Assembly (NCBI GenBank): GCA_017480145.1
Contig: JAFVBF010000006.1
Coordinates: 1-33,112 of the forward strand
Length of the DNA stretch: 33,112 nucleotides
Reading direction: 5' to 3'
Source of the DNA: Bacteroidales bacterium
GTDB lineage: Bacteria > Bacteroidota > Bacteroidia > Bacteroidales > P3
The notes beneath the pieces are model-generated. The model did no database searches and was not told the DNA's origin. It saw nothing but the letters and a program-made list of their open reading frames with translations. The position numbers were made by a program, and so were the translations under genes. This document shows positions 1-33,112 of the stretch, piece by piece; the first letter of the stretch is position 1; every line of letters starts with the position of its first letter.

Positions 1-213
1 TATGATCTTTTTTCGGAGTATATGCAAGATCCCACCTACCGTAAGCAACTTTACGATAGGATGTATGAATCTTATGCAGATACGCCGTGGGATTACGACA
101 CCTTTGAGAAGAAATTTGGCTATGTACCGGAGCAGCAAACCTCCTCAAACAGCCCATCCAGCCGAACCTCATACGCAGCAAAAAAGCCGACAGCCGCCAT
201 TAACACACAATAA
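1..213 (+). CDS. C-terminal part of an unrecognised phage protein (5' end cut by the window)
   Basis: The reading frame is open from the first base, and the first in-frame ATG (position 22) is preceded by protein-like sequence in the same frame, so this is probably the end of a longer gene. The visible 70 residues are rich in Tyr and Asp/Glu (a DPTYRKQLYDRMYESYAD segment) and end in a Ser/Thr/Pro/Ala-rich tail. No domain is recognised. It lies 23 bp before the next plus-strand gene and probably belongs to the same prophage transcript. Confidence 0.5.
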   Translation, partial: YDLFSEYMQDPTYRKQLYDRMYESYADTPWDYDTFEKKFGYVPEQQTSSNSPSSRTSYAAKKPTAAINTQ

Positions 214-236
214 TTAGCCATATAATAATATAATAA

Positions 237-476
237 ATGAAAAAGATTCTGACCCTCGTACTGCTGCTATCCGCTTATGCGGCCATGGCATCGTACACCT
301 TGCCGCTGGAATCCCCAAAGGTTGTGTACGTCTGCGTGAGCGAGACTGCCTACGCCTACCATGCGAAAAGAGACTGCAAGTTTCTTTCCCGGTGCACGCA
401 CGCTGTCAAGGCGGTGAGCATTGAAAAGGCAAAGGAATTGGGCAAGAAGAAGCCCTGCAAAGGCTGCTGCAAATGA
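237..476 (+). CDS. Small exported cysteine-rich protein
   Basis: This 79-residue protein begins with a clear signal peptide (MKK, then a hydrophobic Leu/Ala stretch, probable cleavage after about residue 18). The mature part has a V-Y-V-C strand followed by further cysteines in spaced positions (YHAKRDCKFL, LSRCTHAVKAVS) and a lysine-rich end, KKPCKGCCK. Small proteins of this pattern recur in Bacteroidetes genomes and their phages; the cysteines suggest metal binding or disulfides, but no function is established here. It converges on the next, minus-strand gene with a 55-bp gap. The start is the only ATG before the signal peptide. Confidence 0.65.
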   Translation: MKKILTLVLLLSAYAAMASYTLPLESPKVVYVCVSETAYAYHAKRDCKFLSRCTHAVKAVSIEKAKELGKKKPCKGCCK

Positions 477-531
477 CATCACAGCCCCGAGTAATGGGTA
501 TCTAAAGTAGATAAAAGTAGAAAACCATTCG

Positions 532-1083
532 TCATAGCGGAGACATGGTGCGGCGCACGCGCCGTATGCGCTTCTGAACGGTGCGGCGCAGATTATTTAT
601 TGCCTGGTCTTTTCGGACAATCCATTGCTCTGCGGCTGCGGGGTAGGTGGCTGTCAGCCAGTCGGCGAGTGCGAGGCAAACCATGTACTCATGCATAATG
701 TTCACGAGCCTTCTGACGGATGTATCGCTGTAGTCGTCAGGAATAGTCAGTTGGAGTATGTAGGATTCGGGGAGTGAGATTGAGTCGTCGCGTTCGGTAC
801 CATCCTCGGCAGATGTTTTGCAGAATGCGAACAATGCTTCGGCAATATCGTCGAATGCGGTGTTGAGCGAACGGGCGAGCATGTCCAGGTCGTTTTCGTC
901 GTCGCCTGGCTGCATAAGGCTTATGTCCTTGAAGTTGTCGCCCGAATCGAAGCCACGCGCGACCAGCATGGCCCTATTCTGTATGTCGTAAATCAGTTCG
1001 GAGCGTTTAAGGGTGATGATAGCCGTCTTGCGTCGAGGCTGGAGGTTGGTTCTCGTATATGCGATAGAGTCAGAGAGTGCCAT
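532..1083 (-). CDS. Phage protein of unknown function, possible neck/connector component
   Basis: This 183-residue protein is the last gene of a minus-strand trio. The C-terminal half is helical: residues around 115-165 read as a strand (ILQLTIP) then long helices with a YMVCLALADWLTATYPAAAEQW segment, ending in a very basic tail (KRIRRVRR). The same strand-helix layout, with matching Leu/Tyr/Trp spacing, appears in the neighbouring gene at 1102-1563, so the two look like diverged tandem copies. Small helical proteins of this size beside portal and terminase genes are often head-tail connectors, but no specific family is recognised and the role is inferred from position only. Confidence 0.55.
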   Translation of the reverse strand: MALSDSIAYTRTNLQPRRKTAIITLKRSELIYDIQNRAMLVARGFDSGDNFKDISLMQPGDDENDLDMLARSLNTAFDDIAEALFAFCKTSAEDGTERDDSISLPESYILQLTIPDDYSDTSVRRLVNIMHEYMVCLALADWLTATYPAAAEQWIVRKDQAINNLRRTVQKRIRRVRRTMSPL

Positions 1084-1101
1084 GATGACGTTGGTTGGTG
1101 G

Positions 1102-1563
1102 TTATGGTCTTGTTGGTTTTTTTTTGAAATACAGTTTGCGCATCACATCCGAGAGTGCGCCTGCGGCATCCGCCATGTATGCCGCTTCTGCCTCGGCGTA
1201 TGTAAGTCTGCACCAGCGCGAGATGACGAAGTTGACGAAGTAGGAGAACAGTGATGTCTCCATGCTCTCTTGCATGGCGGTATTGAATCTCCCGCTGATG
1301 TTCAGCCGCACGGTGTAGTCGGATTCGATGTCGATGCGCTGGCTCACCTGCTGCGGGGCCACGGATGAGACAAATGGCTTCAACTGCTCTGTGGCACCGC
1401 TGGCGGCCTCTGTCCAGAACCTTTCGAGCATCAGCCTGTCTTCGTCAGTGGTGAACATATGGTCATAGGATTCGGCATCGGGCATTTTGGCTCCGATATA
1501 CGAGGTTGTTTTGGCCACCTCGTCATACACCCTCATTTTGTTTACGTTAATAATGACATCCAT
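1102..1563 (-). CDS. Phage protein of unknown function, paralogue-like partner of the 532-1083 gene
   Basis: This 153-residue protein starts at an ATG 16 bp after the stop of the small-terminase-like gene. The N-terminus (MDVIINVNKMRVYDEVAKTT) is predicted strand then helix. A central DEDRLMLERFW helix is followed by a strand (YTVRLNIS) and two helices with a YFVNFVISRW and TYAEAEAAYMADAAGAL pattern that lines up with the gene downstream. The end is basic (KKKPTRP). No catalytic motif is visible. Tandem placement with a similar gene suggests a structural role in the virion neck or tail; that is inference. Confidence 0.55.
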   Translation of the reverse strand: MDVIINVNKMRVYDEVAKTTSYIGAKMPDAESYDHMFTTDEDRLMLERFWTEAASGATEQLKPFVSSVAPQQVSQRIDIESDYTVRLNISGRFNTAMQESMETSLFSYFVNFVISRWCRLTYAEAEAAYMADAAGALSDVMRKLYFKKKPTRP

Positions 1564-1579
1564 ACGGGGTTGAGTCTAT

Positions 1580-1912
1580 TTATTTTTCGCCCTCTCCAGA
1601 CAGTTCGCGCAGTTTGTCGACGATGGTGTCAGCATCATCGGCAAGCTGTATGTCAATGGAGGAGTTCTGCATTTTTGGCATTACGTACTGCATCAGCCTT
1701 TCGGCGATGAGCAATCTGTCTTTTGCTGATGTGATGGAAAAAAAGTCACTCTCCATCAATCCGCTGCTGTTGTATTCGGCGAGAAGGTCGGCGACGACAT
1801 TCTTTGTCATTGCCGTGACCTTGTTGGGAGTGCCTTTTTTTCGTCCTCCGGATTTTGCACGCTTAGGTCTGTCACTGGATGGCTCTTTCTGCTGTGTCGC
1901 TGTTCGCTGCAT
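1580..1912 (-). CDS. Small-terminase-like DNA-binding protein
   Basis: This 110-residue protein has a basic N-terminus (RPKRAKSGGRKKGTPNK) like the GRPKGxxNK openings of phage small-terminase and related DNA-binding proteins. It continues with a helical region containing AKDRLLIAERLMQYVMPKMQ, which resembles the middle of Bacteroidetes phage small-terminase candidates, and an acidic C-terminus. It is the first gene of the minus-strand unit, back to back with the portal gene. A small terminase would select phage DNA for the large subunit at 3938-6034. Encoding it on the opposite strand from the large subunit is unusual. An alternative is a minor DNA-binding regulator. Confidence 0.5.
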   Translation of the reverse strand: MQRTATQQKEPSSDRPKRAKSGGRKKGTPNKVTAMTKNVVADLLAEYNSSGLMESDFFSITSAKDRLLIAERLMQYVMPKMQNSSIDIQLADDADTIVDKLRELSGEGEK

Positions 1913-1946
1913 ATTTCTGTCATGAGTAATGGATAATGTGATAGTG

Positions 1947-1954
1947 CAAAAATA
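1947..1954 (-). promoter_or_regulatory. Minus-strand -7 promoter element for the 1912-532 unit
   Basis: Read on the minus strand, this is TATTTTTG, an exact match to the Bacteroidetes TAnnTTTG element. It lies 35 bp upstream of the ATG at 1912 and immediately before the inverted-repeat leader. No clear TTTG at -33 is seen. Confidence 0.55.
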
Positions 1955-1960
1955 GTGTTG

Positions 1961-1968
1961 AAATTTTG
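1961..1968 (+). promoter_or_regulatory. Plus-strand -7-like element for the portal/terminase unit
   Basis: AAATTTTG matches TAnnTTTG at all fixed positions but the first. It mirrors the minus-strand element across the dyad, at the same 8-base distance from its repeat arm, which is the main reason to call it. Confidence 0.45.
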
Positions 1969-1991
1969 CATAGTTGCATTATCCATTACTT

Positions 1992-3941
1992 ATGACAGAG
2001 GAAAGATTGATACCAATGAGCAGGGTGCGCACCAATGACAGTAGGTGGGACAGCGTGGCACATGCCAAGAAGAAGAACGGGAGACGTGCCTTTGACGTGC
2101 TTATAGAGGCGCAAAGTCACTGGGACAACATGGCGCGGTTTCGACAGGAGCGTGAGCGTAACAAACGCTACTGCTACGGCGACCAGTGGAAGGATATGGT
2201 AGAGGTTGACGGAATTAGAGTCACCGAGGAGCAATACCTGCGAAACCAGGGGGCTATACCATTAAAAAACAATATGATACGACGGCTCGTAAATGCCGTC
2301 ATAGGGGTTTACAGGCAGCAGGACAAGGAGCCGATTTGCACTGCGAGAGACCGCAATGAGCAGCAGATTGGTGAGACGATGAGTACGGTTTTGCAGTACA
2401 ATATGCAGCTGAACCACATGAAAGAGCTGTATGCCCGAACCATGGAGGAGTTTTTGATTGGCGGATTCGTGGTGCATAGGAAGTGGTATGGGTGGCGCAA
2501 CGACAAACTGGACTGCTGGACGGACTATATCAACCCCAATAATTTCTTCATAGACGGCAATATGCGTGACTTCCGCGGCTGGGACTGCACCATCCTCGGA
2601 GAGGTGCATGACATATCTTTCAAGACGCTGTGTGAGAAGTTCGCAAAGAGTGCCGCAGACTGCCGCAGGCTGCAGGAACTGTATCTCGGCAGCCACGATC
2701 GCAGCAGTTTTCAGTCCTTTGCCAGCGAGTTCGGATATGCCGATACAAGGCACTACGATTTTTTTGTCTGTAGCGACAACACACTGTGCAGAGTCATCGA
2801 GGTGTGGAGGAAGGAGAGCAAGCCTCGCTATCGATGCCACGACTATAACAACGGGGAACTATACAAGATAGATGTAGAGGACTATGAAACGATGGTGGAA
2901 GAGGTGAATGCCAGCCGCCTGCGCCGCGGCCTTGACGCTGGCATGAGAGAGGACGAGATACCCCTGATACAGGCTCAGTGGTTTATGGACACTTATTGGT
3001 ATTACTATTTTCTCACACCTTTCGGAGACATTCTGGACGATGGCGAGACGCCCTACGAACATAAGTCACACCCATATGTATTTCGTGCCTATCCGTTCAT
3101 TGACGGTGAGATACACTCGTTTGTCAATGACATCATAGACCAGCAACGCTATACTAACCGCCTCATCGTGACGCACGACTGGGTATCCAGAAGCAGTGCC
3201 AAGGGCGTGCTGCTCTTGCCCGAGGATGCCGTGCCAGATGGCATGGACATCTCGGAATTCGCAGACGAGTGGGCACGCCCTAACGGGGTGATTGTTTACA
3301 GGGCAAAGCCCGGTGTTCCCATCCCGCAGCAGGTGTCCTCCAACTCGACCAATATAGGCATACACGAGCTCTTGAATCTTCAGCTAAAGTTCTTCGAGGA
3401 AATCAGTGGTGTCAATGGCGCCTTGCAGGGCAAGACGGGATGGAGCGGCATGTCGGCAGCTCTGTACAGCCAGCAGACGCAGAATGCGACAACAACGCTT
3501 TTGGACCTGCTGGAGTGTTTCTCGGGCTTCGTAGAAGATGCCGCCTACAAGGATGTGAAAAACATACAGCAGTATTACGACTCGAAGAGGGTATTCAACA
3601 TCGCAGGTAACACATTTGATTACGACCCTGCCATAATCAACAATGTCGAGTTTGACCTTAGCATAGCCGAAAGCACCTCCACGCCTTCCTATAGAGCCAT
3701 CAACAACGACTTTCTCATGCAGATATGGAGAGAGCGGCAGATAAGCCTGCAACAGCTATTGGAATTTGGAGACTTTCCTTTCGCCGACGCACTGTTGCAA
3801 AGCATCAAGAGCCAGCAAGAGCAGATGGAGCAAGGCCAGCAGCCAGAGGGTTTGCCACCACAGCTCATGGCAGAGGCACAGCAAGGGGCCAATATGCAGG
3901 CCGTGCAAAGAGCTGAACAAATCCTTAAAGGTAGGCGGTGA
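1992..3941 (+). CDS. Phage portal protein
   Basis: About 649 residues. Portal rings sit at one capsid vertex and are the channel for DNA entry and exit. The order portal, large terminase, scaffold, capsid, the length, and the sequence features support the call: an N-terminal region with RFRQERERNKRYCYGDQW, an NNMIRRLVNAVIGVYRQQ helix, a central DDGETPYEHKSHPYVFRAYPFIDGEIHSFVNDIIDQQ stretch near residues 350-390, and a glutamine-rich C-terminus (EQMEQGQQPEG). It resembles podovirus-type portals more than short siphovirus ones. ATG 1992 lies inside the inverted-repeat arm, so ATG 2016 (MSRVRTNDS) is a serious alternative start; a TTG at 1974 is unlikely. It overlaps the terminase start by 4 bp. 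Confidence 0.85.
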   Translation: MTEERLIPMSRVRTNDSRWDSVAHAKKKNGRRAFDVLIEAQSHWDNMARFRQERERNKRYCYGDQWKDMVEVDGIRVTEEQYLRNQGAIPLKNNMIRRLVNAVIGVYRQQDKEPICTARDRNEQQIGETMSTVLQYNMQLNHMKELYARTMEEFLIGGFVVHRKWYGWRNDKLDCWTDYINPNNFFIDGNMRDFRGWDCTILGEVHDISFKTLCEKFAKSAADCRRLQELYLGSHDRSSFQSFASEFGYADTRHYDFFVCSDNTLCRVIEVWRKESKPRYRCHDYNNGELYKIDVEDYETMVEEVNASRLRRGLDAGMREDEIPLIQAQWFMDTYWYYYFLTPFGDILDDGETPYEHKSHPYVFRAYPFIDGEIHSFVNDIIDQQRYTNRLIVTHDWVSRSSAKGVLLLPEDAVPDGMDISEFADEWARPNGVIVYRAKPGVPIPQQVSSNSTNIGIHELLNLQLKFFEEISGVNGALQGKTGWSGMSAALYSQQTQNATTTLLDLLECFSGFVEDAAYKDVKNIQQYYDSKRVFNIAGNTFDYDPAIINNVEFDLSIAESTSTPSYRAINNDFLMQIWRERQISLQQLLEFGDFPFADALLQSIKSQQEQMEQGQQPEGLPPQLMAEAQQGANMQAVQRAEQILKGRR

Positions 3942-6034
3942 TGAACGATAATGACATTATCAAACGGATAATTGCAGAAAATGAAGCTCGAAATGCCAAG
4001 ATAAACGTCATCTTCAATCCCGTTACAGGTCAGGGCAGCATAGGACAGCGCAAGCGTGTAGAGATAGCCGACTTTCCTATCCCCGTGCAGTGGCTTCCAA
4101 TAGAGATGCTCGACATCCCGCTCGTCAGCAAAATCATTGCTTGCGGAAGCGTCAAGAAGTTCCTGATGGAGGTACTCAGGGCAGACTACACTGAGAGAAA
4201 TTGCCTAAAAGTCATAGAACAGTTTGTCCGCGTAAGATACAGGCACGATTTCCCGTTCTGGGCAGCCACTCTCGCCCGAATCAAGCCCAAAGGAGGCGGA
4301 GAGGACATCTTGTTCGTCCTCAACAGACCGCAACGGAGGCTTGTAGAGAGATTCGAGCTGCTCCGTGTGGCGGGAAAACCTATACGAATCGTATTGCTCA
4401 AGGCCAGGCAGTGGGGAGGAAGCACGGTGATACAGATGTATATGGCATGGTTGCAGCTTGTGCATCAGGTAGGTCTGAACTCCCTCATCGTTGCCCTGCA
4501 GAACAAGGTCTCCGATGAGATTCAGGATATGTTTCGCAAAATGATCGAGTCATATCCTCTCGACTTCCTCCACAGGCTCGGCGAGACCTATAGCCCCACC
4601 GAGGCCAAGATGGTAGGCGTTGGCAAATCAGGCGACATTCACCGCATCCCCCAGCGTAATTGCAAGATAAAGATAGGCTCTGCGCAGAGGCCTGACTCCG
4701 TGCGCGGTGGTGATTACAATCTGGTGCACTGCTCCGAGGTAGGTCTTTGGGTCCGTACAGAGGGAAAGTCGCCCGAGGACATGGTGCGTTCTGCCTGTTC
4801 GGGAGTACTCTACAGACCGTACACCATGATAGTGTATGAGAGTACTGCCAATGGCACCGGGAATTTCTTTCAGCATGAATACGATGCTGCAAAGGAGGGT
4901 AAAAGCCAGTTTCAGAGCTTTTTCATAGCCTGGTACGAGATAGAGCAGTATGTACTGCCGATAGACGATGTATATCGGTTCGCATACGAACTCTACCACA
5001 ACAAGGACAATGTCTCTGCCGCCGACGAACGGCACACAAGCGGCAAATACCTGTGGTGGCTTTGGGAGCAAGGTGCTACACTTGAAGCAATCAATTGGTA
5101 CATCACAGAGCGTTCAGAACATACAGATGATGGTAAGATGGCAAGTGAATTCCCAAGCAATGACATTGAAGCCTTCGTGCATAGTGGGTCTCGTGTGTTT
5201 GACAAGTATCATGTAGAGCAGTTCAAGCGTGCCACACGTCCGCCGAAGTTCATTGGGGATGTCTATGCCGATGGCATTGAGGGCAAGGCCGCTTTGCAAA
5301 ATATCCGATTCTCGGAAGACAGGCAGGGTCTGCTGTGGGTGTGGAGCAAGCCAGAGATAGCCGCGGATGTTAAGATTACTGACCGTTACTGTACAGTCGT
5401 CGACATTGGAGGCAGGGGGCACAAAAGCGACTGGAGCGTCATCGTGGTTTTCGACCGCCTCATGCAGATGGATGGGGGGAAACCGCTGGTTGTCGCCCAG
5501 TGGTATGGGCACATCGACATGGATCTCCTTGCGTGGAAGGCTGCGCAGATTAGCGCCTACTACGACAATGCGTTACTCGTAATAGAGAGCAACACGCTTG
5601 AAACCCACGACGCTGAACGGCGAGACAGAGTGGATGGCGACATGAGCGGATATATACTCAACCAGATTAAGGACATATACCCCAACCTCTACGCCCGCCC
5701 ACAGAGCGATGATGAAATACGTGCTCAGGCCCCACGGAAATACGGTTTCCATACAAACATTGCCACCAAGCCAAAAATCATTTCCACGCTTGTGAAAGTC
5801 ATACGTGAAAATCTATACGTGGAACGTGACAAACGCTGCCTTGAAGAATATCTTTGTTACGAAAAGAAGAAGAATGGAAGCTTCGGAGCTATAGAGGGGA
5901 AGCACGATGACCTGCTGATGACCCGTGCCATAGGATTGCACATCTGCTTTTACGAAATGGAGCTGCCCAAAACACGGTCTCGCACTGCGCCACGAATCAC
6001 CCACCGTAAGACTGTTGGCATGTCAACTCTATGA
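3938..6034 (+). CDS. Phage large terminase subunit (ATPase and nuclease)
   Basis: This 698-residue protein drives DNA packaging into the procapsid through the portal. A Walker A-like motif, KARQWGGST, lies near residues 155-163. A Walker B-like strand ending in an acidic residue (YNLVHCSEVG) is near 260-270. The C-terminal RNase H-like nuclease shows D in TVVDIGGRGHKSDWSV (about 489), E in LLVIESNTLE (about 549) and D in GKHDDLLMTRA (about 656), the usual acidic triad. Length is slightly above the common 500-650. It overlaps the portal stop by 4 bp (ATGA), indicating translational coupling, and its stop overlaps the end of the convergent gene at 6029-6451. Confidence 0.95.
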   Translation: MMNDNDIIKRIIAENEARNAKINVIFNPVTGQGSIGQRKRVEIADFPIPVQWLPIEMLDIPLVSKIIACGSVKKFLMEVLRADYTERNCLKVIEQFVRVRYRHDFPFWAATLARIKPKGGGEDILFVLNRPQRRLVERFELLRVAGKPIRIVLLKARQWGGSTVIQMYMAWLQLVHQVGLNSLIVALQNKVSDEIQDMFRKMIESYPLDFLHRLGETYSPTEAKMVGVGKSGDIHRIPQRNCKIKIGSAQRPDSVRGGDYNLVHCSEVGLWVRTEGKSPEDMVRSACSGVLYRPYTMIVYESTANGTGNFFQHEYDAAKEGKSQFQSFFIAWYEIEQYVLPIDDVYRFAYELYHNKDNVSAADERHTSGKYLWWLWEQGATLEAINWYITERSEHTDDGKMASEFPSNDIEAFVHSGSRVFDKYHVEQFKRATRPPKFIGDVYADGIEGKAALQNIRFSEDRQGLLWVWSKPEIAADVKITDRYCTVVDIGGRGHKSDWSVIVVFDRLMQMDGGKPLVVAQWYGHIDMDLLAWKAAQISAYYDNALLVIESNTLETHDAERRDRVDGDMSGYILNQIKDIYPNLYARPQSDDEIRAQAPRKYGFHTNIATKPKIISTLVKVIRENLYVERDKRCLEEYLCYEKKKNGSFGAIEGKHDDLLMTRAIGLHICFYEMELPKTRSRTAPRITHRKTVGMSTL

Positions 6035-6451
6035 TGCCATGCTATCATCAGTTTTGCAGAGTCTGCGAGCCCTGTGGAGAATCACCCTTGCACTATCTGC
6101 CGTCATGTAGAACCTTGGTGCGGGTCCGTTCACGACCTGCCATACAGCCTCCGACAGAGAGTCCATGGGGTGGTTCTCCAGATAGCCTCGAACGCGCGAC
6201 AGAATTTCTCGATACATCTCCTTGTTCGACGGTAGCATTCCTTCCAGTTCGTCTCCCCGCATCATACGCTTGATGATTATGGTTGCGCGCTCCTCGCTGA
6301 CCCAAAACCTCTTCGTCGGCATAGACACCACGTGCTCCAATACCTCTGGCAGATACACATGCTCAGCCTCTGTCACTTGCTGGCGATAGGCCTTTAGCAG
6401 CTCACTATCACGCTGCCGCCTATGAGTGTTTATACTGTTTCTGTGCCTCAT
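6029..6451 (-). CDS. Basic phage protein of unknown function on the opposite strand
   Basis: This 140-residue protein is encoded against the flow of the head genes and its last codons overlap the terminase stop. It opens with a very basic segment (MRHRNSINTHRRQRD), followed by alternating helices with a GDELEGMLPSNKEMYREILSRVRGYLENHP core and a VNGPAPRFYMTADSARVILHRARR end. The charge suggests nucleic-acid binding. No known domain is recognised, but proteins of this type seem recurrent in Bacteroidales phages (recollection). Its position facing terminase, with its own upstream region shared with the scaffold gene, suggests separate control. Confidence 0.6.
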   Translation of the reverse strand: MRHRNSINTHRRQRDSELLKAYRQQVTEAEHVYLPEVLEHVVSMPTKRFWVSEERATIIIKRMMRGDELEGMLPSNKEMYREILSRVRGYLENHPMDSLSEAVWQVVNGPAPRFYMTADSARVILHRARRLCKTDDSMAS

Positions 6452-6575
6452 ATTGTTTGATTGTATATGCTATAAGACACAAAGTTAGCGCAAAGAGTAA
6501 CAGATAACGTGTGCTATCCGTCCCAAACGGCAATATTTGCACAATCATACAAGACTCACCAAAATACAATCTAAA

Positions 6576-7319
6576 ATGCAAGACACACAGTCACAGACGA
6601 ATAAAAGCAGGCATGAAATGCTACGCGAACGTGTCCGCTCGCGCTACCCTGACAGGAATTTCGATGATGACGAGGCATTATACAGCCAAATATCAGACGA
6701 TTATGACCAATTCGACCAAGATTTGTCAAGGTACAAGGAGCGTGAGGGGAGAATATCGCAGATGTTTGCCAGTGACCCACGCTCAGCAGCATTTCTTGCC
6801 AGCTGGGGCAACGGCGGAGACCCCGCGGTAGAGTTAGTGCGCCAATTCGGCACCGAAATAAAAGAGGCTATCGATGACCCTGATCGGCAAGAGGCCATAG
6901 CAGAAGCCAACCGAGAGTTTGTGGAGCGTGTTGCCAAGTCACGAGAGCTTGATCAGCAGTATGCCGACAACCTACAGCAGAGCCTTAGGGTGCTTGATGA
7001 GTATCAGGAAGCCAACGGGCTTACCGACGAGCAGGTTGACGAGGCCATGAGTTGGCTCATCGGAATCGTGAGAGACGGTGTGATGGGGAAATTCAGCGAT
7101 GAAAGCATTAACCTCGCAATGAAAGGGATGAATTATGACAGCGATGTCGAGATTGCAGGTCACGACGGGGAGGTGCGCGGGCGCAATGCGAAGATAGATG
7201 AGCGTCTGCGGAGGAAGGAGGTGAGTGACGGCACACCGAATCTGGCCGGGAAAAACAACACGGCGGTACAAGGCAGAAAGGAGTTGAGTTTCTTCGATTA
7301 TGCCGATGCAGCAAAATAG
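6576..7319 (+). CDS. Scaffold-like protein preceding the major capsid
   Basis: About 247 residues, highly charged and almost entirely helical, with many Gln, Glu, Asp and Arg residues and no cysteine. Segments such as REFVERVAKSRELDQQYADNLQQSLRVLDEYQEANGL look like coiled coil. Placement directly before the major capsid gene (32-bp gap) and the composition are typical of capsid scaffolding proteins, which shape the procapsid and leave before maturation. ATG 6576 is chosen because the upstream frame opens only with a TTG at 6537 that overlaps a TATTTG promoter-like sequence. No protease signature is visible. Confidence 0.65.
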   Translation: MQDTQSQTNKSRHEMLRERVRSRYPDRNFDDDEALYSQISDDYDQFDQDLSRYKEREGRISQMFASDPRSAAFLASWGNGGDPAVELVRQFGTEIKEAIDDPDRQEAIAEANREFVERVAKSRELDQQYADNLQQSLRVLDEYQEANGLTDEQVDEAMSWLIGIVRDGVMGKFSDESINLAMKGMNYDSDVEIAGHDGEVRGRNAKIDERLRRKEVSDGTPNLAGKNNTAVQGRKELSFFDYADAAK

Positions 7320-7351
7320 GATGATACTAACAATAAAAAAAATAAAATGAT

Positions 7352-8962
7352 ATGGCAGAAGAAGTAATCACAACCCAAACGCAGAACGAAGGGAGTGCCA
7401 ATACTCCCGTTGATGTGAACACCACCGCTGGAGCAGGCACGGCAGGCCTGCGAACCCATGTGGGTGGAGCACCTACTACCGTCAGCGGCGTTCAGAACGC
7501 CACTGGCGGAATGGGCAACCTTGTCATGCCCGATGTTGACAAGCGAATCTTCCTTTTTGAGCGCGACAAAAATTCACTAATGCAGCTCATGCTGATGGCG
7601 AAGCGCGTTAATGTGCATTCGATGGAAGTGAAGCATTATGCTATTGATCAGGGTACGTCCATTGTGACGGTGGCATCAGTTAGTGGCAATAATATTACAC
7701 TCGTCAATGCAGACAAAGGTAAGGTTAGAGCCTATGACACGCTCATGGTGAAGGGCGTGAAGGGATATAGCTTCGTTGTCGGTTCGGGCAATGTGAAGAC
7801 CCGTCGTCCGTTGCAGTTGTTTGTGAAGAGCGTGAACAGCGATGACTCCATCACCTGCGTAGCCACCAATGGCTGGAAGCAAGCCGTCACAGACCAGTAC
7901 GGGAGCCTGCCTACCTCGGAGGGAGGGAACGACAACATTATTGTTCCTGGCACAAAGATTGTGCGCTTGTCAAATGCGTTGTATGAGACTCAAAAGTGGG
8001 TGGATCCGAACACGGTGATACCAGTCCCCGATGATCTCTATCTGCAAAAGAGAGGCATGACCAATATTGTGTCGAAGTATTTGGCAGACCAGACTATGGA
8101 GATTCCATACGACGAGGCGGTGAAGGCAGAGGCTCAGTTACGTGAATTTAAGGCTGCAGGAAACCGCACCCTTTTAATTTCGCAGCAGAACAAGATGCTG
8201 GTGCGTTCAAGCATGGGAGACGACCAGTGGGACTACACTACTAATGGCGTGCGCTGGCAGGTGAAGCGCGAGGTGAAGCACCGCGGTTCTTGGAAGTTTG
8301 AGGATGTGCTGGCCTTGGTGAAACTGTTTTATGGCGGTCCCGATAAGCCGGAAAGTTGTATCTTCTTGATGGGAGAGAACCTTGGCTTGAGTTTGCAGTT
8401 GATTGACTGGTCAGGTCATCCAGAGGTAACAATGACACCTTTCTACAATGAGACGATGGGCTGGGCGGTGACGAAACTTCACACTATCTTCGGCGATGTT
8501 CAGCTGAGAATGGAACACACACTGGACGACTGCGGATATGCTAACAGCGGCATCATGATTGGCGAGAATCGTTTGGTTCACTACGTTCGCCGTGGGGAGT
8601 CGAGCTATACCGAGGAGGTGATTGGTGAAGAGGCTACAAGAAACGGAGTGCTTGTGAGTGATGCTCTTGGACTGAAGGGCAATTGCCACATCTGGGTGGA
8701 TGGAGGCGATGATGACGATGACACTGCACCGGATGCTGACGAATTTCGTATATGGGGCAGTGATGAGGCTCCAACAAAAGACGACCTCGTAGATGGCATT
8801 ATCTATGTATTTGCCAATTCGATGAGGCTTGACGTTACTTCTGGCGGAAACATTGTGCAAACTGTGACGGTGGATGCTGGAGATGCGTACAAGTATAGTG
8901 CCGCAGCCAACAATAATGCTGGCGGATGGACAAAGTTCTACGGCCCCGTCTCTGCCCAGTAA
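7352..8962 (+). CDS. Major capsid protein with C-terminal extension
   Basis: This 536-residue protein sits where the coat protein is expected, after the scaffold-like gene and before a terminator. Residues 60-450 form a mixed alpha/beta region consistent with a HK97-fold coat protein (GNLVMPDVDKRIFLFERD start, TMEIPYDEAVKAEAQLREFKAAG helix, FGDVQLRMEHTLDDCGY strand region). Around residues 450-460 a Gly/Asp-rich linker (GGDDDDDTAPD) joins an extra domain of about 75 residues rich in beta-strand and ending YGPVSAQ. The extension could be a surface decoration domain. Coat protein identity rests mainly on synteny and size; no short signature motif exists for this fold. Confidence 0.8.
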   Translation: MAEEVITTQTQNEGSANTPVDVNTTAGAGTAGLRTHVGGAPTTVSGVQNATGGMGNLVMPDVDKRIFLFERDKNSLMQLMLMAKRVNVHSMEVKHYAIDQGTSIVTVASVSGNNITLVNADKGKVRAYDTLMVKGVKGYSFVVGSGNVKTRRPLQLFVKSVNSDDSITCVATNGWKQAVTDQYGSLPTSEGGNDNIIVPGTKIVRLSNALYETQKWVDPNTVIPVPDDLYLQKRGMTNIVSKYLADQTMEIPYDEAVKAEAQLREFKAAGNRTLLISQQNKMLVRSSMGDDQWDYTTNGVRWQVKREVKHRGSWKFEDVLALVKLFYGGPDKPESCIFLMGENLGLSLQLIDWSGHPEVTMTPFYNETMGWAVTKLHTIFGDVQLRMEHTLDDCGYANSGIMIGENRLVHYVRRGESSYTEEVIGEEATRNGVLVSDALGLKGNCHIWVDGGDDDDDTAPDADEFRIWGSDEAPTKDDLVDGIIYVFANSMRLDVTSGGNIVQTVTVDAGDAYKYSAAANNNAGGWTKFYGPVSAQ

Positions 8963-8983
8963 AAGCTGGAATGACATTTTGAC

Positions 8984-9020
8984 ATCGGGGCGGACACTGG
9001 CGAAAACCGTCCGCCCCGAT
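8984..9020 (+). terminator. Hairpin terminator after the major capsid gene
   Basis: A perfect 12-bp GC-rich stem (8984-8995 with 9009-9020) closes a 13-nt loop and is followed by TTTATATAATAAA. It lies 21 bp after the capsid stop and 22 bp before the next start. It may partly terminate transcription so that coat protein is made in excess of downstream proteins. Confidence 0.7.
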
Positions 9021-9042
9021 TTATATAATAAAGAATGAAAAT

Positions 9043-9534
9043 ATGAAGGTAAAAACATACGGGATTCAAGGGCTTACCGAGTGGCACGGTAAGTTGATGG
9101 CAGGCTCAATAGAAGTGGCTGTATCATTTGTTGGAGGGACTGCCTCTCCGAGTGGTTCGCAACCTGCGTACATGATGACGAATGATCCGATTGTGCAGCT
9201 TGTTGTGGAGAAATCAAAGGAATTCAAAGATGGTTTTATTCAGCTGATAATGACGCAGGAACTGCCTGGAAATCATGGTCGGGTAGCGATGCCCAAAGGT
9301 TCTATCTATAAAAATTCTAATACCCCAAAATCCCATGAGGCGAATACGACAGCGGCGAAAGACGAGGCTCAGGGTCAACCCGAAAAAATCGTAGAAGTTG
9401 CCAGCATAGAAGATGCAAGAGATTTCTTATCGGAGCAATTTGAAGATGTTCGCAAAAGCGACCTGCGTAGCAAACAATCCATCAAGAACTGTGCAATAGA
9501 ACACGGTGTCTCATTCATCGGAATAGAGCTCTAA
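9043..9534 (+). CDS. Phage structural protein of unknown function after the capsid gene
   Basis: This 163-residue protein has two parts. Residues 1-85 look beta-rich with a V-S-F-V-G-G-T turn and a KGSIYKN end. Residues 105-163 are charged and helical, ending RSKQSIKNCAIEHGVSFIGIEL. A low-complexity linker (SHEANTTAAKDEAQGQPEK) joins them. Being first after the capsid gene, and 3 bp from the next, it is probably a head decoration or completion protein. No family is recognised. Confidence 0.5.
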   Translation: MKVKTYGIQGLTEWHGKLMAGSIEVAVSFVGGTASPSGSQPAYMMTNDPIVQLVVEKSKEFKDGFIQLIMTQELPGNHGRVAMPKGSIYKNSNTPKSHEANTTAAKDEAQGQPEKIVEVASIEDARDFLSEQFEDVRKSDLRSKQSIKNCAIEHGVSFIGIEL

Positions 9535-9537
9535 TCC

Positions 9538-10239
9538 ATGAACTACAGCGTGAGCGATATAATGAGGGATGTTCGCATCACCTTGGATCAAAACAATGTC
9601 TCCGAGACACTTGTGTCACTCGGTGACATTGATACTCTGACGCTGGAACAGATTATAGAGAGCAAGATAGAGGTGGCTGCAAGGACCGTGGAGAGTACGG
9701 CGCCTAACGTGATGCTTGACAGCGGCAAGGCTTTTGCAAACCGGTCCACGCCGCACCAGAAGCTTGTATATGGGGAGACCATTAGCGAAGGTGTTGTGTA
9801 CTGGGTTTCTGAACATGGCCGTGGCAGCGGGAGAATACTACTTCCGTCTGATTTCCTGCGTCTTGTAACATTCAAGATGAGTGACTGGGAGTATGGCGTG
9901 ACATCTCTTGTTCGCGAGGGCGATGCACTATATTCTCGCCAATTTTCGCGTTATCCAGGCTTACGGGGCAATATACAGCGTCCAGTGGTGACGATGCGGA
10001 ATCAGATTGAAGGGCTGGTGCTTGAGTTTTTTTCCTGTGATGCGGGGGATTCGGTGACGGTAGAGAAAGCACAATATATAGCTATACCTAAGATTCGTGA
10101 CGGAAATATCGACCTTTGCGAACGGCTGAGACCTGCTGTGGTATATTACATTGCCTGCCTTGTTGCACAGAGTACGGGTGACAACGCCCTATCCGAATCA
10201 ATGCAGGCTACGTGTAAGCAATTGATGGAGATGGCTTAA
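9538..10239 (+). CDS. Probable head-tail connector (adaptor) protein
   Basis: This 233-residue protein begins with a helical, DNA-packaging-adaptor-like N-terminus (MNYSVSDIMRDVRITLDQ). A beta-rich middle follows with GSGRILLPSDFLRLVTFKMSDWEYGVTSLV, and the C-terminus is helical (LRPAVVYYIACLVAQSTGDNALSESM). Proteins of this length and layout, including the 'LPSDFLRL' type strand, are typical of adaptor/tail-tube proteins that dock on the portal in podovirus-like phages. The call is by layout and position; no catalytic motif is expected. The 3-bp gap to the previous gene suggests coupling. Confidence 0.55.
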   Translation: MNYSVSDIMRDVRITLDQNNVSETLVSLGDIDTLTLEQIIESKIEVAARTVESTAPNVMLDSGKAFANRSTPHQKLVYGETISEGVVYWVSEHGRGSGRILLPSDFLRLVTFKMSDWEYGVTSLVREGDALYSRQFSRYPGLRGNIQRPVVTMRNQIEGLVLEFFSCDAGDSVTVEKAQYIAIPKIRDGNIDLCERLRPAVVYYIACLVAQSTGDNALSESMQATCKQLMEMA

Positions 10240-10253
10240 AAAACTGCGTGGAT

Positions 10254-10838
10254 ATGGCTTTACAGAGACTTTATTTTATTGGCGAGTTTGCAAGTAATGA
10301 TGCTTTGTGGCGGCGTTATCCGTCCGGCGGCATCGAAGGCGAATACGTCAGCATAGACGGAACAGACTATGGATGGAATAAATACACCCGCCGATGGGAA
10401 GACCTTGACGGCAAAGGATTGGACGCTGATGACAGCAATGAAGGCATTGAATCCAAGCCTGACTCATCAGAGACCAACACTGGAGGAAGATGCTGCTGTC
10501 TCACACCAATAGAGAGCAAAATAAAGACCAATGCCAAGACCATTACGGCACTCAAAAGCCGAGTTGCCGAAATAGAAGGCATGACGAAAGACCACAACGC
10601 AGCCATCATTACGCAAAGCGGAAGGATAGGGCAAATTGAATTTCGGCAACAAGCGAATGAAAAACTGTTCTCGGCTCTATCTATTGAAATCGAAAACCTC
10701 GTCTATTGCCACTGTGGTAACGAGGACGATCGTAATAAGGATTTTCCCGCCCTGTTGCGCGGAGAGGTCTACCGACGTACAGAACTGAGTGCCGAGGATT
10801 CAGCCAACACCGTCAAAAGCCATCTGTCGCTCATATAA
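10254..10838 (+). CDS. Phage appendage/fibre-like protein with coiled coil
   Basis: About 194 residues. The N-terminal 55 residues (LYFIGEF, GEYVSIDGTDYGWNKYTRRWEDLDG) match the small beta repeat often seen in gut-phage fibres, in which a 'YVxIDGxxYxWN' element precedes a Trp. A cluster of three cysteines (GRCCCL) near residue 79 precedes a heptad-like coiled coil (SKIKTNAKTITALKSRVAEIE and on), implying a trimer. ATG 10254 is preferred over GTG 10248. It is probably a virion fibre or its anchor. Confidence 0.5.
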   Translation: MALQRLYFIGEFASNDALWRRYPSGGIEGEYVSIDGTDYGWNKYTRRWEDLDGKGLDADDSNEGIESKPDSSETNTGGRCCCLTPIESKIKTNAKTITALKSRVAEIEGMTKDHNAAIITQSGRIGQIEFRQQANEKLFSALSIEIENLVYCHCGNEDDRNKDFPALLRGEVYRRTELSAEDSANTVKSHLSLI

Positions 10839-10850
10839 AAACACGTAAGC

Positions 10851-11450
10851 ATGCAAATATATAACAACATAACGCAGATACTCTCCGTCAAAAGCGTGTC
10901 CACCACCTACAGAATACCACGCTTCATTGTCTATTATCAGGGAAAGACCTACGACAATGCCCCCGCCAACTACGACGGCAGCGGATATGTGGGGTCATAC
11001 ACTATAGCCAACACATTGCTCTCCACCAATCTCAACATGGGAGGTTCGACCTCCGTCTCCAGCGGTGGCAAAATCGCTTCCTCCGTCTCCAGCGGCTACT
11101 ACTTCATACTTCATCCCGACACCCCGTCCCCCTATAGTTTCCATCGATGGGGATGCTATTGGGCAGAAATCGTCACATCATCCAAAATCATCCCTGTCGG
11201 CACGCTTGCCTTCCGATTCGACCCAGATGGGAAGAGAATCATCCCAGCTTCTCAGGAACGGCTTAGCGAACTGCTTGAAAAGCCACAGGGCATAAACCAT
11301 GAGAAAGTCGGCCTGATGCAGGTGCGCTCCGCAGACGTGGCCTCTGATATGCAGTCATATATTAAAAATGGAATTCTTCAACAAGCCAAAGAGCAGATGA
11401 TTGCACAGGCCAATGGAAGCAACAACGGAATCCTTAAACTATTAGGCTAA
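10851..11450 (+). CDS. Phage structural protein of unknown function
   Basis: This 199-residue protein has a beta-rich N-terminal half with Ser/Gly/Tyr-rich repeats (GSGYVGSYTIANTLLSTNLNMGG, then SVSSGGKIASSVSSGYYF, where SVSSGGK and SVSSGYY repeat) and an alpha-helical C-terminal half ending ANGSNNGILKLLG. The composition resembles a surface-exposed virion protein. It starts 12 bp after the previous gene and is probably in the same transcript. No family is recognised. Confidence 0.5.
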   Translation: MQIYNNITQILSVKSVSTTYRIPRFIVYYQGKTYDNAPANYDGSGYVGSYTIANTLLSTNLNMGGSTSVSSGGKIASSVSSGYYFILHPDTPSPYSFHRWGCYWAEIVTSSKIIPVGTLAFRFDPDGKRIIPASQERLSELLEKPQGINHEKVGLMQVRSADVASDMQSYIKNGILQQAKEQMIAQANGSNNGILKLLG

Positions 11451-11474
11451 CTTCTTAAATCATTAGGCTAACCC
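11433..11474 (+). repeat. 21-bp imperfect tandem duplication across a stop codon
   Basis: The segment 11433-11453 is repeated at 11454-11474 with small changes (shared core ATTAGGCTAAC). The first copy encodes the last residues and TAA stop of the 10851-11450 gene. It looks like a recent slippage duplication in the 3' untranslated strip. Confidence 0.7.
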
Positions 11475-11507
11475 GCCATCCATAAACCCATAAAACCAGC
11501 AAAAAAC

Positions 11508-11882
11508 ATGGCAGAGACAGTGACAACCAACCCCGCCGTCACAGGCGGCACGCAGGAGGGAACCTCAGTGCTTGGACGCGAGGCCCTAAAGGCACTATTC
11601 AAAGACGGTATGTATATCACCGAGCAGGGTATGGCATCCCTCATCGACGCAGTACTGCATCATGAGGACATCGAAGTTCTCAATCAGGCCATAGGGGTAG
11701 GCAGCGAGCAATTTCTCTCGGCACAACAAGAAATACAAAGCCTGCGCTCTGAAATCGAGGCATTGCGCTCCAAAATCGAGGCCCTGCACCCCATGACCGC
11801 CGACGATGTGGACACCGCCACGCCCTCCTACGATGACGGTGGCGAGCAGCACACGGGCGGCGGAGCACTGAACCTGCTGTGA
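11508..11882 (+). CDS. Small coiled-coil phage protein
   Basis: This 124-residue protein has a Thr/Gly-rich N-terminus, a short helical region (EALKALFKDGMYITEQGMASLIDAVLHHED) and a strong coiled coil (residues about 68-92, repeating LRSEIEALRSKIEAL). It ends in an acidic, Gly-rich tail (YDDGGEQHTGGGALNLL). It sits among fibre genes and could be a trimerising fibre element or chaperone. Function unknown. A perfect 12-bp palindrome (11925-11936) lies in the gap that follows. Confidence 0.5.
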   Translation: MAETVTTNPAVTGGTQEGTSVLGREALKALFKDGMYITEQGMASLIDAVLHHEDIEVLNQAIGVGSEQFLSAQQEIQSLRSEIEALRSKIEALHPMTADDVDTATPSYDDGGEQHTGGGALNLL

Positions 11883-11982
11883 CCCGCCACGGAGAGGCTG
11901 ACCGCCCCTCCGGCAAACGAAACGGAAACCGGTTTCAACAAATAAACTTTTTTCATTAACCCCAAAAACACAAAAAAACACC

Positions 11983-12480
11983 ATGAGCAAGAGATATCTT
12001 GACATCAGCGGCCTCACCTACCTGTGGGCCAAAATCAAACAGAGCATCCTCTCCAGCATCAACGCCGCAAACCTCATCCCAGCCAGCACCAAGGGACAGC
12101 CCGGCGGCGTGGCACCACTCAACGACAGCGGCCTCATCGACGCCGACTACCTCCCCTCCTACGTGGACGACGTTATCATCGTGGCCAAGAACCCATCCTC
12201 CACCGGCATCCATGACATGTTCATCGCCCGCGATGGCGACGGACAGCCCATCGAGCCCGAGAGCGGCAAGATCTACGTCCTTGACGAAGACGCCACACTC
12301 GACCTCCAGGGCGGCAACCACGCCACCAACGGCGAAAGCTATGCCGCCGAATCACAGTTCCGCTGGACCGGAGCCCGATACGTCAAGCTGGCCGACGGAG
12401 GAGTGCGCTCCATGACCGACCAGGAGATTGACGACATCATCGCCAGCGTAGAGGATACCCCCGCCCCCGGCGAGGAATAG
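11983..12480 (+). CDS. Tail-fibre-type protein with N-terminal anchor
   Basis: This 165-residue protein begins with the anchor pattern MSK-x-Y-x-D-x-x-G-L-x-x-x-W, repeated at the start of the gene at 12589. The middle holds the phage-fibre signature PASTKGQPGGVAPLNDSGLIDADYLPSYVDDVI (residues about 34-66), and a GKIYVLDED...FRWTGARYVKLADG element follows. These are typical of Bacteroidales phage fibre and baseplate attachment proteins. It is very C-rich at third codon positions. It is much shorter than most receptor-binding fibres, so a separate adhesin may attach to it. Confidence 0.65.
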   Translation: MSKRYLDISGLTYLWAKIKQSILSSINAANLIPASTKGQPGGVAPLNDSGLIDADYLPSYVDDVIIVAKNPSSTGIHDMFIARDGDGQPIEPESGKIYVLDEDATLDLQGGNHATNGESYAAESQFRWTGARYVKLADGGVRSMTDQEIDDIIASVEDTPAPGEE

Positions 12481-12501
12481 CCTGGGACTGAAAAACCGGG
12501 C

Positions 12502-12558
12502 GGCGGGTGGGGAGACCCGCCATCCTATGGCCCCGCCGGCGGTGACTCCGGCGGGGCC
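12502..12558 (+). terminator. Two GC-rich hairpins between the fibre genes
   Basis: A 7-bp stem (12502-12508 with 12515-12521) and an 11-bp perfect stem (12529-12539 with 12548-12558) fill the gap between the fibre genes. Neither is followed by a T-run, so they may pause RNA polymerase or protect mRNA ends, or mark a recombination boundary. Termination itself is uncertain. Confidence 0.45.
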
Positions 12559-12588
12559 ACGAAGCACAACCTAAAAAACGATAAAACA

Positions 12589-13191
12589 ATGAGCAAGGCA
12601 TACATGGACGGACAGGGGCTGCGGGCAATCTGGAAGGCCATCCTAAAAAAATTCGCTGGCAGGGCGGAAGTGAGTGAAGCCCTGAGCGGCAAGGCGGACA
12701 CGACGGCGGTGAGCCGCATCCACTATTTGACGACGGCGGCTAACAAGATTACCCATGCGGCGATGGCGGCTGATGCACAGGCGGGCATTGATGCGCAGGC
12801 GGCGTATCTGGAGGTTGCCGCCGTGTCGGACACGTCGCATCGACAGTATGTCGGCGTGACGTTCGAGGATGGAGACAGGTTTATGGATGGCACGAACCTG
12901 CGCGTGGAGCTGCACATGGCGGCCTACGAGGGTGAGTGCTACCTGCTGCTGCGCAACAAGGGTGCGAGTGACGCAACACTGCTGCTGACGGTGGTGAATG
13001 ACAATGGCACGCTGTGCCATATGGCCATGACAGAGGAGGGCATCGCCCTGCCCGCGGGCAAGACGGTGGAGGTGAGCGTGGCACGGGCCCCGGGGATATA
13101 CACTATCGGCGGCACCAACCGCCGCCTTGCCGTGGTCACGGCCAGCGAGCCGCTGATGGAGCGGGAGGCGACGGACACCGCTACAAACTAA
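12589..13191 (+). CDS. Second fibre-type protein sharing the N-terminal anchor
   Basis: This 200-residue protein starts MSK-x-Y-x-D-x-x-G-L-x-x-x-W-x-x-I, the same pattern as the preceding gene. A coiled/helical stretch follows (VSEALSGKADTTAVSRI; AANKITHAAMAADAQAGID). From residue 75 on a beta-sandwich-like domain appears (VAAVSDTSHRQYVGVTFED, YECYLLLRN-type strands, APGIYTIGGTNRRLAVVTAS). The third codon position is G-rich, unlike the C-rich gene before it, suggesting separate ancestry. After its stop the same frame continues into an orphan coding-like remnant (13210-13347). Confidence 0.6.
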   Translation: MSKAYMDGQGLRAIWKAILKKFAGRAEVSEALSGKADTTAVSRIHYLTTAANKITHAAMAADAQAGIDAQAAYLEVAAVSDTSHRQYVGVTFEDGDRFMDGTNLRVELHMAAYEGECYLLLRNKGASDATLLLTVVNDNGTLCHMAMTEEGIALPAGKTVEVSVARAPGIYTIGGTNRRLAVVTASEPLMEREATDTATN

Positions 13192-13209
13192 ACCGACACA
13201 GTGCCATGA

Positions 13210-13347
13210 GAAGAAGCTATAGATCTGGTGAATGCCACCAATGCCTCGGCCTGCGGCAACTGGCTTAAATTCGGTATCACTCAATGGGCTTCCAGCATCC
13301 GTTTTTTAGGATACGTCAGAGATTTGAAACTTTATATAAAAGACTGA
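13210..13347 (+). pseudogene. Orphaned 3' end of a fibre-like gene
   Basis: From 13210 to the TGA at 13345 one frame encodes 45 protein-like residues (AIDLVNATNASACGNWLK, then FGITQWASSIRFLGYVRD and LKLYIKD), with alternating strand pattern, but has no start codon. It is in the same frame as the 12589 gene, separated from it only by TAA (13189) and TGA (13207). It looks like the C-terminal end of an earlier fibre left behind by recombination or gene replacement. Confidence 0.5.
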
Positions 13348-13350
13348 GCG

Positions 13351-13746
13351 ATGAATGAGACGTTGCAGATGATACTGTCCGCCCTGAGCGGCGGAGTGCT
13401 GACCGGGCTGGTGACGATTCCGTCCGTCATAAGGAAAGCCAAGGCAGAGGCACGCAGTGCCGACCTTGACAACCTGCAGAAGGCAATGGACGGGTGGCAT
13501 ACACTGGCCGACGAGCGGCAGGAGGCCAATCGGGACAGAGAACAGCAGATAAAAGGACTAAACCAGCGCATTGACACGCTGAACGCCGTCATAACAGAAC
13601 GCTATCAGGAAATAGGCGACTGGAGGACACGCTACCACGAGAAGTGCGAAGAATTGTCTGCTCTCCGCATCAAGGAGGCCACGAACGAGGTGAGGCTGTG
13701 CCAGGTGCGAAACTGCAAGGACAGAACGCCCCCTACCGGCTTTTAA
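13351..13746 (+). CDS. Membrane-anchored coiled-coil protein of the lysis block, possible holin-like
   Basis: This 131-residue protein has a single N-terminal membrane segment (residues about 6-27, ILSALSGGVLTGLVTIPSVI) followed by a basic patch and a long coiled coil (about 40-110, QKAMDGWHTLADERQEANRD and on). It ends with two cysteines (LCQVRNCKD). It lies directly upstream of the endolysin and spanin genes, where Bacteroidales phages often place a one-segment membrane protein. A holin or holin partner is plausible, but only by position and topology. Confidence 0.55.
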   Translation: MNETLQMILSALSGGVLTGLVTIPSVIRKAKAEARSADLDNLQKAMDGWHTLADERQEANRDREQQIKGLNQRIDTLNAVITERYQEIGDWRTRYHEKCEELSALRIKEATNEVRLCQVRNCKDRTPPTGF

Positions 13747-13798
13747 AGAAAATTCCACTTACGGACAATCCGAAAAAAACACGAAAAACACTTCAACA

Positions 13799-14248
13799 AT
13801 GAGATATTTCACAATTCACGAACTGACCAACAGCCCCACGGCAGCACGTCTGGGCATTAGGAACGAGCCCTCGGCCGAAGAGATAGTGGCTCTGACTGAA
13901 CTGGCCAACAACGTGCTCGACCCTGCCCGCAGTCGTTTCGGCAGGCCTGTGATGGTGACCAGCGGATACCGATCGCCTGCGCTGAACAGGGCCGTCGGAG
14001 GAGCGGCCAACAGCCAGCACAGCAAAGGCGAGGCGGCGGACCTATCAACCGGCAGTGCCAAAGGCAACGGCAGACTGGCACGCATCATCTTCGAGCAGGG
14101 CATGTTCGACCAACTGATACTGGAGAACGCCACAAGTGACGGAACGCAGTGCGACTGGGTGCATGTGTCGTACGCCAAGACGGGCAACCGCCGACAAACG
14201 CTCATCAAGTGCCGTGGATGCAAGGGGTACAAGGCGTTTGGATTCTGA
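13799..14248 (+). CDS. Endolysin, peptidase M15 family
   Basis: This 149-residue enzyme carries the M15 zinc-site motif S72-x-H74-x-x-G-x-A-x-D81 (NSQHSKGEAADLS) and the second histidine in D119-W-V-H122-V. These are the metal ligands of D-Ala-D-Ala carboxypeptidase-type or L-Ala-D-Glu-type peptidases, which cut peptidoglycan stem peptides at lysis. The SGYRS element (residues 55-59) is also typical. There is no signal peptide, so export depends on a holin. It spans the usual domain length with no cell-wall binding domain, as expected for a Gram-negative host. Confidence 0.9.
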   Translation: MRYFTIHELTNSPTAARLGIRNEPSAEEIVALTELANNVLDPARSRFGRPVMVTSGYRSPALNRAVGGAANSQHSKGEAADLSTGSAKGNGRLARIIFEQGMFDQLILENATSDGTQCDWVHVSYAKTGNRRQTLIKCRGCKGYKAFGF

Positions 14249-14282
14249 ACTGTCAGGACAGATGTCTGACACATATTTCTTT

Positions 14283-14291
14283 CCCCCCCCC
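14283..14291 (+). repeat. Run of nine C residues before the spanin gene
   Basis: A homopolymer of nine C lies in the 72-bp gap between the endolysin and spanin genes, 29 bp before the spanin ATG. Such a tract is prone to slippage and could alter leader spacing. Its exact length is also sensitive to sequencing error. Confidence 0.6.
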
Positions 14292-14320
14292 AATGTTTAA
14301 CACAGAAAACACATAATATT

Positions 14321-14758
14321 ATGCGCAAATTTGGCCATAATTTATTCCTGACATTTGCAATGCTATTCGTCGTTTGCAGTCACCTGGCGTCTTGCAAAGA
14401 AGAGAGATACATTGTACGTGAAATCCCTGTTGAGGTTCCCAAAGTGGAGGCTATGTATCGGACGGACACGGTGATTGAGATTCATTTTATTGAACGGAAT
14501 AACATTTTAATGACGGACAGTTCGAAAGGACTTGTGGATACGGTGCGGGTGACAGTGCGTGAGGTAAGGGACCGTTACCGCTCGGTGCATGACACTGCGC
14601 ATGACAGCGTGGCTGTGCCTGTGTATCTGCATGACACGGTGGACATCACCGACCATGCGGCCATGTCTATGGCCGAGGGCAGGCTGGAGGAGGCACGACG
14701 CTCGTGGCTTGTGGCGGTGTTGCTGCTGGTTGTGGCTGTCTTGATAAGGATGAAGTAA
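14321..14758 (+). CDS. Single-protein spanin (lipoprotein plus C-terminal membrane segment)
   Basis: This 145-residue protein has a lipoprotein signal peptide with a clear lipobox, L-A-S-C25, followed by KEE. The middle is charged and beta-rich (IVREIPVEVPK, DTVRVTVREVRDRYRS). The last 17 residues are a membrane segment (WLVAVLLLVVAVLIRMK). Outer-membrane lipid anchor plus inner-membrane C-terminal helix in one chain is the layout of unimolecular spanins such as phage T1 gp11, which fuse the two membranes in the last step of lysis. Its place right after the endolysin fits. The lack of sequence motifs makes this a topology call. Confidence 0.75.
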   Translation: MRKFGHNLFLTFAMLFVVCSHLASCKEERYIVREIPVEVPKVEAMYRTDTVIEIHFIERNNILMTDSSKGLVDTVRVTVREVRDRYRSVHDTAHDSVAVPVYLHDTVDITDHAAMSMAEGRLEEARRSWLVAVLLLVVAVLIRMK

Positions 14759-14770
14759 TTCCTTTCTTGT

Positions 14771-15124
14771 ATGTCTGTGAGGGATAGGGACGAGATTGCT
14801 CCCGAGACGCGCCTGCTGCTGATTGCCTTGTTTGAGGGGATGGCGGAGGGTGTGCGCAACGGGACGTTCCGCTTCTCCGAGGAGCAGGCGACGAGGCTGG
14901 TGGCGGCTATCAAGGGCATGAGGGATGCTGATAAGAATGACGGCAGGCTGCGTATCTGCACCATTTCCACGGCGTGCGACTATCTTGGTATATCGCAGCC
15001 GACGTTCCGCAAGTATGTGAAGCAGGGTCTGATTGCGCCAGGCGGCAAGGTGAAGGGGCTGACGGAGCTGGTGTGGGACAAGGCGGAGATAGAGCGGTTT
15101 GCAGAAGAGAGAGGGAGGAAATAA
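14771..15124 (+). CDS. Small helix-turn-helix protein
   Basis: This 117-residue protein has a helical N-terminal part (residues about 8-50, PETRLLLIALFEGMAEGVRN) and a C-terminal winged-helix-like DNA-binding region (about 62-117: ISTACDYLGISQPTFRKYVKQGLI, then KVKGLTELVWDKAEIERF). This matches the excisionase/MerR-type fold used in phage control proteins. It starts 13 bp after the spanin gene and is G-rich at third positions like it, so it is probably co-transcribed with the lysis genes. A late-gene or decision regulator is plausible; excisionase is an alternative. Confidence 0.6.
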   Translation: MSVRDRDEIAPETRLLLIALFEGMAEGVRNGTFRFSEEQATRLVAAIKGMRDADKNDGRLRICTISTACDYLGISQPTFRKYVKQGLIAPGGKVKGLTELVWDKAEIERFAEERGRK

Positions 15125-15200
15125 TGGCTGAGAGAACTGTGAATTATTAACGATTCTCGGATTTGCTGTTGATAAAATGATGAGATTTGCTATAAAAATG

Positions 15201-15208
15201 TACTTTTG
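15201..15208 (+). promoter_or_regulatory. Putative -7 element of the three-gene accessory cassette
   Basis: TACTTTTG matches the Bacteroidetes TAnnTTTG exactly and is followed by CA, as at the host trpS promoter. It lies just before ATG 15216, so the transcript would have a very short leader or start further in. A TTTG at 15186-15189 is closer than the usual -33 spacing. Confidence 0.5.
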
Positions 15209-15215
15209 CAAAGTT

Positions 15216-16001
15216 ATGGCTGCAAACAATTCATACGCAACGATATTCTTTCATATTGATGATAAGAACCATAGCGGGAGAGTGTCAATGAAGGATTATG
15301 ACATCAGGGAACTGAAAGAGTTGCTTGAAAATGTTGATATGCTGCTTTCGTCTCAAAGCAAAGATTCAAGAGCCACAGTCTCATACTCTGTTGATGGAGG
15401 TTCCGTCTTGAACAAATTTCTGACGACACGTCAGATGGCAATACAATTGAGTGCTGTGCTATCAATGGTGGCTATACAGAACTCGCTTGATGGGCTTGAA
15501 CTACGAACTGCGAGGTCTTTTGAAAACATACAACAAATAGCCAGAAAAAGAGGGTATGAATTTGAGATATATTCTTCTGAAAAACCAGAAAGCATACTAA
15601 AGATAACGCCACAGACTGATTTTCATATCAAAGAAGATGTTTGGGTTGATGCTGAATTCTACCTATATGGAACACTTGTTGATGCCGGAGGAAAAAACAC
15701 ATCTAATATCCATATAACCACTGAGAAAGGGAAGAATTATACAATAGCCACAACTCGTGAGCAGTTACGGGACGAGGAGAGGAATCTTTTGTATAAGTTT
15801 TTTGGTGTAAGAGCGTCAGGAAAACAAAAGTTAGATACTGGTGAGATAAAAGAAGACTCTCTTCAACTAATCGAATTATTGACATTCAATCCCGTTTTCA
15901 ATGAAAAATATATTGGTTCATTGATAAAGAAAGCGACACCAAAATGGGCTGATGTAAAAGACGTGGATGAATGGGTAAGAGGAATTAGAGGCCATGAATA
16001 A
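15216..16001 (+). CDS. Unrecognised soluble protein, first gene of accessory cassette
   Basis: About 261 residues. The N-terminal domain is a strand (YATIFFHID) then a helix (DIRELKELLENVDMLL), a strand pair with a GG-S turn at residues 61-63, and further helices. The C-terminal domain (about 140-225) starts V144-D-A and has A157-GGK; the same spacing (VDA, eleven residues, AGGK, three residues, N) appears in the third gene of the cassette. No membrane segment or known enzyme motif is seen. It overlaps the PIN gene by 8 bp, as antitoxin-toxin pairs often do. The longer start at 15177 overlaps the promoter-like element. It is AT-rich compared with the phage genes around it. Confidence 0.6.
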   Translation: MAANNSYATIFFHIDDKNHSGRVSMKDYDIRELKELLENVDMLLSSQSKDSRATVSYSVDGGSVLNKFLTTRQMAIQLSAVLSMVAIQNSLDGLELRTARSFENIQQIARKRGYEFEIYSSEKPESILKITPQTDFHIKEDVWVDAEFYLYGTLVDAGGKNTSNIHITTEKGKNYTIATTREQLRDEERNLLYKFFGVRASGKQKLDTGEIKEDSLQLIELLTFNPVFNEKYIGSLIKKATPKWADVKDVDEWVRGIRGHE

Positions 16002-16485
16002 GACTGAGCAATATTCTGTGCTGTTAGATTGCAGTTTTTTTATTCGTCTGTTAAAGGAGAATGACCCATTACACAAGAATGCTTATGATTATTTCAAGTA
16101 CTTTGTAGAGCATGGGATCACGTGTTATATTTCCACTATCGCTATTGCGGAATACTGTGTAAAGGGGGAGAAAGACGACTTGCCGTTTGAACATTTACAG
16201 GTTATTCCATTTAACATCAATCATTCAATTGAGGCAGGAAGGCTGTGTGGATTGGTTTATAGCGAGAAGGAACGGAGGGGGGCAAAAATATATCCTCGAG
16301 CCGTAGTTCCTAATGACACAAAGATGTTTGCGCAGGCCAATGTTCAAGAGGATATTCGGTACTTTGTCTCTTCTGATTCCGAAGCCGTTAAGATATACGA
16401 GATATTAAATGATAATGGAATTAACTTCGAGTATATAGATATTCATCAACTCTATTCGGAGAAATTCGGCGTTTTGCCGTTATAG
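15994..16485 (+). CDS. PIN-domain nuclease, probable RNase toxin or effector
   Basis: This 163-residue protein shows the PIN layout: D12 at the end of the first strand (YSVLLDCSFFIRLL), E53 in AIAEYC, D108 in VPNDTKMFAQA and D128 in FVSSDSE. These four acidic residues form the metal site of PIN ribonucleases, including VapC-type toxins. It is longer than most VapC toxins (about 130 residues). No VapB-like antitoxin is adjacent; the upstream partner is a larger unknown protein whose stop it overlaps, and a membrane protein follows 9 bp later. In this setting an RNA-cleaving effector of a defence or exclusion module is plausible. Confidence 0.8.
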   Translation: MNKTEQYSVLLDCSFFIRLLKENDPLHKNAYDYFKYFVEHGITCYISTIAIAEYCVKGEKDDLPFEHLQVIPFNINHSIEAGRLCGLVYSEKERRGAKIYPRAVVPNDTKMFAQANVQEDIRYFVSSDSEAVKIYEILNDNGINFEYIDIHQLYSEKFGVLPL

Positions 16486-16494
16486 TTATTTCAA

Positions 16495-17361
16495 ATGAAA
16501 AAACAGGAAGAATCCTTGCAGATTACGCTTGGTGGCGGTTCACACCAAGTGGATGCAAATACTCTTATAAATGAGTTGGTCCATTTTACGACTGTAATTA
16601 ATGCAGCAAATGACGAATATGGACAGAATAACCGGAAGATTAATATCAAGGTTAATGCTCTTAAAGAAGGGTCTTTTATCATAGACCTTAGTGTTGCCGA
16701 GAATCTTGCTGCCTCATTGTTTTCTCGTTCAAGCATTGAGTATGCCGCCGCTATAGTAACGCTTGTTGGTGTGGCTTTCAAAGTCTACAGAAGATGCAAG
16801 GGTCGCAAGGCGACTGAAAAGGAAGTTGGAAACATCCATATCGGGGACAATATAACTATTCAGCAAGTTATAAACATATACAACACAAAGGTTGTCCGAG
16901 AAGCCATCAGCAAAGCCATTGAGACGGCTGAATCGGATATCAATGTGGAAAGCATAAACATCGCGAGCAACTTGATAGAGCCAATAAAAATAGAGCGGGA
17001 AGAGTTTAATGACCTTATTTATGAGGATTTCGCATCAGAAGACACTCCGCCGCAAACGATAGAAGAGGATGTTGACGCGACACTGGCTATAATTGCATTG
17101 CGTTTTGAGGCCGGAGGCAAGTGGCTGTTTAACTGGAACGGAATCCGCATCCCATTGACTGTGAAAGACGATGCACTGATGAGACAGATAGATCATGGAG
17201 AAAGGTTCGGCAAAGGCGATGCCATTAAGGTAAAGATGCGCATAACGAAAACATGGAGTGCGGAATACAACTGCTATGAAAATAAAAACTATAAGATAGT
17301 TGAATTTTACGAGCATATAGTAAGTCCTAAACAACAGGTCTTGCCAGTGCCGGAGAAATAG
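16495..17361 (+). CDS. Membrane-anchored protein, third gene of accessory cassette
   Basis: This 288-residue protein has an N-terminal domain with strand-helix-strand-helix order and an EGS turn at 58-60, then a single membrane segment (about 83-98, YAAAIVTLVGVAFKVY) followed by a basic stop (RRCKGRK). After a helical stretch (about 120-185), a C-terminal domain starts V193-D-A and contains A206-GGK, aligned without gaps to the same motif in the first gene. Its domain plan matches that protein apart from the added membrane segment. A membrane-located sensor or effector partner is inferred. Terminator at 17399-17424 follows. Confidence 0.6.
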   Translation: MKKQEESLQITLGGGSHQVDANTLINELVHFTTVINAANDEYGQNNRKINIKVNALKEGSFIIDLSVAENLAASLFSRSSIEYAAAIVTLVGVAFKVYRRCKGRKATEKEVGNIHIGDNITIQQVINIYNTKVVREAISKAIETAESDINVESINIASNLIEPIKIEREEFNDLIYEDFASEDTPPQTIEEDVDATLAIIALRFEAGGKWLFNWNGIRIPLTVKDDALMRQIDHGERFGKGDAIKVKMRITKTWSAEYNCYENKNYKIVEFYEHIVSPKQQVLPVPEK

Positions 17362-17398
17362 TTTTTTTTTCAACGCCATGCGTTCCTGTATTGATAAG

Positions 17399-17424
17399 AG
17401 CCGCTTTCCAGCGGCTTTTTTTTT
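17399..17424 (+). terminator. Rho-independent terminator of the accessory cassette
   Basis: A perfect 6-bp stem (17399-17404 AGCCGC with 17411-17416 GCGGCT) and 6-nt loop are followed by nine T (17416-17424). It separates the PIN cassette from the block downstream. Confidence 0.85.
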
Positions 17425-17512
17425 CGTAATTACAAAAAATGATAACATGCTGAATAGTAACGGGTTGCGCTTTTGTTGCTTTCGTAGTTAGGAAAATCGA
17501 TGCCTGCAGTGA

Positions 17513-17520
17513 TACTTTTG
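17513..17520 (+). promoter_or_regulatory. Putative -7 element of the right-end six-gene block
   Basis: TACTTTTG is an exact TAnnTTTG match 53 bp before ATG 17574. It lies after a terminator, so a new promoter is needed here. No TTTG at the normal -33 spacing is obvious. Confidence 0.5.
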
Positions 17521-17573
17521 TCCGTGAAATCGATTTCAGGAACAGAAGTATTAACCTAAAAAACTTACTAACA

Positions 17574-18551
17574 ATGAGTGAAACAATAGTTGTTCCCGAT
17601 AACAATAACAATGGGAACGGCATGAACAGCGTTTTGCCATGGATGTTCGCCAGCAACGGCGGTCTCAGTGGCTTTGGAAGCGGTAATTTCTGGGGTGCCG
17701 GCATCGGAGGTTTCCTTGGCAGCGCACTTGGTAACTGGATTGGCAACGGCAATAGTTTTGGAGGCAACGGCAATGGCGCCGCCGCCGCTCTCGGCGCACA
17801 GGCGACAGCCAACAGTAACACCGAGCTGCTGCGTGCCGCTATCAGTTCTAATGGCGAGCAGAGCCGCCAAGCCATCCAGACCATCAGCACCATGCTCGGG
17901 CAGGACTTTGCCACTGTCAGCTCGCAGTTCGGGGCAATCAACGGCATTCTCAACAGTATGGCCGTTCAGAACGCCACCACGCCGCTTCAGATTGTTAATG
18001 CCATCGTGTCTGGCAACAAAGACCTCGCCGCAGAATTTGCCAACAGCTGCTGCCAGAACAAGCTTCTTGTAACGGAGCAAGGCTATCAGGGACAGATGCG
18101 CACCATGGAGCAGACGGCAGCTATGCAGAACGGCTTTGCGGGTGTGAACACCAATATCGCTGCCACCAAGGCGGCACAGGAGCTCTCCGACTGCAAGCAG
18201 ACCTACACGCTGACGGATGCGGCCAACCGAAATACACAGGCCATTCTCGCCAAGCTTGACGCTATGACTACGCAGGCCTTGCAGGACAAACTTGAGGCAT
18301 CACGCGCCGAGAACACCGTCCTTAGAGGCGAGATTTCGCAGGGCAACCAGAACCAGTATATCGCTGGGATCGTCGGGCAGGCAATGGCACCCATCAACGC
18401 ACAGCTCGCCGCCCTCAATCGGGAGGTGGACGACATCAAGTGCAAGATGCCCAACACAATATCCGTCAACTATCCCAACGTTGCCGCTGTCAATACCACA
18501 CCCTACATGAATGGCGGTTTCTTCGGCAACGGAGGCAGCATTCTCTTCTAA
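17574..18551 (+). CDS. Gly/Ala-rich phage protein with coiled coil, unknown function
   Basis: This 325-residue protein has a glycine-zipper-like start (residues about 36-58, FWGAGIGGFLGSALGNWIGNG) able to pack in a membrane. A long Ala/Gln/Asn-rich helical part follows, with repeated 'N-T-Q/N-I-A-x-x-K' turns and a paired-cysteine SCCQN near residue 160. It ends in a coiled coil (RAENTVLRGE) and a Gly/Phe-rich tail (MNGGFFGNGGSILF). I recall a similar Cys-Cys, coiled-coil protein in clusters of gut Firmicutes phages. Function is unknown; it is probably virion- or membrane-associated. It is first in a block with its own putative promoter. Confidence 0.6.
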   Translation: MSETIVVPDNNNNGNGMNSVLPWMFASNGGLSGFGSGNFWGAGIGGFLGSALGNWIGNGNSFGGNGNGAAAALGAQATANSNTELLRAAISSNGEQSRQAIQTISTMLGQDFATVSSQFGAINGILNSMAVQNATTPLQIVNAIVSGNKDLAAEFANSCCQNKLLVTEQGYQGQMRTMEQTAAMQNGFAGVNTNIAATKAAQELSDCKQTYTLTDAANRNTQAILAKLDAMTTQALQDKLEASRAENTVLRGEISQGNQNQYIAGIVGQAMAPINAQLAALNREVDDIKCKMPNTISVNYPNVAAVNTTPYMNGGFFGNGGSILF

Positions 18552-18569
18552 ACTCGAAAGGATATAGCT

Positions 18570-18905
18570 ATGGATTGTTGCAGTAATATCACAACCAACG
18601 TGAACGGCATTCCCTACTTGGCGAACACCAACATCACCGTCACGGCCACCGCCGTGGATATAGCCTTGGGATTCCGTCGTATACAGCCTGTGGGATATAT
18701 GACCATACGGCTTGCGACGGCTATCCCCGATGGGACTACCGGCACGCTGCCCGTGACGCTCAGCCTTAACGGCGTGAGCCGTGCGCTGACGCTCTTCAAC
18801 GGAACGCCGGTGACGGCCGCCGACCTTGCAGGCACTGGCGTGATAACCGTGTTCAACGACCGTTTCAACGGCATTTTGCAGCTGACGTCGCCTCTCACGG
18901 TTTAA
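18570..18905 (+). CDS. Small all-beta phage protein of the right-end block
   Basis: This 111-residue protein opens MDCCSN and continues almost entirely as predicted beta-strands with Thr-Val-rich repeats and a VTLSLNG turn, ending LQLTSPLTV. It lies 18 bp after the Gly/Ala-rich gene. A small beta protein in the same place is what I recall from gut Firmicutes phage clusters. It might be a capsid decoration or fibre-tip protein. No family is assigned. Confidence 0.5.
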   Translation: MDCCSNITTNVNGIPYLANTNITVTATAVDIALGFRRIQPVGYMTIRLATAIPDGTTGTLPVTLSLNGVSRALTLFNGTPVTAADLAGTGVITVFNDRFNGILQLTSPLTV

Positions 18906-18950
18906 CAAAAACAAATTTTCATTAACCAGACAAAAACAACCGCTAAAACC

Positions 18951-19490
18951 ATGTTCGGAACACTCAAGCCAGGCTCACACCTGTATGTCCTCAACAAAGG
19001 CGAGAACCCGAGCCTCAGCATAGGGCAGGTTCTCACCGTCTCCTCGCCACGCCCTAAGATGGCGCAGGGGCAGTTTATCAACCCCGTCATGCCCATGGAG
19101 CAGGTGATGGACTTCACCGTCAAGGTCGACGACGACACCAAGACCTTCACCGGCGTAAGCCCCTCGGCGACTACGCTCGACACCGGCACGGGAGGCTACT
19201 TCGTCTCCGAAGACCGTGCCTCCGTCAGCGCCGAGGTCGATGCCTTCGCCGCCATCAGCCAGAGCATCCTCAACAGCACCCCCTACCACCGGAAGGTCGT
19301 GGAACGATGCAAGCAGATGGCCGTGGAACTCAACCCAAGCCTGCAGAAAGAGGCAGAGCGAGATCAGGAAATCGTCTCTATGAAGAAAGAGATAGAGGAA
19401 ATGCGCTCGTCTATCGGCGAGGTGGTGAACCTGCTCAGGAGTGCCGTGAACGGCGGTGGTTCTAACAACGTCAAAAAAACAAAGGAGTAA
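18951..19490 (+). CDS. Unknown protein of the right-end block (beta N-terminus, coiled-coil C-terminus)
   Basis: This 179-residue protein opens with a beta domain (MFGTLKPGSHLYVLNKGENPSLSIGQVLTVS) and a second strand set (VMDFTVKVDDD...FTGVSPS). A helical segment contains ILNSTPYHRKVVERCKQM, and a heptad coiled coil follows (QEIVSMKKEIEEMRSSIGEVVNLL), ending in a basic tail. I recall proteins with this order, including the PYH helix, in Bacteroidetes gut-phage genomes. The function is unknown. The next gene starts 4 bp after its stop, so the two are coupled. Confidence 0.55.
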   Translation: MFGTLKPGSHLYVLNKGENPSLSIGQVLTVSSPRPKMAQGQFINPVMPMEQVMDFTVKVDDDTKTFTGVSPSATTLDTGTGGYFVSEDRASVSAEVDAFAAISQSILNSTPYHRKVVERCKQMAVELNPSLQKEAERDQEIVSMKKEIEEMRSSIGEVVNLLRSAVNGGGSNNVKKTKE

Positions 19491-19493
19491 CCT

Positions 19494-19742
19494 ATGGGAT
19501 ATACAATCATTCACAGAAAGGACAAAGAGAAACTTTCCGATATGGTGGCAGAGATGCTTCGCATTGGCGGGCGTATGATGTCATGTATTGAGGAAATGAG
19601 CGAAGACGAGGACTTCGGCGAGAGTTCCGGGGGCCGTTACGGCAACCGATATGTTCTGCGTGATGGCGGCCGTTACGGTAATCGCTTGGACGAAGATCCC
19701 TACGAGATGGAAGAACGCCGTTTCAATAGAAGAAGACACTAA
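19494..19742 (+). CDS. Small Arg/Gly/Tyr-rich protein
   Basis: This 82-residue protein has a helical first half (KDKEKLSDMVAEMLRIGGRMMSCIEEMSED) and a disordered half with two GGRYGNR repeats and an Arg-rich end (RRFNRRRH). It could bind nucleic acid or another coiled-coil partner. It lies 4 bp after the previous gene and before a terminator. The repeat resembles Arg/Gly/Tyr-rich partners in similar gut-phage clusters (recollection). Confidence 0.5.
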   Translation: MGYTIIHRKDKEKLSDMVAEMLRIGGRMMSCIEEMSEDEDFGESSGGRYGNRYVLRDGGRYGNRLDEDPYEMEERRFNRRRH

Positions 19743-19759
19743 GACGTTCCAAACGCTGG

Positions 19760-19799
19760 GAGGGTGTCGTGGGGAAAAAAAAACGATGCCCTCTTTTTT
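19760..19799 (+). terminator. Rho-independent terminator
   Basis: A 10-bp stem (19760-19769 with 19784-19793, two G-U pairs) with a 14-nt loop precedes six T (19794-19799). It divides the right-end block into two parts, although readthrough to the last two genes is likely since no promoter is clear after it. Confidence 0.7.
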
Positions 19800-19826
19800 A
19801 ACAAACAAGAAAAACATTAACACGAT

Positions 19827-20249
19827 ATGTCATTCCCACTTGACTATATGGACGACTTCCCGAAGGCGATGCGTCGTTATCTGAAGTACTACGGATGGCA
19901 CTTCAACAAAGCCGCCTACGACTTCGCAGCCTCCCTTATGTGGAAGCAAGGCCCCGACGGCAAAAAGCAGCGCGTCGCCCCGCTCTCCAAGCAGGAAGTC
20001 GATGACTTGCTGAAAGAGAACGGCATCACCCTTGAGAACAAAGGCAACTACGACTATGTGTACTGGGCCATGCAGTGCCGCGCAGACCTCATGCCCGATG
20101 CCATAGAGGACGCGCGACACCAAGCCCTCTATGTCGAGCGCATGACAGAAGATGCTGATACCACGGATGAGGCGGCCTTTCGCTGCTTCTACATTAAGGC
20201 CGTCGGCAGCGGCACACCCGTACCCTTTGAAGACTTCCTCGACGACTGA
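19827..20249 (+). CDS. Unknown helical protein of the right-end block
   Basis: This 140-residue protein is helical with many aromatic residues. It begins MSFPLDYMDDFPKAMRRYLKYYGWHFNKAAYDFA, then KQEVDDLLKENGI, then NYDYVYWAMQCRADLM, and ends in an acidic segment (GTPVPFEDFLDD). I recall a family of similar short proteins, often annotated only as a DUF, in both Bacteroidetes and Firmicutes gut phages. There is no enzyme motif. The next gene starts 20 bp later. Confidence 0.55.
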   Translation: MSFPLDYMDDFPKAMRRYLKYYGWHFNKAAYDFAASLMWKQGPDGKKQRVAPLSKQEVDDLLKENGITLENKGNYDYVYWAMQCRADLMPDAIEDARHQALYVERMTEDADTTDEAAFRCFYIKAVGSGTPVPFEDFLDD

Positions 20250-20269
20250 CAGCCATCAATGTCAACGCT

Positions 20270-20698
20270 ATGACACGACAGTCCTTTTACAATTCCTCCG
20301 CAGACTGGGAGGTCACTGTCTACTACGAGAGCGACAGGGACAACGCCGGCGAGATACTCCACTCCCTCGACATTGCGGGGTGTGATGACGAGACCTACTT
20401 CCTCGCCATGGACAACCTCGAACATGGTGCGCGAAACAGCGGCCTCACGTTCTCCAACATGAAGACCCGCGAGAGCATCATCGTCCTCTCCAAGACCACC
20501 AGCAGGAAAGAGTTCGCCAACACTTGGTTCCACGAACTTATTCATTGCGCTATCCACATTGCCACAGCTCTGGGCCTTGACTATCAGGGAGAGACTATGG
20601 CCTACATTGGCGGTGACCTTGCCATGGCCATGCAGCCTGCCGCCGCTCGTCTCATGTGCCCTCACTGCCCAGACTTGCATCACGAACGTCTGGTATAA
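20270..20698 (+). CDS. Small zinc-metallopeptidase-like protein (HELIH motif)
   Basis: This 142-residue protein has an alpha/beta N-terminal part (WEVTVYYESD; IIVLSKTTS) and a helix with H88-E-L-I-H92, the HExxH zinc motif, followed sixteen residues later by E108 in GETMAYIGGD, a possible third ligand. It ends with a CPHCPDLHH cysteine/histidine pair that might also bind metal. No signal peptide is seen, so any activity would be intracellular or virion-bound. Candidate roles include cleavage of a phage or host protein; none is established. It is the last gene before the prophage's right end. Confidence 0.6.
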   Translation: MTRQSFYNSSADWEVTVYYESDRDNAGEILHSLDIAGCDDETYFLAMDNLEHGARNSGLTFSNMKTRESIIVLSKTTSRKEFANTWFHELIHCAIHIATALGLDYQGETMAYIGGDLAMAMQPAAARLMCPHCPDLHHERLV

Positions 20699-20721
20699 CC
20701 AAGAATGGATTGGAAAAATTG

Positions 20722-20764
20722 AGTAAACAAAAACAGCTGGATTTACCAGCTGTTTTTGTTTACT
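20722..20764 (+). terminator. Long perfect-stem terminator at the prophage's right end
   Basis: A perfect 19-bp stem (20722-20740 with 20746-20764) closes a 5-nt loop; T-rich arms on both sides let it work in both directions. It lies 23 bp after the last phage gene and isolates phage from host transcription. Confidence 0.85.
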
Positions 20765-20833
20765 ACTTACCCCGTTTCGGGGACTTTTCGGGGAACGCTT
20801 TACGCAAGTTACTGAAACTTACCTAACGTTTGC
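20765..20833. other. Probable attachment-site arm region next to tRNA-Ser
   Basis: This strip holds no gene. It contains CCCCG-TTT-CGGGG (20770-20782) and two direct copies of TTTCGGGGA (20775-20783 and 20786-20794, 11-bp period), and it ends against the tRNA 3' end. Such short repeats beside a tRNA fit integrase arm-binding sites, but the core site and attL cannot be checked in this window. Confidence 0.45.
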
Positions 20834-20920
20834 GGAAAGGAAGGGATTCGAACCCTTGAAGCGCTTTTAACGCTTACTCGCTTTCCAGGCGGGCCTCTTC
20901 AACCACTCGAGCACCTTTCC
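20834..20920 (-). tRNA. tRNA-Ser (anticodon GGA)
   Basis: On the minus strand an 87-nt tRNA folds with a 7-bp acceptor stem GGAAAGG/CCTTTCC, an anticodon loop CTGGAAAG with anticodon GGA, a long variable arm (GCGTTAAAAGCGC) typical of serine tRNAs, and GGTTCGAATCC in the T arm. The discriminator base is G, as usual for serine, and CCA is not encoded. Its 3' end faces the prophage, consistent with integration at the tRNA 3' end. Confidence 0.95.
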
Positions 20921-21039
20921 CTTTTACGGAATCTAATCCGTTTGCCTGTGATTTTCTCCCGTTTTCCCGCCTTAGCATAGCAGGCATTTTGCCGCTATGC
21001 TTTAGGCTTACGAAAAACTGGTTTCTCACAAATCGCCTG

Positions 21040-21047
21040 CAAAGGTA
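21040..21047 (-). promoter_or_regulatory. Promoter -7 element of tRNA-Ser
   Basis: Read on the minus strand this is TACCTTTG, an exact TAnnTTTG match, 120 bp upstream of the tRNA, with a TTTC about 20 bp further upstream. It implies a leader that is trimmed off the tRNA. Confidence 0.55.
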
Positions 21048-21122
21048 CGACTTTTTTTTAATTTACTGAAATTATTTTTCCAAAGGGCACCATTTTGAAT
21101 GGTCTATTACATACATTTTTTG

Positions 21123-21130
21123 TACATTTG
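21123..21130 (+). promoter_or_regulatory. Promoter -7 element of the acyl-phosphate transferase gene
   Basis: TACATTTG matches TAnnTTTG exactly, 46 bp before ATG 21177. A TTTG at 21094-21097 gives slightly longer spacing than usual. Confidence 0.6.
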
Positions 21131-21176
21131 CATTGGTTATTATATACACAAAACACTTTAAAAAACATACAACAAC

Positions 21177-22085
21177 ATGATTACGAAATTAGATGACATT
21201 CTTCAACTGGCTAAAGCCAAAGGAAAGAAACGACTGGTGGCAGCCTACGCCAACGATGCCCACACCATCTGCGCCGTGAGCGAAGCTATCGACAACGGCC
21301 TGGTGGATGCCACGCTGGTTGGCGACATCGAGACCATCAAGGCTGTATGCGCACAGGAGGGTATCAATCCCGATAAATTCGAACTCGTGCAGGAGGCCAA
21401 TGACACCAAGGCTGGTGCCAAAGCCGTCGAACTCATCAACGAGGGCAAGGGAAACATCCTCATGAAAGGGCTCCTCAGCACCGACAAGATTCTTCGCGCC
21501 GTGCTCAATAAGGAAAAGGGCCTCATGCCTGGCAAGAAGAACGACATGCTAACCCACATCGCCGTGATGCAGGTACCCGCATACCACAAACTGCTCATTT
21601 GTTCCGATGTGGCCGTCATACCTTTACCCGACTTCAAACAGAAGCAAGGCATACTCAACTATCTGGTTTCTACCGCTAAGAGCCTTGACAACAAACAGCC
21701 CAAGGTGGCCGTGCTGGCAGCAACCGAACAGGTCTCTGTCGGAATGCAAGCATGCGTGGATGCAGCATTGATGAGCAAAATGAGCGACCGTGGCCAAATT
21801 GGCGGTGCCATCGTTGATGGCCCAATGGCTCTTGACGTTGCCATTGATGCCGAAAGTGCTAAAACAAAAAAAGTCGGAGGCGAGGTGGCTGGCGATGCTG
21901 ACTGCCTATTGTTCCCCAACATCGAGAGTGGAAATATATTCTATAAAGCCTGCACCAAGTTCGCTCATGCCGAACTGGCCTGTATGATTGTGGGTGCCAA
22001 GACCCCCGTTGTCATCACCTCTCGCGGCGATAGTGCAAAATCCAAACTGTACAGCATTGCCCTGGCAGCCCTTAACACCAAGTAA
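21177..22085 (+). CDS. ptb: Phosphate acetyl/butyryltransferase
   Basis: This 302-residue enzyme of the PTA/PTB fold transfers an acyl group from CoA to phosphate, making acyl-phosphate for ATP production by an acyl kinase. Recognisable features are VAAYANDAHTICAVSEAIDNGLVDATLVGD at the N-terminus, NILMKGLLSTDKILRAVLN near residues 93-111, a GAIVDGPMALDVAID segment near 210-224, and LLFPNIESGNIFYKA near 245. The length matches Ptb (about 300) and is shorter than long Pta. Substrate (butyryl against acetyl) cannot be told from sequence, and no butyrate kinase gene is beside it. A terminator follows at 22113-22159. Confidence 0.85.
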   Translation: MITKLDDILQLAKAKGKKRLVAAYANDAHTICAVSEAIDNGLVDATLVGDIETIKAVCAQEGINPDKFELVQEANDTKAGAKAVELINEGKGNILMKGLLSTDKILRAVLNKEKGLMPGKKNDMLTHIAVMQVPAYHKLLICSDVAVIPLPDFKQKQGILNYLVSTAKSLDNKQPKVAVLAATEQVSVGMQACVDAALMSKMSDRGQIGGAIVDGPMALDVAIDAESAKTKKVGGEVAGDADCLLFPNIESGNIFYKACTKFAHAELACMIVGAKTPVVITSRGDSAKSKLYSIALAALNTK

Positions 22086-22112
22086 ATTTCTCATTAAAGT
22101 AATCTTTAATCC

Positions 22113-22159
22113 GAGAGGCAAGCCGCATCTAACCAACTGTATCTTGCCTCTCTTTTTTT
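22113..22159 (+). terminator. Rho-independent terminator directly before the PAS gene
   Basis: A perfect 10-bp stem (22113-22122 with 22143-22152) with a 20-nt loop is followed by seven T (22153-22159). The next start codon is only 8 bp after the T-run. Confidence 0.85.
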
Positions 22160-22167
22160 ATCATCTC

Positions 22168-22524
22168 ATGGAAAATAGATTCAAAGAACTTCCTTTAGCC
22201 ATCACGATATGCGACCGTGAAGGCAATGTGCTGGATATGAATGACAAGTCAGCCGCAACTTTTGCCAAGTCCGGAGGCCTGGACCTGATTGGCGGCAATC
22301 TGCTCAACTGCCATCCGGAACCCGCCCGCAGCAAACTTATCGACCTGCTTAATAATCCCCGAATCAACGCCTATACCATTGAGAAAAACGGCATCAAGAA
22401 GCTCATCTATCAGACACCTTGGTACGACAATGGCGAATTTGGAGGCCTTATGGAAATCTCAATGGAAATCCCCTTTGATATGCCTCACTATGTCCGCCAG
22501 CCCAAATCCGAGGGGGCCAAATAA
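22168..22524 (+). CDS. Single PAS-domain protein
   Basis: This 118-residue protein is one PAS domain: LPLAITICDREGNVLDMNDKSAATFAKSGG at the N-terminus, then LIGGNLLNCHPEP, a helix (ARSKLIDLLNN), and two final strands (AYTIEKNGIKKLIYQTPWYD; GGLMEISMEIPFD). PAS domains bind small ligands or haem, or mediate partner contacts. There is no output domain, so it probably acts through a partner protein. The ATG at 22168 gives a full domain. It follows a strong terminator by 8 bp, so transcription must come from readthrough or from inside the hairpin region. Confidence 0.8.
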   Translation: MENRFKELPLAITICDREGNVLDMNDKSAATFAKSGGLDLIGGNLLNCHPEPARSKLIDLLNNPRINAYTIEKNGIKKLIYQTPWYDNGEFGGLMEISMEIPFDMPHYVRQPKSEGAK

Positions 22525-22705
22525 AAACTTTTTAGGAATACAAACAGCCACAAGGCCATAGTCTTGTTCCTCTCAGCCGAAATAGCATAGGGATATATTC
22601 AAAATACCCCCTACTATTTCATTTTAATATTTGTCGCTCGGCAAACAATAAAATGCCATATAAAAAGACTAAATTAAATCTTTTTCACACAAATTATACA
22701 AAGTA

Positions 22706-25267
22706 ATGAACAGAAAGGCTTGGCTGCTGATAGTGGCACTCTTAACACTCTACGGGAGTATCTTTGCACAAAACAAGAACAAAGGGACAATCACAGGAAG
22801 CGTGTTCGATAGCAAGAGTGGCGAGGCTATTGAGTTTGCCTCTGTTGCATTGCTACATCCGAATGATTCCTCTATGGTAACGGGAGATGTCACAGCTGCC
22901 AATGGTTCATTCAGCATCTCTGCCAGTCACGGCACATACCTAATGCGAATCTCCTTCATGGGCTACAACACATATTACCATTCCAGCCCCATCACCCTCA
23001 GCGCCAAGAGTCCAACGATTGCTTTAGGAAAAATACAAATTGTACCCGCAGCCACTCTGATGGAGGAAGTCACCATCACCGCCGAACGGTCAATGGTGGA
23101 GTATCAGTTAGACAAACGCGTCATCAATGTGGATAAGAATATTGTGACGGGTGGAGGCACGGCCACCGACGTATTGGAAAATGTACCTTCCGTAGCCATT
23201 GACAATGACGGCAACGTAACACTGCGTGGCAGCAGCAACGTGACCGTGCTTATCAACGGTCGCCCCTACGAACTGATGGGCAGCGACTTAGAAACTCTTC
23301 TGGAGCAGATACCCGCCTCAACGGTAGAGAACATAGAGGTCATCACCAACCCCTCGGCCAAATATGACCCCGAAGGAATGAGCGGCATCATCAACATAAA
23401 TCTCAAAGAAAAGACCGCTGGGGCATTAGGGCTGAACGGCATAGCCAATCTGAATGTCGGAGCACCCCTACCCTTCATGGTACCCGACGGACTGCCAAGC
23501 CTCATCCACACTGGTATGGAAAGTCTAAACCTGAACTATACCACGGAAAAATACAATCTCTTCTTCAATATGGACGGAGGCGTACGTAGCCGCGCCAACA
23601 AAGCCACCAATGATATAGAGCGTAGCAATAACGGCACGACTTATTCTAAAGAGCACCTCGTCCAGCTGGGACAAAACCAACACTACATGATGAGCGGGAA
23701 AATCGGTGGAGAATACTATTTCAATCCGCAAACCTCGCTACTGCTTAGCTATCAACTTCGCTACGGCAACCACCAGCGAACCAGCGAAATCGAGAGTGAA
23801 GACCGTTTTAATCTCAATGACAGCCTTAGTTACGACCAAACCGACACAAACACCAACCTTCATCTGAACCACACATTCACCTTGAGTTTTGTAAAAAAAT
23901 TCGAAAGACCCGAACAACAACTCAATATTGATGTGAGCTATAGTACACGCACCGGAAGTGGAGATGGACGACAGGAACAAGATTACACCCTATTTCCAAA
24001 CGCCAAATGGGAAAACTACTACTTGCGTGAAACTGAAACAGAAAATGAAAACCAACACGCCAACATTCAAGTAAACTATGTACATCCCTTCGGCGAGAAA
24101 CTACGGTTAGAAACAGGCTACGAAGGTCGCATATCCTCGTCCGACCAAGACTACCAGTACTTTATGACCACCTACGATGCGCTGCCCCCCCACTTGCTCA
24201 ACAAGCATATCCTTGACAACCAGTCATCAACCCACTATGTCTATGACCGCCAGATTCATGCTGTCTATGCCACATTGGGAGCCAAACTTTTCGAGAAACT
24301 CTCCGCACAGGCAGGTCTTCGAGGCGAATATAGCAGCGTGGAAGGCAACGACGAGAATCATCCCGCCACAGAGAAAGTATCAAAAGAATACTGGCAACTG
24401 TACCCTACGCTGCACCTTTCCTACGAAATCAACAAAGACCAGAGCCTCCAGGTTAGCTATAGCCGCCGTGTGCGCCGTCCCCGAATGTGGGACCTAAATC
24501 CTTACCTCAACATCCGAGAGGGACAAGAACTCAGTTTTGGGAACCCCGGCCTTGACCCAGAGTTCACCAATGCCTATGAAATTTCCTACAATCTGGGCAT
24601 CAACAAAGTCAATATTTTCACCTCCGCCTACTTCCGCCAGACGAACAACCGAATGACGCGCTACGGATTTGTGTGGGATGCAGCCTCGGCAGCCTACTAC
24701 TCGCCATGGATAGCCTACAACAGCGAATATGACGGCTACTGGACCTCCACCTGGCAGAATCTAAGCAAAGAAATGAATTACGGATTGGAGTTTATCGTGG
24801 ACTACCAAATACTACAGTGGTGGAAAGTAAACGTGAGTGTGAACCTCTTCCAAAGTTATATTGAGGGTTCAGATCTACTGGGAGGCGACGACAAGAGTGC
24901 CTTCCGCACTTCTGGAAAATTTAGCAGCTTCATGAACCTGCCCAAAGGATGGACGGTACAATTGAGCGGACAATACCGGGCTCCTTTCATGGATTTGCAA
25001 AGCGAAATGTTAGCCTCCTACTGGGCTGATTTGGCCGTAAAGAAAGATGTGTTGCAGAAGCGTGGCACCATCAACCTGCGCGTGGGTGACGTATTCCACA
25101 CCGGCGGTTTCGGACACACTACCGAGACGGAGCAACTATACCGCAAATTTCGCAGCCGCAGGATTTCCCCAACCATAACACTGGGATTCTCCTACAAAAT
25201 CAACAACGGACTTCAGAAGAAAAGGAAGGCCGAAGAGGCTGAAGACGATGATGGCAGCGAAGAGTAG
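22706..25267 (+). CDS. TonB-dependent-receptor-like outer membrane beta-barrel protein
   Basis: This 853-residue protein has a signal peptide (MNRKAWLLIVALLTLYGSIFAQ), a CarboxypepD_reg-like domain (residues about 27-115, GTITGSVFDSKSGEAIEFASVAL), a plug-like region (about 150-235: LENVPSVAIDNDGNVTLRGSSNVTVLINGRP, IEVITNPSAKYDPEGMSGIINI) and a long C-terminal beta-barrel with alternating aromatic strands. This matches the Bacteroidetes 'outer membrane beta-barrel' family related to TonB receptors but without a SusD partner here. Substrate unknown. The acidic C-terminus (EEAEDDDGSEE) is unusual for a barrel end, which typically ends in an aromatic residue. A TTTAATATTTG stretch near 22622-22632 might be its promoter. 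Confidence 0.85.
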   Translation: MNRKAWLLIVALLTLYGSIFAQNKNKGTITGSVFDSKSGEAIEFASVALLHPNDSSMVTGDVTAANGSFSISASHGTYLMRISFMGYNTYYHSSPITLSAKSPTIALGKIQIVPAATLMEEVTITAERSMVEYQLDKRVINVDKNIVTGGGTATDVLENVPSVAIDNDGNVTLRGSSNVTVLINGRPYELMGSDLETLLEQIPASTVENIEVITNPSAKYDPEGMSGIININLKEKTAGALGLNGIANLNVGAPLPFMVPDGLPSLIHTGMESLNLNYTTEKYNLFFNMDGGVRSRANKATNDIERSNNGTTYSKEHLVQLGQNQHYMMSGKIGGEYYFNPQTSLLLSYQLRYGNHQRTSEIESEDRFNLNDSLSYDQTDTNTNLHLNHTFTLSFVKKFERPEQQLNIDVSYSTRTGSGDGRQEQDYTLFPNAKWENYYLRETETENENQHANIQVNYVHPFGEKLRLETGYEGRISSSDQDYQYFMTTYDALPPHLLNKHILDNQSSTHYVYDRQIHAVYATLGAKLFEKLSAQAGLRGEYSSVEGNDENHPATEKVSKEYWQLYPTLHLSYEINKDQSLQVSYSRRVRRPRMWDLNPYLNIREGQELSFGNPGLDPEFTNAYEISYNLGINKVNIFTSAYFRQTNNRMTRYGFVWDAASAAYYSPWIAYNSEYDGYWTSTWQNLSKEMNYGLEFIVDYQILQWWKVNVSVNLFQSYIEGSDLLGGDDKSAFRTSGKFSSFMNLPKGWTVQLSGQYRAPFMDLQSEMLASYWADLAVKKDVLQKRGTINLRVGDVFHTGGFGHTTETEQLYRKFRSRRISPTITLGFSYKINNGLQKKRKAEEAEDDDGSEE

Positions 25268-25315
25268 TGCTATCACGGTCTGACGCCGCCAGTACCACCA
25301 CATTGAGACACCATC

Positions 25316-25807
25316 ATGCCACAGGAGATTAAAACCCGCGAGAACAAAGACCGTACCGAAGTCTTTGACATCGTGCGCCAACGCTGGGTGGCTCTAACCC
25401 CCGAAGAGTGGGTACGCCAGAACCTCATCCACCACCTGCATCACGCCTTGGGCTACCCATTGGAGTTAATGCAAGTAGAGGGTGCAATCACTCTTAACGG
25501 ACTAACAAAACGCTGTGATATCGTAATCTATGACAAGGCGACACATCCTGTCATGATTATCGAAACCAAGCAATCAGAAGTCCCCATCAACCAGAAAGTG
25601 GTGGACCAAGCCTGTCGCTACAATCTCGTCCTGCAAGTTCCCTACCTGCTACTCAGCAATGGGCGTCAAACCCTATGCCTACTCGTGTCTCCCCAATCTC
25701 CCTACCTCCGACAGCTACCCTACATTCCTAAATGGGACGAGATGTCCACCTCATTTCCTGCATCCAAAGAAACTGCTCCCCGCCCGCACACAGTAAATAC
25801 AAAATAA
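25316..25807 (+). CDS. Solitary type I restriction HsdR-N-like nuclease domain
   Basis: This 163-residue protein carries the PD-(D/E)xK pattern D68 (CDIVIYD), E83-x-K85 (MIIETKQSE) and a following glutamine-rich helix, VVDQACRYN, as in HSDR_N_2 family proteins. There is no helicase part, so it is not a full restriction subunit. It starts 48 bp after the barrel protein. Such solitary domains are common in Bacteroidetes chromosomes with unknown role. Positions 25808-26033 after it hold no supported gene. Confidence 0.8.
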   Translation: MPQEIKTRENKDRTEVFDIVRQRWVALTPEEWVRQNLIHHLHHALGYPLELMQVEGAITLNGLTKRCDIVIYDKATHPVMIIETKQSEVPINQKVVDQACRYNLVLQVPYLLLSNGRQTLCLLVSPQSPYLRQLPYIPKWDEMSTSFPASKETAPRPHTVNTK

Positions 25808-26033
25808 AAAGCACGAAAGAAAGCAGCACACAGACGCTGCCGATGGTTGAGCAAAACCCATTCCAATCCAGGCCAAACCATATACAATTCGGATACAGAA
25901 ATCTATTCCGAAGCAAAAATATCGTCTATTATCCCTTACAAGTACTGCGAAAGACAAATACTCTGTGGCCTAATCAGTATAAAACATCCTCAGGTGCAGG
26001 TCAACGCCACTATGAAGATACCCTACTTGGGCA

Positions 26034-26888
26034 CTATGCAACACTTGATGGAGATATACCATACTGCTGTTTGAAGATACGGCTGAAATGCGTTGGGTTC
26101 TCGAAACCAAGACTATATGCCACATCCGCAACAGAAAGATTGGAAGCCTGAAGCATCTGATGGGCTTTCGATAGACGCTTCTGACGAATCCAGCGGGCTG
26201 GTGACTCGCCATAGATTTCTTGAAACTCTCGCTTAAAACTCGACAAAGAGCGTCCTGACAAGTAAGCAAGTTCTTCAAGAGATATGGGAGAGGTATAATT
26301 CTCTTCCACCACACGATGGATGTCAGTACGTAAAGGATGACGCAATTGGAGCATCTGGCGAAAGATATTCTTCGAACAATCCATTACATTATAGAGCAAC
26401 TCCATCACTTTTAGGCGAAGTAAGCCCGGATTGACTTGCGAAGGATTGTTAAAGTAAGGAGACAATGACCAGCAGTATGCCACAAGCCTATCAGACATGG
26501 GCGAAACCTGCGTGCCTAACGCTTCTGTCATCTGCGGGATCTGGACCTGTTGCGAAGTAAGGAAATCCTTCAGCAATTCGTCATTGATGGCAAAAAGCTG
26601 GCTTTCAAAAAGACCTGTTTCCTCTGAACCCTGTTTCTCGTAGCTGACACTTTGCGCCCGTCGCAGCAGTATCATCTCGTTCTTCCCCACCGTCCACGTC
26701 TGCCGTCCGCACACCAGTTTCACAGAACCTCCCAACACCACATAGAGCAAATGCTGTTCGAGAAAAAACGTGCCTCGCTCACCCGCCGTCACGATACACT
26801 GGTCAATGATGCTGCCGCCATCCAATACGAGTGACGAAGTGGTGCAATCACCACTAATCAAAGCCGAGGGGAATTTTGTTACCTTCAC
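26034..26888 (-). CDS. AraC-family transcription regulator
   Basis: This 284-residue protein has an N-terminal cupin-like sensing region (residues about 1-110; LLYVVLGGSVKLVCGRQTWTVGKNEMILL) and a C-terminal double helix-turn-helix (about 188-284). The second motif reads VADVAYSLGFENPTHFSRIFKQQYGISPS, an AraC signature. It lies 64 bp downstream of the flavodoxin-like gene on the same strand, so it probably regulates that operon. Its own -7 element is at 26909-26916. Ligand unknown. Confidence 0.9.
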   Translation of the reverse strand: MKVTKFPSALISGDCTTSSLVLDGGSIIDQCIVTAGERGTFFLEQHLLYVVLGGSVKLVCGRQTWTVGKNEMILLRRAQSVSYEKQGSEETGLFESQLFAINDELLKDFLTSQQVQIPQMTEALGTQVSPMSDRLVAYCWSLSPYFNNPSQVNPGLLRLKVMELLYNVMDCSKNIFRQMLQLRHPLRTDIHRVVEENYTSPISLEELAYLSGRSLSSFKREFQEIYGESPARWIRQKRLSKAHQMLQASNLSVADVAYSLGFENPTHFSRIFKQQYGISPSSVA

Positions 26889-26908
26889 TTGTCTATGCTA
26901 ATTCGATG

Positions 26909-26916
26909 CAAAAATA
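26909..26916 (-). promoter_or_regulatory. -7 element of the AraC gene
   Basis: On the minus strand TATTTTTG matches TAnnTTTG exactly, 20 bp before the AraC ATG. It suggests the regulator can be transcribed apart from the operon upstream. Confidence 0.5.
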
Positions 26917-26952
26917 ATCAAAAAAGTCCGTAATTCGCTGTGGCAGCAAAAA

Positions 26953-27624
26953 TCAGACGGATTCCATTATCATGGAATACCCCAAATGATGTGCCTGCTG
27001 AAGGTCAAGCGGAAACTGCGTCTCGTGCCGGCGCTTCTTCCCTTCCACATTCCAGGCATCGGCCCAGTAGCGGTTATAGTCGCGGTATTGCAACGTATCG
27101 AAGCAGAACTGTATCCGAGGCTCATATCCGAATACATAGCCTGTCCATTGCAGCACAGGTGAAAATAGCGTATCATAGCCACTGCTGTGCATTGCTCTTT
27201 CGCTCACGTTCATCGAAATAAGAAATGCCGTGCGCACCTTTTTGGGGGCGATAACCTGATTCTCATCTCTTTTGAACTGCACAAAGGGATACCAAAGACG
27301 TTCCAGAAAACCACGCAGTTGAGCCGTAATTTCCGAAAAAAAGATAGGCGAACCAAAAGCCACCACATCGGCATAAGCCACCTGATGCAGCAGTTCGGTG
27401 ATGTCATCATGGAAACCGCACTGCCCGTAACTGCGACCGTCTCGCAACTTGCAGGCATAACACTCTCGACAACCAGTAAAGTGGAGGTCATAGAGATTAA
27501 CCTCTGTGACCTCCACTTCAATATTGGCCTCACGCACTCCGCCAGCAAAAGCCTGAAGTAATGCTGCCGTGTTGTAGTTCTTGCGAGGGCTACCATTAAT
27601 AATATAGACCTGCTTTGCCGCCAT
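26953..27624 (-). CDS. Flavodoxin-like NAD(P)H-dependent FMN reductase
   Basis: About 223 residues from ATG 27624. The FMN phosphate loop NGSPRKNYNT is near residues 10-19, followed by a helix. The segment TGCRECYACK, with a later QCGFHDD, gives a cysteine cluster seen in the iron-sulfur-flavoprotein-like branch. FGSPIFFSEITAQLRGFLERLW (about 97-118) is a second flavin-binding signature. It is probably a quinone, azo or nitro-compound reductase. The start overlaps the upstream stop (TAATG), so translation is coupled; a longer start at 27660 would overlap further and is not favoured. Confidence 0.85.
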   Translation of the reverse strand: MAAKQVYIINGSPRKNYNTAALLQAFAGGVREANIEVEVTEVNLYDLHFTGCRECYACKLRDGRSYGQCGFHDDITELLHQVAYADVVAFGSPIFFSEITAQLRGFLERLWYPFVQFKRDENQVIAPKKVRTAFLISMNVSERAMHSSGYDTLFSPVLQWTGYVFGYEPRIQFCFDTLQYRDYNRYWADAWNVEGKKRRHETQFPLDLQQAHHLGYSMIMESV

Positions 27625-28088
27625 TACTTCACGCTGTATATTTTGCTTACAATCTTCCACACACCATCCTGCTCGGCCAAAGTGAACATGTCGTTGAAAG
27701 TGGTCAGCTTGCTGAATGAAGACGAAATGCGGACGAATGCGACATTGCCAGCAATAGTCACATCTTCGACAGTGTAGGATACTTCCTCTTCACCCGTTTG
27801 CTCCAGTACGTCAAAGAGAGCATTGATGGGCACGGTGGTAATGACACCCTTCTCCACCCACGACATGGTAGCTTCCTTCGTGAAAGCCTTTTCTCCAAGT
27901 TCGCGGCTTGCCTTGCGTCCAGCCTCTGCATAAAGTTCAATAGCATTCAAAATGCCTTGTACCGTTTCATTCTGTTTCATAATTACTTGATTTTTATTTG
28001 TTAGACTTTGATTTGTTTGTGCCACAGATACCGTTGCACCAGTCAATATCAGCATTGAAATAGCCAATATTCTTGATATCGTTTTCAT
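27624..28088 (-). CDS. Secreted NTF2/SnoaL-like protein (putative lumazine-binding family)
   Basis: This 154-residue protein has a probable signal peptide (MKTISRILAISMLILTGATVSVAQ). Its C-terminal cone-shaped fold resembles the 'putative lumazine-binding' family: ETVQGILNAIELYAEAGRKA, KEATMSWVE, VEDVTIAGNVAFVRISSSF, DMFTLAEQDGVWKIVSKIY. An internal ATG (MKQNETVQG) could give a cytoplasmic form. It is the middle gene of a three-gene unit, overlapping both neighbours by a few bases. Function unknown. Confidence 0.75.
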   Translation of the reverse strand: MKTISRILAISMLILTGATVSVAQTNQSLTNKNQVIMKQNETVQGILNAIELYAEAGRKASRELGEKAFTKEATMSWVEKGVITTVPINALFDVLEQTGEEEVSYTVEDVTIAGNVAFVRISSSFSKLTTFNDMFTLAEQDGVWKIVSKIYSVK

Positions 28089-28468
28089 AATTTAACGGTG
28101 TTTGAATTCTGGTTGTAGGCCTTGGCCACACACTTCCACTCGCCGTCAATCTTCAAGAGCAGGAGCACGTCAGTGAAGTCAATAGAACCACCCCAGCCTT
28201 CCTCAAGCACACGGACAACAGCCAGAGTCTCCTCCAACTCCAACACGTCAATGCGTGTTTTAAACTCATTTCCGGCACCAACGGTGTCCACATTATGGTA
28301 GAATTGCTCAATGCTGCCACGCTCCAGTTTGCCATTTAGGAAACCAAACAGACAGGCATCCTCAGTAAACAAGTCTTTTGCATACTTGCTGTTGCCCTCG
28401 GCAACACTTCGGGTGAACTTGCTTGCAGCCTCTACGACTGCGTTGTAATCTGCAATGTTACTTCTCAT
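28085..28468 (-). CDS. NTF2-like protein (putative lumazine-binding family), first gene of operon
   Basis: This 127-residue protein shows the same fold as the next gene: ADYNAVVEAASKFTRSVAEGNSKYAKDLFTEDACLF, then IEQFYHNVDT, then ETLAVVRVLEEGWGGSIDFTDVLLLLKIDGEWKCVAKAY. There is no signal peptide. Its stop overlaps the next start by 4 bp. It heads the unit that ends with the FMN reductase and the AraC regulator. No ligand or catalytic residue can be named. Confidence 0.75.
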   Translation of the reverse strand: MRSNIADYNAVVEAASKFTRSVAEGNSKYAKDLFTEDACLFGFLNGKLERGSIEQFYHNVDTVGAGNEFKTRIDVLELEETLAVVRVLEEGWGGSIDFTDVLLLLKIDGEWKCVAKAYNQNSNTVKL

Positions 28469-29048
28469 TTTTTTCTTTTTTTTTAAAATTTAACCATGTT
28501 TGAATTTGGGTGCAAAATACGGCGTTTTCGACAAAACGAACCTTTCTATTTGGTTCAAATATTATGCCTAATTAGACAAAAACCGTTTGTTATGACTCCC
28601 AATCGCCAGGACTAAATATGTATATATATCCATATATCTGAAGCATTTCACCAAATGGAATATGCCCCAAAAAACAGCAAATATGCCAACAAAAACCAAA
28701 CTCTTACCACGTGTGCCGCAGGGCCACCAAGAGACTCAATCAGTCTCATTCCTGCAGTTGGAGAGTCCTGTACGCTGATTTGTGCAGGGAAATATCCCCC
28801 CCAGGCATACGGGAGCATCAGCATCGTGTTATTACAGGTCACACAAATCCCGTCGCAAATTATTTTTTTGCGACACAATAAAATAATTTGCCAGTTTCGC
28901 ATACTAAACCATAAAACATTTCGTACAACATCGGTTTTATTTAAGAAAAAAGTGTATTTTTGCACTTTCAATCGACAATTAATCATCAAAAAAGAATTGT
29001 TATCGAAGCACTACTATCAGTTTTCAACCCACAAAAATCCAAGGTTTT
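28469..29048. other. Long intergenic region between the NTF2 operon and the sigma gene
   Basis: About 580 bases hold no gene I can support. A minus-strand frame of 113 codons (28648-28989) has a hydrophobic end but no recognisable domain. An 8-bp perfect stem with a 7-nt loop lies at 28852-28874 (GTCGCAAA/TTTGCGAC), and an AT-rich near-palindromic stretch lies near 28618-28640. Promoters for both neighbours probably lie here. Confidence 0.5.
28955..28962 (+). promoter_or_regulatory. -7 element of the sigma-factor gene
   Basis: TATTTTTG matches TAnnTTTG exactly, 86 bp before ATG 29049, with a T-rich stretch at the -33 distance. Confidence 0.55.
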
Positions 29049-29639
29049 ATGACCGAAACGAGGAACGGACTCACGGACAATGAGCTGATATTAGGCTATA
29101 AGAATGGTGACTATTCATGTTTTGAAGCTTTGTTAGCTCGCCACCAAGCCAAAGTGTATGGGTATATCTTCTCGGTGGTGAAAGACAAAGACATCAGCGA
29201 CGATATATTTCAAGACACATTCTACAAGGTGGTAACAACCATCAACGACGGCTTCTATAAGGATGAAAACAAATTCATCCATTGGGTGATGCGTATCGCT
29301 CACAATTTGATTGTGGACTATTTCCGACGCAACAACAAGATGCCCATGGTGCCCAATCGCCCTGACTGCAACGTGGTGGACACATTAAAAATTCCCGATG
29401 ACAATATTGAGAAGGAGATTATCCGACGACAGTCGAGTCAGAATGTGCGCAAACTGGTTAAAATGCTTCCTCCTGAGCAACGACGCGTGGTCATTCTACG
29501 ACATTACGGCAAATGCGATTTCAAAGACATTGCAGCCCGCACAGGCGTAAGCATCAATACCGCATTGGGTCGTATGCGTTACGCCATCATCAACCTGCGC
29601 CGCCTCGCAGCAGAGCATCACATGACAATTGAATTATAG
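29049..29639 (+). CDS. RNA polymerase sigma factor, sigma-70/ECF type
   Basis: This 196-residue protein has region 2 (about 20-95: SCFEALLARHQAKVYGYIFSVVKD, DDIFQDTFYKVV, FIHWVMRIAHNLIVDYFRRNN) and region 4 (about 135-185: LVKMLPPEQRRVVILRHYGKCDFKDIAARTGVSINTALGRMRYA). There is no adjacent anti-sigma gene, unlike many Bacteroidetes ECF factors, since a bidirectional terminator follows directly. It resembles the solitary RpoE-like sigma found in Prevotella and Bacteroides. Regulon unknown. Confidence 0.9.
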   Translation: MTETRNGLTDNELILGYKNGDYSCFEALLARHQAKVYGYIFSVVKDKDISDDIFQDTFYKVVTTINDGFYKDENKFIHWVMRIAHNLIVDYFRRNNKMPMVPNRPDCNVVDTLKIPDDNIEKEIIRRQSSQNVRKLVKMLPPEQRRVVILRHYGKCDFKDIAARTGVSINTALGRMRYAIINLRRLAAEHHMTIEL

Positions 29640-29648
29640 AGCTTTATA

Positions 29649-29700
29649 TTTAAGAAAGAAGGGGCCGCACTCAAGAGAATGCGGCCCCTTCTTTCTTAAA
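29649..29700 (+). terminator. Bidirectional terminator between sigma and mannose guanylyltransferase genes
   Basis: A perfect 21-bp stem (29649-29669 with 29680-29700) with a 10-nt loop contains GGGGCCGCA and has T-rich ends in both directions. It serves both convergent genes. Confidence 0.9.
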
Positions 29701-29707
29701 ATAGGGT

Positions 29708-30775
29708 TTATAGCCTCTCCACCCATTCCTTAATGCGCTGTTCATCAGACAGACGACAGACAAGCAATGACTTATCACGATAAGCCACCAGACATCCCTC
29801 CATGCCTTGAACAATAGCTTCGACACCCTCCTCTATATTGATCACGCTACCATGCGTCTCCTCCAGCACGGCATGACCGCTGACAGCATTGTCATCATCA
29901 TCATGACGGGCATGGGCATACAGAGAACCATAGGTGCCAATATCACTCCAGCCGAAATCGGCAGGAATAGTATATCGACTCGGTGAATGCTCCATGACGC
30001 CATAGTCAATAGAGATATTCTGGCACTGAGCAAAATGGGAATCGATAAACGCCTGTTCCTGAGTAGTGCCAAACACACCTATCCCCTGGTCGAAAAGAGA
30101 CACCATGTCGGGCAGTTGCTGGCGGAAGGCCTGCATGATGCCCTGCATGGACCATATGAAGATGCCAGAGTTCCACAGGTAATTACCCGCTTCAAGGAAC
30201 CTACGGGCATTCTCTAAATCGGGTTTTTCCTTAAAACTGGACATTTCCACCACCTCTGCCCCGGACATGTTCATCTTTTCGGCAGCCACCTCTATATAGC
30301 CATAGCCTGTTTCAGGGCGCGTGGGGAGAATGCCTATCGTAAGCAAAGCCTCTGAATGCTCAGGCTGGCCCACAAAACCAAATCCTGTCTCGATGACACG
30401 TTGAAACTCGCGCTCATTGGTCACCAAGTGATCTGCTGGGGTAACAGCTATGACGGCATTGGGGCAAAGCGCCTTGATGTGGTAAGAAGCATAGGCTATG
30501 CAGGGCGCCGTGTTGCGGCGCAAAGGCTCGCATAGAACCTGACTTTCATCCAGTTCCGGCAGATGTTCCAGCACTAAATGTTTGTAGGCCACATTTGTCA
30601 CTACAACGAAGTTCCTAACTGGAACCACGGGCAGAAAACGTTCAAAGGTAGCACGAATAAAACTCTTGCCAGTACCCAGAATGTCCAAAAACTGTTTGGG
30701 ATAGTTGTTTTTGCTGAGAGGCCAAAAGCGGCTTCCGATGCCGCCAGCCATGATAATGCAGTATCTTTCGCTCAT
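29708..30775 (-). CDS. manC: Mannose-1-phosphate guanylyltransferase
   Basis: This 355-residue enzyme makes GDP-mannose from GTP and mannose-1-phosphate, for fucose and polysaccharide synthesis. The nucleotidyltransferase signature MAGGIGSRFWPLSKNNYPKQF lies at residues 9-29. VTPADHLV, GYGYIEVA and SFKEKPDLENARRF (about 185-198) are also typical. It lacks the fused isomerase domain of long ManC (about 470-480), matching the short Bacteroidetes form. No polysaccharide genes are adjacent. The symbol is by family; no biochemical specificity is proved. Confidence 0.9.
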   Translation of the reverse strand: MSERYCIIMAGGIGSRFWPLSKNNYPKQFLDILGTGKSFIRATFERFLPVVPVRNFVVVTNVAYKHLVLEHLPELDESQVLCEPLRRNTAPCIAYASYHIKALCPNAVIAVTPADHLVTNEREFQRVIETGFGFVGQPEHSEALLTIGILPTRPETGYGYIEVAAEKMNMSGAEVVEMSSFKEKPDLENARRFLEAGNYLWNSGIFIWSMQGIMQAFRQQLPDMVSLFDQGIGVFGTTQEQAFIDSHFAQCQNISIDYGVMEHSPSRYTIPADFGWSDIGTYGSLYAHARHDDDDNAVSGHAVLEETHGSVINIEEGVEAIVQGMEGCLVAYRDKSLLVCRLSDEQRIKEWVERL

Positions 30776-30829
30776 AGCGTAGAAGTATTAAAAAAAGAGC
30801 CTTACGGCACTCCAAACCCAAATGAGATG

Positions 30830-30837
30830 CAAATTTA
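30830..30837 (-). promoter_or_regulatory. -7 element of the mannose guanylyltransferase gene
   Basis: On the minus strand this is TAAATTTG, an exact TAnnTTTG match, 54 bp before ATG 30775. It is back to back with the trpS element. Confidence 0.55.
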
Positions 30838-30881
30838 CAACAATAGTTTGATACCGACAGAGCCACGTCAAAAAATAATCG

Positions 30882-30889
30882 TACTTTTG
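30882..30889 (+). promoter_or_regulatory. -7 element of the trpS gene
   Basis: TACTTTTG matches TAnnTTTG exactly and is followed by CA, 24 bp before ATG 30914. Confidence 0.6.
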
Positions 30890-30913
30890 CACCCCTAACA
30901 TGAGTTTTTCGAT

Positions 30914-31912
30914 ATGAAGAAAGAGACTGTATGCAGCGGCATACGCCCCACGGGCAATCTCCATCTGGGCAACTATTTCGGTGCCCTGCGCAACTTTGTC
31001 AAGATGCAGGAAGAGTATGACTGCTACTTTTTCGTGGCCGACTACCACTCTCTGACCACCCACCCAACGCCAGGAAGCATCTATGACGATGCCAGCAAAA
31101 TCATGACGGCTTATCTGGCTGCAGGACTTGACCCTGACAAGGCCACCATCTACCTACAGAGCGACCTGCCCGAGACCATAGAACTGTATCTTTTTCTCAA
31201 CATGAACGCCTATCTGGGCGAATTGGAACGCGTGACCTCCTTTAAGGACAAGGTACGCCAGAATCCCAATAATGTCAATGCAGGACTGCTCACCTACCCC
31301 ACCCTCATGGCTGCCGACATTCTGATACACAAGGCCACCAAGGTGCCCGTAGGCAAAGATCAGGAACAACATTTAGAGATGACTCGCACATTTGGACAGC
31401 GCTTCAACAGCATGTATGGTGCCGAGGTCTTCCCGCTGCCGCAGGCCATTGGCTCTAACACAGGCCTGGTGAAGATTCCCGCCCTCAATGGAGCAGGCAA
31501 GATGGGAAAAAGCGAAGGCGAGGCCAGCACTATCTTCCTCACCGATGAACCCGATGTAATCCGCAAGAAAATCATGAAGGCCAAGAGCGACAGTGGCCCT
31601 ACCGAGATGAACCAGCAAAAACCCGAAGAGATAGCCAACCTCTTCCAACTGCTGAGCGTAGTCTCTACCCCTGACACGGTGGCCTACTTCGACGACCTAT
31701 ACAATCACTGCCAGATACGCTACGGCGACCTCAAAAAGCAACTGGCAGAAGACATGGTGGCTTTTGTCGAGCCCATACGCCAGCGTATTGCTGAATATGC
31801 CGCCAACAAAGACCTGCTCCGCCGTATCATGGACCAAGGCAAAGAGAAAGCCCACGAGAGTGCCCGCCGCACCCTTGACGAAGTCCGCCACATAATCGGC
31901 TATCGCAACTAA
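30914..31912 (+). CDS. trpS: Tryptophanyl-tRNA synthetase
   Basis: This 332-residue enzyme charges tRNA-Trp. The class I HIGH-type motif is PTGNLHLGNY (residues 12-21), and the KMSKS-type loop is KMGKS (196-200). AGLLTYPTLMAADILIHKATKVPVGKDQEQHLEMTR (about 122-157) is a strong family signature. The length matches bacterial TrpS (about 330). It has its own TACTTTTG promoter. An acyltransferase gene begins 11 bp after the stop and is probably co-transcribed. No T-box or trp leader is visible. Confidence 0.97.
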   Translation: MKKETVCSGIRPTGNLHLGNYFGALRNFVKMQEEYDCYFFVADYHSLTTHPTPGSIYDDASKIMTAYLAAGLDPDKATIYLQSDLPETIELYLFLNMNAYLGELERVTSFKDKVRQNPNNVNAGLLTYPTLMAADILIHKATKVPVGKDQEQHLEMTRTFGQRFNSMYGAEVFPLPQAIGSNTGLVKIPALNGAGKMGKSEGEASTIFLTDEPDVIRKKIMKAKSDSGPTEMNQQKPEEIANLFQLLSVVSTPDTVAYFDDLYNHCQIRYGDLKKQLAEDMVAFVEPIRQRIAEYAANKDLLRRIMDQGKEKAHESARRTLDEVRHIIGYRN

Positions 31913-31923
31913 CCATATTTCGC

Positions 31924-33045
31924 ATGAATGGCAGACGGTCTACAGAAACGCCGCACTACCTTCTTCTGGATGGGCTGCGCGGCATAGCAGCCCTCATGGT
32001 ATTGGGATACCATCTATTGGAAGCCGTGGCCTTTGCCGCTGGCAACCCTGAGCAAAAAATGTTCCACGGCTTTTTGGCCGTGGATTTCTTTCTCATTCTG
32101 TCTGGATTCGTGATGGGGCACGCCTACGACCAACGCTGGAGCAAGGGGATGTCCGTCAAAACTTTTTTTCGTCGCCGACTGAAACGCCTGCATCCGATGG
32201 TCATCATGGGGGTGATGTTGGGGCTTGTCATCTTCTGCCTGCAAGGCTGCCAACGATGGGACGGCACAGTAATGCCATGGCCAGTAATCGCCGTCGGCAC
32301 CCTACTATCTCTGCTACTACTACCCGTGCCAAGCGCCATTGAGTTAAGAGGCAATACCGAACTTTTCCCTCTCAACGGACCCCACTGGTCCCTCTTTTTC
32401 GAATATGTTTTCAATATCCTCTATGCCCTACTGCTACGTCACTTGAATACCAAGGTATTGAGCGTCTGGGTAGCCATGGCTGCCATTGCATTATTCGGCT
32501 ATGCATCCCTGCGTCCCGAAGGCTGCATAGCCTTCGGATGGTCGTCCGAAGGGACAAACCTGCTGGGAGGACTACTACGCGTTGGATTTGACTACCCCGC
32601 AGGTCTGCTACTGGCACGACTGTTTCGCCAACAGACAGTCAAACAAAATCCCACAACCACCCAAAACACCTTTCTCTGGCTTTCCATTGCTCTATGCGTA
32701 CTATTATGCATACCCAGCCTGGGCATGATGAATCCAGCTTATGAACTATGCTGCGTAGCCATTGCCTTTCCAGCAATAGTATGGATAGGGGCTAAAAGCA
32801 CCTGCGTCAGCAAGCGGGCCACCACCTATCGCCTACTGGGAGACATGTACTAGCCACTCTTTGCCAGTCACTACCCCCTTATATACCTATACATCGGATG
32901 GATAAACAATGATACCAACCCTTTAGGACCAACATGGGCAACCCCCATACTGATTGCCGTTCTTTCTATTATCATAGCCTATCTATGCATGCAATGGTAC
33001 GACCGACCCGTGCGCCAATGGCTCAGCCGTCAAAACCAAAGATAG
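31924..33045 (+). pseudogene. Membrane acyltransferase (acyltransferase-3 family) interrupted by an in-frame TAG
   Basis: From ATG 31924 the frame encodes 309 residues to a TAG at 32851, then continues open for 63 more codons to a TAG at 33043. The N-terminus has LDGLRGIAALMVLGYHLLEA, the acyltransferase-3 signature with its conserved histidine, and several membrane helices follow. The family normally ends DISYPLYxxHYP then two helices; here GDMY-stop-PLFASHYP and the last helices lie beyond the TAG. The stop replaces the conserved tyrosine, one base change from TAC or TAT. It is therefore a nonsense mutant, unless suppressed or a sequencing error. Related enzymes O-acylate surface sugars. 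Confidence 0.85.
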
Positions 33046-33112
33046 CCATAATAAAGACGAACCACCCACACCTCTTGTAATATACTATATCATAAACAAA
33101 AGGAAGTCGGCA

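Follow-up and report, generated by a model that had tools for sequence, protein, structure and literature searches.

A phage cargo slot that probably holds two separate modules, a candidate PIN toxin–controller pair and a protein of the LAPAL family, most members of which seem built to dock on the replication clamp

Our analysis of a 33,112-nucleotide stretch of DNA (hereafter, the window) leads us to favor, with moderate confidence, the reading that it contains a phage cargo slot filled by two separate modules. The first would be a PIN toxin and its controller, encoded by genes 2 and 1, and the second a LAPAL protein, encoded by gene 3, that would dock on the replication clamp. The original prediction had taken the same three genes to be one system, in which two look-alike outer proteins, one soluble and one anchored in the membrane, control the PIN ribonuclease encoded between them.

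Portal, terminase and endolysin genes were recognized on the left side of the window, and the module starting at position 17574 is common to viral contigs. This gene content identifies the window as phage DNA, at minimum in its left part and through that module. The three genes lie on the forward strand between the two flanking genes listed in Table 1. They are packed as tightly as originally described, with an 8-base overlap, in which the stop of gene 1 overlaps the start of gene 2, followed by a 9-base gap between genes 2 and 3. The region is also, as claimed, AT-richer than both flanks: the GC fraction of 15125–17440 is 0.393, compared with 0.543 for 10000–15124 and 0.529 for 17574–22082, and the lowest value of any equally long stretch elsewhere in the window, sampled every 50 bases, is 0.436. 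A terminator had been placed at 17399–17424, and an intrinsic terminator was indeed found at the end of the cassette, at the position given in Table 1. The proposed promoter stood less well. The promoter-like sequence TACTTTTG is present at 15201 and resembles TAnnTTTG, which we take to be the consensus of the Bacteroidota −7 element, but such a sequence is no commoner than chance (the window has 22 copies of TANNTTTG, where 17.1 would be expected, and 15 of 100 shuffles reach 22), and it ends only 7 bases upstream of the gene 1 start codon. No Rfam families were found in 14700–17700.

Table 1. Features of the cargo region and its flanks (positions in the window)
Feature	Position	Strand	Description
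Left flank of insertion	14771..15124	+	small HTH/excisionase-like gene; phrog_66, 2.1e-5
Promoter-like TACTTTTG	15201..15208	+	sequence only
Gene 1	15216..16001	+	261 aa; proposed controller of PIN protein
Gene 2	15994..16485	+	163 aa; putative PIN-domain ribonuclease, by conserved acidic residues
Gene 3	16495..17361	+	288 aa; member of LAPAL_fam / PDC-S42 / phrog_3243
QQVLPV codons (gene 3 residues 280–285)	17332..17349	+	site of putative clamp-binding peptide in most relatives
Intrinsic terminator, end of cassette	17396..17419	+	
Right flank of insertion	17574..18551	+	first gene of phage module 17574–20698; phrog_16490, 2.2e-33

The module that begins on the right flank is shared with sibling phages. 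Synteny was observed in 15 viral loci, each with a relative of the 17574 gene and, in all 15, at least one further module gene after it; no match to gene 1, 2 or 3 was present in any of them. In 10 of the 13 loci examined for this feature, which include three near-identical ones, a small ORF (77–118 aa) on the same strand ends within ~150 bases of the 17574 relative. At one locus, L186, an ORF homologous to the window HTH gene (28%, 7e-5) ends 137 bases before the 17574 relative, compared with a distance of 2,449 bases between the HTH and 17574 genes in the window. By this comparison of gene order, genes 1–3 sit in an AT-rich insertion and the slot is empty in sibling phages, which supports the original view of the genes as independent cargo in a phage.

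Two other loci, L136 and L137, hold the same gene 3 relative, which is 52% identical to gene 3 of the window. In L136 it directly precedes relatives of the genes at 17574, 18570, 18951, 19494, 19827 and 20270; the contig begins just before the gene 3 relative, and the left side lies outside it. In L137, where the left side is visible, gene 1 and gene 2 are absent beside the gene 3 relative. To its left are a relative of the window 14321 gene (4e-6) and a 94-aa ORF with no detectable similarity to the window HTH gene, and relatives of the 19827 and 20270 genes lie further on to the right. The gene that follows gene 3 in L137 was considered as a relative of the 17574 gene, and no such relationship was detectable. 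As judged from these neighbors, gene 3 without the pair occupies the corresponding slot in L137, and gene 3 alone can fill it.

The distributions of the genes point the same way: by synteny, genes 1 and 2 are a conserved two-gene unit that is independent of gene 3. Genes 1 and 2 match the same 6 of 99 genomes, source genome included, and lie side by side. A scan of a genome collection confirmed 167 gene 1 relatives, and PIN-gene sequence lies downstream of gene 1 in 80/80 of the best 80 of these 167, a count that includes two loci (L059 and L074) in which the PIN gene is cut by the contig end. By record titles, the best 80 of 167 are mostly in Bacteroidota, with a few in other phyla. When 395 genomes were drawn evenly from the phylum, 12 proved to contain gene 1 and 15 the PIN family. 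Thirteen of the PIN genomes match at E ≤ 5.6e-16, and gene 1 adjoins the PIN match in 12 of the 13; in the remaining one, G347, the match falls in a 104-aa frame. The other two of the 15 have weak matches (2.2e-4 and 2.7e-4) that look like other PIN proteins. Divergent gene 1 relatives (L116, L153, L154 and L172) keep the order as well, with a PIN protein next downstream that matches PF01850 at 5.8e-5 to 5.2e-7.

Gene 3 is not distributed with either partner. It was matched in 50 loci, seven of which duplicate the window; the other 43 contain neither gene 1 nor a PIN gene, and gene 3 was not found in the 127 other loci fetched for the pair (flanks of 1.5 to 10 kb, shorter at contig ends). A co-occurrence survey had been proposed as a check of the original prediction, and in it the three genes are not together outside the window copies. 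Thus, a three-gene unit is rejected by co-occurrence across the 99 genomes, the 43 gene 3 loci and the 127 pair loci. A single three-gene system, in which a soluble gene 1 product and its membrane-bound gene 3 paralogue together control the PIN RNase, would account for the tight packing in the window and for a possible N-terminal domain common to the two outer proteins. With no co-occurrence outside the window among the loci compared, with gene 3 in the corresponding slot of L137 without the pair, and with a C-terminal resemblance that shuffled sequences often reach (83/300, see below), we consider such a system very improbable.

The likeness of the outer proteins, a central element of that system, holds in part. 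The match of VDA, AGGK and, three residues later, N is present in both proteins, with a spacer after VDA of ten residues and not the eleven first given. Members of the gene 1 family conserve AGGK and the sites around VDA, whereas those of the gene 3 family do not, so this identity looks coincidental. For the predicted N-terminal domain with its GS turn, comparison of a diverse gene 1 set with the gene 3 core gave a score that 0 of 300 column shuffles reached, in a region chosen after earlier results had been seen. In contrast, the score of the C-terminal comparison, the other half of the claimed resemblance, was reached by 83 of 300 shuffles. At full length, the diverse gene 1 set scored 22.8 against the gene 3 core, a value exceeded by 1 of 200 shuffles, while the gene 1 set scored 16.3 against the nine sequences nearest the window gene 3, with shuffles up to 24.7. 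Full-length profiles of five and three sequences gave a probability of 0.9%, the N-terminal part reached 19.4% with a deeper set, and other alignments gave values within the shuffled or reversed range. Whole-length homology of genes 1 and 3 is rejected, as the full-length comparisons were marginal or not significant.

Some divergent members of the gene 1 family lie closer to gene 3. The gene 3 core profile scores L172 and L154 above reversed controls (1.9e-5 and 1e-4, compared with 2.7e-3), and the sole NCBIfam match of L172 at E ≤ 0.1 is LAPAL_fam, aligned N terminus to N terminus (E 0.011). For the rest of the gene 1 family, window copy included, the score was no better than that of reversed sequences, and searches of solved structures returned nothing credible. 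Taken as a comparison of sequences, these results make a shared N-terminal domain of genes 1 and 3 plausible. Genes 1 and 3 might then be two outputs of one sensor family with a common N-terminal recognition domain, in which the LAPAL branch would ride on the sliding clamp by means of its C-terminal peptide and act alone and the gene 1 branch, which is without the tail, would control a PIN ribonuclease, phages stacking the two in a single slot so as to keep competitors out at the replication and RNA levels; we regard this extension as unlikely.

The pair of genes 1 and 2 most likely encodes a PIN toxin and a large protein that controls it, serving in defense, as suggested by its residues, its decay and its neighborhood. 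All four acidic residues originally picked out in gene 2 are conserved positions in an alignment of 27 PIN relatives, with E53, D108 and D128 invariant and D12 at 90% or more. Gene 2 itself has no Pfam match at E ≤ 1; PF01850 is matched by five of its relatives, with values from 0.0032 to 5.2e-7 that pass the cut-off in four, and the conserved acidic residues lead us to infer that gene 2 encodes a PIN-domain ribonuclease. Gene 1 shows a weak relationship to phrog_19868. It was assigned to no family of Pfam, NCBIfam or PADLOC, its sole Pfam match at E ≤ 1 being TraK_N at 0.2, below the cut-off, and neither gene 1 nor its relatives matched an antitoxin family in Pfam or NCBIfam.

Decay of the pair is one sided. 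A total of 103 loci were scored, of which 7 that run into a contig end were excluded, leaving 96 scorable. Both genes are intact in 82 of the 96, a class that contains all six loci (of the 103) that repeat another locus's gene 1, and also L091, which was counted intact by coverage but is without the D12 segment. An intact gene 1 is accompanied by a broken PIN gene in 11 loci and by no PIN gene in 1 (L155), and both genes are broken in 2; the reverse case, in which gene 1 is broken and the PIN gene intact, was seen in 0 of 96, in a sample where most loci were found through gene 1 and which is biased toward intact gene 1. Gene 1 is 1.6 times longer than the PIN gene, and equal decay would therefore break gene 1 more often. 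The one-sided loss is consistent with an RNase that is toxic and under the control of gene 1, and it lends support to the original suggestion of a PIN nuclease with a controller-like partner.

The surroundings of the pair in other genomes were compared with PADLOC at 1e-8. At the 42 pair loci whose flanks were long, there were 165 nearest and 149 farther neighbors, of which 132 each were scanned. As a control, 18 regions were taken arbitrarily from three genomes that contain the pair, and 132 of their 182 ORFs were scanned. With 132 ORFs in each set, 180 PADLOC families were matched by near neighbors and 263 by farther neighbors, compared with 15 by the control, these tallies being of families and not of proteins, as one protein can match many models, and several of the 42 loci coming from related genera. 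Among the 25 families listed for each of the two neighbor sets, those of the near neighbors include DpdE, ZorD, DarG and DrmMII, and those of the farther neighbors include GajB, type I methyltransferases and a reverse transcriptase, all of which are absent from the control's 15; mad3, mad8 and AriA are present in all three sets. The anticipated association with defense is therefore seen elsewhere, where relatives of the pair lie in defense-rich surroundings.

These data also bear on whether the pair is an ordinary VapBC-like addiction module that stabilizes mobile elements and has no antiphage role, its location among defense genes reflecting hitch-hiking. The gene order, the overlap and the one-sided loss of the PIN gene are as expected of a toxin–antitoxin, and a far relative of the pair (L116) is located on a plasmid. 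However, VapB antitoxins are small, and gene 1, at ~260 aa, is large and, like its relatives, matches no antitoxin family; the richness of the pair's neighbors in defense genes also argues against this explanation. We judge it a possible but somewhat unlikely alternative to a PIN toxin and controller used in defense.

Gene 3, in contrast to the idea of a gene set with no described counterpart, belongs to a named family. It matches NCBIfam NF053583 (LAPAL_fam) at 8.6e-50 with 169.8 bits, compared with a cut-off of 60, and residues 10–275 align to positions 3–291 of the 292 in the model. It also matches PADLOC PDLC05015 (PDC-S42) at 1.2e-31, PADLOC printing no cut-off, and phrog_3243 at 1.7e-30. 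The LAPAL_fam model matches 16 of 395 genomes of the phylum, 11 of them over the cut-off, and the family is present in IMG/VR contigs and on six plasmid records, one of which is matched by half the query only. Gene 3 adjoins an integrase in all three named phages. Of 25 gene 3 loci, two repeats left out, 5 have an integrase-like ORF no more than 2 kb away, and these five include the three named phages, leaving 2 of 22 outside them; integrase adjacency as a general rule is rejected on this count. As to the proposed membrane anchor, the hydropathy peak of the window gene 3 is 1.48, and a peak of at least 1.6 is reached in 16 of 41 family members, in some within the stretch before the likely start. 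Hydropathy does not support gene 3 as a conserved membrane protein, and its anchoring is not established.

The NCBIfam title of LAPAL_fam is putative phage structural protein, and gene 3 could be a minor structural protein, with genes 1 and 2 as the only cargo. The arrangement in L136, where gene 3 directly precedes the phage module that begins with the 17574 relative, would suit such a role. However, the 15 viral loci with the 17574 module yielded no gene 3 relative, at two loci (L002 and L003) a gene 3 relative stands alone between chromosomal-looking genes, and an integrase is next door in three named phages. On this evidence, a structural role is improbable.

The C-terminal tails of the gene 3 family suggest a different role. 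Examples are AQLPLF, QQLGLF, KQLTLDLF, AQLPMNF and RQIRLPL. In the accessible part of one source, the clamp-binding consensus is given as QL[S/D]LF, usually C-terminal in translesion polymerases, with QLGLF in Pol II (PMC3716654), and an excerpt of another describes clamp-binding transposases that bear QLxLF at the C terminus (PMC4549789). With patterns written after the tails had been seen, 12 of 39 distinct tails fit a strict clamp pattern, compared with 1 of 801 background ORFs, and 29 of 39 fit a loose pattern (10 of 39 miss), compared with 30 of 801; shuffled tails fit at 0.8% and 11%, respectively. None of the gene 1 tails fit the clamp patterns (0/87). Most of the gene 3 family thus seems built to dock on the replication sliding clamp. 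The tail of the window copy, QQVLPV, fits neither the strict nor the loose pattern, so this copy may bind the clamp weakly or not at all. A report of a clamp-like tail in this family was not found among the papers listed in searches of the open-licence literature.

Collectively, the data support a model with two modules, for which we infer the RNase activity, its inhibition by gene 1, the trigger, clamp binding and the antiphage effect. In the first module, the gene 1 protein would bind and restrain the PIN ribonuclease, and a phage-related trigger would release the RNase and halt the infected cell. In the second, the single-gene LAPAL/PDC-S42 protein would dock on the replication clamp via its C-terminal tail, where it would detect the replication of incoming phages or interfere with it. 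Under the model, a gene pair that has had no name becomes a specific candidate for an antiphage or addiction module, in which a new, large partner accompanies a PIN RNase. It also gives a family labeled as a defense candidate or putative structural protein a testable mechanism, replication-clamp docking, which would tie phage-encoded exclusion directly to the replication fork.

These genes are not described in any of the papers listed by searches of the open-licence literature on LAPAL or PDC-S42, on a clamp motif with phage defense, on PIN toxin–antitoxin systems and prophages, on PADLOC candidates, on phage A2 and on PIN two-gene systems. Gene 3 belongs to LAPAL_fam / PDC-S42 / phrog_3243, matching over nearly its full length and above the NCBIfam curated cut-off, and the labels of these families, putative phage structural protein, undescribed defense candidate and unknown function, respectively, make no mention of a clamp-binding tail. 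The pair shares with VapBC type II toxin–antitoxins a PIN ribonuclease gene that lies downstream of and overlaps its partner, and the PIN gene decaying first would fit such a system; it differs in that gene 1, at ~260 aa, is no recognized VapB-type antitoxin and the pair is found in defense-rich regions. Other new PIN partners, including DUF433 and DUF104, are mentioned in the accessible part of PMC2701414. The closest published parallel to the pair that we found is DS-5 of DefensePredictor, described in the available excerpts as a two-protein antiphage system of a PIN ribonuclease and a second protein, which has a DUF5830 and an AcrIF4-like domain and whose deletion did not unleash toxicity (PMC13092281). 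Both DS-5 and the pair combine a PIN protein with a second protein, but, as far as these excerpts describe it, the partners are of different families (PMC13092281), and gene 1 has no DUF5830 family match in Pfam. For gene 3, the parallel is RipAB, a Rosmer toxin–antitoxin system whose toxin, according to the portion of the source available, acts on the sliding clamp (PMC12795458). RipAB is a two-gene module aimed at DnaN, the target proposed here for gene 3 (PMC12795458), whereas gene 3 is a single gene, and the two are likened by the target described in that portion and not by sequence.

The 40-base near-palindrome that separates the cassette from the gene at 17574 contains TACTTTTG. A simple search upstream of the homologues of the 17574 gene in ten sibling loci found no palindrome of this 40-base length. 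At the other end of the conserved phage module, which begins with the 17574 gene, a tRNA-Ser (GGA) gene lies a short way beyond it; this tRNA gene could mark an attachment site or could itself be phage-borne.

Features of the window and of the compared loci
Feature	Coordinates	Strand	Remarks
Near-palindrome, 40 bases	window 17512-17551		cassette on one side, 17574 gene on the other
tRNA-Ser gene, anticodon GGA	window 20832-20920	-	
Extra gene 1 copy, L155	G210:C1:2122442-2123224		PIN gene absent
ORF resembling a GIY-YIG homing endonuclease (by eye), L137	L137:4260-5117		sibling phage, no pair in the corresponding slot; 3' of gene 3 relative
Distant gene 1-PIN pair relative, L116	L116:3326-4591		Bordetella bronchiseptica plasmid (proteobacterial)

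The genome that carries the lone gene 1 copy of L155 also harbors a complete gene 1-PIN pair, and an ORF that by eye resembles a type I restriction specificity subunit is located close to the lone copy. In the distant plasmid pair, the existing annotation describes both genes only as hypothetical proteins.

The weaker LAPAL relatives (L109-L113) match mainly in the C-terminal part and mostly retain the C-terminal peptide that resembles a sliding-clamp-binding motif, while their N-terminal parts are divergent, perhaps through domain swapping.
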